In this document: positions 1 to 64,000 of the stretch, piece after piece
How the letters are laid out: each line of letters opens with the position of its first letter
Position numbering within the stretch: position 1 is the first letter of the stretch
NCBI RefSeq assembly: GCF_000186265.1
Contig: NC_014934.1
Coordinates: 4,402,001-4,466,000 of the forward strand
Source of the DNA: Cellulophaga algicola DSM 14237
GTDB taxonomy: Bacteria; Bacteroidota; Bacteroidia; Flavobacteriales; Flavobacteriaceae
DNA: 64,000 nt
Direction: 5' to 3'
Made by a program: the position numbers and the translations under genes
The notes under the pieces: generated by a model
The model's database searches: none
What the model was told of the DNA's origin: nothing
Seen by the model: the letters and a program-made list of their open reading frames with translations, nothing else

Positions 1-2
1 AG

Positions 3-803
3 CAGGTATTACAAAAAGCCTTAAAAAAATCTAATTGGGAACCAGATTCTCTGGATTATATCATCACCGTGAGTTGTACAGGCATCATGATTCCTTCTTT
101 AGACGCGTATTTGATTAATGATTTAAATTTAAGACAAGACATTGTTCGCCTCCCTGTCACAGAAATGGGTTGCGCTGCAGGGGTATCGGGACTCATTTAC
201 GCCACCAATTTTTTAAAAGCTAATCCAAACAAAAGAGCAGCCGTTATAGCCGTAGAGAGCCCCACAGCCACATTCCAATTAGAAGACTATTCTATGGCAA
301 ACATGGTCAGTGCTGCTATTTTTGGTGATGGTGCTGCTTGTGTATTATTATCTTCGGAAGAAGATGCTATAGGACCTAGAATTATTGGGGATGAAATGTA
401 TCATTTTAAAGATGCCACCCATATGATGGGGTTCGATTTAACCAATAACGGCTTGCAAATGATCTTAGACCCTGCCGTACCCGCTACTATTGCCGCTCAT
501 TTTCCAGAAATTGTCCATCCATTTTTAAAAAAGAATGGAAGTGCTATTGAAAAAGTGGATCATTTAATTTTTCATCCTGGCGGACGTAAAATAGTACAAA
601 CTGTAGAAGAACTTTTTGGAGCTTTAGGAAAAAACATTGATGATACACGAGAAGTGCTTCGCCTTTATGGTAATATGAGTAGTGCTACCGTTTTATATGT
701 ATTAGAGCGTTTTTTAGAAAAAGAAATTCCCAAAGGAGAACAGGGTTTGGTTTTGAGTTTTGGACCTGGTTTCTCTGCACAACGGGTTTTATTAGAGTGG
801 TAA
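3..803 (+). CDS. Type III polyketide synthase (chalcone/stilbene synthase-like), 5' partial
   Basis: The reading frame is open from the window edge (first full codon at position 3), so the N-terminus is missing; about 266 residues are visible against about 350 for the family. An in-frame GTG at 69 is internal, because the residues before it (ITVSCTG) already match the family. The nucleophile cysteine sits in EMGCAAGVSG, the catalytic histidine in FHPGGRKI and the asparagine in YGNMSSATV, which together form the Cys-His-Asn triad of type III PKSs. These enzymes extend acyl-CoA or acyl-ACP starters with malonyl-CoA and cyclise the product to pyrones, resorcinols or phloroglucinols. The next gene starts 1 bp after the stop and fatty-acid-type enzymes follow, so I infer a fatty acyl starter; the product cannot be read from sequence. 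A plain FabH is less likely given the GNMSSATV and HPGGRKI motifs. Confidence 0.88.
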   Translation, partial: QVLQKALKKSNWEPDSLDYIITVSCTGIMIPSLDAYLINDLNLRQDIVRLPVTEMGCAAGVSGLIYATNFLKANPNKRAAVIAVESPTATFQLEDYSMANMVSAAIFGDGAACVLLSSEEDAIGPRIIGDEMYHFKDATHMMGFDLTNNGLQMILDPAVPATIAAHFPEIVHPFLKKNGSAIEKVDHLIFHPGGRKIVQTVEELFGALGKNIDDTREVLRLYGNMSSATVLYVLERFLEKEIPKGEQGLVLSFGPGFSAQRVLLEW

Positions 804-804
804 T

Positions 805-1593
805 ATGAAAAATACAGCAAAAAATAAATGGTCCATAATTCTTGGCGGAAGTAGCGGACTAGGTTTGGCTACTGCCAAAAAACTAGCGCAGCATAATTTT
901 AATCTCATAATTGTTCATCGCAGCAGGCGAAGCGATTTAGAACAAATAACAGCCGATTTTGAAGCCATAAGACAGAAAGGAATTCTATTAAAGAATTATA
1001 ATGTAGATGGCACCAATCCCGAGAAAAGAACAGAAGTAATTGAAGATATCAAAACTTGGATAGCTACAGATACTATTGCTGTTTTGGTACACAGTATAGC
1101 CAAGGGCAACCTTAAACCGATGCATTCCGAAATTGAAAAAGAATTAGAACATCAAGATTTTACCATTACCCTTGATGCTATGGCGATTAGTTTATATGAT
1201 TGGACCAAAGATGTCGTGAAAAATAAGTTGTTCGCTACAGATACTCGGATAATTTCTTTTACTAGTGAGGGCAATACTAAGGCTATACCTAATTATGCGG
1301 CAGTTTCTGTTGCCAAAGTAGCTCTAGAAGCCATTACCCGTAATATAGCCCTAGAATTTGCTCCTATTGGAATTAAAGCCAATTGTATTCAAGCAGGAAT
1401 TGTAGATACAGCATCACTTCAGATGATTCCTGGATATGAACGTATAAAAGATAGTGCTTTAAGTCGGAATCCGAACAAAAGATTAACGACTCCTGAAGAC
1501 ATTGCTAATGCTGTTTATCTGTTAACCATGGAAGAAGCTAAGTGGATCACTGGAACGGTTATTAAAGTAGATGGAGGAGAAAGTTTACAATAA
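805..1593 (+). CDS. FabL-like enoyl-ACP reductase (SDR family)
   Basis: This is a 262-residue short-chain dehydrogenase/reductase. The nucleotide-binding motif is the classical GGSSGLG (residues 14-20). The catalytic pair is Y164 and K171, spaced Y-x6-K as in enoyl-ACP reductases, not Y-x3-K as in ketoreductases. The segment VHSIAKG (95-101) resembles the FabI HSIA motif. The mix of a classical glycine motif with Y-x6-K is the hallmark of Bacillus FabL (enoyl reductase III), and the C-terminal half resembles FabL closely as I remember it (NYxxVxVxKxALEAxTR, then VDGGxSL). It probably reduces the enoyl double bond of an ACP-bound chain with NAD(P)H in the cytoplasm. It begins 1 bp after the polyketide synthase and is followed at once by the dehydratase, so it is part of that operon. 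A ketoreductase role cannot be fully excluded. Confidence 0.82.
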   Translation: MKNTAKNKWSIILGGSSGLGLATAKKLAQHNFNLIIVHRSRRSDLEQITADFEAIRQKGILLKNYNVDGTNPEKRTEVIEDIKTWIATDTIAVLVHSIAKGNLKPMHSEIEKELEHQDFTITLDAMAISLYDWTKDVVKNKLFATDTRIISFTSEGNTKAIPNYAAVSVAKVALEAITRNIALEFAPIGIKANCIQAGIVDTASLQMIPGYERIKDSALSRNPNKRLTTPEDIANAVYLLTMEEAKWITGTVIKVDGGESLQ

Positions 1594-1594
1594 T

Positions 1595-2047
1595 ATGGAA
1601 CATCAAATTATACTAGCACAGTTGCCTTACACAGCTCCTTTTTTGTTTGTAGATGGTCTAACGGCTATAGACACCAATGGTGTTTCTGGATTTTATACCT
1701 TTAAAAAAGAAGCTGATTTTTACAAGGGTCACTTTAAAAATAACCCTATTACTCCAGGAGTATTATTAACGGAGTGTTGTGCTCAAATAGGACTAGTATG
1801 CTTAGGTATTCACCTGATTACTTCAAGTGATACTTTAAGAGATAATGCCTTGCAAATTGCGTTAACAAGTTCAGAAATGGAATACTATTTACCGGTGTAT
1901 CCCGATGAAAAAGTAAGCGTTACATCTGAAAAAATATACTTTCGGTTTCATAAATTAAAATGTCATGTAAAAATGCATAATGCAGCAGGAAAATTAGTTT
2001 GCAAAGGAACGATTGCAGGAATGCTTAAAAATAAATCAAATGAATAA
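1595..2047 (+). CDS. FabZ-like 3-hydroxyacyl-ACP dehydratase (hotdog fold)
   Basis: This 150-residue protein matches the size of FabZ. PYTAPFLFVDGL (11-22) corresponds to the FabZ N-terminal segment, and KGHFKNNPITPGVLLTECCAQ-like residues (44-64) carry the catalytic H46 and E60. It should dehydrate 3-hydroxyacyl-ACP ahead of the enoyl reductase encoded just upstream. I chose the ATG at 1595, 1 bp after the preceding stop. An in-frame ATG at 1571 would add eight residues and overlap the reductase by 23 bp, and those residues do not look conserved. The stop overlaps the start of the next gene, which indicates translational coupling. Confidence 0.85.
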   Translation: MEHQIILAQLPYTAPFLFVDGLTAIDTNGVSGFYTFKKEADFYKGHFKNNPITPGVLLTECCAQIGLVCLGIHLITSSDTLRDNALQIALTSSEMEYYLPVYPDEKVSVTSEKIYFRFHKLKCHVKMHNAAGKLVCKGTIAGMLKNKSNE

Positions 2048-3314
2048 CCGTGTGGTCATTACAGGTTTGGGAGTTTGCGCGCCAAACGGCGTTAACCTAT
2101 CAGATTTCACCCATTCTTTAAAGAATGGAATTAGTGGTATCCGTTTCCAACAAGAATTGGCAGATTTAGAATTTGGGTGCCATATTGCAGGAAAGCCACA
2201 AGTAACAGATGCTCACAAACAGGCCTATTTTACACCATTACAATTGCGTGCTTTAAATTCTACGGGCATTGTCTATGGCGTAATCGCTGGTGTAGATGCA
2301 TGGAAAGATGCTAAATTACCTATTAAAAATACTACTTCTCCGGATTGGGATAACGGAATTATTTTTGGTACCGGAATACTAGGGGTAGATCAATTTAGGG
2401 AATCTATTCATTTAATTGATGCCAAAAACACCCGTCGGTTGGGCAGTACCTCTGTTATGCAAACTATGGCTAGTGGCATAAGTGCTTATCTAGGTGGTAT
2501 ATTAGGTTGCGGTAATCAAGTAACCACAAATTCTTCGGCATGTACTACAGGTACCGAAGGTATTCTAATGGCGTATGAACGCATTAAGTTAGGGAAGGCA
2601 AACGTCATACTTACAGGTAGTTGTAGTGATAGTGGACCTTATGTTTGGGGTGGATTTGATGCCATGCGAATACTGCCAAGAACCTATAACAATAATCCTA
2701 CGAATGCCAGTAGACCTATGAGTGCCTCTGCAACTGGTTTTGTAGCAGGGAGTGGGGCGGGAGCATTGGTGTTAGAGTCCTTAGATAGCGCATTAAAAAG
2801 AGGCGTTCCAATTTATGCTGAAGTTCTTGGGGGTGCCGTGAATAGTGGCGGACAAAGAGGTGAAGGCACTATGACAGCACCAAATAGTGAAGCGGTACAG
2901 CGCTGTATTGTTGATGCCGTTAGAGATGCCCATATTAATTTTGCAGATATTGATGTCATAAATGGGCATTTGACAGCAACAGCTAAAGACGCACTAGAAA
3001 TAGAGAATTGGAGTAAGGCCTTGGGTCGTAAAGAAAGCAATTTTCCTTATATCAATTCTTTCAAAGGTATTTTTGGTCACTGCTTAGCCGCTGCTGGGAG
3101 TATTGAAGCTGTTGCAAGCATACTACAATTTAAGGAAGGTCTTGTGTTTGGAAATAGCAACTGTGAAGATTTGCATCCTGACATTACGCGGCTCATAGCC
3201 CCACATAAAATTCCTCAACAAACTATAAAGCATCAACCTAAAATTATGGCAAAAGCAAGCTTTGGCTTTGGAGATGTAAATGCATGTGCTATTTTTAAAG
3301 AATATATAAACTAA
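2040..3314 (+). CDS. Beta-ketoacyl-ACP synthase (KAS I/II, FabF-like)
   Basis: This is a 424-residue thiolase-fold condensing enzyme. The nucleophile is C168 in NSSACTTGTEG, and the two histidines are H310 (NGHLTATAKDALE) and H347 (FGHCLAAAGS), with K342 nearby; this gives the Cys-His-His set of elongating KAS enzymes. The C-terminus has the expected ASFGFGDVNA. It would condense malonyl-ACP with a growing acyl-ACP. I chose the ATG at 2040, which overlaps the dehydratase stop (ATGAATAA); the longer version from 2013 adds nine unconserved residues. There is no separate chain-length factor, so it probably acts as a homodimer. The carrier protein gene follows 25 bp downstream. Confidence 0.88.
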   Translation: MNNRVVITGLGVCAPNGVNLSDFTHSLKNGISGIRFQQELADLEFGCHIAGKPQVTDAHKQAYFTPLQLRALNSTGIVYGVIAGVDAWKDAKLPIKNTTSPDWDNGIIFGTGILGVDQFRESIHLIDAKNTRRLGSTSVMQTMASGISAYLGGILGCGNQVTTNSSACTTGTEGILMAYERIKLGKANVILTGSCSDSGPYVWGGFDAMRILPRTYNNNPTNASRPMSASATGFVAGSGAGALVLESLDSALKRGVPIYAEVLGGAVNSGGQRGEGTMTAPNSEAVQRCIVDAVRDAHINFADIDVINGHLTATAKDALEIENWSKALGRKESNFPYINSFKGIFGHCLAAAGSIEAVASILQFKEGLVFGNSNCEDLHPDITRLIAPHKIPQQTIKHQPKIMAKASFGFGDVNACAIFKEYIN

Positions 3315-3339
3315 TTATCCCCGTATTTAATTACACCCT

Positions 3340-3594
3340 ATGGAAACAGAAGAACGCTATCAGAAATTAAAAGAAATTATAAAAATCTACCTTCCTGAAG
3401 ATGTGTCAATTTTGGAAGTTACCAATGAAAGTCATTTCATTAATGAGTTAAATATTAATTCTGCCAACCTCGTAGATATTGTGCTAGATGTTGAAGATGC
3501 TTTTGATATTACCCTTGAAAATGAAGATATGGATCAGATGCTTACCGTTAATGATGCCTTACAGATTATTCAGAATAAATTAGATGCTAAATAA
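3340..3594 (+). CDS. Acyl carrier protein
   Basis: This is an 84-residue acidic helical protein of typical ACP size. The phosphopantetheine attachment serine is S41 in LNINSANLVDIV, matching the family pattern of a serine followed by a helix that ends in an acidic stretch (DVEDAF). It is the last gene of the polyketide/fatty-acyl operon and is probably the dedicated carrier for the ketoacyl synthase, dehydratase and enoyl reductase encoded before it. The motif has NSA in place of the usual DSL, so it is a divergent, specialised carrier rather than the housekeeping AcpP. Its last 8 bp overlap the convergent terC gene. Confidence 0.85.
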   Translation: METEERYQKLKEIIKIYLPEDVSILEVTNESHFINELNINSANLVDIVLDVEDAFDITLENEDMDQMLTVNDALQIIQNKLDAK

Positions 3595-4537
3595 CTTCTT
3601 CTTCTTTCCCTTTAATCAAAAGAGATGCAACTATACCACCAATTAGTGCTAAAGCTATCACTCCTAAAGATAACCACTCTGGAAATTCTACATGATGAGA
3701 CAAGAGCATTTTTATCCCCACAAAGGCTAGGATAACAACCAAACTATAATTGATGTATCTGAATTTCTGTAACATTCTAGAAATTAAGAAGTACATAGAA
3801 CGCAAACCTAAAATAGCCAAGATATTAGAGGTAAATACAATAAAAGGATCTGCTGTAATGGCTAATATGGCAGGAATACTATCTAGCGCAAATAAAATAT
3901 CTGTCAGCTCTATAACAATTAGGGCTACAAATAGGGGAGTAGCTGCATTCAATCCCATCCGCTTAACAAAAAAATCGTGTCCATTAATTTGAGACGTTAT
4001 TGGATATACTTTTTTAATTTGCCGAAAAACAAAAGAGTTTTTAGGATCAAAGTTTTCATCATCTCCTTTTAACATCTTAAAAGCAGTATACAATAGGAAT
4101 ACTCCAAATACATAAATAATCCATTCAAATCTCGTAATTAAAGCTACCCCAAAAAAGATCATTAAAGCTCTAAACACAATGGCTCCTAGAATACCCCAAA
4201 ATAATACGCGATGTTGGTAAATTAATGGAATTTTAAAAGAAGTAAAAATCACAGCAATAACAAACACGTTGTCAATACTTAAAGAAAGTTCTATTAAATA
4301 TCCGGTAATGTACTTTAAAACAGCACCTTTGGGTGTAAGTCCCGTAGGATTTTCTATTAGCCCCGAAGAGAACAACCAATAAATCACTCCGCTAAACGCT
4401 AAAGCAACGGTAACCCAAACGGCGGTCCATATGCTAGCCTCTTTTGTTTTTATAATATGGTCTTCTTTATTAAAAACACCCAAATCAAGGGCTAAAAAAA
4501 TTATAATTAGCACCAGAAACAATCCCCAAATTAACAT
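3587..4537 (-). CDS. TerC/Alx family integral membrane protein
   Basis: This 316-residue, highly hydrophobic protein has about eight or nine predicted membrane segments starting at residue 3. It shows the TerC family signatures: acidic residues inside membrane helices, as in ELSLSIDNVFVIAVIF and IELTDILFALDSIPAILAIT. Members of the family are linked to manganese or tellurite handling and to loading metalloproteins during export; the substrate here is unknown. It lies convergent to, and overlaps by 8 bp, the acyl carrier protein gene, so it is a separate transcription unit. I saw no recognisable manganese riboswitch in the upstream gap. Confidence 0.9.
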   Translation of the reverse strand: MLIWGLFLVLIIIFLALDLGVFNKEDHIIKTKEASIWTAVWVTVALAFSGVIYWLFSSGLIENPTGLTPKGAVLKYITGYLIELSLSIDNVFVIAVIFTSFKIPLIYQHRVLFWGILGAIVFRALMIFFGVALITRFEWIIYVFGVFLLYTAFKMLKGDDENFDPKNSFVFRQIKKVYPITSQINGHDFFVKRMGLNAATPLFVALIVIELTDILFALDSIPAILAITADPFIVFTSNILAILGLRSMYFLISRMLQKFRYINYSLVVILAFVGIKMLLSHHVEFPEWLSLGVIALALIGGIVASLLIKGKEEEVI

Positions 4538-4755
4538 ATGAATGCATTTTAAAAAGTAAAAGTAATCATGATTTGATAATAATAAGTATCAGAATTAAAA
4601 AATAATTAATTCAATCGATTTTAATGGTTATTGAGTGTATTTATTAACTCCAATATATAGCAGAAAAATTAGACACCTAACATACAATGTAAGACTCAAT
4701 TCAAATTTACAAAACACCAAAACTTTGTTTTTTTTTGCAATACAGCAACTCTGCT
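4538..4755. other. Intergenic, no gene seen
   Basis: This is the AT-rich gap upstream of terC (reading left) and of the small ORF at 4756 (reading right). I find no convincing ORF, hairpin or perfect TAnnTTTG box. The poly-T run near 4730-4737 sits just before the small ORF. Confidence 0.4.
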
Positions 4756-4959
4756 ATGAAAAATAAAAAAAAATATTATTCTTTCTGGGTGATTATCCTG
4801 TTCTTTTCTGTAGTATTTTATCAACTTATTGCTCAAGAAAAAAATAGCACCAGCAAAAACTACACTAGCAGAAGAAGAATAAGAAGAAGAAGAAGAAGAA
4901 GAAGAAGAGATTGTCGTGTTTCTGTTCGAGTTAAATTGTACAAACATGGTAGAATTTAA
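4756..4959 (+). CDS. Small membrane or secreted protein with arginine-tract tail (doubtful)
   Basis: This is a 67-codon ORF. Residues 1-27 have lysines followed by a hydrophobic stretch ending QLIAQ, a good signal peptide or membrane anchor. Then come about 13 polar residues, an arginine run (three Arg, Ile, nine Arg) encoded by AGA triplets, and DCRVSVRVKLYKHGRI. No homologous family comes to mind. The arginine run is simply one reading of an AAG repeat. In the next frame the same repeat reads as a glutamate run that would join a different tail (ending MVEFKRN) but for one TAA at 4880-4882. The true protein may therefore be shorter or frameshifted. The start was chosen because it gives the lysine-rich n-region of a signal peptide. 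The signal-like N-terminus argues that some gene is here. Confidence 0.35.
   Translation: MKNKKKYYSFWVIILFFSVVFYQLIAQEKNSTSKNYTSRRRIRRRRRRRRRDCRVSVRVKLYKHGRI
4871..4909 (+). repeat. AAG/GAA trinucleotide tract
   Basis: A pure purine triplet tract, GAA-GAA-GAA then an ATA interruption then nine AAG units from 4881 to 4907. Slippage here would add or remove whole codons without changing frame. The opposite strand reads as a serine run, which explains a spurious ORF there. Confidence 0.9.
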
Positions 4960-5079
4960 ACGTAACTAATTTTAACTCACTAGTAGCTACATTGCAAAGT
5001 TCTTAAAACGAGTAGCTTAAATTGGTCTGGTCCAAACCAAAATTAAGGTAATGGCAATTGATCCTTTCCTCTAAAAAAC

Positions 5080-5119
5080 AAAGAAAGCCTTAAAACATTT
5101 ATGTTTTAAGGCTTTCTTT
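5080..5119 (-). terminator. Bidirectional hairpin terminator after hpf
   Basis: A perfect 19-bp stem (5080-5098 with 5101-5119) around a 2-nt TT loop, GC core AGCC/GGCT and A/T flanks that give a U-run on either strand. It lies 20 bp past the stop of the hibernation factor gene on the minus strand. Confidence 0.85.
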
Positions 5120-5139
5120 CTAGGAATAACAAATAGGTA

Positions 5140-5445
5140 CTATTTAACCCTACTCATTTTATCTTTTCTTTTTTGAAGTTGACGTTCTAATTCATCTACA
5201 GATGATGCTATTGATGCTTCAAAACTTCCATTGCTAGATTCTGCAAATAATACTGGACCAGGAATACTTAATTTAATATTACAAATTAACCCTGTATCTG
5301 GAGTAGAGGTATTTTCCTTTTTCAAAAAAACATCTGCACGAATAATATTATCATGTTTATCAAAAAGCTTTGTAAGTTTCTTACCTGCGAAAATTTCCAA
5401 TCTTTCACTTGCTTTTACGTCGTTATATTCAAAATTGATATTCAT
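5140..5445 (-). CDS. hpf: Ribosome hibernation-promoting factor, short form (HPF/RaiA)
   Basis: This 101-residue protein consists of a single S30AE-type domain: beta-strand MNINFEYNDVKAS, a helix with KKLTKLFDKHDNI, then strands with ADVFLKKEN and a lysine/arginine-rich final helix (RQLQKRKDK). It binds the 30S decoding region and blocks mRNA and tRNA binding in stationary phase. The protein lacks the C-terminal dimerisation domain of long HPF, so it is the short type. It is monocistronic, with a strong hairpin terminator immediately downstream. Confidence 0.88.
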   Translation of the reverse strand: MNINFEYNDVKASERLEIFAGKKLTKLFDKHDNIIRADVFLKKENTSTPDTGLICNIKLSIPGPVLFAESSNGSFEASIASSVDELERQLQKRKDKMSRVK

Positions 5446-5610
5446 ATATATACTTTATTTAAATTGATACTAATACTAACTCTTTTCTGATACTTAAAGA
5501 TACCACATTTTTTCCTTAAAGTAATTGTTAAATATGCATTAATACTATATTAAATCATTTTTAGTTTGAAGTATTTTTCGTACATTAATAGTGGATTTAA
5601 ACACGAGGAC

Positions 5611-5952
5611 ATGAAAGAATCAAAAATTAATGTAGCACAGCCAAAAGATTTTTTGGATAAACGCAATTATTTAATCAAATTAGAGCGGTATTCAAAAGAA
5701 TTAGATCAATTAGACGTAAAACTCAACAGTTACACTTGCGAGCCAAAAACGGAAGATTTATTTGAACGGAAGAGTTTGTTAAAACAACAGATGCATCGTT
5801 TAAAAAAAACAAATCAAGAAATAATTTACTCAGTTAAAGAACGAAAAGATCTCTTAGAAAATCAAGTTGATCGGATCAAAATTCAACTGCAGGAATTTAT
5901 TACATTGCAATCAGAATTTCATGCTTATTATACAAGGGCACAACAGCATTAA
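5611..5952 (+). CDS. Hypothetical coiled-coil protein
   Basis: I do not recognise this 113-residue protein. It is rich in Lys, Glu, Leu and Gln with heptad-like spacing through most of its length (about residues 20-105), so a long alpha-helical coiled coil is likely; it has no signal peptide or membrane segment. I chose the ATG at 5611, preceded by ACGAGGAC, over the upstream TTG at 5566, which would add 15 unremarkable residues. It stands alone, with about 165 bp of AT-rich DNA before it. Confidence 0.6.
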   Translation: MKESKINVAQPKDFLDKRNYLIKLERYSKELDQLDVKLNSYTCEPKTEDLFERKSLLKQQMHRLKKTNQEIIYSVKERKDLLENQVDRIKIQLQEFITLQSEFHAYYTRAQQH

Positions 5953-6332
5953 GTTTCTTTTTTGATGTACAAATGCTATTCCGCCACTTGATTAATTTAA
6001 TTTCTAGATGCTTGATTTTAGGAGGTGTCAATACTAAAAATATTGCAAACATTCCTAAGAATTAAGCGCTGGACAAACCCATTGCGGAAAATAGTTGCAT
6101 TATCTTAGATTGGACGTTTTCAATAACAACAAGTGGTATATATGCTCTTGTCATAGACTATTATTAGGTAAGGGAAATTCTATAGAAACGATTAATTGAA
6201 TAACTGATTGTAATTTCTTGAAGGTAAAAGGCGATACCAACAACCCCTACTTATCAATTTTAGAGAATGCCAAATGGGAAAAAACATCCATTTGGTATAG
6301 CAGACCTCCTCACAAATCATAATTATATAAGG
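5953..6332. other. Intergenic, with a possible degraded coding remnant
   Basis: There is no intact gene in this 380-bp gap. In one plus frame a run from about 6203 to the stop at 6320-6322 reads like protein (KGDTNNPYLSILENAKW, then EKTSIWYSRPPHKS) but has no start and follows a TGA, so it may be the tail of a decayed gene. I could not assign a family. Confidence 0.3.
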
Positions 6333-7361
6333 TTAAAGCGCTTTAAAAGAGGAATCCCGTACAATTAAATTTGTCTTAATCTCAATAGTTTTAGATACCA
6401 ATTCTTTATTAGGAAGGTTAATTTCTTCTATTAAAGACTTAGCTGCAATTCGACCAATACGTTCTCCTGGTTGGTCTACAGTAGAAAGCTCTGGTTGTAT
6501 TATCGTTGAATTTATTGAATTACTAAATCCTACCACCGCAACTTCTTCTGGGATTTTTACATTAAATTTATGCAATGCTTTAATAGCGCCAATAGCGGCA
6601 TTGTCTGTAATTGCAAAAATAGCATCTGGTCTTACTTTCTGACTCAATAAAACATTCGTAAGTCGCTTGCCATTATTTAATGAAATATCTTCCGTACTCT
6701 GTACTAATTTTGGATTGAAAGGAATACCATACGTTTTTAAAGCTCTTTTATAGCCTTCAAAGCGTTTTTCAGAATTGAAGGAATTCTCTGTTTCTTTAAG
6801 GATGGCAATTCTTTTTTTTCCTAAACCAATTAAATGTTCTACAGCATTGAAAGCCGCTTCTTCCTCATTTATTACAATCTGAGTACAAGGTACTTTTTCT
6901 GAGACTTTATCAAACAATACTAAGGGAATTCGCTGTAAGGTTTCCAATACCTGATGGATAGATTTTGTTTTTTTAGCTAAAGATAATAAAATACCATCTG
7001 CACCAAATTGCAACATGGTTTGCAACATTTCAGTTTGTTTATTCTCTTCATTGTTAGATTCTGAAATTATCACCCGATATCCATTGAGTTCGGCCTCTTC
7101 CAATATCCCTTTGAGTAGGGTAGACGTGTACAAGTGAGAAATATTAGGTACAATCACTCCTATAATATTCGTTCTATGAGTTCTAAAACCTTTAGCAAAC
7201 AAATTAGGCACATAATTTAATTTTTCAGCCAATTCTTTTACCCTACTAATGGTAAGATCACTGATATCTGGATGATTATTTAAGGCTCTTGACACTGTTG
7301 AAACAGAGATACTTAACTTCCTTGCTAGATCTTTTAAGGTAACCGTAGTCTTCTTTTCCAT
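6333..7361 (-). CDS. LacI-family transcriptional regulator
   Basis: This 342-residue protein begins with a LacI helix-turn-helix (VTLKDLARKLSISVSTVSRALNN, about residues 7-29), then the hinge YVPNLFAKGFRT (about 51-62) and a periplasmic-binding-like effector domain starting NIIGVIVPNISH. It is transcribed away from the receptor/hydrolase/symporter/kinase genes and sits next to them, the usual position of a local sugar regulator. A classic LacI-type palindrome (GCAAACGTTTGC) lies in the shared gap, so it probably represses the locus, and perhaps itself, until a sugar or glycoside binds. The effector identity is inferred from the neighbours only. Confidence 0.92.
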   Translation of the reverse strand: MEKKTTVTLKDLARKLSISVSTVSRALNNHPDISDLTISRVKELAEKLNYVPNLFAKGFRTHRTNIIGVIVPNISHLYTSTLLKGILEEAELNGYRVIISESNNEENKQTEMLQTMLQFGADGILLSLAKKTKSIHQVLETLQRIPLVLFDKVSEKVPCTQIVINEEEAAFNAVEHLIGLGKKRIAILKETENSFNSEKRFEGYKRALKTYGIPFNPKLVQSTEDISLNNGKRLTNVLLSQKVRPDAIFAITDNAAIGAIKALHKFNVKIPEEVAVVGFSNSINSTIIQPELSTVDQPGERIGRIAAKSLIEEINLPNKELVSKTIEIKTNLIVRDSSFKAL

Positions 7362-7433
7362 GTCCTCTCTTTTTTATATTTTAAGAGTAATTTATGACTC
7401 CCCCAATAAATTTAACACATTGCAATCGTTCCC

Positions 7434-7445
7434 GCAAACGTTTGC
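7434..7445. promoter_or_regulatory. LacI-family operator palindrome
   Basis: GCAAACGTTTGC is a perfect 12-bp palindrome with the central CG typical of LacI/PurR-family operators, 72 bp from the regulator start and 105 bp from the receptor start. A degenerate half-similar copy (GCAATCGTT) lies just to the left at 7422-7430. Candidate -7 sequence around 7458-7466 lies just downstream toward the receptor gene, so binding could block RNA polymerase. Confidence 0.75.
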
Positions 7446-7550
7446 ATAAGAAATTTGTAAATTTTGCACTTAAAAATTATAATATCAATATAAATTTAAC
7501 CTGTATTTAAATAATTAACTCAAAAACTTTTATTAACTAAACGACAAATT

Positions 7551-10145
7551 ATGAAGAATTTAATTTTTGCATTCGTTTGCATTCTTGGATTTTCGAGCGT
7601 ATCCGCACAAACAGAAATTAAAGGTGTGGTCAATGATGATTCAGGAATACCCGTTGCAGGTGCCAACATTATTATCAAAGGCACAACTGCAGGAACTATT
7701 TCCGATTTTGACGGAAATTACAGTTTAAACTCAGGTTTAACTGGAACACAAACTATTCGTGTTACCTACATTGGGTATGGAGTTGTTGAAAAACAAGTAA
7801 CATTAAATGGAGGAACAGTACAAGTAGACATTGTAATGATAGAAAGTGGAGAACAATTAGATGAAATTTTATTGACAGCGACATCTACTACAAGATCGCA
7901 AAAAGAATCTCCTTTATCTGTTACTTCTTTAGGTGCTAAACAATTAGCTAAAGCAAACACAAGCAGTCAAGCTGATATTTTAATCGGTGTTCCTGGAATT
8001 ACTGCTGAAGGTGGTGGTGGTGAAGTTGCCTCTAACGTTTTTGTGAGAGGACTCCCTTCTGGAGGTCAATATCAGTATACGCCATTACAAATTGATGGTA
8101 TGCCGGTGTTAAGCACATTCGGACTTAACTCTTCTGCACATGATGTTTATTTTAGAAATGATATCGGTATTAAAAACTTAGAATTTGTACGTGGGGGTTC
8201 TTCTATATTATACGGAGTAGGATCTGTCGCTGGTATTATTAACTACAACAGCATCACAGGTGGTGTAAATCAGAAAACAACAATTCGTACAGAAGTGGCT
8301 ACAAACTCTCGCTACAAGGCAGATTTTGTGACTAGTGGCCCTTTAGGTGGCGAAGATTCTAATACCTTTTACGCGCTTTCTGGTTTCTATCGTTATGATG
8401 ACGGACCTATTAAAACAGGATTGCCTACAGAAGGGTTTCAATTAAGAGGGAACCTTAAACAGGTGACTAAAAATGGTTCTATTACTTTTTCTGGTCAATT
8501 TATAGACGATAAAGTACAGTTCTTTTTACCTTATCCTTTAGAAGGTGGTTCTCGTGACCGTCCTACTGGTAATGATGGAAATACGATTTATACCTTACAA
8601 ACAGCCGCTGCATCAAACATTTCGTACCGAACACCAGATGGGGTGTATGAATCTCCTATTGAAGATGGAGTTGCTACAAAAGGCGGATTTTTCCTAACGC
8701 ATTTCAAGCATAATTTTTCTGATAATTTAAAAATGGATGCCAAGTTGCGCTACTCAAAATATGCTCACCAATTTAATTTATTTTTAGATGGTAGTGGTGT
8801 TAGCGGTGCTAATGTTGTAGAAACTCAAACAGAATATTTAGCCGCAAGAGGTTTAACCGGTGGAGATTTCACCTATTTAAACGGACAGCCTTTAGCTGCT
8901 AATGCTTTATTATTTGAAAACAGAATTTTAGACAGAACCAGACCTTTGTCTGAGACCATGGCAGATATTAAATTAACAAGAACTGCTGGCGATCATACCA
9001 TCACTGGAGGTACTTTTATTTCTAGATCTTCCGCAGGAGATTTTAATGTCATCACAAATTATCTTGGAGAATATAACAACAGACCAGATTTAGTAGAACT
9101 TTCTGGATACTCTATTAATGGGGTTACCAATAGAGGTACTGCGTATACCAACAGAAATATTTCTAGTAATAAAATTGCTTTGTTCTTGGCAGATGAAATT
9201 AAATTGGACAGATGGAATTTGGATTTTGGTGTACGTTATGAACGTGCTTCTGGAGATATTGAATCTGAAGGATCAACATCTTATGCTGTAGATAATACTG
9301 GAATTGCTAATTTAGACAATGTTACTTGGGGTAATGGCAGCTGGACAAGAGGGCATGTTTCTGCAGATGATTTTGCAGTTGCTTTAGCTGGTTTATATAA
9401 AGTAAGCGACGCTTTTAGCGCGTATGGTAACTTCTCTAGAGGTTATTTCTTTCCTGAATTAAGAGGTACAAAATTTGATGGTTTCGGTAATCCTAGTAGT
9501 TATGATACTGAAAAAATCATACAAGGTGAAGCAGGTGTTAAATATGGTAAAAATAACTTCTCAGGTACTGGCGCATTCTATGCTATAAATCTTAACGACC
9601 GTAGAGTAGTGAACTTTATCAATGCGCCTGGTGGCGGTTTTATTGAAGACGTAGATACACAAGACACAAAGACTTTTGGTTTTGAAGGCACCTACAACTG
9701 GAGATTTGTTCAAGATTTTAGTTTAAACGGTTCGCTAACTATACAAAGTCATGAAATCACTAAATCTACTGCAAATCCACAATTTGAAGGGAATAAAATT
9801 TCTAGACAGCCAAACTTTATAAATGCTATTGGTATCGATTATGACAATGCGGTTTTAGATGCTGGTTTTAATTACAACTATACCGGTAAAAAATATACAA
9901 ATGATTCCAATACAATTGAGTTAGATGCTATTAGTATTGCCAACTTAAATCTAGGATATACCTTCAAAACAGACGAAGATGGAGGTAGTGTTAGACTTGG
10001 TGCACAAGTATACAACCTATTTAATTCTGAAGGAATTACAGAAGGTTCTCCTCGATTGAATAATACGCAAACAGAAGAAGCATATTTTGTAGGTAGACCA
10101 ATTTTACCAACACGTGTCTTCTTAAACGCGACATTTACTTTTTAA
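7551..10145 (+). CDS. TonB-dependent outer-membrane receptor
   Basis: This 864-residue protein has a signal peptide (residues 1-19, ending SVSAQ), a CarboxypepD-regulatory-like beta-sandwich (about 22-100: KGVVNDDSGIPVAGANIII, SDFDGNYSL), a plug domain (about 115-235, with VFVRGLP and QIDGMPV) and a C-terminal 22-strand barrel that ends in phenylalanine (FLNATFTF). It imports a ligand across the outer membrane using TonB energy. No SusD partner is present, which fits a small ligand rather than a long polysaccharide. It is the first gene of the locus with the GH63 hydrolase, symporter and glycerate kinase, so a glycosylglycerate ligand is my inference. A siderophore or vitamin ligand cannot be excluded from the protein alone. 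A hairpin follows the gene and may lower downstream transcription. Confidence 0.92.
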   Translation: MKNLIFAFVCILGFSSVSAQTEIKGVVNDDSGIPVAGANIIIKGTTAGTISDFDGNYSLNSGLTGTQTIRVTYIGYGVVEKQVTLNGGTVQVDIVMIESGEQLDEILLTATSTTRSQKESPLSVTSLGAKQLAKANTSSQADILIGVPGITAEGGGGEVASNVFVRGLPSGGQYQYTPLQIDGMPVLSTFGLNSSAHDVYFRNDIGIKNLEFVRGGSSILYGVGSVAGIINYNSITGGVNQKTTIRTEVATNSRYKADFVTSGPLGGEDSNTFYALSGFYRYDDGPIKTGLPTEGFQLRGNLKQVTKNGSITFSGQFIDDKVQFFLPYPLEGGSRDRPTGNDGNTIYTLQTAAASNISYRTPDGVYESPIEDGVATKGGFFLTHFKHNFSDNLKMDAKLRYSKYAHQFNLFLDGSGVSGANVVETQTEYLAARGLTGGDFTYLNGQPLAANALLFENRILDRTRPLSETMADIKLTRTAGDHTITGGTFISRSSAGDFNVITNYLGEYNNRPDLVELSGYSINGVTNRGTAYTNRNISSNKIALFLADEIKLDRWNLDFGVRYERASGDIESEGSTSYAVDNTGIANLDNVTWGNGSWTRGHVSADDFAVALAGLYKVSDAFSAYGNFSRGYFFPELRGTKFDGFGNPSSYDTEKIIQGEAGVKYGKNNFSGTGAFYAINLNDRRVVNFINAPGGGFIEDVDTQDTKTFGFEGTYNWRFVQDFSLNGSLTIQSHEITKSTANPQFEGNKISRQPNFINAIGIDYDNAVLDAGFNYNYTGKKYTNDSNTIELDAISIANLNLGYTFKTDEDGGSVRLGAQVYNLFNSEGITEGSPRLNNTQTEEAYFVGRPILPTRVFLNATFTF

Positions 10146-10166
10146 GTTAAATATTTAGTATAGACC

Positions 10167-10205
10167 AAACACATTGGTTCCTGAGAGCTTCCAATGTGTT
10201 TTAAT
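10167..10205 (+). terminator. Hairpin terminator or attenuator between receptor and hydrolase genes
   Basis: An 11-bp stem (10167-10177 AAACACATTGG with 10191-10201) and 13-nt loop, followed by a T-rich run (TTAATTTTTTT). It lies 22 bp after the receptor stop and ends about 10 bp before the hydrolase start, so it may set higher receptor than enzyme expression within one operon. Confidence 0.75.
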
Positions 10206-10215
10206 TTTTTTATTT

Positions 10216-11520
10216 ATGAAAGAACATTTAATCAAACAGGCCATAAGCATATTAGAAGAAAACTTCCAAGAAGGTGGTTTTACGATACCTTGTAAAGGCT
10301 TATATCCTTTTCAATGGAAGTGGGATAGTGGTTTTATTGCTATCGGGCAAGCACATTATGATATGGAGAAGGCAAAAACTGAAATTGCGACCTTATTGGA
10401 TGCGCAATGGCAAAATGGATTTATTCCACATATCATTTTTCATAATGAGAGTGACACCTACTTTCCTGGGGCAAACGTACACCGCTCAGATTTGAGTCCG
10501 CTTGCTTCAAAAAAATACAAATCTACAGGAATGACTCAACCTCCAGTTACTGGTTTTGTTCTTGACGAAATGTATCGAATTGCAGAAGATAAAGAAGATA
10601 TTTTGAACTATATCGCTACTCAAATAGATAACGTATATGACAATCACGCGTATTTCTATACGCATAGAGATGTGAACAATGAAGGACTTGTTTTTATCTA
10701 TCACAACTGGGAATCAGGCACTGATAATTCTCCTATTTGGGATGATATTTGGAAAACTATGAATCCGCCAGACTACACCTTTGAACGCAGGGATACAACT
10801 CATGTAGATGCGTCACAACGACCAACAAAGCGCGAATATGATCATTACTTAAATATTATAGAAATTGCAAAAGAGTATCATTATGACGATGCTAAAATTG
10901 CAGAACATTCGCCCTTCCTTGTTTTAGATCCTTTATTTAATGCCATGCTTATAAAGTCTAACGAATCGCTTATTCATTTATACCGATTATTAGGAGATAC
11001 AGGAAAAGTAGTGCAATTAGAAAAATGGCAAGAAAAGAGTATCAAAGGCTTTAATGAAAAATTATGGGATGATAAACTGAATGCTTACGTACATTATGAT
11101 TTGAGAAAAGATGCTCCTATCCGTTTTGTTACTTCTTCTTCCTTTTCTGCTTTATATGGAGGAATTCCTAATCAAGAGAGAGCAGACCTTTTAATACAGA
11201 CTATGATGGGAAAATTTGGCGATGAAGAATTATATTTATGTGCTTCTTTTGATCCACAGAGTGATCGTTTTGATCCCAAAAAATACTGGAGAGGTCCCGT
11301 TTGGATAAATATGAATTGGATACTCTACAATGGTTTAAAAAGATATGGTTTTAATGATATTGCACAGCGTGTAAAAGAAGATTCTATAGCATTGATAGAA
11401 AAGAATGGCTTTTTTGAGTATTTTAATCCTATTAAAAAAGTTGGAGATACCGAAAAGATCGGTTATGGAGGTAACAACTTTTCATGGAGTGCTGCCTTGC
11501 TCATCGATATGCTTAAATAA
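10216..11520 (+). CDS. GH63-type mannosylglycerate/glucosylglycerate hydrolase
   Basis: This 434-residue (alpha/alpha)6-barrel protein matches the size of bacterial mannosylglycerate and glucosylglycerate hydrolases of family GH63. Near the N-terminus YPFQWKWDSGF (30-40) lines the active site. D170 in SGTDNSPIWDD is the expected general acid and E401 in FFEYFNP the expected base; NNFSWSAAL follows (420-428). The spacing of the two residues is close to that I recall for the Thermus enzyme (D182/E419). It would split 2-O-alpha-mannosyl- or glucosylglycerate into sugar and glycerate. No signal peptide is visible, so it acts in the cytoplasm after uptake. The neighbouring glycerate kinase strongly supports a glycerate-releasing reaction. 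I chose the ATG at 10216; an upstream start at 10174 would lie inside the hairpin. Confidence 0.82.
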   Translation: MKEHLIKQAISILEENFQEGGFTIPCKGLYPFQWKWDSGFIAIGQAHYDMEKAKTEIATLLDAQWQNGFIPHIIFHNESDTYFPGANVHRSDLSPLASKKYKSTGMTQPPVTGFVLDEMYRIAEDKEDILNYIATQIDNVYDNHAYFYTHRDVNNEGLVFIYHNWESGTDNSPIWDDIWKTMNPPDYTFERRDTTHVDASQRPTKREYDHYLNIIEIAKEYHYDDAKIAEHSPFLVLDPLFNAMLIKSNESLIHLYRLLGDTGKVVQLEKWQEKSIKGFNEKLWDDKLNAYVHYDLRKDAPIRFVTSSSFSALYGGIPNQERADLLIQTMMGKFGDEELYLCASFDPQSDRFDPKKYWRGPVWINMNWILYNGLKRYGFNDIAQRVKEDSIALIEKNGFFEYFNPIKKVGDTEKIGYGGNNFSWSAALLIDMLK

Positions 11521-11537
11521 ATAAAAACCAACCAACT

Positions 11538-13142
11538 ATGAACTATCTAGATTATATTATTATAATAGTATATCTCTTAGCTTTTTTAGCTATGGGCTTC
11601 TTTTTTAAAGAGAATAAAACTTCCGGAGATTACTTTTTAGGCGGTAAATCTATGGGGTGGTTTCCTTTGAGTTTATCCACAATGGCAACACAATTATCAG
11701 CAGTTAGTTTTATTTCTGCTCCCGCTTTTGTAGGTTTAAAACAGGGGGGAGGTATGCAATGGCTTACCTATGAATTTGGGGTGCCATTGGCTATGGCCTT
11801 TTTATTAATCGTTCTCTTACCTACCTTATATAAATCTGGTATAGTCAGTGTTTACGAGTACTTAGAAAAACGTTTTGATTCTTCTTCCAGACTCTTAATT
11901 AGTGTTGTTTTTCAGATTAGTAGGTCGGTAGCCACTGGAGTTATGGTCTATGCCATGGCGCTGATATTACAGGCGACCATCCAATTAGATTTTGTTGTTT
12001 CTGTGCTGTTAATTGGTATTATTACCATGATCTATTCGTTTCAAGGCGGAATGAAAGCGGTCATTTGGGGCGATGTGATTCAGATGACCATTCTCTTTTT
12101 CGGAATCATTATTTGTTTGTTTTACGGTTTTAGTGAGTTGGGTGGCGTAGATAATTTCTTAACGAAAGTAGATCCAGACCGTATTCAAGCAGTAGATTTT
12201 AGTAAATGGGGTTTTAATAATGCCGATGGGAATGATGAATTTGGTTTTTGGCCTATGGTCTTAGGAGGTTTCTTTTTATATGCCTCTTACTACGGAACAG
12301 ACCAAACGCAATCCCAACGTTTATTGTCTTCTAAAGATATGCCTTCGTTAAAAAAGTTACTATTAGCCAATGGTTTACTGCGGTTCCCTTTTACCTTAAC
12401 CTATTGTATTATGGGATTGGTGCTTGGAACACTTTTAGTGCAAGATGTTAGTTATCAAGAAATGATTGATACTGTTTATAATGCAAATATTGGCTCTTTA
12501 GAAGGTAAAAGGGCAGATTTAATGGTCCCTGTATTTATTATAAAATACTTGCCTAACGGAGTTATTGGTATTTTAATAGTCGCTATTATGTCTGCAGCAA
12601 TGTCTAGCTTAAGTTCTACTGTAAATTCACTTTCTGCGGTGACTATGGAAGATATTGTAAAGCGTTTTAAACCCAATATTGAAGACAAAAAATACATCAG
12701 CTACTCTAGATACTTATCTATTTTTTGGGGCTTAGTATGTTTATTCTTTGCTTTTTTTGCGGGGAGTATTGAGGGTACCGTAATTGAGGTTATTAATAAA
12801 ATTAGTTCTGTTTTTTACGGACCTATACTGGCGGTATTTATTTTGGCAATTGCTACTAAAAAAACACATGCTTTAGGGGCTAATATTGGGATCATATCTG
12901 GTGTCCTTTTTAATATGTACTTATGGCTGTATGTTCCCCAAATATTCTGGTTCTGGTGGAATGCATTAGGTTGTTTAGTTACAATTATCGTTGCATTAAG
13001 CGTTAGTTATATTGTGAAGGCTAAACCAAAAGAAGGGCTAGAAGTGGTCTACGATCCTAGTAGAAAAGAACTCGCTATCTTAGTCGTTTATTTTTGCGTA
13101 ATTGTATTAATAAGCACCTCCTTACCTGCTATTTTAAGTTAA
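11538..13142 (+). CDS. Sodium:solute symporter (SSS family)
   Basis: This 534-residue membrane protein has about 13-14 hydrophobic segments. It carries the SSS hallmarks: the N-terminal DYFLGGKSMGWFPLSLSTMA segment, a sodium-site region AAMSSLSSTVNSLSAVTMEDI (about residues 354-374), and TDQTQSQRLLSSKDM in the middle. SSS proteins import sugars, organic acids or vitamins with sodium across the inner membrane. It lies 17 bp after the hydrolase gene and 10 bp before the glycerate kinase gene, so it most likely carries the intact glycosylglycerate from the periplasm to the cytoplasm. Sodium coupling fits a marine host. The substrate is inferred from context. Confidence 0.9.
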   Translation: MNYLDYIIIIVYLLAFLAMGFFFKENKTSGDYFLGGKSMGWFPLSLSTMATQLSAVSFISAPAFVGLKQGGGMQWLTYEFGVPLAMAFLLIVLLPTLYKSGIVSVYEYLEKRFDSSSRLLISVVFQISRSVATGVMVYAMALILQATIQLDFVVSVLLIGIITMIYSFQGGMKAVIWGDVIQMTILFFGIIICLFYGFSELGGVDNFLTKVDPDRIQAVDFSKWGFNNADGNDEFGFWPMVLGGFFLYASYYGTDQTQSQRLLSSKDMPSLKKLLLANGLLRFPFTLTYCIMGLVLGTLLVQDVSYQEMIDTVYNANIGSLEGKRADLMVPVFIIKYLPNGVIGILIVAIMSAAMSSLSSTVNSLSAVTMEDIVKRFKPNIEDKKYISYSRYLSIFWGLVCLFFAFFAGSIEGTVIEVINKISSVFYGPILAVFILAIATKKTHALGANIGIISGVLFNMYLWLYVPQIFWFWWNALGCLVTIIVALSVSYIVKAKPKEGLEVVYDPSRKELAILVVYFCVIVLISTSLPAILS

Positions 13143-13152
13143 AATACATTCG

Positions 13153-14277
13153 ATGAAATTTGTAATTGCACCCGATAAATTTAAAGGCTCTCTAACTGGT
13201 ATTGAATTTTGCGATGCTGTAGAAGAGGGACTCCTAAAAGTATTTCCGCAAGCGGATATTATAAAAATTCCTTTAGCCGATGGCGGCGATGGTACTGTTG
13301 ATGTTATTAAAAATTACATTCACGGTACCATGGTTACCGTATCCGTAAATAATCCGCATTTTAAACAGGTAGAAGCCTCGTATTTATATTCTGATGAAAC
13401 CAAAACTGCCTTTATAGAAATGGCAGAAGCTTCTGGCTTAAAATTATTAGATGCTGATGATTTTGATTGTATGAATGCCAGTAGCTATGGTACAGGAGAA
13501 CTAATTGCAGATTGTGTGAGTAGGGGAGCAGAACACTTAATTTTAGGTATTGGAGGTAGCGCTACTAATGATGCTGGAATAGGCATGTTAACCGCTTTAG
13601 GCTTTGAGTTTTTTGATGTCAATAAGCAACTACTGAAACCCATTGGTGCTAATTTGATCTATATTGACCATATTGGTACCGATAAAGTAGCTAAAAATTT
13701 AAAGAAATTAAAGGTAAAGGTTGCGTGCGATGTTACTAATCCACTGTACGGAAAAGATGGAGCTGCCTATATTTATGCTGCCCAGAAAGGAGCAAACGAG
13801 AAGCAGATAGTAGCGCTAGATCTTGGACTGCAACAGTTTGCCCGTGTGGTTAATTCTATGTATGCTATAGAGGTACAATCCATTCAAGGTGGTGGTGCCG
13901 CGGGAGGAATGGGCGTAGGGGTTTCTGTATTTTTAAACGGCACACTTGCATCAGGCATCGAGCTAATAAAAGAATTGGCAGATTTTGATACTCAAATAAA
14001 AGATGCTGATTGGATTATTACGGGAGAGGGGAAACTGGACCTTCAATCATTATCAGGAAAAACAATACAAGGGGTATTGACCGCTGCGCATAAAGAAAAA
14101 ATAAAAGTTGCCGCTTTGTGCGGAGTTGTAGATTTATCTATAGCAGCACAAGAAGCATTGGGCATCACCTATACTACAGCTATCTTAAAAGAAATTACCA
14201 CTATAGAAGAAGCTATGGCAACGAGTACTGATAATTTGGTTTTTGCGGCTTATAATTTTGCCCGTTGTATTAGTTAA
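13153..14277 (+). CDS. Glycerate kinase (GlxK/GarK family)
   Basis: This 374-residue protein is the full length of the GlxK-type glycerate kinase family. It begins KFVIAPDKFKGSLTG, then has IPLADGGDGTVDV (about residues 39-51), GIGGSATNDAGIGML (about 133-147), a glycine-rich GGGAAGGMGVGV (about 246-257) and ITGEGKLDLQSLSGK (about 292-306), all family blocks. It phosphorylates D-glycerate to phosphoglycerate for glycolysis. It starts 10 bp after the symporter gene, in an operon with the glycerate-glycoside hydrolase, and therefore supplies the route for the glycerate half of the substrate. The sugar half would go to general metabolism. Confidence 0.93.
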   Translation: MKFVIAPDKFKGSLTGIEFCDAVEEGLLKVFPQADIIKIPLADGGDGTVDVIKNYIHGTMVTVSVNNPHFKQVEASYLYSDETKTAFIEMAEASGLKLLDADDFDCMNASSYGTGELIADCVSRGAEHLILGIGGSATNDAGIGMLTALGFEFFDVNKQLLKPIGANLIYIDHIGTDKVAKNLKKLKVKVACDVTNPLYGKDGAAYIYAAQKGANEKQIVALDLGLQQFARVVNSMYAIEVQSIQGGGAAGGMGVGVSVFLNGTLASGIELIKELADFDTQIKDADWIITGEGKLDLQSLSGKTIQGVLTAAHKEKIKVAALCGVVDLSIAAQEALGITYTTAILKEITTIEEAMATSTDNLVFAAYNFARCIS

Positions 14278-14329
14278 AATAATGTTTTGTTCATAAAATG
14301 TGGGTTTATTATTCGGATTTCTATAAATA

Positions 14330-14359
14330 TTGCCGAATTTTGCCCGCATTTTAAATTTG
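14330..14359 (+). promoter_or_regulatory. Bacteroidota-type promoter for guanine deaminase
   Basis: TTG at 14330-14332, a 19-bp spacer, then TAAATTTG at 14352-14359, an exact match to TTG-N19-TAnnTTTG. The start codon at 14367 is 7 bp past the -7 box, so the message should be leaderless or nearly so. Confidence 0.7.
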
Positions 14360-14366
14360 AAGAAGA

Positions 14367-14843
14367 ATGACAGAAAGAGATGAGTTTTTCATGAAAAGAG
14401 CTATAGCACTTGCCGAAGAAGGTATGAATGCTAATGCTGGCGGACCTTTTGGAGCCGTAGTGGTAAAAGACGACGAAATTATCGCAGAAGGATATAATAG
14501 AGTTACGTCTACCAATGATCCTACAGCACATGCTGAGGTCGTGGCTATTCGTGAAGCCTGTAAAAAACTAAATAATTTTGAACTTACAGATTGTACTATA
14601 TATACGTCCTGTGAACCATGCCCTATGTGCTTAGGCGCTATTTACTGGACCAGGCCTAAGATGGTTTATTTTGGTTGTAACCGTGAAGATGCTGCTGCCA
14701 TACAATTTGATGATCAGTTTATTTATGATGAGATTGATAAAGATATTGACGGGCGTCAAATTAAGTTTGTGCAATTAGCACGTAAAGATGCCTTAGAAGT
14801 ATTTAATGCTTGGGATGCTAAGCAAGATAAAAAAGAATACTAA
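14367..14843 (+). CDS. guaD: Guanine deaminase (cytidine deaminase fold)
   Basis: This 158-residue zinc deaminase has the zinc and catalytic motif HAE (H55, E57) and PCPMC (C85, C88). The segments NDPTAHAEV, YTSCEPCPMCLGAIYW and FDDQFIYDEIDK, and the C-terminus ending KKEY, match Bacillus GuaD as I recall it; in that family the C-terminal tail reaches over the partner's active site. It converts guanine to xanthine in purine salvage. A tRNA adenosine deaminase (TadA) is the main alternative, but the tail and length favour GuaD. It has its own promoter and is followed by a strong terminator, so it is monocistronic. Confidence 0.88.
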   Translation: MTERDEFFMKRAIALAEEGMNANAGGPFGAVVVKDDEIIAEGYNRVTSTNDPTAHAEVVAIREACKKLNNFELTDCTIYTSCEPCPMCLGAIYWTRPKMVYFGCNREDAAAIQFDDQFIYDEIDKDIDGRQIKFVQLARKDALEVFNAWDAKQDKKEY

Positions 14844-14863
14844 TTTAAATTAGTATTTAGTAA

Positions 14864-14895
14864 AAAAGCCTCGAAGATAAATCTTCGAGGCTTTT
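14864..14895. terminator. Bidirectional terminator between guaD and the convergent lipoprotein gene
   Basis: A perfect 15-bp stem (14864-14878 with 14881-14895) around an AA loop, with A and T ends that serve both strands. It lies 20 bp after guaD and 20 bp after the minus-strand lipoprotein gene. Confidence 0.85.
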
Positions 14896-14915
14896 ATATA
14901 TAGGGTATTTTATAC

Positions 14916-15392
14916 TTATTTAGCTTCTTCGTTGATCGCATTGATACCAACGTTCCCTTCCGCAATAACTGTTTCTAAGTCACTAGCACTTTGGTGTACT
15001 CTAATGTTTCCATCAAAAAATAATAATTCACTAAAAGTAATAGGAGTACCATTGTCTAACATAGAAACTTCTGTAGTACTTTCTTCACAATTACATTCAA
15101 TAGGCGCTAAAGTAATCGCTACCGCTCCTGTAGAAGAAACATCATCTAAATAAATAAATGCTGGGTGAATATCATTATTAGAATTGGTTAAGCTTAATAA
15201 AATTGTTGTAGTTCCGTCCTCTTTTTCTGTAAATGTAGCGGTTCCAGAAATTGCGGCATTATCGGCAGAATCTAAAGTATATACTTTGGTGCGCAATGCT
15301 ACTTCTGTAGTTTCAGTATCTTCTGTTGAACAGCTCATAAAAGTAAACGCTGCAGCTAAAAACAATAGTAGGGAGATTTTTTTCAAGTTCAT
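14916..15392 (-). CDS. CHRD-like lipoprotein
   Basis: This 158-residue protein has a lipoprotein signal peptide with the lipidated cysteine C21 (FTFMSC). The rest resembles the CHRD beta-domain: SGTATFTEKEDGTTTILLSL, then HPAFIYLDD, and the late block PITFSELLFFDGNIRVHQS. Such Bacteroidota CHRD-like lipoproteins are common but their role is unknown. It would be anchored in the periplasm or on the outer membrane. A TACATTTG -7 box lies on the minus strand at 15424-15431, about 30 bp upstream of the start. The gene is monocistronic and shares its terminator with guaD. Confidence 0.75.
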   Translation of the reverse strand: MNLKKISLLLFLAAAFTFMSCSTEDTETTEVALRTKVYTLDSADNAAISGTATFTEKEDGTTTILLSLTNSNNDIHPAFIYLDDVSSTGAVAITLAPIECNCEESTTEVSMLDNGTPITFSELLFFDGNIRVHQSASDLETVIAEGNVGINAINEEAK

Positions 15393-15632
15393 AATTAGTT
15401 AAAATTTAGTGTTATTAATCGCACAAATGTATATAAAGGGAATCATATTTTTTTTGCGAATTATGCAATTCTTTTACGATGCGATTATTCAACGTTAACA
15501 GGTTTATTTTTAACGTTAAAAAGCTATTTCACCCCATTATTTTTTCCAACTTTAAATAAAGTTATACCTCCTTTTTAGTTCCTGTAAGTTAATTCTTATC
15601 GCTAAGAGTATCTTAATATGAGTAACAAACTG

Positions 15633-15640
15633 TAAATTTG
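15633..15640 (+). promoter_or_regulatory. -7 promoter box before the MscS gene
   Basis: TAAATTTG matches TAnnTTTG exactly, 49 bp before the channel start codon. No clear TTG lies at the expected distance upstream, so the -33 element is weak. Confidence 0.45.
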
Positions 15641-15689
15641 AGGTATAGAACAGTAAAACATCTTTAAAAAACCGTAATACGTTACCCGA

Positions 15690-16811
15690 ATGAACGATTT
15701 TATTCAAGAAAATTTAAAGGCTATTTACCACATTCTAGCTACTATCGGAATAGTAGCTCTACTACTTGTTTTAACCAATTACTTTCATAAATGGTTGAAG
15801 AATAAATTACAGGCTAAATTTCCCAATCAAGAAGCTAGCACGCTAGATTTATTGCGTCGTATTCTTAAAACCTTATGGGTTGTTTTAGGGTTAATTTCCT
15901 TGATATTTGTGTTTATCAATGAACAATATTACCAACGGGTACAGAAAGATTTTTGGCTTATTTTCTATTTAGGCTTAGTGCTTATTCTTACCATTATTGG
16001 GGTCTCTGTAGTACAGATGCTTTTTTCCCATGTCATTGCAAAACGTGTAGAAGAAAAGAGCGATCCTACCAGTTATAAATTTTTACGAAATCTGGCCGTA
16101 TTTGGGGTCTATTTCTTAGGTGTTCTTTTTGCGGTCATGGCCTTCCCTTCCTTACGTGGCTTGGCACAAACAGCTTTGGGTGGGGCAGGGGTTATTGCCG
16201 TTATTGCTGGGGTAGCCTCTCAAGAAGCCTTAGCTAATTTAGTGGGCGGTGTGTTTATTATCACCTTTAAGCCTTTTAAAATATTTGATATTGTACGTAT
16301 TTCTGATGACATGGTGGGTACGGTGATAGATATTACTTTACGCCATACGGTAATCCGAAATTTTGAAAATAAGATGATTGTGGTTCCAAACTCCATCATC
16401 AATAAGGAGAAGCTTATCAATTATGATTTAGGCGATCGTAAATGCTGCCAATGGATAGAGATTGGTATTTCTTATGATAGTAATATTGATACCGCTAAAG
16501 AGATTATGCGCGAGCAGTGTACCCAACATCCCAGTATTATTGATAATAGAAATCCTTTAGATATAAAAAACGGAGATCCTAAAGTATTGGTGCGCGTCAT
16601 CGGTCTTAATGAGTCTGAAGTTACGCTTAGAGCATGGACCTGGGCAAAAGATTATCCATCATCATTTGTCATGAAATGCGATTTATTGGAAAGCATTAAG
16701 AAAGAATTTGACGCAAAAGGTATCGAAATTCCGTTTCCACACCGTACTATGGTTTTTAAAGAAAGTCAGTTAGCGGAATTAAAAGAACAATTAAAGCCGA
16801 AAGATTCTTAG
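15690..16811 (+). CDS. Small-conductance mechanosensitive channel (MscS family)
   Basis: This 373-residue inner-membrane protein has four hydrophobic segments (about residues 13-33, 60-80, 89-113 and 145-185). The last contains the pore-helix and hinge pattern GLAQTALGGAGVIAVIAGVASQEALANLVGG, followed by the MscS beta-domain with VRISDDMVGTVIDITLRHTVI and VVPNSII. It opens under membrane tension to release solutes on osmotic downshift, which fits a marine bacterium that meets changing salinity. It is monocistronic, with a candidate -7 box 49 bp upstream. Confidence 0.92.
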   Translation: MNDFIQENLKAIYHILATIGIVALLLVLTNYFHKWLKNKLQAKFPNQEASTLDLLRRILKTLWVVLGLISLIFVFINEQYYQRVQKDFWLIFYLGLVLILTIIGVSVVQMLFSHVIAKRVEEKSDPTSYKFLRNLAVFGVYFLGVLFAVMAFPSLRGLAQTALGGAGVIAVIAGVASQEALANLVGGVFIITFKPFKIFDIVRISDDMVGTVIDITLRHTVIRNFENKMIVVPNSIINKEKLINYDLGDRKCCQWIEIGISYDSNIDTAKEIMREQCTQHPSIIDNRNPLDIKNGDPKVLVRVIGLNESEVTLRAWTWAKDYPSSFVMKCDLLESIKKEFDAKGIEIPFPHRTMVFKESQLAELKEQLKPKDS

Positions 16812-17113
16812 TGAAAATTGCGATAATGAACTTCAAAATATGCTAAAACTTATTGTCATCACCTATATTAAAGATACTAGTGTAGGACCTCATTTTGCAT
16901 ACCTTAAAACATTTCTAATTCGTTTAGCATCTATATCTTCTAGAAACTACTACTTTTCCCATAAAACATTCTACTAAAGCAAGTTAGGCTCATAACTAGA
17001 TGCGATAAGAAATATCTTACAAAAAAAAATCATTTGACCCTTAGCTGCAATAAAATACAGAATCGCTAGTTTAAATAGGTAACACAAAATCCACCTAAAT
17101 ACCAAAAAGGAAT
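16812..17113. other. Intergenic, nothing recognised
   Basis: This 302-bp AT-rich gap between the channel and the beta-helix protein contains no convincing ORF, hairpin or repeat. An AAAAAGGAA stretch directly before the start codon at 17114 may help ribosome binding. Confidence 0.4.
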
Positions 17114-18802
17114 ATGAAAAAGTTTTTATTTAAAATAAGCTGTATAGGTTTGTTATGCATTAGTGCAACTAGTTGTAGTAGCAAGGGCGATATGGATAAT
17201 TTATTAGTGGGAGATTTGCCTAACGCTCAACCAGGAGATTATGTTGCTCCTATAGGTATTCCTGATGCGTGGATTTCTCCAGATATAGCTAGCCCAGAAA
17301 GACCTACTACTTGGGATACCGAGCAAATTGGTTATTATTTTGTAGAATATGCCGTGGGCTCTGATACTGATAATACGTACGGAACACCAAGTACGCCGCG
17401 TAAAACAATTCCGTATCCTGTTCCTGCAGGATCATTGGTAGTTGTTGCTGGCGATTATCATTATGTGCAAAATTATATTAAGCTTGAAGGTGAAGGAACT
17501 GGTGAAGCATGGGTAGCTGGAGTAAGCGGACCTGTATGGGTAGTTAGTGATACTGAAAATAAAGCGGAGATTACAGATAAACAGTTACTTATATCTGGTA
17601 GTTATGTGTATTTAGATGGTTTTTATTTTCATTCTGGTGGGAGAGTACAATTGGGCTCGTATAAATTAGGGTTTCAAGTAGATCACATCTTGGTTAGAAA
17701 TAGTGAAATGAAAGGCGAACATGATGTTACCGGTGGTGTTTTAATAAATACAGTGGGCTTAAAAGAAGAACCTGCTAGCGATATTATTATATATAACAAT
17801 AAAGCACACGGTATCGGACCACTTGATTCAGATGTAGATATTGATGCTCGTGGTTGTTCTATACAATCATATACTAGTAATATGTGGGTAATAGATAACG
17901 AGTTTAGTGATTCTGGAGCTGGACTTCAAGTAGAAGCTAGTAATTTAGAGAAACAAACTTCAACACATCATATTTACATTGGAAGAAATCACATATTCAA
18001 TATTGCTCAAGCTGGGATTGGAATAAAATATGCTTTAGATATTATCATCAGTGAAAATGTAATTCATGATATTATAGATACCCCATGGTCTCCCGCTAAA
18101 GGAATTGGTTTTCAATATGCTCCAGATCGTGTTTGGATTCTTTATAATGAAATTTATAATGCTAACACAGGTATTCGTGGTGCTAGTGATAATGGTGGTG
18201 CAGGTACCAATGGTAAAAGTGTTTTTATAATTGGTAACTTTATACATGATGCCTCCATAGACGGTACGGCACATAATGGTGCTACCAAAGGTTTAGGAAT
18301 AGAAATAAACAATGGTGCTACACCAAGATACATCATTAATAATACTATTGTAAATAGTGATATCGCAGTTGCCAATGGCTATTATAACTCTACCATGATC
18401 ATTGAAAACAATGTATTTTCTAATACACGAGATTTTGATGTTATGTTAGAAGATAGTTACCAAACTGGAACACTATCTACACTTAGAAATAACCATTTTG
18501 ATGCTGAAGCTAAAATTACCTGGAGTAATGGTGTTACTCATGATCTAGAAAGTTTTCAAGCTGCATTTGATAAAGGAGAAGGTTGCATTAGTGACGCTCC
18601 ATTATTTGTAGCTGCAAATGCTAATGATTTCTCTTTGCAAACAGCGAGTACTGCCGTAGCTGCGGGATTAACTCCAAGTGAGTTAACATTGGATGTATAT
18701 GATCATTTTGAATCTTTATACGGACTTAACATAAAAGTTGATATCAACCAAGTAGCTAGACCAACTACTGGCGCATGGAATATGGGAGCTTATACCAACT
18801 AA
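17114..18802 (+). CDS. Right-handed beta-helix lipoprotein
   Basis: This 562-residue protein has a lipoprotein signal with C21 (SATSC). From about residue 120 to 480 it shows short repeating strands rich in Ile, Asn and Gly (DGFYFHSGG, IIIYNNKAHGIG, MWVIDNEFSDS, IYIGRNHIFNI, IIISENVIHDI, VWILYNEIYNA, VFIIGNFIHDA, YIINNTIVNS, MIIENNVFSN), the coil pattern of a pectate-lyase-like parallel beta-helix. Such proteins bind or cleave polysaccharides at the cell surface, but I see no residues that fix a lyase family. It stands alone with a terminator after it. Its setting beside an algal-osmolyte locus makes an algal glycan plausible, which is inference only. Confidence 0.8.
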   Translation: MKKFLFKISCIGLLCISATSCSSKGDMDNLLVGDLPNAQPGDYVAPIGIPDAWISPDIASPERPTTWDTEQIGYYFVEYAVGSDTDNTYGTPSTPRKTIPYPVPAGSLVVVAGDYHYVQNYIKLEGEGTGEAWVAGVSGPVWVVSDTENKAEITDKQLLISGSYVYLDGFYFHSGGRVQLGSYKLGFQVDHILVRNSEMKGEHDVTGGVLINTVGLKEEPASDIIIYNNKAHGIGPLDSDVDIDARGCSIQSYTSNMWVIDNEFSDSGAGLQVEASNLEKQTSTHHIYIGRNHIFNIAQAGIGIKYALDIIISENVIHDIIDTPWSPAKGIGFQYAPDRVWILYNEIYNANTGIRGASDNGGAGTNGKSVFIIGNFIHDASIDGTAHNGATKGLGIEINNGATPRYIINNTIVNSDIAVANGYYNSTMIIENNVFSNTRDFDVMLEDSYQTGTLSTLRNNHFDAEAKITWSNGVTHDLESFQAAFDKGEGCISDAPLFVAANANDFSLQTASTAVAAGLTPSELTLDVYDHFESLYGLNIKVDINQVARPTTGAWNMGAYTN

Positions 18803-18847
18803 ACAATAAAGCTTCTAAGCTGCTATAGCTTACTATTTAAAATTTCT

Positions 18848-18895
18848 ACTCACGTACGTAAAGACACTTGTTTTTTAGCTACGTGAGTTTTTTTG
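18848..18895 (+). terminator. Hairpin terminator after the beta-helix gene
   Basis: ACTCACGTA (18848-18856) pairs with TACGTGAGT (18880-18888), followed by a T-rich run, 45 bp past the stop codon. The loop is long (23 nt). Confidence 0.65.
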
Positions 18896-18912
18896 TTTTA
18901 CCGAATCAGAAT

Positions 18913-18972
18913 ACTTGTGTATTTGAGATTCACTTAAGGATGATTTCAAATATAGCAGAAATGAAGCAATGG
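18913..18972 (+). repeat. Degenerate direct repeat, family C, copy 1
   Basis: This 60-bp stretch (GTATTTGAGATT, then GGATGATTT, AAATA and GAAATGAAGCAATGGA) recurs at 19067-19130. The two copies share long identical runs broken by substitutions. They lie in the 1.4-kb gene-free stretch after the beta-helix gene. Confidence 0.65.
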
Positions 18973-19022
18973 ATGCAGAACCAAATATTAAAGCGAACAA
19001 TGCCACCGCAACAGCTCGCTCA

Positions 19023-19053
19023 AAATTTCAGAAATACTTAATTTCTGAAATTT
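19023..19053. repeat. Perfect 13-bp hairpin in the repeat region
   Basis: AAATTTCAGAAAT (19023-19035) and ATTTCTGAAATTT (19041-19053) form a perfect stem around the loop ACTTA. There is no nearby gene for it to terminate. Confidence 0.7.
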
Positions 19054-19066
19054 CTGCCGTATTTTA

Positions 19067-19130
19067 CATACGCGGGTATTTGAGATTATCCTGTGGATGA
19101 TTTTAAATAACGGCGAGATGAAGCGTTGGA
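19067..19130 (+). repeat. Degenerate direct repeat, family C, copy 2
   Basis: Second copy of the 18913-18972 sequence: GTATTTGAGATTATCC, TGTGGATGATTTTAAATAA and CGGCGAGATGAAGCGTTGGA. It contains no ORF. Confidence 0.65.
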
Positions 19131-19257
19131 CTTATAAGTTTTATAGATGAAGCTAGAACAGGTGATAATTTAGTTGAGTTTGATTCAATTGAGAGAGGAG
19201 TTCCTATATTTTCTATTTTACATAATATAAATTATAGTACAAATTGACATAACTTGT

Positions 19258-19352
19258 AAAACGGCGAATAGAACTTTTTCAGTTCTATTTTACATAGTTG
19301 CAGTTATCGGCCGTTAGGACTATAACGTCCGCAATTATGTAACAGCCGTTTT
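19258..19352. repeat. Hairpin repeat element, family B, copy 1 (AAAACGGC ends)
   Basis: This 95-bp element is bounded by perfect 8-bp inverted ends, AAAACGGC at 19258-19265 and GCCGTTTT at 19345-19352. Inside are nested inverted repeats: AGAACT/AGTTCT around CTTTTTC at the left, and TTACATAGTTGC (19290-19301) with GCAATTATGTAA (19331-19342). It would fold as a multi-stem structure. A related copy lies at 19984. It could be a non-autonomous mobile element or a structured intergenic repeat; I see no coding capacity. Confidence 0.65.
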
Positions 19353-19562
19353 ATTGAGATAAATGTTCTTGTTTCTATATAATTTATAATATTCAAGTGA
19401 CTTCTCTTGTCATAAAAATTGAATATTCTGTAAAATAGCTCCTATAAATTTAAATATGCGATTCTCACGAAACTTCAGAACTACAAAATTTGTGAATAAC
19501 TTCTAACGCTTGCCAACGCCAAAATAAAAGCTAAACTTTTTGGGCTGTATTAAAAATCGCGT

Positions 19563-19584
19563 ACCTGCCTGTCGGCAGACAGGT
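19563..19584. repeat. Imperfect palindrome ACCTGCCTG/CAGACAGGT
   Basis: A 22-bp near-perfect inverted repeat (ACCTGCCTGTCGGCAGACAG plus GT), more GC-rich than its surroundings. Similar CCTGCC/GGCAGG palindromes occur between genes in many Bacteroidota genomes; the function is unknown. Confidence 0.55.
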
Positions 19585-19779
19585 ATGATAAAATGTACGT
19601 TATAAAAAATTTACGAGATTCTCTTGGATTACCACTTAAAGAAAGCAATTATAAAAGCAAATAAAATATTAAATTAATAGTTCTCTAGCCATTCCACTAC
19701 TCTCCTATCCACGGCTCCAATAATAAGTGTTTTATGAACTTTTAGAAGAAAAATTTGCAAGAAACTGTAGTAACAACTT

Positions 19780-19930
19780 TGCCAGCGCACCAACCCGCTC
19801 AAAAAATAATAGGTCTATCAGAACTTGTATTTTTATGCCGTACCAAAGCTCAGGTTACATAACCCACCTACGTAAAAAAAACTTCGGCAGGCAGGCGCAG
19901 AACATTATTGTACACGTGACAATCTAGAAA
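19780..19930 (+). repeat. Dispersed degenerate repeat, family A, copy 1
   Basis: This stretch (CGCTCAAAAAA, then CTTGTATTTTTATGCCGTAC, CAAAGC, ACATAACC, CTTCGGCAGGCAGGCGCAG and TTGTAC) recurs in diverged form at about 22080-22205 and 33355-33480. Parts also appear near 19010 and 31890-31970. A 66-codon ORF (19727-19927) runs across it but is only a chance reading of the repeat. The origin is unknown; a decayed mobile element is possible. Confidence 0.6.
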
Positions 19931-19983
19931 GTCTAGTAGACTTTTTAGATTGGCGGCGAGACTGGTGTGGCTGGGAATGGGTT

Positions 19984-20066
19984 AAACGGCGAATAAAACT
20001 TTATCAGTTCTATTTTGCATAGTTAAAACTATAGGCCTTCAGGTCTATATCGTCAGTATTTATGTA
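19984..20066. repeat. Hairpin repeat element, family B, copy 2
   Basis: A diverged copy of 19258-19352. It opens AAACGGCGAATAAAACTTTA then TCAGTTCTATTTTGCATAGTT, and has its own central inverted repeat (ATAGGCCT, TC, AGGTCTAT). The right inverted end is not preserved; an AAAACGGC in the other orientation lies at 20085-20092. Confidence 0.55.
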
Positions 20067-20184
20067 AAAGTTTAATGTGTTGACAAAACGGCTAACTATT
20101 AGCGTGAAAAAAATAAGTCAGACTAAATAATTAGATAGATTTTTTTGATTTTTTTATAAAAATCTTGATTGGCAAAATATTCAT

Positions 20185-20889
20185 TTACCACATATAAAAA
20201 ATACATTGCTGATTTCTATAAGAATAACCTATTTTTAACTTCTTTTCAGCCTTTCTGAGTAGTTTGTATTTATCGCGTATTTCGTCATCATCTTCTATGC
20301 AATTACTTTCTTTTAACGCTAAAGAATTAAAATAAGCTGCATCCCAATCGAGTCCATTTTTTGCATGCTTTCTTGAAAAACATATACTAGTAGAATTACT
20401 GTCAAAAAACATTCTTTGTTCAACAACTTCAATTACCTTTTCTACACTTAGAGATGATGTTCCTTTTTCATCTTTTTTATACTCCGTATTAAGGTGAATT
20501 GTTTCTTCAGTAATTAGAGTTTTTATTTTTAGGGTATCATCTATGATGAAATAATCTTCTGAAGTCCAAAGGTTTGCAAGCCCTTGTTTATATAAATGAT
20601 TAATTAATATAAGCTTGTCTGCCTCATAGTAATAATCAATTCTTCCTGATAATACTTGAGAACACTCATAATGTTTTGTGATATAATGTATTAAGGTATC
20701 TTTCTTTTTTATTCTTTCTTGCAAAACGTCATATTCATTATTAGCAGCATCAAACGTCTGTTGACTGTATCCGTAGGTTACAACACATAAAAAAAGCATC
20801 ATAAAATATGCTGGCTTTGTGCTATAATTTTCTGAGAACCTAAATTTTTTTTTAATATCGGATTGTAAATAATCCTGTGATTTTACCAT
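20185..20889 (-). CDS. Hypothetical secreted protein
   Basis: I do not recognise this protein of about 234 residues. A hydrophobic stretch MMLFLCVVTYGYSQQ (about residues 30-44) looks like the core and cleavage site of a signal peptide. The remainder is rich in charged residues with alternating strands and helices, and ends in a cysteine and tryptophan (CIFYMW). I chose the ATG at 20889; an upstream ATG at 20991 adds 34 residues, and the ATG at 20802, which starts right at the hydrophobic core, is also possible. It is isolated between the repeat region and the redoxin gene. Confidence 0.55.
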   Translation of the reverse strand: MVKSQDYLQSDIKKKFRFSENYSTKPAYFMMLFLCVVTYGYSQQTFDAANNEYDVLQERIKKKDTLIHYITKHYECSQVLSGRIDYYYEADKLILINHLYKQGLANLWTSEDYFIIDDTLKIKTLITEETIHLNTEYKKDEKGTSSLSVEKVIEVVEQRMFFDSNSTSICFSRKHAKNGLDWDAAYFNSLALKESNCIEDDDEIRDKYKLLRKAEKKLKIGYSYRNQQCIFYMW

Positions 20890-21101
20890 AATAAAATTAG
20901 AAAGAATGTTTGAACTATATAATAAAGAACCATAATTAAAAGGCTTTTTAATAAATTTTATTAACCTTTCGAAGGTACAAAATTTTAACAAGTAACAATT
21001 TACAGCATTTCGTAACCTTGTTTTTTTTTATCTTTTTAATGGTATATAATCGTACGTTCAATTAGAAATTACTCATTCTTTCAAATCGTTAGTTAGCATA
21101 A

Positions 21102-21144
21102 ACTAAAAAGTTGATGATCTTCATGGGTACATCAACTTTTTAGT
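21102..21144 (-). terminator. Hairpin terminator after the redoxin gene
   Basis: A perfect 15-bp stem, ACTAAAAAGTTGATG (21102-21116) with its complement at 21130-21144, around a 13-nt loop, 25 bp past the minus-strand stop. Confidence 0.75.
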
Positions 21145-21168
21145 ATTTTTGGCTCTTAATGAAGAAAA

Positions 21169-21675
21169 CTATGCTTCTCCTCTAGCAGGATAATCTGCTT
21201 TTAAGATATAGTCGATACCACCTAAAACGTCGTTAAAACCAGGTCTGCCAAATGGCATAGACTGTATAGATTCCCAATACACGGTTTGTTCTGGAGTTAA
21301 CAAAAACAATCCAGGTTCGGTAAAATGTTTAGGCTCGTTGTTTATACCTTCAGAAATGAATAAACCCCATGCTCTGGCTTCTTCAATAGATAAACCATAA
21401 CCCAATGGAATATCTGAAATGTCCCATTCGTCATGCGTGGCTTTAGCAACTTCGGCTGTGTCTGTACTAATGGCTATTACAGAAACGCCACGTTGTATAA
21501 ACTTATCTAATTTTTTCTGTAACTCTTCTAACTGCGATTTACATACAGGGCAATGTTTACCCCTGTAAAACAATATCATGGTAAAATTTTCAGGTGATTG
21601 ATCACTCAATTTCCAGGTGGTATCATTCACTAATTTAATTGCTAACTCGGGTGCTTTTTGTCTCGGTTTTATCAT
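21169..21675 (-). CDS. Peroxiredoxin-like AhpC/TSA family redoxin
   Basis: This 168-residue thioredoxin-fold protein has LFYRGKHCPVCKSQLEEL, with C42 and C45 in a CxxC arrangement at the peroxidatic position, followed by VIAISTDT and the late block PFGRPGFNDVL. It fits the redoxin/AhpC-like family of cytoplasmic thiol peroxidases or disulfide reductases; the exact substrate is unknown. It has no signal peptide. A close paralogue, broken by an amber codon, lies at 42587-43102. The gene is monocistronic, with a perfect hairpin terminator 25 bp downstream. Confidence 0.85.
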   Translation of the reverse strand: MIKPRQKAPELAIKLVNDTTWKLSDQSPENFTMILFYRGKHCPVCKSQLEELQKKLDKFIQRGVSVIAISTDTAEVAKATHDEWDISDIPLGYGLSIEEARAWGLFISEGINNEPKHFTEPGLFLLTPEQTVYWESIQSMPFGRPGFNDVLGGIDYILKADYPARGEA

Positions 21676-22079
21676 GTTTCTATTATTATATTTAATTTGA
21701 AGATAATTTAGTCGTAAAAATGAACTAGGGTTGACACATATGTATAAATTATTGCTTCAAACAACTAAAGCTTTAGTCTTCAACTCATTGGCTACCCGTG
21801 TTTAAAAACACCACCGTAATTTTAGTATTCTCTTATTTAAGGTGGTTGAAATTTTGGTACTATAGTGGTACTTTTAAAAAATAGGTATTCTATTAGCTAA
21901 AAATTATGAAGAAATTTTAGCATCTTTTAGTATTGATAACTAGAAGATAGTTTTCCATTCCATACCCATTCCCACTTCATGCCTATTGTCGGGCGCATAA
22001 CAAGTAATACTTCATCCTTATAGAAAAATTTTTTAGTACTTAAAAAGTAAAGGAGATAACACTTGTAAAGCCGACACAC

Positions 22080-22205
22080 AACCTTGCTCCTACTTCAAAA
22101 AGGCTACAAGGCCTTGTATTTTTATGCCGTACCCAAAGCAAAGTGCACATAAGCCTCCAACGCAAAATGCTTCGGCGGGCAGACCCGAAATAGTATCGTA
22201 CATTT
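22080..22205 (+). repeat. Dispersed degenerate repeat, family A, copy 2
   Basis: Carries GCTCCTACTTCAAAAAGG, then CTTGTATTTTTATGCCGTAC, CCAAAGCAAAGTGCACATAA, and CTTCGGCGGGCAGACCCGAA followed by ATAGTATCGTAC. It matches 19780-19930 and 33355-33480. No coding potential is visible. It fills part of the 880-bp gap between the redoxin and FAS1 genes. Confidence 0.6.
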
Positions 22206-22275
22206 TTGAATTTTTGGTTTTGCCATTAGCTGGAGTTCGAGTTAAAGAACCTGTTTATAGGCATTAGTTCTTATA

Positions 22276-22356
22276 AAGTTGAAACCAAGCTCGCTATAAA
22301 TCGCTCTTAGGTGAAATACCTCCTAATGCTTCTAGATTAGATTAAAATTCAGAAAA
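22276..22356. repeat. Short repeat, family D, copy 1
   Basis: AAAGTTGAAACCAAG through CTAGATTAGATTAAAATTC recurs at 32476-32545 and 33543-33622. Copies 1 and 3 lie at matching places in the duplicated block; copy 2 abuts an LRR gene remnant. Confidence 0.65.
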
Positions 22357-22505
22357 AGGTCTTCAAAATTTTAACCAGTCCATGCCCCATATTTTATAAG
22401 AATTCTAAGGCGTCGAATAGCCTATTTGCCATTTTCGGAAAAAAATAGCCGCTAGTAAACGTGCAATTGCTTTTATAGTTTCATATCTTAAATTCTAAAC
22501 CAAAA

Positions 22506-22534
22506 AAGTTCAGCATCTTGCGACACTGAACCTT
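22506..22534 (-). terminator. Terminator of FAS1 gene, copy 1
   Basis: AAGTTCAG (22506-22513) pairs with CTGAACCTT (22526-22534) around a 12-nt loop; the minus strand continues into a T-run. It lies 25 bp past the FAS1 stop and is nearly identical to the hairpin after copy 2. Confidence 0.7.
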
Positions 22535-22558
22535 ATAAATTAAACAGATTACCTATTC

Positions 22559-23197
22559 TTATTTCATAATGAGAACATCACTTACCACATGGATGATTCC
22601 GTTTAAAGCTTTAATATTTCCTGTCAGAATATTAACTTTATTATTCTTCTCATCTGTAATAATTATCTGATCTTTTTTCATACTAGCCGTTAATTCCTTC
22701 CCACTCATTGTTTTAAAACTATAGTTCCCTTTGGCTCCTGCAATCGCTTTTACTAACTTATCGGTAGTAATTTCGCCAGAAACTACGTGGTATTGTAAGA
22801 TACTAGTCAATAAGGCTTTATTCTCCTCTTTTGCTAATTCTGCAATAGAAAGTTTACTTGGTAGTTTCTGAAAGGCATTATTATTAGGAGCAAAAACAGT
22901 ATAACTGCCTTTGGTAGACATCATTTCTACTAAATTTGCGGCCTTCAATGCACTTACTAATGTAGATAAATCTTCATTATTACTCGCTAGTGCTGCAATA
23001 CTCGTAGCTCTAATTTCTTTCGAACGTGCTTCTTCTTTTATTTTTTTGGCTTCTGCCTCTTGTTCTGCTTTTAATGTTGCAGCTTGCTCTTCTACCTTAG
23101 CTTTTTCTGCTTCTATTTTCTTTTCATCTTTGCATGCAGTAAAACTTAGTACAGCAACCATAGCTCCTAACAAGAATACTCTCTTTTTTAAAATCAT
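22559..23197 (-). CDS. FAS1 (fasciclin) domain lipoprotein, copy 1
   Basis: This 212-residue lipoprotein has a signal peptide with lipidated C22 (SFTAC), a charged Glu/Lys/Ala-rich helical stalk (about residues 25-65) and one FAS1 domain (about 68-212). The domain shows both conserved FAS1 blocks: YTVFAPNNNAFQKLP and, near the end, NGIIHVVSDVLIMK, with LQYHVVSGEI between them. FAS1 proteins mediate adhesion or surface binding; this one probably projects from a membrane on its stalk. It is divergent from the MORN gene (329 bp apart) and is duplicated with it; the other copy at 33829 is also intact. A TATATTTG -7 box lies at 23281-23288 on the minus strand. Confidence 0.9.
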   Translation of the reverse strand: MILKKRVFLLGAMVAVLSFTACKDEKKIEAEKAKVEEQAATLKAEQEAEAKKIKEEARSKEIRATSIAALASNNEDLSTLVSALKAANLVEMMSTKGSYTVFAPNNNAFQKLPSKLSIAELAKEENKALLTSILQYHVVSGEITTDKLVKAIAGAKGNYSFKTMSGKELTASMKKDQIIITDEKNNKVNILTGNIKALNGIIHVVSDVLIMK

Positions 23198-23534
23198 AAG
23201 TCTAGTGTTATTTATTTATACTTTTAGCAAATAGTTTTTACACATAATTTCAAATGCTTTAAACATTTATTGCCTTAAGTCAAATATATAGGCACTATTC
23301 GCGGTTCATTAGCTCAAATGCGAAAGATACTAACGCTTATAAACGATAAATAAAAGCTTCTTTTATTTTATAAAATTCCTTCCTTACTGAAAACATAATT
23401 ATCAGGTGTAGATGAGACATAACAAATTTCGAAGAAAATCCCATTTATTCCGAATACAGAGAATATAATTAGAAATAATTAGTTCTACTTTTGAAATCAT
23501 TCGCTTATCACCCTAAAAAAATAAATTGACTGTA
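23198..23534. other. Divergent intergenic region of FAS1 and MORN genes
   Basis: This AT-rich gap holds the two divergent promoters. On the minus strand TATATTTG (23281-23288) is a perfect -7 box about 84 bp before the FAS1 start; in the second copy of the block the same box reads TATATTTA. I see no hairpin or ORF. Confidence 0.5.
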
Positions 23535-25526
23535 ATGCTATTTCCTAAAACTATCTACATACTTATTATATTTTTATGCTGCTGTACACTACTTCATGCT
23601 CAAAAAGAAACTAGAGAAATAACACAACACCCTACCTTAGGAGAAGTAACATTAGTAACCGTATATGAATATTATACCGACACTATTAGCTACGCGTACT
23701 TTGAAAAAAACACCACCCTTGAAGACCCTATATACGGGAATATGAATGTTGTTGGAGAGTATAATAATGAGGGGGAATTAACCGGGGAGATACGAATAAA
23801 GGCGGAATATAACGATCCAACTTTTGGATTAGTGCGTATTGAGCAGGAATATGATGAGGGTGAGCTAGATACTGATTATAAAATTAAGAAAAAATTCAAG
23901 GATCCAGATTTAGGGATTGTAAATGTAGTTATGAGCTTTTATGAGGGCGAATTAGAAGAAACTTTTAAATATAAAAAAGAGACTAAAGAGGATGCAACGC
24001 TAGGGATGGTTGAAACTACAGTGGTCTATGATGAGGAAGATCTCAAAGATCGGGAGACCATTACTTATGGTACTACGACTATTGATAAAAGCTTTTATAA
24101 AAACAAACTAACCTCTGAAGTAAAAACATATGCTGATGAACACAACAATTATATACGCCAAGAAAAGAAATATTATAATGGAAAAGTACTAACTAAAGAC
24201 TTACGTTATCAAAATGGTAAAAAAGACGGTTTGGAGCGTCATTTTTATACTGATGGTGTACCACAATTAGAACTTAACTATAAGGAAGGAAAAAAAAATG
24301 GAGTGCAGAAGACGTATCATAGCAATGGTCAGTTAAATGAAGAAGAAACTATTGACGAAAACGGCAAACGAAATGGTGCGTATGTGCGCTATAAATATGA
24401 TGGTAGCTTAACCACTAAGGGAAGCTATATACATGGTAAAAAAACTGGTGCTTGGGAAGACTATGGGGGTCATAACCCTAACTTACTTAAAAAATGTACA
24501 TATACTGGAGACAGTGCTACTTGTGAGGAAATGGACTATTATGATCATGGTGCTTATTTTACTATAAAATCTGTAACCACATTAACTCAAGACCAAAGTG
24601 GTTATTATAAAAATGGGCCTTATACCTCCTATTATAATTACAAAAAAAACCAAATCAAAAACCAAGGTGTTTTTAAGAATGGAGCTAAGTTTGGTGTTTG
24701 GGTGACACGAGATAAAATGGGTAATACGGTTTGCAGCCTTACCTACCTCGCTGACCATAAGATTATAAACCAAGAATTTGCTTCGTATTATGAGGACGAT
24801 GGAACACTATCTAGAAAAGGGAGTAATGTGGCCGACTATTCTTGTGGTGGAGAAACCGACTTTTCAGGGGAAGGATACCTGAATGATTATGATCATGGTA
24901 CCCTATCTTCCGAAAAAAAATATTTTGATGGCACTCTAGTCGCTGAAAAAATGTACAAGTATGGTATTTTAACTTTTGAAAGAGAGTTTAAAAATGAAAA
25001 GAAAATTGGACTTATTGCTTATGACGATAAAAAGCGGATTAAGTATGCGCTAAAAATGAGAAATGACACGACCTATTTAGAGCGATTTCAATACAACGAA
25101 AAAGAATTAAAAATTAAGGATAAAGGTTTTATAGTTGATAAACAGAAGGAACCATACACCTTAGAAAGAACCGTAACTTATGCGAGTGGAGCACTATTTG
25201 CTCAAGGAATGGTAGTGGTAGATACCTCGCAAACTTCTAAAAGAGTAGCTGAATTATCTGATTTGACATTTTTAAATACTGGTGTGTGGAAATCATACTA
25301 TAAAGATGGTACCCTTGAATCTATAGGTGAATATAAAAATAATCAACCTATTGGCATTTGGAAATCATATTATGAGAATGGAGCTTTAAAAGTAAAAGGA
25401 ACTTATCAATACATAGATAAGCCAGATTTATTTGGAAGATACACGAGTATTAAAATTGGGGTATGGAGTTCTTATCATAAAGATGGAAGCATTGATACAG
25501 AAAAAGATTTCAAAGACGGCCTGTAA
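23535..25526 (+). CDS. MORN-repeat / YwqK-like secreted repeat protein, copy 1
   Basis: This 663-residue protein has a signal peptide (MLFPKTIYILIIFLCCCTLL, ending HAQ). The N-terminal part (about residues 22-190) has repeats of about 27 residues of the form DPTFGLVRIEQEYDEGELD. The rest consists of many MORN-like units (YYKDGTLESIGEYKNNQPIG, NGPYTSYYNYKKNQ, DGSLTTKGSYIHGKKTGAW), often annotated YwqK-family antitoxin, although no toxin partner is visible. MORN arrays form beta-hairpin stacks that bind proteins or membranes. The ATG at 23535 was preferred to the TTG at 23526 because it begins the signal peptide cleanly. Its second copy at 34962 is a pseudogene. Confidence 0.82.
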   Translation: MLFPKTIYILIIFLCCCTLLHAQKETREITQHPTLGEVTLVTVYEYYTDTISYAYFEKNTTLEDPIYGNMNVVGEYNNEGELTGEIRIKAEYNDPTFGLVRIEQEYDEGELDTDYKIKKKFKDPDLGIVNVVMSFYEGELEETFKYKKETKEDATLGMVETTVVYDEEDLKDRETITYGTTTIDKSFYKNKLTSEVKTYADEHNNYIRQEKKYYNGKVLTKDLRYQNGKKDGLERHFYTDGVPQLELNYKEGKKNGVQKTYHSNGQLNEEETIDENGKRNGAYVRYKYDGSLTTKGSYIHGKKTGAWEDYGGHNPNLLKKCTYTGDSATCEEMDYYDHGAYFTIKSVTTLTQDQSGYYKNGPYTSYYNYKKNQIKNQGVFKNGAKFGVWVTRDKMGNTVCSLTYLADHKIINQEFASYYEDDGTLSRKGSNVADYSCGGETDFSGEGYLNDYDHGTLSSEKKYFDGTLVAEKMYKYGILTFEREFKNEKKIGLIAYDDKKRIKYALKMRNDTTYLERFQYNEKELKIKDKGFIVDKQKEPYTLERTVTYASGALFAQGMVVVDTSQTSKRVAELSDLTFLNTGVWKSYYKDGTLESIGEYKNNQPIGIWKSYYENGALKVKGTYQYIDKPDLFGRYTSIKIGVWSSYHKDGSIDTEKDFKDGL

Positions 25527-27912
<2,386 letters not shown>

Positions 27913-27950
27913 TGCAGCTAAAACAAGTTGAGGCGCTATTTTAAAATGAA

Positions 27951-28745
27951 TTACTTTTCAAGAGGTATAAACGCACCATTTTCGTACCTGAGTTTTAGAA
28001 TTTTGCCTGTAGCCTTCATGAAGCCCGACGGGGAATCTAAGTCTCCATCAATATAGCTCTCTTCTAACTCATGATATGCTATTTCTTTCGTTTCTGAGTT
28101 GTATTGCGGTATCAACTCATCATGTCCTCTACTTATCTCGTATATGAATTTATCATCGCCATTAAAGCAACTATCGCAGTCTTTTAAAACTCCATCTCTA
28201 AAGCTTAATAATCTGAATACGTAAAATTCTTTACCGCTACCGTGTGTACCGTAAGCTTTTGCTAGGTATTTGTCCTTGTCGATGAGCTGTATTTGATAAT
28301 GGTAAACTTCTGTATGATCTGTACTATACTGATCATCGGTTTTAGTTGTTAAGAATCCAACAGCCAATTCATTATTTACTTTGTATTGATACATGGAGTT
28401 ATAGACATGCCAGGTACCCCCATTAAATTCGTCCCATGAAATTATCTTTAGTTTATCATCTTCTGATGCTATGATCCTCATGTATTCTGATAACGAATCG
28501 TATTTAACATTCAAAAAAGATTCTTTTCGTAGTGTTTCAGCCAATGTGTTTTGAAACCGTATTAAAATAGTATCTCTAGCTTCCCCATAGTTACCTCCAT
28601 AGTCATGTCTGTTATCACTAAACTTTTTATAAATGGAAGTCAGATAATTATCTATAGCACCAGCATCAATAGATTGTTGAGCATGTAGGGTAGTACAATA
28701 TCCTATTAAAATAATAAAGCTGAATATAAAAGTTAATTTTTTCAT
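27951..28745 (-). CDS. Hypothetical secreted protein
   Basis: I do not recognise this 264-residue protein. It has a clear signal peptide (MKKLTFIFSFIILIGYCTTL, ending HAQ) and then a soluble domain with many Tyr, Asp and Lys residues, including YGGNYGEARDT, GTHGSGKEFYVFRL and a CDSCF pair of cysteines (about residues 187-190). The C-terminal part looks like a beta-sheet domain. It is probably periplasmic. It is convergent with the fadH-like gene (38 bp between stops) and has no partner upstream. Confidence 0.6.
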   Translation of the reverse strand: MKKLTFIFSFIILIGYCTTLHAQQSIDAGAIDNYLTSIYKKFSDNRHDYGGNYGEARDTILIRFQNTLAETLRKESFLNVKYDSLSEYMRIIASEDDKLKIISWDEFNGGTWHVYNSMYQYKVNNELAVGFLTTKTDDQYSTDHTEVYHYQIQLIDKDKYLAKAYGTHGSGKEFYVFRLLSFRDGVLKDCDSCFNGDDKFIYEISRGHDELIPQYNSETKEIAYHELEESYIDGDLDSPSGFMKATGKILKLRYENGAFIPLEK

Positions 28746-29252
28746 TACTAAAATGCGCTAAATGTTCAGCTATAGTACAAAAAAATTGGGGGAACACTCT
28801 TTTTATATGAAGAATTCCATATAAAAACGCTGGTTTACTACCCTTCCCATTTCCGCCTACTTCATCTAATTCTAGTATAGCTCCATAACTACACATTCAA
28901 TTCTTCTTCGTTGGAATTTGATCGTATTAAAATAGCTTTGGTGAACATTAAACTACTAATAATAACAATAGGTCTACGTAGACAATTAAAAATGAGCATC
29001 AACTTGTGTGCTAATCATCACGGGTACAGCAATTAGTGGTGGCACATTGGCAGTATTTTTTATTGTATTGATGCAATACGATGAGGCTTATTGTAGGTAA
29101 ATAGATAAAACTTTCCGGGATAGAGAACCATGCAAATATTTACAAAATATAAGAAGTATCTAACATAGCGTCTTGTTATTTTAAGGTAATAGGCAGCACC
29201 TTAAAAGGAGATAATTTGGCTATCGTTTAAGCAGCACTCTATAGTTATAAAA
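28746..29252. other. Intergenic, no confident feature
   Basis: This 507-bp AT-rich gap separates two minus-strand genes. A short hydrophobic open stretch (LIITGTAISGGTLAVFFIVL, about 29010-29100 plus) has no start codon and follows a stop, so I do not call it a gene. No repeat or terminator is evident. Confidence 0.35.
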
Positions 29253-30812
29253 CTAATTAAGCGTAGGATAAAGTGATAAGCGTTCAGTTCTATGAAAAGT
29301 AATGTGGCCTGCAAATGGAGTTGGTGCACTAATCGTAGCTTCAAAAATTATGTTATTTGTCTCCATATCTATTTCTATACTTTTTCCAAAAGGCTGAGCG
29401 CCAGAAGTAATACCTCCAGGAGAAAACAACATATGGTTATATGCTTCTAAATAGTCTACATCAGATACCACTCTAGAATAGGTTTCTTCTCCCCGTTCTT
29501 TACCATATTGCCATAATTGTTGAATGGTGCTATTCGTTTCGTCTATTTTATACTGTACTGCCCTGCTGTAAGGACCCAGACCCGTATAATTTCTATTATC
29601 GCCATTATCAAAAAGTATAACAGACCCATCTGCCAATACCTTAGTGGCATGTTGGTACCAATTCCATTCAAAATCAGCATGATTTTCCGTACCATCTAGA
29701 ATAGCTTCATTGGTAATTGCTGTACCGGAAGCATCTAAAGGTTGTAATAAATAAGAGCTAAGGTCTTTTGAATTACCTGAAGTTTTCCAATCTGCATGTG
29801 GTGCCATTATCCAAACCACTTCATTTGCTGCAGTAAGTTTTACCACACCTTGTGTTCGTCCTGAAATAACTAAAGTATCATCACTAGCATCATAACTAAC
29901 ACCGTTTACATGAATCCAATCCTCGGGATCGGTAGTCAATGTAGTTCGGGTATTATCTAAAGATTCATTTAGATTCCAAATAGTTATAATTTCATTAGAC
30001 GACCTGTCTATTTCTATAATATAATCTTCTATCGTACTCGCATTATGTTTGTCTACCAAAACAATAAAATTTCCATTAGGTTTTTCCAGTACTTCATGAT
30101 GAAAACTAAAACCAGGCATATCCCAAGTATTTATAATGTTTCCCAAAAGATCTACTTCATAAATTGCATCTGGTTCATTATTTGCAAAATAAAAATTACC
30201 ATTTGCCAAACGCCCTGGGCCGTTATCATAGTGTAAATTACTTAAAATAGGATGTTCCTTATAATTTAAATACCACCTAATAGCTCCATAGGAGTCAAAA
30301 ATAAAGGGGCTAAAAGGGTGTATATCAGTATCGTATCCATAATAGCTCACCAAGGTCATTCCTTCTGCCATTTGGCTTCTATCAGCCGTTTTTATTGTAA
30401 TTTCTGGCATAGCAGAAATAAGGGAAGCTGTTTGTATTTTAAGTGTTTGAGCGCATAAGGAAACCTTATTGGTGTCATAAAAAGTGAATTCTACTTCATT
30501 TTCATAATCTGGATAAAGTCCATGAACCGGTATCTCTATATTATTTCCAATTTCAGAAAAACTTTGAATAACATCAGAGTCAGCACCATTTTTTCCTATA
30601 ACACGCATAGTTACAGAAATAGGTTCATTGGTCTTAAAAATAACGAGTGCAGATAAAGGTGCGTACCCTGAAGGGTTTAGGAGCGTTTGTACTTCAATGG
30701 TTAATTCATCCGAACAACTAAAAATTTCATTTTCAGTAGAATCAGTAGCTACATTGGAAACAGTATCGGAAACCGAATCATCATTATTACAGGATACTAT
30801 AAACAACCCCAA
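29253..30812 (-). CDS. Aryl-sulfate sulfotransferase-like lipoprotein, 5' end split by an IS element
   Basis: About 519 residues are readable. The family features of the ASST propeller are clear: NGNFYFANNEPDAIYEVDLL, the histidine in FSFHHEVLEKPNGN, WIHVNGVSYD, and QHATKVLADGSVILFDNGD. Bacterial ASSTs move a sulfate group between phenolic compounds in the periplasm. A lipobox FIVSCNN is present at the N-terminus. No ATG lies in frame before it. An IS1595-type element ends 26 bp upstream at 30839. If the element and one copy of its target duplication are removed, the frame continues to a TTG at 31810-31812, giving a normal signal peptide (MDIRKIKLLVLLGLFIVSC). The insertion therefore removed the first codons. 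Expression may be lost, or may start at TTG or CTG near the junction. Confidence 0.75.
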   Translation of the reverse strand: MGLFIVSCNNDDSVSDTVSNVATDSTENEIFSCSDELTIEVQTLLNPSGYAPLSALVIFKTNEPISVTMRVIGKNGADSDVIQSFSEIGNNIEIPVHGLYPDYENEVEFTFYDTNKVSLCAQTLKIQTASLISAMPEITIKTADRSQMAEGMTLVSYYGYDTDIHPFSPFIFDSYGAIRWYLNYKEHPILSNLHYDNGPGRLANGNFYFANNEPDAIYEVDLLGNIINTWDMPGFSFHHEVLEKPNGNFIVLVDKHNASTIEDYIIEIDRSSNEIITIWNLNESLDNTRTTLTTDPEDWIHVNGVSYDASDDTLVISGRTQGVVKLTAANEVVWIMAPHADWKTSGNSKDLSSYLLQPLDASGTAITNEAILDGTENHADFEWNWYQHATKVLADGSVILFDNGDNRNYTGLGPYSRAVQYKIDETNSTIQQLWQYGKERGEETYSRVVSDVDYLEAYNHMLFSPGGITSGAQPFGKSIEIDMETNNIIFEATISAPTPFAGHITFHRTERLSLYPTLN

Positions 30813-30838
30813 TAAAACAAGTAGTTTAATTTTTCTTA

Positions 30839-31797
30839 TAGAGGTCAGTAGTTAATTACTTATTAATTCAGCTTGATTGATTTTATCATTATTGACCATT
30901 TTAACAATAAGATTATTGAATATTGTAGCTTTACTTTGAGATCTGTTTATTCTAAAACAAAATTCATTGAAATATCTATTTAAATTATTGTCACTAACCC
31001 AAGAATAAGTTGTTCTTATCCAAGATTTAACCTGATGTATCATTGTATGAAGCGCTTTAAAATTTAACCCTCCATTACTTTCTATTTGTGTGATGTCGTA
31101 AGCCTTTGCAATAGGACTATAGCCTCTCCATTTATCTGTAGTAATCTTTGCGTTTCGGCTGATATGGTTGACAAAAATATATTGTAAGGATTGTGCTGAA
31201 AAATCATCTATTTTCATAGCATACATTCTTTTTACCTTTCCATCTTCTGTAAGCTGAACAGCTGTAACCGCCTTCTTTTTCTTAGCATTGTAGCTTCTGC
31301 CAACTTTTGTTTCTTCTCTGCCCCCTAAAACAAATTCATCTACATGAACAACTCCGTCCATAGGATTATTCCCACTCGAAGACATAGCTTCTCTGACCTT
31401 AAGCATAAAAAGTCTAGCTGTTTTTTCTGTTACTCCGTAACGTACTCCCATATAACTTGCAGATAAGCTTTTCGTGCTTGTAGCCATCTCAAAACAAATA
31501 AAAAATGCTTTGCGAACACCAAACTTTACCTTGTGAAATAAAGTATCTGCTGTTGCGGATTCTGTATGTCTACAAATATTACATTGCCTAGAGAAATCAG
31601 CACGTGTTTGACAGGCTATATGATTGCATCTAGAACATTTAAAAGGGGTTTTAGACTTAATATTTGTTAAATATTCTTTGCAATCATTGTCCGTTTTGAA
31701 GCAATCAGAGAACTCTAGAAGATTTTGACCCTTGAAAATATCCATAATTTAATATATTTACTGAGTATCAAGATACGAAGTTAGCTACTGACCTCTA
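30839..31797 (-). mobile_element. IS1595-family insertion sequence, complete, 959 bp
   Basis: The element is bounded by perfect 13-bp terminal inverted repeats, TAGAGGTCAGTAG at 30839-30851 and CTACTGACCTCTA at 31785-31797. An 8-bp target duplication TTTTCTTA flanks it at 30831-30838 and 31798-31805, the length expected for IS1595. It contains one intact transposase gene. Perfect repeats and duplication mean the insertion is recent. It interrupts the 5' end of the sulfotransferase gene, in the same orientation. Confidence 0.92.
30852..31745 (-). CDS. IS1595-family transposase (ISXO2-like)
   Basis: This 297-residue protein has an N-terminal zinc ribbon (CSRC at about 38-41 and CNIC at about 56-59) and an ISXO2-like DDE-type catalytic domain, with HVDEFVLGG (first Asp), TTDKWRGYSP (second Asp) and the closing block LNRYFNEFCFRINRS. 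It is full length with no disruption, so the element may still be active. It fills nearly the whole space between the inverted repeats. The zinc ribbon probably binds the terminal repeats. Confidence 0.93.
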   Translation of the reverse strand: MDIFKGQNLLEFSDCFKTDNDCKEYLTNIKSKTPFKCSRCNHIACQTRADFSRQCNICRHTESATADTLFHKVKFGVRKAFFICFEMATSTKSLSASYMGVRYGVTEKTARLFMLKVREAMSSSGNNPMDGVVHVDEFVLGGREETKVGRSYNAKKKKAVTAVQLTEDGKVKRMYAMKIDDFSAQSLQYIFVNHISRNAKITTDKWRGYSPIAKAYDITQIESNGGLNFKALHTMIHQVKSWIRTTYSWVSDNNLNRYFNEFCFRINRSQSKATIFNNLIVKMVNNDKINQAELISN

Positions 31798-31979
31798 TTT
31801 TCTTATATCCAAGGTATCATTATTTAAATTAAAATGAGTAAAAATGTAAATATACACATTACACTCCCTTCCTATTGTCTACTTGCATAAATAGTATGCT
31901 ATAAGCATCGGCAAAAAAAAGTAGCACCAAATTTTGTTAAGGCATCGGCTTGCTCAAAAAACGTATAGGGAGGATCTAT

Positions 31980-32476
31980 TTAAAATGGCCAAAAGAAACA
32001 ATTATCGGGAATTAAACTTTCTATTTTTTGTTCATTTTCCTCAGAGATATAATTTTTTCCAATATGCAGTTTATGTAATTTTTTACAATCCTGCATAGTT
32101 GTTGGCAAATCTTTTAATCTATTTTTCTCTAGAAATAAATAATAAAGATTTTTCATGTTCCCTATAGATTCAGGAATCGCTTCAATTTCATTATCTGTAG
32201 CAAAGAGAAGTTCTAAATTAGATAGCTTACCTATATTCTTTGGTAAATGGGTAAGTTTATTATGTTGAATGGATAGTGTTGTTAAGGATGTTAGGTCACA
32301 AAAAGAGTCTGGCAGCTCTTTTATGTTGTTGTTACTCAGCCATATGGTTTCAAGCTTATCCAGCTTTCCTATATCTTCTGGTAAACCTTCTAATTGGTTT
32401 AGTTCTATTTCTAATGTTTCTAAGTGCTTTAGTGAACCTATCCAGTTTGGGAGCTCTGAAATAGAGTTCTTTGATA
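31980..32476 (-). pseudogene. Leucine-rich-repeat gene remnant, 5' truncated
   Basis: The minus strand reads about 165 codons of clear LRR units of about 23 residues (LETLEIELNQLEGLPEDIGK, LETIWLSNNNIKELPDSF, LTTLSIQHNKLTHLPKNIGK, LELLFATDNEIEAIPESIGN), then a non-LRR tail ending in WPF and a TAA at 31980-31982. There is no start codon; the frame runs back into a copy of repeat family D (32476-32545), where homology to LRR stops. It is therefore the 3' part of a lost LRR gene, similar in kind to the LRR protein at 45502-47277. The truncation point at the repeat suggests recombination there. Confidence 0.75.
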
Positions 32477-32545
32477 AAGTTGAAACTAAGTCGCTATTAA
32501 GTGAAACACCCCTAGTGCTTGTAGATTAGATTAAAATTTAGATAA
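32476..32545. repeat. Short repeat, family D, copy 2
   Basis: AAAGTTGAAACTAAGTCG then CTATTAAGTGAAACACCCCT, AGTGCTTGTAG, ATTAGATTAAAATTT. Compared with copy 3 it lacks the segment between two CGCTAT direct repeats, as expected from slippage. It forms the broken edge of the LRR remnant. Confidence 0.65.
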
Positions 32546-32638
32546 AAATTATTTTTTTTAAATGGATTTTAAGACAGTATTAATAGAGTTTTAATATTAA
32601 ACCCGTACCCTGTCGCCTAACATTTAAAACGATTAAAT

Positions 32639-32827
32639 ATGAGTACAACATTTTTGAATATCAAGGCAAAAGGAATAACCAAGACTGTAGCTGAATTCTC
32701 CAAAGAAGATGGTCAGAGCAACAAAGAGTTCCGTGAATTTATCAAAGAACAAGTGATAGAGCACAGAAAAGAGGGAATGGACGTATTCAAATCCCCAAGA
32801 CCAGGAGATGATAGAAAGAACGAATAA
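32639..32827 (+). CDS. Small charged hypothetical protein (62 aa)
   Basis: I do not recognise this protein. It is hydrophilic, mostly helical (SKEDGQSNKEFREFIKEQVI, then EHRKEGMD) and ends PRPGDDRKNE; there is no signal or membrane segment. The ATG is preceded by TTAAATAT. A further 35-codon ORF starts 8 bp later (32835-32942, MKKGVNYNKLRGYLGITRW) and could be a second small gene. Size and spacing suggest a real short gene, but there is no family support. Confidence 0.45.
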   Translation: MSTTFLNIKAKGITKTVAEFSKEDGQSNKEFREFIKEQVIEHRKEGMDVFKSPRPGDDRKNE

Positions 32828-33184
32828 CTCCAAAATGAAAAAAGGAGTGAATTACAATAAGCTAAGAGGCTATTTAGGTATTACTAGATGGCCTCTTAGT
32901 AATTCAACTGCTAAATCTGATAAGCAGGTGTTAATAGAATAATCTGTGCGCGACCTTTACATTCCTATTAATTTATTTTTATAACAAGCTGTGATAATAA
33001 GAATTCCATGTTCTAGCATTTTTTTTATCTGTCCATTTCATTTTTAGGACGACGTTCACCTAAGGCATAATTAAATAAAAACTCCTTAAATTTCTATGCT
33101 TTTAATTGCATAAACTTGAACATAAATACTAACTAATATGTGTTAAGGGAAAATTAGTTCCAAATCTACTTTAATTCTATTCTT
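32828..33184. other. Gap with a possible 35-codon ORF only
   Basis: The only candidate is the small ORF at 32835-32942 (ATG, stop TAA; basic, no family). The rest is AT-rich without repeats until the duplicated block begins near 33185. Confidence 0.3.
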
Positions 33185-33354
33185 CACACATTCCCACTCC
33201 GCTCCTATCGTCGCTTCAGGCAAAGCGTATTTATTCATAGCTCTTTTATTGTTTTTTAATGGTATTCATAAACCTCGAAAACTCGGTTTCATTACATTTT
33301 TAGAAAATTTTTAGAAAAAAAATCAAACAAGATTTGAGGTAAGAAAGCCAACGC

Positions 33355-33480
33355 TCGCCCCCGCTCCTGCTTTAAAAGGTTTACCAGATCTTTTTCATTT
33401 GGCCGAACCAAAGCAAAGTTAGAAATCCCTTCTTAGCTAAATTACTTCGGCGGGCAGACGCGAAATAGTATAGTACTCTT
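33355..33480 (+). repeat. Dispersed degenerate repeat, family A, copy 3
   Basis: GCTCCTGCTTTAAAAGG, GGCCGAACCAAAGCAAAGTT, and CTTCGGCGGGCAGACGCGAA then ATAGTATAGTAC match copies at 19780 and 22080. It is non-coding. Confidence 0.6.
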
Positions 33481-33542
33481 TTGGTTTTGCCAGTAGCTGA
33501 AGTACGAATCAAGAAAGCTGGCACATTGGCATTAATTTGCAT

Positions 33543-33622
33543 AAAGTTGAAACCAAGTCGCTATAAACCGCTATTAGGTGAAACACCCCTTGTGCTTATA
33601 GCTTTTAATAAAACTTAGAAAA
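33543..33622. repeat. Short repeat, family D, copy 3
   Basis: AAAGTTGAAACCAAGTCG, CTATAAACCGCTATTAGG, TGAAACACCCCTTGTGCTTA. It corresponds in position to copy 1 at 22276-22356 and in sequence to copy 2 at 32476-32545. Confidence 0.65.
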
Positions 33623-33774
33623 GGGTCATCAAAAATTATAACCGGTGCTTGGCCCATGTTTTTATATGAACTTTAATGAGTCGAATTGCCTATCCGCCAT
33701 TTTCGGAAAATAAAATAGCCGCTAATAAACACGCAATTGCTTTTATTGTTTAATATCTTAAATTCTAAACCAAA

Positions 33775-33804
33775 AAAGTTCAGCATCTTGCGACACTGAA
33801 CTTT
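33775..33804 (-). terminator. Terminator of FAS1 gene, copy 2
   Basis: A perfect 9-bp stem AAAGTTCAG (33775-33783) with CTGAACTTT (33796-33804), 12-nt loop, then a T-run on the minus strand. The same hairpin follows the first FAS1 copy with one changed base pair. Confidence 0.75.
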
Positions 33805-33828
33805 ATAAATTAAACAGATTACCTATTC

Positions 33829-34467
33829 TTATTTCATTATTAGAACATCACTTACCACATGGATTATTCCGTTTGAAGCTTTAATATTTCCTGCCAGAAT
33901 ATTAACTTTATTATTATTCTCATCTTTAATAATTATCTGGTCTTTTTTCATACTAGCTGTTAATTCCTTCCCACTCATCGTTTTAAAAGTATAGTTCCCT
34001 TTAGCTCCTGCAATCGCTTTTACTAACTTATCGGTGGTAATTTCGCCAGAAACTACGTGGTATTGTAAGATACTAGTCAATAAAGCTTTATTCTCCTCTT
34101 TTGCTAACTCTGCTATAGAAAGCTTACTTGGTAGTTTCTGAAAAGCGTTGTTATTAGGAGCAAAAACGGTATAACTGCCTTTGGTAGACATCATTTCTAC
34201 TAAATTTGCGGCCTTCAATGCACTTACTAATGTAGATAAATCTTCATTATTACTCACTAGTGCTGCAATACTCGTAGCTCTAATTTCTTTCGAACGTGCT
34301 TCTTCTTTTATTTTTTTGGCTTCTGCCTCTTGTTCTGCTTTTAATGTTGCAGCTTGCTCTTCTACCTTAGCTTTTTCTGCTTCTATTTTCTTTTCATCTT
34401 TGCATGCAGTAAAACTTAATACAGTAACCATAGCTCCTAACAAGAATACTCTCTTTTTTAAAATCAT
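33829..34467 (-). CDS. FAS1 (fasciclin) domain lipoprotein, copy 2
   Basis: This 212-residue paralogue is almost identical to the protein at 22559-23197. It has the same lipobox with C22, the same Glu/Lys/Ala stalk and the same FAS1 blocks (YTVFAPNNNAFQKLP, NGIIHVVSDVLIMK). The differences are scattered single residues, for example V14T in the signal peptide, A71V, S165T and a short change near residues 179-195. It remains intact although the neighbouring MORN gene has decayed, which suggests the two genes are under different selection. The -7 box homologous to that of copy 1 reads TATATTTA here, so expression may be weaker. Confidence 0.9.
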   Translation of the reverse strand: MILKKRVFLLGAMVTVLSFTACKDEKKIEAEKAKVEEQAATLKAEQEAEAKKIKEEARSKEIRATSIAALVSNNEDLSTLVSALKAANLVEMMSTKGSYTVFAPNNNAFQKLPSKLSIAELAKEENKALLTSILQYHVVSGEITTDKLVKAIAGAKGNYTFKTMSGKELTASMKKDQIIIKDENNNKVNILAGNIKASNGIIHVVSDVLIMK

Positions 34468-34961
34468 AAGTCTAGTGTTATTTATTTATACTTTTAGCAA
34501 ATAGTTTTTACACATAATTTCATATACTTGAAAACATTTCTTGCTATGAAGTAAATATATAGGCACTTTATGCACATCTTTAGCTCAAATGCAAATTATA
34601 CTACCCTTATAAAACATAAAAAAAGGCAAAATTAATCTGATGCTAGCCCCACCTTTATCAAAAAATTAAAGTGGGCAGGTACCGATTGCTATCCTTCATT
34701 TTGTAGTATTGGTTTAGTCTACACACTACCCCTAAGTTAAAACCAATCTTTTTGCTCTTCTTTAAAATTGCGTATTAACTATTACACGGATTAAACAGTT
34801 CCTAACGTTTCTCGTGGACTTCCTTTTTATGATAAAACTGAATATTATGTTTAGTCATACACATCATCTGCTTATCAGATAGAAAATATAATCAAAAACA
34901 TTTAGCTTTGTTCATAATGAAATACATTACTTACCCTACAATAAATATTAAATCTCCTTTA
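34468..34961. other. Divergent intergenic region of copy-2 FAS1 and MORN genes
   Basis: This AT-rich gap is longer and more diverged than its counterpart at 23198-23534, with extra DNA between about 34620 and 34900. I see no ORF, hairpin or promoter match of good quality. Confidence 0.4.
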
Positions 34962-36952
34962 ATGCTTTTTAAAACTACAGCTCTTCTTTTTATATTCTTA
35001 TGTTTCTCTACGAAGCTTCAGGCTCAAAAATAAACTAGAGAAATAACGCAACACCCTAGCTTAGGAGAAGTAACATTAGTAACAGTATATGAATATTATA
35101 CCAACACTATTAACTACAAATATTTAAAAAAAAACACCACCCTTGAAGACCCTATATATGGAAACATGAACGTTATTGGTGAGTACAATAAAGAGGGTGA
35201 ATTAACCTGGGAGACCCGAATAAAGGAAGAATATAACGATCCAACTTTTGGATTAGTGCGTATTGAGCAGGAATATGATGAGGGCGAGCTAGATACTGAT
35301 TATAAAATTAAGAAAAATTTCAAGGATCCAGATTTAGGGATTATAAATATAGTCATGAGCTTTTATGAGAGAGAATTAGAAGAAACTTTTAAATATAAAA
35401 AACAGACTAAAGAGGTTATAACTTTAGGGACGGTTAAAACTACAGTGGTCTATGATGAGGAAGATACCGAAGATCGGGAGACCATTACTTATGGTACCAC
35501 TACCATTGATAAAAACTTTTATAAAAACAAACTTACCAATGAAGTAAAAACATATGCTGATGAACACAACAATTATATACGCCAAGAAAAGGAATATTAT
35601 AATGGTAAAATTCTAACCAAAGACTTACGTTATCAAAATGGTAAAAAAGAGGGCTTGCAAACGTATTTCTATACGGATGGAGTCCCCAATACAGAACAAA
35701 ACTATAAAGAGGGAAAAGAACTTGGACTTCAAAAATCTTATTACAGCGACGGACAATTAAAAGAAAAAAAAACTATTGATGCACAAGGTAATAAAGATGG
35801 TGAATACGTACTGTATAAGCGTGATGGTAGCTTAACCACAAAGGGAAATTATACTAATAGTAAAAAAACTGGTACTTGGGAAGAATATGGTGGTCATAAC
35901 CCTAACTTACTTAAAAAATGTACATATACTGGAGATAGTGCTACTTGTGAGGAAATGGACTATTATGATCATGGTGCTTATTTTACTATAAAATCTGCAA
36001 CCACATTAACTCAAGACCAAAGTGGTTATTATAAAAATGGGCCTTATACCTCCTATTATAATTACAAAAAGAACCTAATCAAAAAAAAAGGTGCTTATAA
36101 GAATGGAGCTAAGTTTGGTGCTTGGGTGACACGAGATGAAATGGGAAATATGGTTTGCAGCCTTACCTATCTAGCTAACAATAAGATTTTAAACCAAGAA
36201 TTTGCTTTGTATTATGATGACGATGGAACACTATCAAGAAAAGGGAGTAACGTGCCCGACTATTCTTGTGGTGGAGAAACCAACTTCTCTGGAGAAGGAT
36301 ACCTAAATGACTATGATCATGGTACAATATCTTCTGAAAAAAAATATTTTGATGGCACACTAGTCGCTGAAAAATGTACAAGTATGGTGTTTTAACTTTT
36401 GAAAGGGAGTTTAAAAATAAAAAGAAAATTGGACTTATTGCTTATGACGATAAAAAGCGGGTTAAGTATGCTTTAAAAATGAAAAATGATACAACCTACG
36501 TAGAACAATTTCAATACAACGAAAAAGAATTAAAAATTGAGGATAAAGGTTTTGTAGTTAATAAACAGAAAAAACCATACACCTTAGAAAGAACCGTAAC
36601 CTATGCGAGTGGAGCACTATTTGCTCAAGGAATGGTAGTGGTAGATACCTCGCAAACTTCTAAAAGAGTAGCTGAATTGTCTGATTTGATATTTTTAAAT
36701 ACTGGTGTGTGGAAATCATATTATAAAGATGGTACGCTTGAATCATTAGGTGAATATAAAAATGATCAACCTATTGGCATATGGAAATCATACTATGAAA
36801 ATGGAGCTTTAAAAGTAAAAGGAACCTATAAATTTATAGATAAGCCAGATTTATTTGGAAGATACACGAGTATTAAAATTGGGGTATGGAGTACTTATCA
36901 TAAAGATGGAAGCATTGATACAGAAAAAGATTTCAAAGACGGCTTAAAGTAA
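34962..36952 (+). pseudogene. MORN-repeat / YwqK-like gene, copy 2, broken
   Basis: This is the homologue of 23535-25526 with two disabling lesions. At 35031-35033 a TAA replaces the GAA codon that follows the signal peptide (QAQK-stop against HAQKE in copy 1). At about 36370-36374 a run of five A replaces six A, shifting the frame so that the end is read from a different phase (36374-36952). The remaining long segment (35166-36395) keeps an open frame and an internal ATG, but would lack the signal peptide. The decay looks recent because the remainder is still very similar to copy 1. Confidence 0.88.
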
Positions 36953-37344
36953 GTTCTACTACTTATAAAGTTATAGAATCAATGAGATTTTCAATAGTTG
37001 TAAACCGTAATTAAACATAAAACTGATGCCTCTATTTTGTGATAAATTCTAGTAATTTTAAAACACATAGTATTGCAAATTTGTTCCCAAGTAAAAGATA
37101 AGAAACTTAGTTTTTCAATATAAAAGAAGTAAGTTATAGGTTATTTCTTCTATTCTTAACAAAAATTCGCGTAATATTATTTATAGCTATAATTTAGAAC
37201 AACTTTTAGCGTTGAATTAAATAAAATTAAGATTTTAAACTCAATTTTAGTAGCATTATATTTTTTTTTGATTAAAAATATTGCCTCTTAAAATAGTTTA
37301 TAACAATAAAAAAGTATAAAATTCCAATCACTAAAAACCAATTG
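36953..37344. other. Intergenic, nothing recognised
   Basis: This 392-bp, very AT-rich gap lies between the MORN pseudogene and the ankyrin gene. There is no ORF or clear hairpin. A T9 run lies near 37261. Confidence 0.4.
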
Positions 37345-38568
37345 ATGACTAAAAATAGAATACTACAAACAGGAACTTTAATCGCACTATTTTTAACCCT
37401 ATTTTCATGTACAGACTACACCCCAAAAGGTATGTTCACTGCCATTGATAATGATAACGTTATTGGTGTAGAGCAAATTATAGAGAAAGTTCCGTTAGAT
37501 AGCTTTACGTATAATGAGGAATACAATCCATTATTATACGCTATTGTCGCAGAATCTGATCGCGTGGCTAAATTTCTAATACCACGTAGCGATTTAAATT
37601 ATACAGATAGTGATAGTAACAATGCGTTAACTCTAGCCATAGGAAAATCAAAAAATGATATTGTTGAATTATTATTAGAAGCTGGTATGAATGCAAATTA
37701 TCAAAATTCTAATAATGATTACTTTGCGATTCATTATGCTGCCGACCAATCTAATATAAAAATAACAGAAGCGTTACTAAAACATGGCGCAAGTATAGAT
37801 GCTACAAACTCTGGCACAACTCCATTGCACATAGCAATTATGCATGAGGAAAATGAACAGGCTATCTTTTTAATAGAAAATGGAGCTAATATGGAACTAC
37901 CAACGATAAACGATTGGAATCTTCTTAAATTGAGTTTAGCAAATAACAATATAGAAATTACGAAATATCTTATTGAAAATCAAGGGTTTAAAATTACCAA
38001 TGAGGATTTTAAAACGGCTTGTGAAGATAGTAATATAGAAACAATTAAATATATCTTAGAAAATAAACTAGTGGACCAAATTACTATTGAAGCTATTTTT
38101 CCCTTTGTTTCAGATGTAGACATTTGTCAACTTTTACTGGATAATGGAGCTTCTATTAATCATATTAATATAGAGACAGGTCTTGCTGCTATACATATGG
38201 CATCTATTCATGGTAACCTTCCTTTGCTTAAACTATTGTATGATAATAAAGCAGACATTGAGTTAAAAGCGAAATTAGGCGCTTTAAAAAATTATTCTCC
38301 TCTTATGATAGCTGCCATTTATTCTGAAGATATGTTGGCTCTTGGTGAGACTTTAAAAGAGTTTGGTGGTAGCATCGTTTTAAATTCGACATTATCCGAA
38401 AACTTTGGTACTAGCCAAATCAAGACTCAGGAAAAAAGCCTTGCCATCACAGAACAACTTATTGCATGGGGAGCAAAAAAACAATATAGTACCAATGGAA
38501 AAACAGCTTTAAGTATTGCCACTGAATATGACAATACTCTAGTTGAAAAATATTTAGTTAAGGAATAA
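37345..38568 (+). CDS. Ankyrin-repeat lipoprotein
   Basis: This 407-residue protein has a lipoprotein signal with C22 (TLFSC). It then carries about eight to ten ankyrin-like repeats, best seen in NNALTLAIGKSKNDIVELLL, FAIHYAADQSNIKITEALLK, TTPLHIAIMHEENEQAIFLI and AAIHMASIHGNLPLLKLLYD. Ankyrin arrays bind proteins; here the array would face the periplasm or lie on the cell surface. I chose the ATG at 37345 rather than the TTG one codon earlier. It stands alone between AT-rich gaps. Confidence 0.88.
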   Translation: MTKNRILQTGTLIALFLTLFSCTDYTPKGMFTAIDNDNVIGVEQIIEKVPLDSFTYNEEYNPLLYAIVAESDRVAKFLIPRSDLNYTDSDSNNALTLAIGKSKNDIVELLLEAGMNANYQNSNNDYFAIHYAADQSNIKITEALLKHGASIDATNSGTTPLHIAIMHEENEQAIFLIENGANMELPTINDWNLLKLSLANNNIEITKYLIENQGFKITNEDFKTACEDSNIETIKYILENKLVDQITIEAIFPFVSDVDICQLLLDNGASINHINIETGLAAIHMASIHGNLPLLKLLYDNKADIELKAKLGALKNYSPLMIAAIYSEDMLALGETLKEFGGSIVLNSTLSENFGTSQIKTQEKSLAITEQLIAWGAKKQYSTNGKTALSIATEYDNTLVEKYLVKE

Positions 38569-39203
38569 ATAATAAAAGCATTTATTTTTAGAACTTGACT
38601 CCTCGATTCTGATTAGTAGTTGAAAAAAGAAGTGTTTTTTTACAACAGAATTTAAAGTTGCCAAATTTAGTATATGCTGCTATTTTTATTTTTATTTAGA
38701 AAAAAGTAAATTAGTTATCCTATACTTAAGAGCCCTCATGGTAAAAGTGGGTAAATGTTTACTATCATAGTTTGTATAAATTTTAGGAACGAAAGAAATA
38801 GTGAGATTTTAGTCTTAAATCTTCTGGAGTAGATATTTTACCTGTGTGCACCTATCCTACTCTAATAGATTTTATGCATAATAAATAACTCATTTTTCGT
38901 CCTAAAATAGCTAACAAACAAGTACATATATTTATTAGGTTAAAAAAAGTATCCATTTATAATCAACGTGAATACAATTATCAAGAAAATACAATACTAA
39001 AACGAGGGCATATAGTATGTATTAAGTTAAAAGACTGCATTCTATAGTAGAAAAATATATAATTTTATTCCAGAGCCAACCAAATTAGTTTAAATTTTAA
39101 GTGCTTTTTTATTAAAACTAAAAAATTTAACTTTAAATTACTGCTGAAAGTAATTTCTTACTTTTAATTGCGTTTAATTTAAGTATATCTTTAAAGGTCA
39201 GAC
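38569..39203. other. Intergenic, nothing recognised
   Basis: This 635-bp AT-rich gap lies before the large sensor kinase gene. I find no ORF above 40 codons with a sensible start, no strong hairpin and no match to the repeat families. Confidence 0.4.
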
Positions 39204-42200
39204 ATGTTGCCAAATTATTTTTTTAAAAATCTTCTATTTCTCAGTATTTTTATTTCCATTTGTAGGGTGCAAGCACAACATAATGAGCCTTTTACTTTTC
39301 ATCATATTAATGATGGAATATCAAACAGTTCGGCTACAGTTTTATTAGAAGACAGCTTTGGTTTTATGTGGATTGGAACGAGAAATGGCCTGAATAGGTA
39401 TGATGGAAAAGACATTGAAATATATAATACAACTTTAGATGGTAAAATAGGCCTTAGCCATGAATACATAGTCTCTTTATATGAGGATAATGAAAACTTG
39501 TTAATTGGCACAAACCATGGTCTAAGTCAGTATAACCGTAATTTAAATATCGTAACCCCTTACCCTTTTAAAAGTGAAGCAAAGAAGATTGAATCCTTAA
39601 GTTTTGAATCAATAACAAAAATAGATGGGGTGCTATGGTTGGGTACGGGTACGAACGGCTTATATAGGTATCAACCAGAAACGGGAGAATTAAAAAACTT
39701 TATACTACCTAATGACCATGTAAAAATTGAAAATAGAAGGATTAACAAAATTATAAAAGTTCATCCTTTAGATGATAAACGGATATTGGTTATTTCTACC
39801 TATAATATTTTTGTGTTAACTAAGGATTTTGAAATACTTAGTGAAATTAAGGCAACTGCAGAGATTGTTACTTCTTTATTATTGGAGACAAACAATTTTT
39901 TATTGGGTACCAGTAACGGAGAATTAATTGAATTGAACATAAATGCAAGTTCTGAACTACTTACCAAAAAAACAGAAGTAAGCCCAGGCTTTAGCATACG
40001 TTCTTTAGCAAGGAGTCATAATGATGAATTGTGGGTGGGTACTGAAAATAATGGCTTGTATATCTATACTGAAAATTTAGAGCGTTTACGACACATAGAA
40101 TACAATGATACGCGTCCAAATTCAATTTCCGGTAATTCCATTTGGGCGCTTTTATGTACCCGAAATGGTGTTATGTGGGTAGCTCCTTACAAAAGTGGCC
40201 TTAATTTTTATGACCCGGAATTCTATAAATTTAAACACATAAATTCTGACCCCTTTAATCCTGAATCTTTAAGTAATAAACTAATAAATTGTTTTAGTGA
40301 GGATACTAACGGAAATCTATGGATTGGAACTGATGGCGGTGGGTTAAATTATTGGAATAGAACTTTAGATACCTTTGAACATTATTCATTACGTGATAAG
40401 AACTTTGGTAGCGACGTGGTGCTATCCTTACTGCAAACAAAAAAAAATGAATTGTGGGTGGGTACATGGACAAACGGTATTACCATTTTTAATACGGAAA
40501 CTAAGAAATTTAAGGAATTAAATACCCAAAATTCATTTTTAAAATCAAATATAATAGTTGATCTTTTAAAGGATAAAAAAGGCAGAATCTGGGTTATCAA
40601 TTATTTTGCAGGGGTACAAGTATTTGATCCACAAACAAATAAAAATGAGAATATTAGTCTTATATCTGAATTGGAGGACAGGGAAATTAATTCAATGTAT
40701 CAAATATTCGAAGATAATACTGAAGCTATTTGGATTGGCACCCTAAATTCTGGTTTATTTAAGTTGACAGAAAATGATGGCACTTGGGAAAGAGTTCATT
40801 ATCATAGTAAAAAGTCATTAAGCAATGATTTCATCAATACCATTATCCAAGATAGTGATAATACCATTTGGGTAGGTACGCAAGGAGGTCTTAACAAATA
40901 TATACCTGAAAGTGATTCATTTGAAACTATCACAGAATTAGATGGACTTAAAAATGATGCTATTAAAGGGATTATAGATGATAAGAATAAACATTTATGG
41001 CTAAGTACAGAAGACGGTATTAGTAGGTATAATACCAGTACAGGAAAAACAATTAATTATGATGTGGGTGATGGGATCCAGTCTAAGGAATTTATAGCGA
41101 GTTCCTCTCTAATTACGAGTAAAGGCGAATATTTATTTGGTGGTATTAATGGGTTTAACATATTTACGGCCGATGCTGTTGAAAAACAAAAAGATAAACT
41201 TACTTTGTTTATTTCAGAGCTCAAAATATTTAATACTCCTGTAAAACCTAATGATGATTTTGGAGTTTTAAAGAAAGATATTAGTCTAGTAGATTCCCTA
41301 ACCTTTAACTACGATCAATCTGTAATTAACTTTGATTTTAAGGCTCTTACCTTTCGCCACCCTGAAAGTGTTAATTATGCTTTTTATCTAGATGGTTTTG
41401 AAAAAGACTGGAACTATGTTGGGAACAATCCTAGTGCAACGTATACAAACCTAAATCCAGGAGAATATATGTTGAAAATTAAATCGACCAATGCTGACGG
41501 AGTTTGGGTAGATAATGAATTGAATCTACATATTACCATTTCCCCTCCCTATTGGAAAACATGGTGGTTCCAGTTATTAATAGTAGCACTAGTTTTTCTT
41601 TTCTTCTATATTGCTTATCAAATTAAAATAAAAACTTTTAAAGAAAACCAACAAATGTTGGAGCAAAAAGTAGCGGAACGGACTAAAGAGTTGTTATTTC
41701 AAAAAGATAAACTTGTAGAAGCTGCAACTAATTTGGACTCAAAAAACAAGGAAATTCAACGCTTTACGTTTGCCGTTTCTCATGATTTAAAAAGCCCCTT
41801 AAATAATATTAAAGGAATTGCTGGTCTTATTCCATTAGAAATTAAATTGGAAGATTTTCCGGATATAAAAGAGTATTTAAGTTTGATAGATATTTCCTGT
41901 AATAATATGAGCGAATTGATTGCCGATATTACTGAAATTGCAAGATTAGGTAAAATTGAAAACAAAAATGAACTATTAGAAACCAATGAAATATTGAATT
42001 TAACACGGGATCTTATTAAGGTGAAGCTTAGTACGGAAAACATTGAACTTAATATTGCCCAGAATTTACCTGAAATATTTGGAGATCGCAAAAGGATCAT
42101 TCAAGTATTTGGTAACTTTCTAGATAATGCTATTAAATATATGGGGAATCAACCAAATCCTACAATCTCTGTAGATTTTGAGGACAACGGTGATACAAAT

Positions 42201-42449
42201 CGTTTTTTGATACGTGATAATGGATCAGGAATGAATGAGCGAGCTTTAAAAAGATTATTCACGCCTTTTGAACGTTTTCATGACAATGTAAAAGGAACTG
42301 GCCTAGGTCTTTATATGGTAAAACAAATTGTAACTTCTCATGGCGGAACCATAACAGCAACATCAGAAGGCAGTGGCAAAGGAACAACTTTTATCCTTAT
42401 TTTACCAAAGGCCAAAATTGCCGTACAAAGCGCTGAAAATATAAATTGA
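39204..42449 (+). CDS. Sensor histidine kinase with periplasmic propeller domain
   Basis: This 1081-residue protein has a signal peptide (residues 1-24, ending VQAQ), followed by about 12-14 two-component-propeller repeats (for example DSFGFMWIGTRNGLNRYDG, DNTIWVGTQGGLNKY). A Y_Y_Y-type beta-sandwich follows (about 690-775, YAFYLDGFEKDWNYVG), then one membrane helix (about 785-805), a coiled coil, a HisKA domain with the phospho-acceptor in FAVSHDLKSPLNN, and a HATPase domain with DNGSGMNE and GTGLGLYMVKQIV. It senses a periplasmic ligand and signals by phosphotransfer. Unlike the classic Bacteroides hybrid sensors it has no receiver or AraC domain, so a separate response regulator is needed; none is encoded nearby. 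Confidence 0.92.
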   Translation: MLPNYFFKNLLFLSIFISICRVQAQHNEPFTFHHINDGISNSSATVLLEDSFGFMWIGTRNGLNRYDGKDIEIYNTTLDGKIGLSHEYIVSLYEDNENLLIGTNHGLSQYNRNLNIVTPYPFKSEAKKIESLSFESITKIDGVLWLGTGTNGLYRYQPETGELKNFILPNDHVKIENRRINKIIKVHPLDDKRILVISTYNIFVLTKDFEILSEIKATAEIVTSLLLETNNFLLGTSNGELIELNINASSELLTKKTEVSPGFSIRSLARSHNDELWVGTENNGLYIYTENLERLRHIEYNDTRPNSISGNSIWALLCTRNGVMWVAPYKSGLNFYDPEFYKFKHINSDPFNPESLSNKLINCFSEDTNGNLWIGTDGGGLNYWNRTLDTFEHYSLRDKNFGSDVVLSLLQTKKNELWVGTWTNGITIFNTETKKFKELNTQNSFLKSNIIVDLLKDKKGRIWVINYFAGVQVFDPQTNKNENISLISELEDREINSMYQIFEDNTEAIWIGTLNSGLFKLTENDGTWERVHYHSKKSLSNDFINTIIQDSDNTIWVGTQGGLNKYIPESDSFETITELDGLKNDAIKGIIDDKNKHLWLSTEDGISRYNTSTGKTINYDVGDGIQSKEFIASSSLITSKGEYLFGGINGFNIFTADAVEKQKDKLTLFISELKIFNTPVKPNDDFGVLKKDISLVDSLTFNYDQSVINFDFKALTFRHPESVNYAFYLDGFEKDWNYVGNNPSATYTNLNPGEYMLKIKSTNADGVWVDNELNLHITISPPYWKTWWFQLLIVALVFLFFYIAYQIKIKTFKENQQMLEQKVAERTKELLFQKDKLVEAATNLDSKNKEIQRFTFAVSHDLKSPLNNIKGIAGLIPLEIKLEDFPDIKEYLSLIDISCNNMSELIADITEIARLGKIENKNELLETNEILNLTRDLIKVKLSTENIELNIAQNLPEIFGDRKRIIQVFGNFLDNAIKYMGNQPNPTISVDFEDNGDTNRFLIRDNGSGMNERALKRLFTPFERFHDNVKGTGLGLYMVKQIVTSHGGTITATSEGSGKGTTFILILPKAKIAVQSAENIN

Positions 42450-42586
42450 TTTTAATATTTCACCAATTTCAGTGTACACATAGATTAATGTTAAGGCACT
42501 AAAAAACTATTTAAATAGTTACAAAACAAGTAACTGGATAATAGAAGAGGTATCCTATTGATGCCTTATTTTTAATAGTTTACCTC

Positions 42587-43102
42587 ATGATTAGACCAAA
42601 ACAACAAGCCCCAGCATTAAACTTCAATTTAATAGAAGGTGGTACCTAGAATCTTGTAGCGCAAAGCCCTGAAAAGTTTACTATGCTAGTTTTTTACAGA
42701 GGTCTCCATTGCCCTGTTTGTAAAAACTATACGGAAGAATTACAAAAATTAAAATCTAAATATTTAGACTTAGGAGTAGAAATTATAACGGTGAGTATGG
42801 ACTCAGAAGCTCGTGCTAGAACCTCTAAAAAAGAATGGGATGTTGCAGATATACCATTGGGTTACGGTCTTATAGAAGCACAAGCCAAAACATGGGGTTT
42901 ATATTTATCTAAAGGAATAAAAGGTAAAGAACCAGATTTGTTTTCAGAACCTAGTTTATTTTTAATTCGCCCGAATAATGAGGTATATTATGTTGCTATT
43001 AATTCAGAACCTTTTGGTCGCCCACATTTACGCTCGTTTCTTAAATCGGTAGAATTTGTTATTACTGAAGATTATCCTTCTCGCGGAGAGGTTGCCTATT
43101 AA
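42587..43102 (+). pseudogene. Redoxin paralogue interrupted by an amber codon
   Basis: The reading frame from the ATG at 42587 encodes a close paralogue of the redoxin at 21169-21675, beginning MIRPKQQAPALNFNLIEGGT. Codon 21 is TAG (42647-42649) where the intact paralogue has tryptophan TGG. After the stop the frame continues undisturbed to 43102, with FYRGLHCPVCKNYTEEL, PFGRPHLRSF and the expected ending. An internal ATG at 42683 could start a protein lacking the first beta-strand and helix. A single transition explains the lesion, so it is a recent pseudogene or a read-through/short form. Confidence 0.8.
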
Positions 43103-43162
43103 TATAAAGGCAACACGCATATTTTACATAGGTTTCTTGATATAAGAATACCACTATTTTAC

Positions 43163-43196
43163 AACCCTCTTACTTTCGCTTTGCAATAAGAGGGTT
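43163..43196 (+). terminator. Hairpin terminator after the redoxin paralogue
   Basis: AACCCTCTTA (43163-43172) pairs with TAAGAGGGTT (43187-43196), 14-nt loop, followed by TATT. It lies 60 bp past the stop codon. Confidence 0.6.
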
Positions 43197-43312
43197 TATT
43201 CATTGTATCCTGATCGTTTCTAAAACAGTAGCCAAAGTTTTAAAAGGTAATTATTCCAATATAAATTACAGTTTGTAGTATGATCTTATTGACATACCTG
43301 ACAGGTTCAGAA

Positions 43313-43867
43313 TTAAACGGTTTTAGCTTCTATTTTCTCATACTTATAAATTTCCCATTCTTTATAAATAAAATTAAAATACTTCTTAGACTTTTTGGTA
43401 ACTCTAAATTCATACCGCTGCTTTAACAATGAAATAATTGTTTTTAAAGTGGCTACCTCAAAATCATGTCCCTTTGCTATCTCAAAGAGTCTTACTTTCT
43501 CATTTTCAAATTCGAAGATTAAAAAAATTCTTACATCATTTCGCAGGTTAGACTGTATATCATAGCTGTAAAAAGCTTGCAATTGATCCATCTTAAAATC
43601 GAAAGTTCCTCCTTTATCAAAATCTATGATAATCCTATCTGATTCAGTGATATTGATCGTAACATCTTTTAAACACAGTTTTTCATATAGATAACCAAAA
43701 ATCGCTAGAATACCCATACTCCCAAGAATACCAACAACTAAAACAGTTGGTAGTATACAGTAAATAATTAAAAAAATAAGATATATAAGAATTACTAAAG
43801 GAATGACTGCTAGATAATAGAAGCTAAAACTGGCAAGAGATTCAAACTTAAAAATTTTATCTTTCAT
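43313..43867 (-). CDS. Hypothetical membrane protein
   Basis: I do not recognise this protein of about 184 residues. Residues 10-60 form two close hydrophobic segments (YYLAVIPLVILIYLIFLIIY, TVLVVGILGSMGILAIFGYL). The rest is a cytoplasmic-looking beta-rich domain (DRIIIDFDKGGTFDFKMDQL) with a lysine-rich end, which resembles the general shape of PH-like membrane domains, though I cannot prove that. I chose the ATG at 43867 (MKDKIFKFES); the ATG at 43933 would overlap the upstream gene. It follows another small membrane-protein gene by 49 bp, so the two are probably co-transcribed. Confidence 0.65.
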   Translation of the reverse strand: MKDKIFKFESLASFSFYYLAVIPLVILIYLIFLIIYCILPTVLVVGILGSMGILAIFGYLYEKLCLKDVTINITESDRIIIDFDKGGTFDFKMDQLQAFYSYDIQSNLRNDVRIFLIFEFENEKVRLFEIAKGHDFEVATLKTIISLLKQRYEFRVTKKSKKYFNFIYKEWEIYKYEKIEAKTV

Positions 43868-43916
43868 GTAATTTATATGAATAATGGCATAATACTTTTT
43901 ACTATTACTACTTGAA

Positions 43917-44603
43917 TTAAATTTTGAGAGCAAGAATTACCTTGAATAAATACATGCATAGTATAAAAAAAGGCACTACTATAAGGACACTCATAAAGTA
44001 CTTTCTCTTTGCAATAACTTCTGATAGACTGTATCGATAATTAGCTTCTAAATTATAAGAACCTTTAAAAAATCTAAAAGTTCTTAGTGTATTTTTATCT
44101 ATCTTTTTTTTACTTTTTCCTTTTTTAGGATCATTTAATTCTTTGGGGTCTATATAAATTTTTATAGGTAAATGTTCCCAAGACTTTAAAGATACAGCCG
44201 CATAATTAGGAACTATAGCTATTGAACTTACGTGTATATATTTATCATATTCCTTAGTATAAAAAATAAAGTAATATTCTTGTAAACCACTTTTAGGACT
44301 AAATAACGAATGGAAAACAGAAGTTTTCATAGTTTCTGAAACCATCTCATCAATAACCAGCGTATACTCCTCTAAATTTTTAAGTTTTTTAGCAACCTGT
44401 GCGCTGTAATAATTTCTAACCACCAATAGTACATATAGAAAATAGATTAATCCTGGTAATATATAAACCAAAACTCCTTTTTTAAACATTGAATCATTTG
44501 AAAATAAAGACAAAATTACGGGTACTAGAACAGGTATTGCCAATAACAATGCTATTCCAAACCCCCATGCTACAACACTATTAGGCTTTTTATATCCTTT
44601 CAT
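43917..44603 (-). CDS. Hypothetical membrane protein
   Basis: I do not recognise this 228-residue protein. It has two hydrophobic segments near the N-terminus (WGFGIALLLAIPVLVPVILS and VYILPGLIYFLYVLLVV), a soluble middle domain (about residues 70-190) with YYFIFYTKEYDKYIHV and a lysine cluster KKGKSKKKIDK, and a final hydrophobic helix (about 203-225). The topology of two helices, a soluble domain and a last helix suggests a membrane sensor or scaffold. It is the first of two adjacent minus-strand genes of similar style. Confidence 0.65.
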   Translation of the reverse strand: MKGYKKPNSVVAWGFGIALLLAIPVLVPVILSLFSNDSMFKKGVLVYILPGLIYFLYVLLVVRNYYSAQVAKKLKNLEEYTLVIDEMVSETMKTSVFHSLFSPKSGLQEYYFIFYTKEYDKYIHVSSIAIVPNYAAVSLKSWEHLPIKIYIDPKELNDPKKGKSKKKIDKNTLRTFRFFKGSYNLEANYRYSLSEVIAKRKYFMSVLIVVPFFILCMYLFKVILALKI

Positions 44604-44769
44604 ATTATAATTATTACTTTTTTAAAAGTTTTAGAGCTATGAAATTACGCTTTAATCTAAATAAAGATACTTATGTACTCATTTTAGACAAACGTCGCAA
44701 AAGTCAGCATATTACAACTATATTTAATTAATTCTGTAGCGATAAATAATAGCCTAACTTTAAACACAA

Positions 44770-45267
44770 ATGAAAAAAATGAAAATAGTATTCTCTTTAT
44801 TTCTAATGACCATTGCTGTTCTTAGTGCTTGTAACACCAATAATTCTGTAACAATTAATGAAGAAGATGGATTCATTGCTATTGATGAAATGGCACGTAT
44901 AGTGAGTGTTATCTCCTCCGGAAAAGAAACCAATTACACTTTTAGTGTAGGGATTTCTAGTCCAGATACCGGGTGCAATCAATATGCAAATTGGTGGGAA
45001 GTAGTTACAGAAGATGGGGAACTTTTATATCGTAGAATTTTAGGGCACAGCCACGTTAATGAGCAACCATTTCATAGATCTGGAGGAACGATTAACATAT
45101 TGAGTGATCAAGTGGTTATTATTAGAGCTCATATGAATACCTCTGGTTATGGCACCAAAGCGTTTATTGGAACAGTTAATTCAGGGTTTAAAGAAACTAG
45201 CTTAGGTGATGATTTTGCGCAAAGCCTTGCTACCGTCAACCCTTTACCAGAAGAGTGCGCTTTTTAG
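44770..45267 (+). CDS. Hypothetical lipoprotein
   Basis: I do not recognise this 165-residue protein. It has a clear lipoprotein signal with C21 (VLSAC). The mature part looks beta-rich, with YTFSVGISSPDTGCNQYANW, GHSHVNEQPFHRSGG, and a second cysteine pair (in DTGCNQ and at the C-terminus, EECAF) that could form a disulfide. A periplasmic or surface location is expected. It is monocistronic and divergent from the membrane-protein pair on its left. Confidence 0.7.
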   Translation: MKKMKIVFSLFLMTIAVLSACNTNNSVTINEEDGFIAIDEMARIVSVISSGKETNYTFSVGISSPDTGCNQYANWWEVVTEDGELLYRRILGHSHVNEQPFHRSGGTINILSDQVVIIRAHMNTSGYGTKAFIGTVNSGFKETSLGDDFAQSLATVNPLPEECAF

Positions 45268-45501
45268 TGGTCAATATCAGGTATTCGTGATCACTCTGAA
45301 AACAGAACACAGTAGAAAGGCTCCATTAAAGGTCTAATTAGGGCATCATTTTCAATAATTACAATTACACAGGTAGCTAATTTGACATGATTACCAGTGC
45401 TTTTATTCATCACTAAGCCGCCCATTTATCATCCTTTTTGCGAAATACAAAAACTCTAAAATAAGTTGCATAACTTACTTCTGTAGGTGCCACTGTTCGT
45501 A

Positions 45502-47277
45502 TTAGTTAATTTTTATAGCTATTTCTTGTAGCCTGCCTAAATCTCTCTTTTTGTGCTCTTTTAGAAACATAACTTTGAAATCTTCGATGGCTTCTAAAAA
45601 TTCTTGCTTAGAATAATTATTATCGTACGGCGAAAAATAAAAATGGTATTCCTCATTATCTAAGTCTATTAAGGGTGCCATTAATCTATGAATCCCAGAG
45701 TTCATTTTTCTATTGACGAGTTCCTCATGGCTAAGCACCGCCCCTTCTGTGTTAAATACAGTATCCGTTTTTTTAATGGATTCCATATAAGGATACTTAG
45801 CTATGTTTTTTTTCTTGTGTCCTTTTTCTTTATCTGACATTTTATAATCTGCCAAAAGACGGTATTTTTTCATAGTTCCTGGTGGAAACACAGAGTCATA
45901 GAAATACCCTTGTATTAATCGTACCCTACCGTTATCTAACACCACCTGGTACCCTAAACTCTTGTCATTCAATAGTTCAATAAGTGCATCCGTTTTAGAT
46001 TGTATGTTATTGTAAGAAGGAGCATACGGGTTTTTATATACGTCTATATTAGGACTAATATATGCTTCTAATAAAGTTGTATCATTGGTATACACCAAAA
46101 TTGTCTTGTTATTTTTAAGGATATTATCTCGGTGCTGTTCATAGCTAGTCACTACTTCATTATAGGCTTCAACAGCTTCATTATGAGCTTCGATGATAGG
46201 ATCTTTTTTACGTAGCACTACGGTAAAAAACACGATGATACCTAAAAAAATAATTCCTCCGATAAACAGTGCTAAGGTGCTAAAGCCGCTACTCGTCTCA
46301 GAACCAATAGCATCCAATTCTGAAGCCCCTGAATTATTTAGTCCAGTTCCAAATGTATCTTCTAGGTGCTTATATTCTTCTGATTCAGGATCTTCTTCCT
46401 CCAGATCATCCTCATCAATACCGGGAAAAGCATTCTTGAGGAGAACTTTAGTTTCTTCCGTATACAAATTACCATTGAACCAAATTTCTAAACTTTCCCT
46501 ATGTAATCTAAAAAAAGAACTTGGGAAGCTAGTTATCTTATTATAACTAATATCTAAAAAGGTTAAGCTATGCAGCAATCCAATAGTGCTTGGTAATTCT
46601 TGAAGCTTATTTTCATCAACACTTAGCCAATCTAATCTCCTTAGCTCACCAATAGATTCCGGTAGGCATTTTAATTGACCATTCCCGAAATTGATTTTTT
46701 CCAATTGATGCAGCTTACCAAAATTTTCAGGTAAATACTCAAAGCAATTGTCCGCTGCCCATAGCTCCTTTAAATACCTCAAATTAGCGAAATTTTCTGG
46801 TAGGCTTTCTAGTTGATTACCATCTAAAGACAGCACTTCTAAGTACTTGATACGTGTAACCACTTCGGGTACCTGCTTTAATTTAAGATTAAAAATTCCC
46901 AAATCTTTTAGAGCATATAGCGTATCAATCCACTGTGGAAATTCCACTAAAGGATTAGCACCAAAATCAAATTCCTTTAGGTTTGTTAATGCCTTGAGAG
47001 TTTCAGGGATAATTTTGAACTGATTTTCTGAGAGCGAGAGTGTTTTCAGATACTTAAATTGAAGCAGTAGTTCTGGAACATTAGTAAAATTGTTACCGCG
47101 AAGATTTAAAACTTCTAAATATTTTAATTCTGTAATAAAGTCTGGTAGCTCTGTTAGCTGATTATTACTTAAATTAAGTTCTCTTAATTTAAGATTCTTC
47201 AGAATACTTTTCGGAACCTCTTTTAGGTTTTGATTGGATAAGTTTAGAAGATCTTTATGTTCCTTTTCGTAGGCCAT
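45502..47277 (-). CDS. Leucine-rich-repeat membrane protein
   Basis: This protein of about 591 residues has no signal peptide. Residues about 10-285 contain eleven or twelve LRRs of about 23 residues (LRELNLSNNQLTELPDFITE, LEVLSLDGNQLESLPENFAN, LTFLDISYNKITSFPSSF). An acidic linker (DEDDLEEEDPESEEYKH) and one membrane helix (about 332-355, STLALFIGGIIFLGIIVFFT) follow, then a C-terminal domain of about 235 residues of unknown type. The LRRs would bind a protein on the cytoplasmic side. The start MAYEKEHKD at 47277 is preferred; an ATG ten codons upstream (47307) is possible. It lies downstream of the WGR gene and a small gene on the same strand. The LRR remnant at 31980-32476 is similar in kind. 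Confidence 0.82.
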   Translation of the reverse strand: MAYEKEHKDLLNLSNQNLKEVPKSILKNLKLRELNLSNNQLTELPDFITELKYLEVLNLRGNNFTNVPELLLQFKYLKTLSLSENQFKIIPETLKALTNLKEFDFGANPLVEFPQWIDTLYALKDLGIFNLKLKQVPEVVTRIKYLEVLSLDGNQLESLPENFANLRYLKELWAADNCFEYLPENFGKLHQLEKINFGNGQLKCLPESIGELRRLDWLSVDENKLQELPSTIGLLHSLTFLDISYNKITSFPSSFFRLHRESLEIWFNGNLYTEETKVLLKNAFPGIDEDDLEEEDPESEEYKHLEDTFGTGLNNSGASELDAIGSETSSGFSTLALFIGGIIFLGIIVFFTVVLRKKDPIIEAHNEAVEAYNEVVTSYEQHRDNILKNNKTILVYTNDTTLLEAYISPNIDVYKNPYAPSYNNIQSKTDALIELLNDKSLGYQVVLDNGRVRLIQGYFYDSVFPPGTMKKYRLLADYKMSDKEKGHKKKNIAKYPYMESIKKTDTVFNTEGAVLSHEELVNRKMNSGIHRLMAPLIDLDNEEYHFYFSPYDNNYSKQEFLEAIEDFKVMFLKEHKKRDLGRLQEIAIKIN

Positions 47278-47392
47278 GCGTTGGGTAAATGCTATAGGAT
47301 ATAGCACGAAAATAAGGAATTAAATCTTAGTATTATGCTTAGATTTATACCTATCGAAAAGAAAGCGATGACCTATCACTCAAAAAAAAAAA

Positions 47393-47674
47393 TTACTTTT
47401 TAAATATAGAAAATAGCTTTTTTAAGAAGGTGTCTTTTGGTTTTGTTTCCATAGTACTTTCCACAACAACCTTTTCTTTTGCATAGGTGACAATGTGTTT
47501 TTCTATATAATTATGTTGTGCTAATATTTTTGCTACACGCTCTTTAAAGCCCCGGCCCTTCTCTTGATCTATCTGAAATATAAAATTAGCGTACCCGTCT
47601 ATTTCTGCCAGGACATTGGCTCCGCCATTCCATGTTTTGCCCTTAATTCCATCTTTTTCTATTTGATAAATCAA
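47393..47674 (-). CDS. Small hypothetical protein (93 aa)
   Basis: I do not recognise this protein. It has a compact N-terminal domain (MIYQIEKDGIKGKTWNGGAN through IEKHIVTYAKEK) and ends with an amphipathic basic helix (FLKKLFSIFKK) that could touch a membrane. It starts 14 bp after the WGR protein gene and is followed 115 bp later by the LRR protein gene, all on the minus strand, so an operon is likely. The start was fixed by the position of the preceding stop. Confidence 0.6.
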   Translation of the reverse strand: MIYQIEKDGIKGKTWNGGANVLAEIDGYANFIFQIDQEKGRGFKERVAKILAQHNYIEKHIVTYAKEKVVVESTMETKPKDTFLKKLFSIFKK

Positions 47675-47688
47675 AGCTCTAAAACGTT

Positions 47689-49806
47689 TTAAGGAGGTGA
47701 ATTTTCCTGAAATTCAGAAAATAAAAACCCTACAATATCTTGTTTATTCTTCACTAAAAAATCATCCGGAAAATGAGCTAACAATGCAATTCCGGCTTTT
47801 CGGAGTGTTGCTTTATCCGAATTGATATAATCCTCGAAAGAATCTTTAAATAACTCGTAAGCAGGTACGCTATTGTACTTTGCCAGATTGAGTGCAAATA
47901 ACTTGTTGGTTATGAGATTAGAATTAGATAATTCTGAAATTTTATAGGAAGGTGTTTCACTTAAAAGTTTACCAAATTCTGTATCACCAATCAGCTCATT
48001 AACCGCAATCAAAAAATCCTCATCAAATATATTTATCGCTTCAAACAACGGTTGTAAGCTCGTAATTTGGATAGGGTGATTATAGGGAACATTATATTGA
48101 AATACGCTTTTTAAATAAGCGATCACTTCAACGGCATTACTGAGTAATAGCGCTTCAATAAAGTGCTTATTATTAAAATAATTCCGTTCGTATGTTTTTA
48201 ACCAACTCAAGCCTAATTGAATTCCCTTTTCATTTTTAGATTTCAAAAGTGCCAATAAAATAGCCTCTTCTGGTTGCTGAATTTTATACTTTTTTTCTAA
48301 AATGTCCAGAATTAAATCTAATACCTTTGGATGGTAATGACCTACCAACTTCGCCATCAAATCATCATCAATTACATCTAAAAAATGTGGATTATCTTTT
48401 ATGATACGCAATGAAAAATCTACTGCAATCGTACTTTTAGCGTTGGCTAAAATGCTTTTTACCTGATCTGGTTTTGTATCCCATACACTAGATAGCGCTT
48501 CTTCTCTAGGGCTATCTGTTTGAATTTCATCAACATAATACCATTTATTTTTTAAATGCTGCACTCTTGATGAGTTTCCATACAAAATGTACATTAAGGC
48601 TAGGTAGTTATGATATTTAGGGAAAATTCTTTTCTCCGAAATATATCGACCCGTATAGGAATCATAGTTGTATGCATATTCTATTTCTCGCTTTGCTTTA
48701 TCTTCCTCTTCATTTAAAGCACATAAGGTCTCTGTTGCATATTGAATATAAGCCTCTGTATTTCCAGTACTTAACTCATACACTTTTTTATAGGAGGCTT
48801 TATTGAAATAGTTTTTAGTTTTAGTTGAAAAAGCTATAGAAGGATTCTTTTTTTTCTTTTCATCTATTGCTAGTACCCAAGAATCATTACTGTAAATATA
48901 GTCCGATGTATATCCAGGTTTACTTACTGCTATACGCTTGGAAAGTAACGCAAAGAACAAAATGTCATTGGTAATTTGTGTTGTTCTATATATGTATCTA
49001 ATAGACTTAAATACATTAACCTTCAAATCTATTTTATCTAATAGCTGATATATATTGTGACGTAAAGACTCATTGCTGTGAGCAAAAACATACGCATAGT
49101 AAAGAAATGAAGCATCTACCCTAGTCCCATTAATAAATTGCATGGGTAAAGAATTTATCTGATCCTCAGAGATATACTTAGAAACTTCGGTATGAATAAC
49201 TTCTTGGTCGAGCGTATTTCCATACTTTAAAATATAGGCACATGCCGCTCTACCCGCTATTGTTTTAAAAGCATGTTGTTTAAATACTTCTACTATTTTT
49301 TGGGTATAAGTAGTATTTTCAAAGGATGTTAATACAGTTATGGCATTATGCTGTTGAAATTCATCCGTTGCTGTTAAAAATTGAGCAATCAACTCTGAAG
49401 CCGTTGCCATTTTTAAGGTTCCTGCTCTTAAAATAATTCGCGATATCTTCCAGTTCCTTGTATAGGTATGGGTTAAAGCTTGCTGCAAATATTTTAAGAT
49501 GGTTTCTTCTCTAATCGTATTTACAGAAGAGCTTGGAATCTTAGAAGATGCTGCCGATACTTCTTCCAGTACCGTATCCGAGTATCCTTTTTTTTCTTTA
49601 CTATCAACAAGTGCATTAAAAATTTTATAAGCCTCGTCATAAGCTACCGGAAAAACAGTTTTGGTACCTTCTCGTAATTGTGCGCCTCGCCTCCCGTACC
49701 TGAAGTTTACTACAAATAAATCTTGGTTTTCACAAAGATCTACTTCATAAACCTTATCCGATTTTCCTTCAGAAAAATAGAGTTTCTTTTGTTGTACTAA
49801 TTTCAA
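47689..49806 (-). CDS. WGR-domain protein with helical-repeat body
   Basis: This protein of about 705 residues starts with a WGR domain (KLVQQKKLYFSEGKSDKVYE then VVNFRYGRRGAQLREGTKTV, about residues 2-75), a nucleic-acid or PARP-associated binding module. The remaining 620 residues are helix-rich and look like HEAT-type repeats (EVFKQHAFKTIAGRAACAYI, VEVIAYLKSVFQYNV). WGR plus long helical repeats resembles MolR-like proteins of unknown role. I chose the TTG at 49806, which gives the usual family beginning MKLVQQKK; there is no in-frame ATG, and a TTG at 49857 is the alternative. It heads a three-gene set with the small protein and the LRR protein. Confidence 0.75.
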   Translation of the reverse strand: MKLVQQKKLYFSEGKSDKVYEVDLCENQDLFVVNFRYGRRGAQLREGTKTVFPVAYDEAYKIFNALVDSKEKKGYSDTVLEEVSAASSKIPSSSVNTIREETILKYLQQALTHTYTRNWKISRIILRAGTLKMATASELIAQFLTATDEFQQHNAITVLTSFENTTYTQKIVEVFKQHAFKTIAGRAACAYILKYGNTLDQEVIHTEVSKYISEDQINSLPMQFINGTRVDASFLYYAYVFAHSNESLRHNIYQLLDKIDLKVNVFKSIRYIYRTTQITNDILFFALLSKRIAVSKPGYTSDYIYSNDSWVLAIDEKKKKNPSIAFSTKTKNYFNKASYKKVYELSTGNTEAYIQYATETLCALNEEEDKAKREIEYAYNYDSYTGRYISEKRIFPKYHNYLALMYILYGNSSRVQHLKNKWYYVDEIQTDSPREEALSSVWDTKPDQVKSILANAKSTIAVDFSLRIIKDNPHFLDVIDDDLMAKLVGHYHPKVLDLILDILEKKYKIQQPEEAILLALLKSKNEKGIQLGLSWLKTYERNYFNNKHFIEALLLSNAVEVIAYLKSVFQYNVPYNHPIQITSLQPLFEAINIFDEDFLIAVNELIGDTEFGKLLSETPSYKISELSNSNLITNKLFALNLAKYNSVPAYELFKDSFEDYINSDKATLRKAGIALLAHFPDDFLVKNKQDIVGFLFSEFQENSPP

Positions 49807-49857
49807 CCTATCTACATTTTTAGATTTTAAATATATAAAACTCAAAGAAACTATCAA

Positions 49858-50184
49858 CGGATTTGAACGAGTAAATGAATAAAAAAGGCTATAAATTCTA
49901 TGACTAATTTTCTATACGCTGCAAACTCGGTGCGTATACATCAACATTTATACGTACTATTCCTTCAATTTAACATTTACTGATTCATCCAGGTCTAAGA
50001 AATAAAACCGCTAAGTAATTGAACGATACATAGATAGTTTTAAAAAAAGTTAAAACTTTGTAAAGTAAACTAATTCTTACACTGATTTTAACTATTGCAA
50101 CACGCAAAAAAAAGTATATTTACCCAAAATTAAAACTCAATAAATAATTTTTAAAAATTAATTTAAAAACTAAAATCAAATTTT
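49858..50184. other. Intergenic holding the barrel-protein promoter
   Basis: This 327-bp AT-rich gap lies between divergent genes. Apart from the promoter-like TTG-N17-TATATTTA at 50095-50122 I see no other feature. Confidence 0.4.
50095..50122 (+). promoter_or_regulatory. Promoter-like element before the barrel-protein gene
   Basis: TTG at 50095-50097, 17-bp spacer, TATATTTA at 50115-50122, close to the Bacteroidota TTG/TAnnTTTG pattern with one mismatch. It gives a leader of about 55 nt. Confidence 0.45.
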
Positions 50185-51060
50185 ATGAAACATATTTTTA
50201 TAGCGCTTACTGCGATACTAATGACAAGTTCAGCATTCAGTCAATTTCAAGTTTCTGCCAGTACTGGATATGCAGTGGGTAGTGCCGGAATGAAATTGGG
50301 TACCGTAACTACAGTTTCTGAAACAGGAGCAAATGTTGAGAACTCTTACGGGAGTTACGGAGAAGGTGTGAATTTTCAAATAAGAGGTACGTATTTTTTT
50401 AATGACACTTTTGGAGCAGACGTTAGTTTAGGGTATTTAAATGGATCTGACCAAGATATTACGGTTGTAAATTCTACAAGTCAACAAGTAAATGCTATTG
50501 CCAGAGCACGTGCTTTTGGAGGGTCTGCTTCATTAGTATACAAATTTAATAATAATGTTTTTGGACGTATAGGTGGTTTGTTCAAAGTTGCTGGTAAAAC
50601 AGAAGCTGTAGTCTATAACAAGGCTGTATTTACTGATGAAGAGGCACAAGCACAAAATTTACCTTCTGGATCATATTCAGAAACAAATTATAAAGAAGAT
50701 TTTCATGGACATTTTCCTCTAGGCTTTGTTGCTGCTCTTGGATATAACTATGAATTGACTCCAAACCTTAGCCTTTTTGCTGAAGCTGAATATTATGGGA
50801 TTAGCTTAAAGCGTAAAGATTCTGAGATTTCAGAATTTAATACGGATATCGTTTTACCGGACGGAACTGTTGCTGCTCCTGGTGTGTTTTCTATAGATAA
50901 CTTACCTGAAGGAACCAATAAAAAAACAACTTATGTAGATAACTTATCAAGTAGCGATACGGATACTACTAAAAAATTATCGCAAAAAGTACCTTATTCT
51001 TCTTTCGGAATTAATTTTGGTATCACGTACAAATTCAAGCCTTCGGCTTCTAAAGAATAA
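50185..51060 (+). CDS. Outer-membrane beta-barrel protein
   Basis: This 291-residue protein has a signal peptide (MKHIFIALTAILMTSSAFSQ) and then alternating strands typical of an 8-12-stranded barrel (FQVSASTGYAVGSAGMKLG, GVNFQIRGTYFFNDTFGADV, SASLVYKFNNNVFGRIGGLF, FGINFGITYKFKPS). It resembles the general outer membrane protein beta-barrel (OmpA/OmpW-like) families of Bacteroidota, but lacks an OmpA C-terminal domain. The transport or structural role is unknown. It has its own promoter-like element and a strong terminator, so it is monocistronic. Confidence 0.82.
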   Translation: MKHIFIALTAILMTSSAFSQFQVSASTGYAVGSAGMKLGTVTTVSETGANVENSYGSYGEGVNFQIRGTYFFNDTFGADVSLGYLNGSDQDITVVNSTSQQVNAIARARAFGGSASLVYKFNNNVFGRIGGLFKVAGKTEAVVYNKAVFTDEEAQAQNLPSGSYSETNYKEDFHGHFPLGFVAALGYNYELTPNLSLFAEAEYYGISLKRKDSEISEFNTDIVLPDGTVAAPGVFSIDNLPEGTNKKTTYVDNLSSSDTDTTKKLSQKVPYSSFGINFGITYKFKPSASKE

Positions 51061-51090
51061 CAACATACTTCATAGTACGTATTGTCATAA

Positions 51091-51119
51091 AAACCTGCCC
51101 TTTCATAAAGGGCAGGTTT
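51091..51119 (+). terminator. Strong hairpin terminator after the barrel-protein gene
   Basis: A perfect 13-bp stem (51091-51103 with 51107-51119), loop CAT, GC-rich core CCTGCCC/GGGCAGG, followed by a run of T. It lies 30 bp past the stop. Confidence 0.88.
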
Positions 51120-51214
51120 TTTTTTTACGCCATAGTTTCATCACCTCTGCTAATAAGAAAAAGATACCGCATATTAATTAACATATTTTTAGTTTTAATT
51201 CTCCTTTTATACCC

Positions 51215-51222
51215 TAAATTTG
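51215..51222 (+). promoter_or_regulatory. -7 promoter box before the antiporter gene
   Basis: TAAATTTG matches TAnnTTTG exactly. The -33 position shows only a T-run. Transcription from here would give a leader of about 150 nt before the ATG at 51378. Confidence 0.4.
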
Positions 51223-51377
51223 CCGCCTTAAAATAATTATCAAGAATCTCAAAAAAAGAGATAGCAACCTGCACTAACGAGCAAGGTGCTAAAGAGATAA
51301 GCCAATTACTTGGAACAAATGTTAATTCATATTTCTATTTATTTGCTGCTATTCCTTTTTTTTTAGTATACAATCAG

Positions 51378-52679
51378 ATGGCACATCAAAAAGAACGCAT
51401 TCCTAAATTTTCTGCATTAATTCCCCTATTCGTATTTGTTTTTACGTTTTTAGGCGTGGGTATTTATCAAAATGATTTTTATGCGCTACCGGCTCCAATT
51501 GCGGTTATTGCAGGTATAATCGTTGCTTTTGTTCTCTTTAGACAATCTATAGATTCAAAAATAAAAACCTTACTCAAAGGCTGTGGGGATGATAAAATAT
51601 TAACCATGTGCCTTATCTATTTATTGGCCGGGGCATTCGCAGCAATTACCAATGAAACAGGTAGTGTAGCTGCTATTGTAAATCTTGGCTTAGATTATAT
51701 TGCACTACAATATATCTATGTGGGTATCTTTATGATCGCTAGTTTTTTATCGGTTTCTACCGGTACTTCTGTAGGCGCTATTGTGGCATTAGCACCCATT
51801 GTTGTAGGTTTTGCCGATAAAAGTAATGCAGATTTAGCCATTTTGTGTGGGGCATTATTAGGTGGGAGCATGTTTGGAGACAACTTGTCTGTAATCTCTG
51901 ATACTACCATAGCCGCAACACAATCTCTGGGCTGCAAGATGAGTGATAAGTTTAAACAGAATATTAAAATTGCCGTTCCTGCTGCCTTATTTACCATTGC
52001 TATTTTAGTTTTTCAGGGATTAGGGCTAAAAACTGATGAAACAGCCACTGCTATTTACAGTTATTCGGTCCTTAAAATAGCCCCCTATGTATTGGTTATT
52101 ATCCTTTCTATTGTTGGCGTAAATGTATTTGCAACCTTACTGGTAGGTACCATTTTTGCTGTACTTCTGGGGATTTTTGATGGCGATTTTACCTTAATAG
52201 CCTCCACGAAAATTGCATACGGTGGATTTACCAATATGACAGAAATATTCTTGTTGTCTTTACTCACAGGAGGATTGGCTGCATTGGTGGAAAAAAATGG
52301 AGGTATCAATTTTATACTAGTACACATCAAAAAACTAATCAAAAATAAAAAAACAGCACAGTTAGGAATAGCAGGCTTGGTAAGTACTATTAATATGGCT
52401 ATTGCGAATAACACCGTTTCTATTATTATTGCTGGCCCTATTGCCAAAACTATAAATGATGAGTATGGTTTAGACTCGAAAAAAACAGCCTCAATTTTGG
52501 ATATTTTCGCCTGTATTATTCAAGGTTTATTACCATATGGTGCCCAAGTCTTGATGATTTTGAGTTTCTCAAAAGGAAAAATAGATTACCTAGACCTAGT
52601 TTCTAATACTTGGTATTTACTCTTGCTTTTTTTATATACTGTGGCGTTTGTAAGTTTTAATCCCATGAGAAAAGCTTAA
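51378..52679 (+). CDS. NhaC-family Na+/H+ antiporter
   Basis: This 433-residue protein has about 11-12 membrane segments. It shows family traits of NhaC-type antiporters: LSVSTGTSVGAIVALAPIVV, GALLGGSMFGDNLSVISDTT (about residues 158-177), a conserved Asp/Asn/Ser motif, and a late AIANNTVSIIIAGPIA. It exchanges sodium for protons across the inner membrane, which suits a marine cell. The frame is open without an ATG back to 51237, adding about 47 residues that include a hydrophobic run (YFYLFAAIPFFLV), so the N-terminus could be longer if a rare start is used. I keep the ATG at 51378. Confidence 0.88.
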   Translation: MAHQKERIPKFSALIPLFVFVFTFLGVGIYQNDFYALPAPIAVIAGIIVAFVLFRQSIDSKIKTLLKGCGDDKILTMCLIYLLAGAFAAITNETGSVAAIVNLGLDYIALQYIYVGIFMIASFLSVSTGTSVGAIVALAPIVVGFADKSNADLAILCGALLGGSMFGDNLSVISDTTIAATQSLGCKMSDKFKQNIKIAVPAALFTIAILVFQGLGLKTDETATAIYSYSVLKIAPYVLVIILSIVGVNVFATLLVGTIFAVLLGIFDGDFTLIASTKIAYGGFTNMTEIFLLSLLTGGLAALVEKNGGINFILVHIKKLIKNKKTAQLGIAGLVSTINMAIANNTVSIIIAGPIAKTINDEYGLDSKKTASILDIFACIIQGLLPYGAQVLMILSFSKGKIDYLDLVSNTWYLLLLFLYTVAFVSFNPMRKA

Positions 52680-52717
52680 CAATTTTTAAAATCTAAGAAG
52701 CTTTAATTATGCCATTT

Positions 52718-54049
52718 CTATTTTGTCTTTAAAAGTGTAAAATAGAAGGTAGTACCCGCACCTTCTTGGCTTTCTAACCAAATAGAACCTTTGTAAAACG
52801 TTACTATTTTTTTCACAATAGAAAGGCCTATACCAGAAGAAGATCCTGTACTTTCTAATTTGGTGAAAATTTTGAAGATTCTTTCAAAGTAATCTGCTTT
52901 AATACCTATTCCGTTGTCTTTTACAAAAAACTCATAAAAATCGCCCTTTTCAACAAATCCAACTTCAATACTCCCCTGCTCCTTGTCTGTATAACGAACA
53001 GCATTCTGAATTAAATTTTGAAAAATTTGCTTATAGCGCCATGCATTACCATAAAGCGTAGGTAAATTTTCTTGGATTGTAATTGTAGTTGTATCAGGAA
53101 CGAGCATGGTTTCTAGCACTTCTTTCAACATCACATTAAAATCTATCTGTGCATCTTGAGATTCCAATCTATCTATGGTGGAATAATCTAATATTCCTTT
53201 AATTAGAAAATCCATTCGTTCTACATTAAACAAAACTTGGTTTAGAGGGTTTAAGAGTTCTTCTCCTAAAGTCTCCTTACGATCTTCCATAAACCAGCCA
53301 ATCAAGGTATGAATGTTGATCAGCGGTGCTTTTAAATCATGAGACACCACATGCGCATATTCATTCAATTCTTGATTCTGTATAGATAAGTTTTTTAATA
53401 ATTCTTCTTTCTTTTCTTCTTGCGCTTTTATTTGTTCTTCGTTCTCTTTTCGCTGAATAACATTTACAAGCATATTTGCAAAAACAAAAAGAATCTCTTT
53501 TTCATTATCGGTGTACTTATTTATCTTTTGAACAGCATCAAAACCAACAAAACCAATTAATTCATTGTTTTTAATCTTTGGTATTACAATTAAGCTCTTA
53601 ATACCTTGTGGTTCCAGTATGGCACGTAAACCTTGTTCCCCATCTTCTGGTAAGAGGCTGACGTCTTCTACGTAGAAAGCCTCTCCGTTTTGATGTGCTT
53701 CAAGCCATTGAGTGATGTAATCCGTAGGGATATTTTGTAGATTATCAATCTCGGGCTCCACCCCATCAGAACACCACTCATAGGTATTGGAAGCTGTTCT
53801 ATTTACAAAATCATAGGAAAAAATATAACTCCGATCAGACGCTACAAACTCCCCTATCTGCTTTAACGAATCATTAATTAAAGTATCTATATCTGATAAA
53901 TCTGAGTTGATGTATTGCGTAGAAATACTAATCAATAGGTCTTGAAAGCGCAATTGACGTTCAATTATTTTATCTTTTTCTTCTTGAAGCATTGCAACTT
54001 CTTTATTTCCAGAAAGTGAACTGTTCGTATCTAAAGGTTGATTTTTCAT
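52718..54049 (-). CDS. GAF-domain sensor histidine kinase (soluble)
   Basis: This 443-residue protein has no signal or membrane segment. It has a coiled-coil start, a GAF domain (about residues 45-205, with SDRSYIFSYD, SLIVIPKIKNNELIGFVGFD), a linker coiled coil and a HisKA domain with the acceptor in YAHVVSHDLKAPLIN. The HATPase domain has NLIQNAVRYTD (N box), DNGIGI (G1) and SSSGIGLSIVKKIV (G2). It is a cytoplasmic kinase that senses a small ligand or redox state through GAF. No receiver domain or partner regulator is adjacent. It is convergent with the antiporter gene. Confidence 0.9.
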   Translation of the reverse strand: MKNQPLDTNSSLSGNKEVAMLQEEKDKIIERQLRFQDLLISISTQYINSDLSDIDTLINDSLKQIGEFVASDRSYIFSYDFVNRTASNTYEWCSDGVEPEIDNLQNIPTDYITQWLEAHQNGEAFYVEDVSLLPEDGEQGLRAILEPQGIKSLIVIPKIKNNELIGFVGFDAVQKINKYTDNEKEILFVFANMLVNVIQRKENEEQIKAQEEKKEELLKNLSIQNQELNEYAHVVSHDLKAPLINIHTLIGWFMEDRKETLGEELLNPLNQVLFNVERMDFLIKGILDYSTIDRLESQDAQIDFNVMLKEVLETMLVPDTTTITIQENLPTLYGNAWRYKQIFQNLIQNAVRYTDKEQGSIEVGFVEKGDFYEFFVKDNGIGIKADYFERIFKIFTKLESTGSSSGIGLSIVKKIVTFYKGSIWLESQEGAGTTFYFTLLKTK

Positions 54050-54484
54050 TCGATTCTATAAGATTTAAGATAAAAAAATAGCTCTTTTTCCTAAAATACT
54101 CTTTCCTTTCTTAGTACAAAAATTAAGGAAGATAAAAAGAGTTTGTAAGAACGTAAATTAATTTAACTAGCACAACAATTTCTAGAAGTAAGGCATTTCA
54201 ATATACTTTTCAAACAGCGCGGATCTGCTAAAGAACGACACCGGTTATTAGGGCTGAATCATTGCGCTATAAACCAAGAGATGACAAGATATCGCCTTTA
54301 TCCTTAACTATAGAATTCAATCACTATTAAAAAAGAACTTTTAAATGGTTTGTTTTCAATACCCTAAGGCAATATCAGTACTAAAAAAAACAAGAATTGA
54401 TAGCTGGCACCCAAAACTATTTCATTCACAACAAAAATTATGAGCAGTTCATAAAGGTTCGTACATTTTCTAAAATTATAAGTA
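54050..54484. other. Divergent intergenic region between two kinase genes
   Basis: This 435-bp AT-rich stretch separates the GAF kinase (minus) and the TPR kinase (plus). I see no ORF, hairpin or exact promoter box. Confidence 0.4.
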
Positions 54485-56545
54485 ATGGAACATATCATTT
54501 TCTTCTATAAGCGACTCATCATCACTATTATTTTCGTTATGTGTTGCGCGCCTACAGTAATGGCACAGGAAGAAAAAAGTACGGTTTCCAAAATAGATGA
54601 ACTCCGATCTAATGCAAATTTTACACCCCAGAATACAGAGTACATAGATTTAATACTTAAACTGGCAAAATCTCAAATACGGACCAATACAGATAGTACT
54701 GAGCTATTATTAAAGGAAGGATATCAATTAAGTTTAGATACTAATTATAAAAGTGGAGAAAGTACAGCACTATCTACCTATGGATATTTCTATTTTGAAA
54801 AGGGTGAAATAGACAAGGCTTATGAGTATAATATGAATGCCTTAAAAATTGCAAATACTCATAACTTAAGTAGAGAAAAGTTAAGAGCATTGAATAACAT
54901 GGGGCTAGATTATTGGTTACAAGGAAAAGTAGCACTAGCGCTCACTAAATTTTTAGAAGCCCTAGCTGTTGCTAAAGAAGCTAAGGATGTGGATATGATG
55001 GTGAGTATTAATGTGAATATAGCCAATATATACAGTGAGAATGATGATTACGAAACTGCCTTAGCTTTCCTTAAAATCGCACGCCAATTAAATATAGATA
55101 ATAACAACGAAGAAATTTTGGCGTATACGCAAATAAATATGGCTTCCGCATATTCAAAAATAGGAAACGATACAGAGGCAAATATTATGGTTGATAATAG
55201 TATTGAGTTTTTCAAAAAAGAACATTTAAAAGATTGGATTTCTCACGGCTATGAACAAAAAGGATCCATAGCACTTATCCAAAATGATTATAGTGAGGCC
55301 CTAAAGTGGTTAAGTTTATCAGAAGAACTTTGTGACGAAATAAATTTTAAGTATGGCTATACCTTAGTCTATAATGCCTTAGCTAAATGTCATTTAGGAC
55401 TTAAAAATATTGAGCTTGCTGAGCAATATGCCCTAAGAGGATTAGCTATTGCAACTGAACTAGAGATTGCTCTAAGTATCAAAGATTCAAATTTAGTGTT
55501 ATCGAAAATATATCATGAAAAAGGACAAAATGATTTAGCCTATAGCTATCAAACTGCCTACATGGATTTATACGAGAAAGAATCTACCGAAAAATTTAAA
55601 AAGGGTTTGGGCATTCTGCGTAGTAAAACGGAATTTGAGAATCAGAAAAAATTATTAATCGAAAAACAACAAAAAGCCATAGCAAAGCAAAAAAACTATG
55701 TATATATCGCTATTGCTGCTCTTATTATAGCTTCATTATTTTTGATCCTAATCTATAGAAACAATAAGCTTCAAAAAAAATACACAGAGAATTTACAAGA
55801 GAAGCAAGAAATTTTACTTACAAGAGAAATTCAATTAAGTGAATCTAATACCACAAAAGACAAACTATTCTCAATCATAGCACATGATCTTAAAGGACCT
55901 ATAAACTCCTTTTATATGCTTATGAAAATGACTTCTAATGAAGCGATTAGTAAAGAAGATTATAATACTTTATTTCCGCAAGCATTACGAGATATTCAAG
56001 GTATTTCGGAAATGCTCAACAATCTATTAGTCTGGGCTAGAACACAAATGGAAGGAATCGTATTAAAACCACTAAATGTTGATATTCATACTATAGTTAG
56101 AAATACTATTTCCGTACTAAGTCCTTTAGCTCAAGAGAAAGAAATTAGTATTATAAATACAATACCAGAAAACACCCTTAGTTTTAGTGATACAAATCAC
56201 TTAAATATTATCATCAGAAACCTTATTAGCAACGCTATAAAATTTACGAACTCCAAGGGTGAAATTAGCATCAATGTACTAGAAAAGGATAATGAACTGC
56301 AATTAGAAGTTGCAGATAATGGTATTGGAATGGATCAACAAACCCAGTCTTTGCTTTTCGAGAAAAAACATATGAAATCTACCTATGGTACCAATAACGA
56401 AAAAGGTACAGGTTTAGGCCTTTCTATCTGTAAAGAGATGGTAGAAAATAATGGCGGTAAATTATGGGTATCTAGCATTAAAAATGAAGGAACTTCTATC
56501 TTTTTTACCATTCCACTGCAATCAGATAAAGACATCACAGTTTAA
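54485..56545 (+). CDS. TPR-containing membrane sensor histidine kinase
   Basis: This 686-residue protein starts with a signal peptide or anchor (IITIIFVMCCAPTVMAQ, residues 12-28). It has about seven TPR-type helical repeats in the periplasm (about 75-375, for example ALNNMGLDYWLQGKVALALT, YNALAKCHLGLKNIELAEQY), a membrane helix (about 400-422, YVYIAIAALIIASLFLILIY), a coiled coil, a HisKA domain with FSIIAHDLKGPINS, and a HATPase with NLISNAIKFTN, DNGIGMDQ and GTGLGLSICKEMV. This is a common Bacteroidota sensor type; the ligand is unknown. A partner regulator is not adjacent. Confidence 0.92.
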   Translation: MEHIIFFYKRLIITIIFVMCCAPTVMAQEEKSTVSKIDELRSNANFTPQNTEYIDLILKLAKSQIRTNTDSTELLLKEGYQLSLDTNYKSGESTALSTYGYFYFEKGEIDKAYEYNMNALKIANTHNLSREKLRALNNMGLDYWLQGKVALALTKFLEALAVAKEAKDVDMMVSINVNIANIYSENDDYETALAFLKIARQLNIDNNNEEILAYTQINMASAYSKIGNDTEANIMVDNSIEFFKKEHLKDWISHGYEQKGSIALIQNDYSEALKWLSLSEELCDEINFKYGYTLVYNALAKCHLGLKNIELAEQYALRGLAIATELEIALSIKDSNLVLSKIYHEKGQNDLAYSYQTAYMDLYEKESTEKFKKGLGILRSKTEFENQKKLLIEKQQKAIAKQKNYVYIAIAALIIASLFLILIYRNNKLQKKYTENLQEKQEILLTREIQLSESNTTKDKLFSIIAHDLKGPINSFYMLMKMTSNEAISKEDYNTLFPQALRDIQGISEMLNNLLVWARTQMEGIVLKPLNVDIHTIVRNTISVLSPLAQEKEISIINTIPENTLSFSDTNHLNIIIRNLISNAIKFTNSKGEISINVLEKDNELQLEVADNGIGMDQQTQSLLFEKKHMKSTYGTNNEKGTGLGLSICKEMVENNGGKLWVSSIKNEGTSIFFTIPLQSDKDITV

Positions 56546-56789
56546 GATTTTTAATAAGCTAAGAATAAATTTCTCCTCGTACAATTACGTATAACAATCG
56601 TTCTTCATCCAGATATCATGATTTATTTTTTAAGGATAATAGATCAAAGGACTTAACAGCACTTTTAACAGAATCTCTTAATAATTTTAATAAGGGTTGT
56701 ACCCTAACTATGACTGGTTTTAGTGTGTATTGGATTAGGTACTCTCATTTCTACTCATAAAAGCATAAAAAACAGAAAATGAAAACTAA
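56546..56789. other. Intergenic, nothing recognised
   Basis: Short AT-rich gap between the TPR kinase and the small convergent gene at 56790. No hairpin of good quality is visible. Confidence 0.3.
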
Positions 56790-56963
56790 TTAATTTCCGT
56801 TCTTTTTTTTATTCCGCCTCCAGAAAATATATAAGAGAATCATTAATACTGGCATGATAATATACATAATGACATCAAACGGACTTGAAAGATCAATAGG
56901 ACCATTGTCATCCGGGTTGCGAGTGCCATACGGTATCTGAAATACATATAAAATAGTTAACAT
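56790..56963 (-). CDS. Small single-span membrane protein (57 aa)
   Basis: This short gene reads MLTILYVFQIPYGTRNPDDN, then GPIDLSSPFDVIMYIIMPVL, and ends in IFWRRNKKKNGN. It has an N-terminal segment with the motif IPYGTRNPDDNGPI, a membrane helix (about residues 31-48) and a basic cytoplasmic tail. I recall similar short proteins with a GTRNPDDNGP-like motif in related Flavobacteriaceae, which supports a real gene, but the function is unknown. It is oriented like the exporter genes to its right, with 126 bp between the exporter stop and its start. Confidence 0.65.
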   Translation of the reverse strand: MLTILYVFQIPYGTRNPDDNGPIDLSSPFDVIMYIIMPVLMILLYIFWRRNKKKNGN

Positions 56964-57089
56964 AGTTATGCTTTAATGGTCCAAATTACATGGTGCCTAA
57001 TTATTTGATTTTCACAGTTAATTCCCAAATCATGATATATTTTCATCTTGGTATTTAACTCAATGTACTAAAATTTAAAGGATAACTCC

Positions 57090-59636
57090 CTATCTTTCTC
57101 TTCGCAATACTTCTAAAGGAGAACTCCTTAAAACCGTTTGAATATTACTTAAACCAATCGCTAAAACCAACAACGTAATTCCGGGTAAAAACACCAAAAA
57201 CGGAATTATAGAGGGTACAAAAGGCTCTTTAAACACAAACACTGCCAAACACAAGCTACTTAGCAATGCCAATAGAATGCCCACCAAACTACCCAGCAAT
57301 CCTAAAAAGAAGTATTCAAAAGCCGAAATTTGTAAAATCTGCGCGTTTTTAGCCCCTAATGTGCGGAGCAACACACTCTCTTTGATACGTTGGTATTTAC
57401 TAGTTCTTACAGAGCCAATCAATACAATAATTCCTGTGAGAATACTAAAAAATGCCATAAAATTAATAATCCATGAAACTTTGTCCAAGATATCTTCTAC
57501 TAAGGTGAAGACTTGCCGTAAATCTATAATAGACACATTAGGAAAGTTTGCAACTAAATCGCGCTGAAATGCTGCTGAACTTGCTTCATCGGGCACTCTC
57601 GTGGTAAACACATTAAACTGAGGTGCATTCTCTAGCACACCTTCAGGAAATACGATGGAAAAGTTGAGTTGTATCTGTGCCCAATCTACCTTGCGAATAC
57701 TCCCTACTGTAGTTTCCATAAGAACGCCTTGTACATTAAATACTACAGCATCACCAACAGTAATATTGGCATCGGATGCTATGTTATCTGAAATAGAAAT
57801 AACAACAGGATCCCCAGTCGCAATTCGGGGCGTCCATTTACCTTCGAGCAGTTCTTCTGATGGCGTGAGTGAATCTCGATACGTAGTCCTAAATTCGTGG
57901 TTCAAAACCCAACTGCGCACTTGTCTTGTGCTATCCTGCCGCAACTTATTTACCAGCTGCCCTTTAATACTATGCATCCGCATGGTAACTAACGGAATGT
58001 TGTTAAGCACAGGCAAATCTTTAGACTTTATATTTTGGGCTACAGCATCAACCTGTTCTGGTTGTACATCTAAAATGATAATATTTACATTTTCAGTACG
58101 CTGTCCTACTTCCGTTTTTGCTACTAGAATATCTTTGGTAAAATATAACGTACTCATTAAAAAGGTACCCAAACCAATGGCTACAACCAGCACAACCGTT
58201 TGATTGTTAGGCCTAAATAAATTAAGCAAACTTTGGCGTAACGTAAAACTCCAGCGTGTTGGAAAAAAACGTTTAATCGCTTTTATAAAACCTAAAGCTA
58301 CCCCTGTTAATAAAGCAAAAGTAAGAAGTGTGGCTCCCACAAAAAACAAGGAGTATAAAGCATCATCAAGTAACCAGAATGAAAACAAAAATAGAAATGC
58401 TAAAATGGCGGTAAATACCAAAAGTCTAATATAGATGGGTTCTTGAGTAGCATGCTCATCTACGCGCAAGACTTCCAATGGAGAAACATACCAAGTACGA
58501 AGTAATGGCAATAGTGCAAATAAAACTGACATAAACAAACCGAGGAATACCCCAATTAGAATTGGCTGTGCCGAAATATTCATCTCAATAGTAAAAGGTA
58601 AAAAATCTTTTAATAGGTATGGAAAAATCTCTTGGATGGCTGCCCCTATCAAGGAACCTATGAGTCCGCCAACAAGTCCAATGCCGGCAATTTGAATAAG
58701 AAATATCAGAAAACTTTGCAGCCTAGATGCTCCCATACATTTTAAAACAGCAATAGCACTTAGTTTTTCTTTAATATAAATATGCACAGAACTAGCGATA
58801 CCAATACAGCCTAAGAGCAAGGCTATAAAAGCAGCTAAGTTTAAGAATTTACCCACATTGTCATAGCGTCTCCCCAAACGTTTGGTAGTACTGGTATGGG
58901 TATCTAAATCGGCATTTTCAAAATCTAGCTGTGCTCCTATTTTATCTTCAAGTCTATTTAAATTTAAAGTATCAGAGGCTTTGTAGAAGTATTGGTATTC
59001 TTTTCTACTTCCAAACTGCAGCAATTCGGTAGCTGCAATAAAACGATATGGAATTATCACTAGAGGTGCTACAGCTGTAGAAATAGCAGTACTCCCCGGA
59101 ATAGTTTTCAATGCACCCGAAATAGGTAGTGTTAGCTTTCCTATTTTTATAGAATCTCCTGGTTTGGCATTATATTGGAGTAATAACGTAGCATCTACCA
59201 AAGCACCACCAGATGCTTGATACCCACCTGCTGCTGCTGTAGGTTCTGTTTCAATCTCGCCATAAAATGGAAAGCCCCCCTCTAGACCACGTACTTTTAC
59301 TAGTTTTGTACCGCCATTCTTAGGAAAAGCAACCATAGAGACAAAATTTACCTCAAAAGCATCTGGTTGCAGGGAATCTATAATCGTTTGCGCTCGTTCA
59401 CTAGGTATTTGTTTTGCATCAATAATAAAATCAGCCCCCATTAAAGTCTTAGATTGACGCTGTATGTTATCCTTTAAATTGGTGCTAAATAATTGTATGG
59501 ATACCACGGCTGAAATGCCCAAAATAATGGATGCCATAAATAGAAGTAGACGCACTTTACTAGCTTTGGCATCTCGCCATGCCATTTTAAAAAGCCAAGT
59601 TATTTGTAACTTATTATTGGTATTGGATACGTTCAC
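57090..59636 (-). CDS. ybbP: ABC transporter permease, FtsX/YbbP family
   Basis: This 848-residue membrane protein has the duplicated FtsX architecture of YbbP: an N-terminal helix (about residues 27-50), a large periplasmic MacB-like domain, three helices (about 265-375), a further helix pair (about 400-450), a helix at about 480-500, a second periplasmic domain, and three helices at the C-terminus (about 730-840) ending SPLEVLRRER. The same SPLEVLRV motif closes the first half. Such permeases work with a LolD/YbbA-like ATPase in lipid or lipoprotein-related export; the substrate is unproven. Its start overlaps the ATPase stop by 4 bp. Confidence 0.9.
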   Translation of the reverse strand: MNVSNTNNKLQITWLFKMAWRDAKASKVRLLLFMASIILGISAVVSIQLFSTNLKDNIQRQSKTLMGADFIIDAKQIPSERAQTIIDSLQPDAFEVNFVSMVAFPKNGGTKLVKVRGLEGGFPFYGEIETEPTAAAGGYQASGGALVDATLLLQYNAKPGDSIKIGKLTLPISGALKTIPGSTAISTAVAPLVIIPYRFIAATELLQFGSRKEYQYFYKASDTLNLNRLEDKIGAQLDFENADLDTHTSTTKRLGRRYDNVGKFLNLAAFIALLLGCIGIASSVHIYIKEKLSAIAVLKCMGASRLQSFLIFLIQIAGIGLVGGLIGSLIGAAIQEIFPYLLKDFLPFTIEMNISAQPILIGVFLGLFMSVLFALLPLLRTWYVSPLEVLRVDEHATQEPIYIRLLVFTAILAFLFLFSFWLLDDALYSLFFVGATLLTFALLTGVALGFIKAIKRFFPTRWSFTLRQSLLNLFRPNNQTVVLVVAIGLGTFLMSTLYFTKDILVAKTEVGQRTENVNIIILDVQPEQVDAVAQNIKSKDLPVLNNIPLVTMRMHSIKGQLVNKLRQDSTRQVRSWVLNHEFRTTYRDSLTPSEELLEGKWTPRIATGDPVVISISDNIASDANITVGDAVVFNVQGVLMETTVGSIRKVDWAQIQLNFSIVFPEGVLENAPQFNVFTTRVPDEASSAAFQRDLVANFPNVSIIDLRQVFTLVEDILDKVSWIINFMAFFSILTGIIVLIGSVRTSKYQRIKESVLLRTLGAKNAQILQISAFEYFFLGLLGSLVGILLALLSSLCLAVFVFKEPFVPSIIPFLVFLPGITLLVLAIGLSNIQTVLRSSPLEVLRRER

Positions 59637-60322
59637 AGTGCAGTGGTAAGTTGATTCGTAATAATTTTTCCGCCTTTAAGTCGCACAATTTGTTGCGTAC
59701 GGTTTGCTAATTCTAAATCGTGAGAAATAATAATCAAGGTGGTTCCTAATTCTTTATTAAGATCAAATAATAATTTAATCACTTTTTCACCAGTTTCCTC
59801 ATCTAAATTACCAGTGGGTTCATCTGCAAATAAGATAGAAGGGGAATTCACAAAAGCGCGTGCCAATGCCACTCGTTGCTGCTCGCCACCAGAGAGTTGC
59901 GAAGGGTAATGGTGCATACGTTTGCCTAGCCCTACTTTTTCTAATAAGATTTCGCTCTTTTCTTTCGCGTCTTTAGCACCCTGTAATTCTAGCGGGACAC
60001 TCACATTCTCAAGAGCCGTTAGCGTAGGTAATAACTGAAAATTTTGGAAAATAAAACCAACTTCTTTATTTCTCAATTGAGCGCGTTGGTCTTCGTTTAA
60101 AGCATTTAAGTCTTGACCGCATAATTCTACACTCCCTGCATTTGGCTGATCTAAACCTGCACATAACCCCAGTAATGTGGTTTTTCCACTTCCGGAAGGG
60201 CCAATTATAGAAAAGGTTTGTCCCTTCTCTACCTCAAAAGAGATATCATGCAATACCGTTAATTGTTTGTTACCGCTGGTATATGTTTTTTCCAACCCGG
60301 TAATCTTTAATATCTTTGACAT
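59633..60322 (-). CDS. ybbA: ABC transporter ATP-binding protein, YbbA/LolD family
   Basis: This 229-residue ATPase has Walker A GPSGSGKTTLL (about residues 39-49), a Q loop in FIFQNFQLLPTLTALENV, the signature LSGGEQQRVALARA (about 142-155), Walker B ILFADEPTGNLD and the switch histidine in IISHDLE. It energises the YbbP permease, with which it is translationally coupled. It is divergent from the TesA-like gene with only 26 bp between start codons, the same gene neighbourhood as tesA-ybbA-ybbP in Escherichia coli. Confidence 0.92.
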   Translation of the reverse strand: MSKILKITGLEKTYTSGNKQLTVLHDISFEVEKGQTFSIIGPSGSGKTTLLGLCAGLDQPNAGSVELCGQDLNALNEDQRAQLRNKEVGFIFQNFQLLPTLTALENVSVPLELQGAKDAKEKSEILLEKVGLGKRMHHYPSQLSGGEQQRVALARAFVNSPSILFADEPTGNLDEETGEKVIKLLFDLNKELGTTLIIISHDLELANRTQQIVRLKGGKIITNQLTTAL

Positions 60323-60348
60323 CTTAATTTTAATTTATATCGTGACTC

Positions 60349-61095
60349 ATGTCCAAGGCCCAAAATAAACAATTGCATTCATATCTGCCAACATCTATAA
60401 GCGCTAAACTCCTAAAGTTTTGTTATTTTCTAATGGCCGTCCTACTCTACTCCTGTGGTGATGCCAAAACAGAACAGGCAACAGAAGATGCGAGCACTCC
60501 TAAGAAAACAGAAGATATTTTAGCGACAAATGCCACGACCAAAACCATTCTATGTTTTGGTGATAGCATTACGGCAGGTTATGGTCTTGATGATAATAAC
60601 AATGCCTACCCTGGTCTAGTACAAAAAAAATTAGATTCTTTAGGTCTTAAATTTACAGTGATTAATTCTGGAGTAAGTGGTGAAACTACTGCTGGCGGCA
60701 AAAGCAGAATTGATTGGGTAATTAAACAAACACCTAGCATATTTCTCCTAGAACTTGGTGCTAATGATGGTTTGCGTGGTGTAGCTTTGTCTGAAACACG
60801 TGCAAATTTACAAGCAATCATTGATGTGGTGCGAAAGAAAAGTCCCAATACCACGATTATCCTTGCCGGAATGCAATTGCCTCCAAATATGGGCCTAGCA
60901 TATACGACTGAATTTAAACAACTGTTTATAGACTTGGCGGAGAAGAATACATTAGAATTTATTCCTTTTATTTTGAAAGATGTTGGTGGGATTGCTGCAT
61001 TAAACCAAAAGGATGGCATTCACCCAAACATAGAAGGTCATAAAATCTTAGCAAATACGGTTTGGGATGTATTACAACCATTATTGAAGTCCTAA
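60349..61095 (+). CDS. tesA: TesA-like SGNH esterase/lysophospholipase, lipoprotein
   Basis: This 248-residue protein has the SGNH hydrolase blocks: GDSITAGYGL with nucleophile S73, the block II glycine in NSGVSGETTAGG, GANDGLRG with N139, and DGIHPN with D222 and H225. Unlike E. coli TesA it has a lipobox (LLYSC, C36) after a long basic N-region, so it is probably membrane-anchored. It hydrolyses acyl esters or thioesters in the periplasm. It is divergent from ybbAP. The start at 60349 leaves only 26 bp to the ybbA start, so its promoter must overlap the ybbA coding region or start. Confidence 0.88.
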   Translation: MSKAQNKQLHSYLPTSISAKLLKFCYFLMAVLLYSCGDAKTEQATEDASTPKKTEDILATNATTKTILCFGDSITAGYGLDDNNNAYPGLVQKKLDSLGLKFTVINSGVSGETTAGGKSRIDWVIKQTPSIFLLELGANDGLRGVALSETRANLQAIIDVVRKKSPNTTIILAGMQLPPNMGLAYTTEFKQLFIDLAEKNTLEFIPFILKDVGGIAALNQKDGIHPNIEGHKILANTVWDVLQPLLKS

Positions 61096-61298
61096 TAATA
61101 GTATATACTATTCAGGTTTCAAAGGCTTTTTTAGCTACACCTCTTTCAAGGAGTATTTACAAATCACACCTCTGAAATATCAATTTTCACTACACGTATA
61201 GCTATCCTATTACGTTGCATACGCTTAGATATTAAAGCGTAATACTGCCTATGTCTGGAAGAAGTACTCAGCTTTCCTCCCTATATTCTAGTTATAAA

Positions 61299-61329
61299 AA
61301 AATCCTTCCACTTTTCGTGAAAGGATTTT
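61299..61329. terminator. Terminator between tesA and the EF-hand lipoprotein gene
   Basis: AAAATCCTTCCAC (61299-61311) pairs with GTGAAAGGATTTT (61317-61329) with one mismatch, loop TTTTC, A-run before and T-run after. It serves the minus-strand gene 18 bp away and possibly tesA. Confidence 0.75.
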
Positions 61330-61347
61330 AATTACCTGGTTGTTTCT

Positions 61348-61647
61348 CTACTTCAATAAGGCAAGAATACCTTCCATTTCCGTAAGACTAAGGCCAGCAC
61401 TGTTATCTGCATCCAATAAGCTAAAATTATCTGCAACAGAACCTATAGCTTCTGATGAGCTAACGCTTTCGTCATTATTAGTATCTAAAAGGCTGAAAAG
61501 ACTAGCAACTTGCTGAACTGTTGAGTTTGAACTTAATGAACTCAATAAGGTAGCCGCTTGTGAAATAGTAGCCGTATTCATATTTTTTGTACTAGAACAA
61601 CTAGATAATGCAGCAATTAGCAGCATACTTGAAATTACTTTTTTCAT
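61348..61647 (-). CDS. Small EF-hand lipoprotein
   Basis: This 99-residue protein has a lipoprotein signal with C17 (ALSSC), then two EF-hand-like calcium loops: DTNNDESVSSSE (about residues 54-65) and DADNSAGLSLTE (about 79-90). The loops keep Asp at positions 1, 3 and 5 or their polar substitutes and Glu at 12. It probably binds calcium in the periplasm or on the outer membrane; no partner is known. It is monocistronic with a terminator just downstream. Confidence 0.8.
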   Translation of the reverse strand: MKKVISSMLLIAALSSCSSTKNMNTATISQAATLLSSLSSNSTVQQVASLFSLLDTNNDESVSSSEAIGSVADNFSLLDADNSAGLSLTEMEGILALLK

Positions 61648-61894
61648 GATTTTGTGTTTAGACTATTTTATTTGAATGCAAAAATACCCTTAGCTAATTA
61701 CTGTAGAAAAAACTTTAGACCAATCCCCAGATTCCCCCTACACATGGTAGCTATCTATAGATGAAAAATTAAAAACTACATATTCTTTAGATGAACCCTT
61801 TAAAAAACAAACAAGCGCTAGGTATAACATCTTTGATTCGGAACTATTGTGCTCCCATAAAACCCGTAGTATCTTTAAATTATGGATTTGCTAC

Positions 61895-62023
61895 TTAACG
61901 AGAGAGACCCCTACCAAAAATAACTACATTAGCTCCTTGAGTAATAAATTCTTGCGCTGTTGCTAAACCAATACCACTAGTACCTCCTGTAATTACAGCT
62001 GTTTCTCCTTCTAACTTTCTCAT
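61895..62023 (-). pseudogene. Short-chain dehydrogenase N-terminal remnant
   Basis: The minus strand encodes [20 protein letters not shown] then [19 protein letters not shown], the start of a classical SDR including the [11 protein letters not shown](P) motif, followed by LSR and TAA at 61895-61897. Only 42 of about 250 residues remain, and the rest of the gene is absent downstream. It is divergent from the TetR gene and shares its operator region, so the intact gene was probably once a target of that regulator. Confidence 0.75.
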
Positions 62024-62196
62024 GCTTTTTTTATTTAATCAAGACAATTTGCTGTCCTGCTTTATTTGGACACTAAAAAAATGATGGTGTTACAAACACT
62101 ATATTTCTATGTGCCCATATTAATCCCTATACGGAATAAACCGAAAATAGAATTACTTACCTGAAGCCTCCTATAGTGCTAGAAAAATCATTTTAT

Positions 62197-62214
62197 TTAC
62201 CAATCGTTCGGTAA
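62197..62214. promoter_or_regulatory. TetR operator site 1
   Basis: TTACCAATCGTTCGGTAA is an 18-bp near-palindrome (TTACC/GGTAA ends). It lies just upstream of the TetR gene and matches a second site at 62824. It covers the position expected for the -33 element of the TetR promoter, so binding should repress. Confidence 0.78.
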
Positions 62215-62228
62215 TTGATTTATTTTTT

Positions 62229-62236
62229 TATCTTTG
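62229..62236 (+). promoter_or_regulatory. -7 promoter box of the TetR gene
   Basis: TATCTTTG matches TAnnTTTG exactly. The start codon at 62241 is only 4 bp downstream, so the transcript is probably leaderless. Confidence 0.65.
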
Positions 62237-62240
62237 CAGC

Positions 62241-62804
62241 ATGAGACCACAGAAAGTACAAGACGCCGAAATCATGACAAGCTTAGTAAAAACCTTTCGT
62301 TCTAAAGGATATGAAGGGACTAGTCTTGCCGAATTAGCGGCAAGTACCGGATTAAAAAAAGCGAGTCTTTATCACCGTTTTCCGAAGGGCAAGCAAGAAA
62401 TGGCCTCTGCTGTTCTCGATTTTTTAGAAGAATGGGTAGATCAACATCTGTTTACACTATTGTTAGATGAGAACAAAACCCCTGAAGAACGAATAAAAGA
62501 AGGCATCGCCGAAATTAGAAAATCTTATGATCATGGTAAAGAAACTTGCATTTTTAGGGCGCTTTCTTTGGGCCAAAGTTTAGAATTATTTGAAGTCCAA
62601 ATTAATAGAGGAATGAGCAAATGGATTCATGCCTTCAAGAATATAGGAATAGCTTTAGGCTTAACGGCATCTGAAGCACAGCAGCAAGCTGTTGATACGC
62701 TGATAAAAATACAGGGAAGTCTTATTGTTACAAGAGGCATGAATGACTTAGCTATATTTGAAACTACCCTACAAGAAATACAAACTACCTACCTAAAACC
62801 ATAA
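62241..62804 (+). CDS. TetR/AcrR-family transcriptional regulator
   Basis: This 187-residue protein has a TetR helix-turn-helix at about residues 12-55 (FRSKGYEGTSLAELAASTGL then KKASLYHRFPKGKQEMA), followed by an all-helical ligand domain with a LmrA/YxaF-like look (CIFRALSLGQSLELF). It probably represses itself and the alpha/beta hydrolase downstream through the TTACC-N8-GGTAA sites at 62197 and 62824. The inducer is unknown, although the hydrolase suggests a small organic ester, epoxide or halide. The ATG is placed almost at the predicted transcription start. Confidence 0.9.
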   Translation: MRPQKVQDAEIMTSLVKTFRSKGYEGTSLAELAASTGLKKASLYHRFPKGKQEMASAVLDFLEEWVDQHLFTLLLDENKTPEERIKEGIAEIRKSYDHGKETCIFRALSLGQSLELFEVQINRGMSKWIHAFKNIGIALGLTASEAQQQAVDTLIKIQGSLIVTRGMNDLAIFETTLQEIQTTYLKP

Positions 62805-62823
62805 AAAAATTTATATACTTATT

Positions 62824-62841
62824 TTACCGAATGGTCGGTAA
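62824..62841. promoter_or_regulatory. TetR operator site 2
   Basis: TTACCGAATGGTCGGTAA has perfect 7-bp arms (TTACCGA/TCGGTAA) and the same 18-bp length as the site at 62197. It precedes a TATACTTG -7-like box (62852-62859) and the hydrolase start at 62875, which indicates a separately regulated promoter. Confidence 0.8.
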
Positions 62842-62874
62842 TTACATCTTTTATACTTGAAATTTAAAAAAATT

Positions 62875-63861
62875 ATGAAAAATATAGCAACAACAGTACT
62901 CTTAGCAATTACGTTATTCTCGTGTGTTTCTAAAAATGAAGTTCCCACTCCTACCTCCAATACAAGCGTGAACGAGCCGAATACATCAGTAGAGTTTGGC
63001 ACACAATACAAATCCATAAAAATAGATGGGATTAGTATTGCTTATCGAGAAGCGGGTAATCCTGAAAACCAAACTATTGTTTTGTTGCACGGTTTTCCTG
63101 CATCATCCCATCAATACAGAAAAGTATTTTCACAATTGTCTGGAGCATACCATTTAATAGCTCCCGATTATCCTGGCTTTGGAAATAGCGATTTTCCTGA
63201 CGCGAAAGATTATACCTATACTTTTGATACTATCGCCACCACTATAGATACTTTCCTAGAACAAAAAGGAATTAATTCTTACGCCTTAATGATCCAAGAT
63301 TACGGAGCGCCTATTGGTTTTAGAATTGCAACAGCACACCCAGAACGCGTAACGGCTATCATCAACCAAAACGGAAATGCTTATGAAGAAGGATTAGGCG
63401 CAGCTTGGGCGGATACTAGAGCCCTTTGGGAAAATAGAACGAAAGACACCGAAGCTGCCTTGTTACCCGCCTTTTCATTAGAAGGTTTAAAATGGCAATA
63501 CACGCATGGCGTACGAAATATAGAAACCGTAAATCCTGATAATTGGAATTTGGATTATTCACGTTTGTCTAGGCCTAACGCACATAAAATAAATCTAGAT
63601 TTATTTTATGATTACCAGAACAACGTAAAACTATACCCTAAATGGCAACAATATTTAAGAGATCATCAACCTCCATTATTAATTGTTTGGGGTAAAAACG
63701 ATGCATATTTTCCTGAAAGTGGCGCAGAAGCTTTTAAGAAAGATGTTAAAGACATAGATTACAACATTTATGATACGGGCCACTTTGCGCTTGAAGAAGA
63801 GGGTGATGCTATCATCAAAAAAATTAGCGCTTTTATGAAAACATTACATACACGAGCATAA
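62875..63861 (+). CDS. Alpha/beta hydrolase (epoxide hydrolase / haloalkane dehalogenase-like) lipoprotein
   Basis: This 328-residue protein has a lipoprotein signal with C17 (TLFSC). The hydrolase core shows the oxyanion motif HGFP (72-75), a nucleophile aspartate D142 in MIQDYGAPIG (not serine), an acidic residue D276 in WGKND and H303 in TGHFALEEEG. An Asp nucleophile points to epoxide hydrolase, haloalkane or fluoroacetate dehalogenase subfamilies, and HGFP favours the epoxide-hydrolase type. It would act in the periplasm, anchored to a membrane. I chose the ATG at 62875 with the signal peptide. A TetR-type operator lies 33 bp upstream, and the next gene overlaps the stop by 1 bp. Confidence 0.85.
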   Translation: MKNIATTVLLAITLFSCVSKNEVPTPTSNTSVNEPNTSVEFGTQYKSIKIDGISIAYREAGNPENQTIVLLHGFPASSHQYRKVFSQLSGAYHLIAPDYPGFGNSDFPDAKDYTYTFDTIATTIDTFLEQKGINSYALMIQDYGAPIGFRIATAHPERVTAIINQNGNAYEEGLGAAWADTRALWENRTKDTEAALLPAFSLEGLKWQYTHGVRNIETVNPDNWNLDYSRLSRPNAHKINLDLFYDYQNNVKLYPKWQQYLRDHQPPLLIVWGKNDAYFPESGAEAFKKDVKDIDYNIYDTGHFALEEEGDAIIKKISAFMKTLHTRA

Positions 63862-64000
63862 TGAAAATTAGCACCTATTTGCTTGGTACCTTAAGTTTAT
63901 TCGTGATAGGCTGCCAGGAATTACCCACATCAATACAAGAGGATAGTGTCTTTTTTCTTCCTCCACCCACTACCTATAATACCTTAGAAGTAAACGGTGT
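63861..64000 (+). CDS. Lipoprotein, 3' partial
   Basis: Only 46 codons are visible before the window ends. The N-terminus is a clear lipoprotein signal with C18 (FVIGC), then QELPTSIQEDSVFFLPPPTT. The family cannot be named from this part. Its ATG overlaps the hydrolase stop (TAATG), so it belongs to the same TetR-controlled operon. Confidence 0.75.
   Translation, partial: MKISTYLLGTLSLFVIGCQELPTSIQEDSVFFLPPPTTYNTLEVNG

Follow-up and report, generated by a model that had tools for sequence, protein, structure and literature searches.

The mngRAB genes of Escherichia coli, with their PTS import and GH38 enzyme, encode a regulated system for the uptake and cleavage of mannosylglycerate. The cassette described here, from Cellulophaga algicola, would likewise couple regulated uptake to cleavage of this compound, but with a TonB receptor, a sodium symporter, and an MgH-type enzyme in place of the PTS and GH38 components. 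The closest characterized enzymes—Thermus thermophilus MgH (PDB 2z07, 4wva-c) and M. hassiacum GgH (5ohc and others)—have sequence family and active-site residues in common with the Cellulophaga hydrolase. The M. hassiacum enzyme, however, acts on its producer's own solute, whereas the Cellulophaga gene lies inside an uptake cassette.

Among marine flavobacteria, genes for the degradation of digeneaside (mannosylglycerate) have been assigned in Zobellia galactanivorans (Barbeyron et al. 2016, as cited in PMC8072126), digeneaside degradation has been assigned to Maribacter dokdonensis 62-1 (PMC8072126), and PULs of North Sea Flavobacteriia have been listed as possibly targeting digeneaside (PMC6298971). 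As far as the accessible portions of these sources extend, the Zobellia and Maribacter genes share bacterial family and proposed compound with the Cellulophaga cassette, whereas PMC6298971, which likewise concerns predicted flavobacterial digeneaside loci, takes SusC/SusD as its basis, and the Cellulophaga cassette is without SusD. Five Zobellia loci (L015, L018, L024, L027, and L029) bear the cassette, and the digeneaside genes assigned in Zobellia and Maribacter are likely identical with cassettes of the Cellulophaga type. The accessible portions of PMC5507952 and PMC8269262 held nothing relevant to it, and a literature search covering the main texts of mostly open-access papers found no experimental work on a flavobacterial locus of this kind. 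The first-pass annotation of this DNA knew of no described TonB-linked locus for such a compound; digeneaside degradation had already been predicted in marine flavobacteria (PMC8072126, PMC6298971).

Judging from sequence, we consider it highly probable (roughly 0.87) that the cell uses the cassette to feed on an alpha-glycosyl-2-glycerate, of which mannosylglycerate is the likeliest candidate. Import and breakdown of a glycosylglycerate, as originally proposed, is the best reading given the residues of the hydrolase and its conserved linkage to a glycerate kinase. The cassette is real and well supported, is not new in kind, and is of modest novelty. If the reading is confirmed, a hydrolase of this type beside a glycerate kinase could serve as a compact genetic marker for marine consumers of mannosylglycerate, such a hydrolase having turned up in 20 of the 149 Flavobacteriaceae genera sampled, and the predicted digeneaside pathway would become directly testable, including its regulator, its operator, and the fate of the sugar.

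Organization of the cassette

Five adjacent open reading frames make up the cassette within the window (the whole stretch of 64,000 nucleotides analysed), and profile models confirmed the family that had been proposed for each. A LacI-family regulator (6333–7361, minus strand; PF00356 and PF00532 over cut-off) is divergent from a TonB-dependent outer-membrane receptor (7551–10145), a GH63-like glycosylglycerate hydrolase of the MgH/GgH type (10216–11520), an SSS-type sodium:solute symporter (11538–13142; PF00474, TIGR00813), and a glycerate kinase (13153–14277), all on the plus strand. The kinase exceeded both of its cut-offs, with 437 bits to PF02595 and 413 bits to TIGR00045, and is the sole PF02595 kinase found in the genome. 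Among solved proteins, the closest relatives of the symporter are the sodium-dependent multivitamin transporter, the sodium/iodide cotransporter, and monocarboxylate transporter 1.

The receptor has a signal peptide (recognized by eye) and CarbopepD_reg_2, plug, and barrel domains (PF13715, PF07715, PF00593), and it scored 91 bits against the SusC model TIGR04056, far under the cut-off of 368. The ORF list of the cassette holds no other frame of at least 100 aa that could be a SusD candidate, in agreement with the earlier description of a receptor without SusD, and the cassette does not contain the adjacent SusC/SusD pair by which a SusCD-type polysaccharide utilization locus is recognized. 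The host, C. algicola IC166, is an Antarctic algal-surface bacterium isolated from a sea-ice diatom.

The hydrolase and its active site

The hydrolase reached 311 bits against PF22422 (MGH1-like glycoside hydrolases; curated cut-off 27) and also passed the GH63 C-terminal model (34.9 against a cut-off of 22.4); against the NCBIfam glucosylglycerate hydrolase equivalog NF047898 it scored 317.6 bits, below the cut-off of 550. Its best match was Thermus MgH (7.4e-95), with 167 of 409 aligned residues identical (41%), and its fold is plain from this match to a solved protein. D170 and E401 (numbered from the ATG at 10216), which had been singled out as catalytic from the window alone, are matched in the M. 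hassiacum GgH alignment by the catalytic residues D182 and E419. Thirteen residues are described as strictly conserved in the MgH/GgH hydrolases, which are assigned to GH63—the catalytic Asp and Glu and 11 substrate residues (PMC6608630)—and all 13 are present in the Cellulophaga enzyme. Together with W165, they are invariant across 80 aligned hydrolases, bar one row for which the picked ORF was short (L071); a further locus (L074) has no row in the hydrolase tree. No signal peptide was seen by eye in the hydrolase. M. hassiacum GgH does not cleave glucosylglycerol or glucosylglycolate, which argues that the glycerate moiety matters.

Linkage of the hydrolase to glycerate kinase

The first-pass annotation had made its reading depend on whether the pairing of hydrolase and kinase is conserved in related genomes, and the pairing held up in an evenly drawn sample of 149 Flavobacteriaceae genomes. 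Hydrolases of the type found in the window occurred in 20 of these, with a PF02595 kinase no more than 2.5 kb away in 18 and on another contig in the other two. Glycerate kinases were also present in 42 of the 129 genomes without such a hydrolase, and longer MGH1-like proteins scoring at least 148 bits (ORFs of 525–563 and 639–695 aa) had a linked kinase in 0 of 24 cases. Among the 66 related loci with both flanks covered, 55 had all five genes in their expected places, which argues that the arrangement is not due to chance. The LacI regulator stood at its expected position in 65 of 80 related loci, and the receptor was absent from 11 of the 69 with upstream sequence covered. At least six label changes are forced on the kinase tree, a sign of kinase swapping. 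Transport classes were cut at 58% identity for the receptor and 65% for the symporter.

These patterns bear on two other readings. The substrate might be a different small alpha-glycoside (floridoside, glucosylglycerol, or a disaccharide, for example), with the kinase using glycerate from elsewhere; the models matched (PF22422, trehalase, GH63) are wide in scope, and the only PF02595 kinase of a genome could serve general metabolism. The glycerate-contact residues are retained in the hydrolase, however, and linkage to a kinase is seen specifically with hydrolases of this type and persists when kinases of other lineages replace the original; we regard this reading as very improbable. Alternatively, the hydrolase might recycle the bacterium's own compatible solute, as its M. 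hassiacum counterpart does, its place beside transporters being secondary. We rejected this as the main reading because none of three families of synthesis genes was found over cut-off in the genome: mannosyl-3-phosphoglycerate synthase (TIGR02460) had no match, and the models for GpgS (NF010496) and MPG phosphatase (TIGR02461) matched only below cut-off, as GpgS also did in 13 of 14 control genomes and MPG phosphatase in 7 of 14. Hydrolase, symporter, and kinase are, moreover, kept together as a group in many genera, and we regard recycling, too, as very improbable.

Probable identity of the sugar and proposed pathway

A gene of mannose-6-phosphate-isomerase type lies directly 3′ of the kinase in 10 of 74 related loci, and these genes belong to two unrelated families—a class I mannose-6-phosphate isomerase, which follows the kinase after 12–73 bp in 4 loci (two were run against TIGR00218, and both exceeded its cut-off), and, in 6 loci and after 24–58 bp, a cupin-type protein of PF01050, which scored 33 bits against the NCBIfam bifunctional GMP/PMI model (cut-off 373). 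A tblastn search of 80 loci and the window found no further such genes; a linked isomerase is missing from the other 64 of the 74 loci and from the Cellulophaga locus itself. Within the 149-genome sample, the class I isomerase was next to 2 of 18 hydrolase-linked kinases (G034, G091), and because an isomerase also adjoins 2 of the 45 sampled kinases that have no such hydrolase next to them (G017, G099), the pair is not specific to the cassette. The phosphomannose isomerase present elsewhere in the Cellulophaga genome says little, since 134 of the 149 sampled genomes have one. The occurrence of two isomerase families behind the kinase points to mannose, and hence to mannosylglycerate rather than glucosylglycerate, and we favour mannosylglycerate as the substrate on this basis.

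Glucosylglycerate from cyanobacteria or other bacteria might instead be the main natural substrate of the same pathway. It has been described as one of the major compatible solutes in Prochlorococcus NATL2A, and genes for its synthesis have been reported in offshore SAR11. M. hassiacum GgH cleaves both compounds and prefers glucosylglycerate, the host was isolated from a diatom, and in one locus (L023) a ROK sugar kinase, matching glucokinase models best but below cut-off, lies behind the glycerate kinase. Against this, F422 of the hydrolase corresponds to F408 of Thermus MgH, where GgH has Q434, and the linked mannose isomerases lower the odds; we consider glucosylglycerate unlikely.

With mannosylglycerate as the substrate, we infer the following route. 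The TonB receptor would bring the compound across the outer membrane and the sodium symporter would carry the intact acid across the inner one, after which the cytoplasmic hydrolase, acting by an inverting mechanism with D170 as acid and E401 as base, would release mannose and D-glycerate. The kinase would convert glycerate to phosphoglycerate for entry into glycolysis; 2-PG is the expected product of this kinase class. In Cellulophaga, mannose would be processed by a kinase and a phosphomannose isomerase encoded away from the cassette; some relatives have the isomerase inside it. A red-algal source of the substrate is not established, as the host comes from a sea-ice diatom. More speculatively, and with considerable doubt on our part, a family-wide SusD-free TonB route (receptor, sodium symporter, MgH-type hydrolase, interchangeable glycerate kinase, and sometimes isomerase) may allow many marine Flavobacteriaceae to use mannosylglycerate as an everyday dissolved nutrient, in which case its presence in a sea-ice diatom epiphyte would mean a source besides red algae.

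Predicted operator and regulation

The LacI protein would repress the outward genes through a predicted operator at 7422–7445 (no strand assigned) until an inducer binds. This element comprises a perfect palindrome, GCAAACGTTTGC, at 7434–7445 and a degenerate copy, GCAATCGTTCCC, just before it at 7422–7433, giving a spacing of 12 bp. A wider LacI regulon was considered and rejected, as 8 further one-mismatch sites against 17 for a reversed control pattern give no regulon signal; a scan for sigma-70-type promoters was set aside, since its 15 sites were fewer than the 29.4 found on average in shuffled sequence. The palindrome itself has only one perfect occurrence in the 4.89 Mb genome. Upstream of the regulator, the operator, first recognized from the window alone, was found in 51 of 66 related loci, compared with 0 in 100 rounds of shuffling, and the half-site recurs at 12-bp spacing in 50 of the 66 regulator-upstream regions.

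Conservation of the cassette

The first-pass annotation described five adjacent ORFs as a putative locus for the import and breakdown of a glycosylglycerate. We recovered all five, and both Pfam and NCBIfam confirmed each family: a LacI regulator (6333-7361, minus strand) and, on the plus strand, a receptor (7551-10145), a hydrolase (10216-11520, most likely starting at the ATG at 10216), a symporter (11538-13142), and a glycerate kinase (13153-14277). The cassette is real, of an ordinary kind, and worth testing; it is probably functional. The genome is a single contig of 4,888,353 bases, with the window at 4402001-4466000, and the strain (IC166T) is described as an Antarctic isolate obtained from Melosira, a sea-ice diatom (PMC3072087). 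A deaminase-like gene 3′ of the kinase (14367-14843) scored 101 of 150 bits against the TadA model, below the cut-off, and was matched in the DNA around one of 80 related loci, that of C. baltica (L003).

Among these related loci—the best 80 of 104 confirmed relatives, chosen by similarity—genes were in the expected place for LacI in 65, the receptor in 65, the symporter in 78, and the kinase in 74, and all five were present in 55 of the 66 loci with sequence on both flanks. Beyond the cassette, the most widespread of the 40 flanking clusters listed occurred in 11 loci, all from the Flagellimonas/Allomuricauda group. Because the related loci had been selected by similarity, we added an even sample of 149 Flavobacteriaceae genomes, one per genus, in which a window-type enzyme was defined as an ORF of 436-460 aa scoring at least 279 bits. 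Twenty genomes, including that of the window, encode one; a PF02595 kinase lies within 2.5 kb in 18 of them and on a different contig in the remaining two, such that the linkage singled out for checking in the first-pass annotation is conserved. PF02595 kinases also occur in 42 of the 129 genomes without a window-type hydrolase. Two more MGH1-like groups, with ORFs of 525-563 and 639-695 aa, may act on different substrates: among the matches listed at 148 bits or more, none of 24 (7 and 17, respectively) lies beside a glycerate kinase.

The hydrolase and its substrate

The closest solved structures to the hydrolase are the mannosylglycerate hydrolase (MgH) of Thermus thermophilus (E 7.4e-95; 167/409 aligned residues identical), followed by the glucosylglycerate hydrolase (GgH) of M. 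hassiacum (E about 1e-59; 140/407). For the latter enzyme, Asp182 and Glu419 are reported as catalytic, with eleven more residues strictly conserved across GgH and characterised MgH enzymes (PMC6608630). The window hydrolase keeps all 13, among them the catalytic pair already recognised in the first-pass annotation. In an alignment of 80 hydrolases (the window and 79 of the 80 related loci), these thirteen catalytic or substrate residues and W165 are invariant except in one row, L071, where the ORF picked is short. The position of GgH Gln434 is Phe in 80/80, as in Thermus MgH. GgH is described as inactive on glucosylglycerol and glucosylglycolate and active on both glucosylglycerate and mannosylglycerate, with glucosylglycerate preferred (PMC6608630); residues alone are thus insufficient to decide the sugar. 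Against the NCBIfam GgH equivalog, the hydrolase reached 318 of 550 bits, short of the cut-off.

Of the 74 loci with a linked kinase, 10 have a mannose-6-phosphate-isomerase-type gene directly 3′ of it on the same strand, and two separate Pfam families are involved. Class I isomerases (L037, L038, L057, and L061, from Lutibacter twice, Aquimarina, and Spongiivirga) all exceed the PF20511 cut-off, as do both of the two tested for TIGR00218 manA; PF01050 cupin-type proteins of 171 aa occupy this place in L031, L032, L036, L041, L072, and L076, with the two tested (L031, L072) over the cut-off. A tblastn search with the linked isomerase proteins found no more copies in the 80 loci or the window; the window locus has no linked isomerase, and one class I copy lies elsewhere in the genome. 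We consider mannose likelier as the product, and hence mannosylglycerate (digeneaside) as the substrate, with a probability of about 0.7; that the substrate is instead glucosylglycerate seems unlikely given these isomerase-type genes. In L023, a ROK kinase 3′ of the glycerate kinase has glucokinase as its best match but is below every NCBIfam cut-off.

In the 149-genome sample, a class I isomerase adjoins 2 of 18 hydrolase-linked kinases (G034 and G091), where ORF size and place indicate the row receptor, hydrolase, symporter, kinase, isomerase, with a 203-aa ORF separating hydrolase from symporter in G034. The kinase-isomerase pair was also found with no window-type hydrolase listed for 2 of 45 other kinases (G017 and G099; L117:5884-8014 and L118:6399-8555), which makes the case for mannose a little weaker; perhaps a different enzyme releases mannose and glycerate there.

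Digeneaside, identical to mannosylglycerate (PMC8490865), is described as typical of Ceramiales, its role in osmotic acclimation being minor at best (PMC8523428), and glucosylglycerate is reported from Prochlorococcus, with synthesis genes in offshore SAR11 (PMC11631117, PMC12636525). No route by which the host would make either compound emerged from the three families searched (mannosyl-3-phosphoglycerate synthase TIGR02460, GpgS NF010496, and MPG phosphatase TIGR02461). Digeneaside appears in a list of substrates that PULs of North Sea flavobacteria may target (PMC6298971), and Maribacter is reported to have homologues of the digeneaside-degradation genes of Zobellia galactanivorans (PMC8072126). 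Zobellia and Maribacter loci in our set have the same cassette as the window, and the idea is thus not new. So far as our searches reach, what is added is linkage across the family, the operator, the linked isomerase, and kinase replacement.

Transport and regulation

Judged by the SusC model cut-off, the receptor is not SusC; a receptor is absent from 11 of the 69 loci with upstream sequence. The closest solved relatives of the symporter are sodium-dependent multivitamin, iodide, and monocarboxylate carriers, all of which transport anions, followed by a bacterial sodium:solute symporter (5nv9) and glucose carriers. Anion-carrying relatives would suit, without proving, an acidic sugar as cargo.

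An operator had been proposed for the local LacI regulator, and its palindrome GCAAACGTTTGC (7434-7445) occurs without mismatch nowhere else in the genome. Sites with one mismatch number 8, versus 17 for the control, and so show no excess. Upstream of regulators (66 regions, window included), AAACGTTT occurs in 58 (shuffles: mean 2.0, maximum 6) and the full 12-mer GCAAACGTTTGC in 51 (shuffles: 0); across 1.41 Mb of related loci, 51 of 52 perfect 12-mers are regulator-upstream, the lone exception being in L025. The window holds two copies 12 bp apart (7422-7445), the first degenerate. A half-site at this spacing recurs in 50/66 regions, and two AAACGTTT cores 12 bp apart in 26/66. From its uniqueness in the genome and its occurrence upstream of regulators, the predicted operator is local, conserved, and frequently doubled. 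Overlapping LacI-type operators spaced 12 bp may allow alternative or cooperative binding.

Probable exchange of cassette genes

Mapped onto a quick hydrolase tree, the receptor class requires no fewer than 8 changes (66 rows) and the symporter class no fewer than 6 (78 rows). A quick kinase tree combined 74 cassette kinases (73 loci and the window) with 20 of the 45 sampled kinases not beside a window-type hydrolase—hand-chosen, and including one (L115) from a genome whose hydrolase sits on another contig. Here, the cassette/non-cassette label changed 7 times, with at least 6 changes forced by strong branches. The window and C. baltica, whose hydrolases are 92% identical in sequence comparison, have one symporter-kinase pair in common; four other Cellulophaga loci have a different pair (symporter 52-55% and kinase 37-40% identical to those of the window), with hydrolases 79-83% identical to the window's. 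We read this as function being kept while the gene is exchanged, with gain and loss not separable by the tree.

Additional genes also occur within some loci. A GNAT acetyltransferase family is present in 22 of the 80, with a median place between hydrolase and symporter (for example, L008:10337-10930, PF13302) and certain copies 3′ of the kinase instead. An S66 LD-carboxypeptidase-like insert separates symporter from kinase in five loci (L062, L070, L078, L079, and L080; PF02016 and PF17676 in L062), all from the Allomuricauda/Flagellimonas group.
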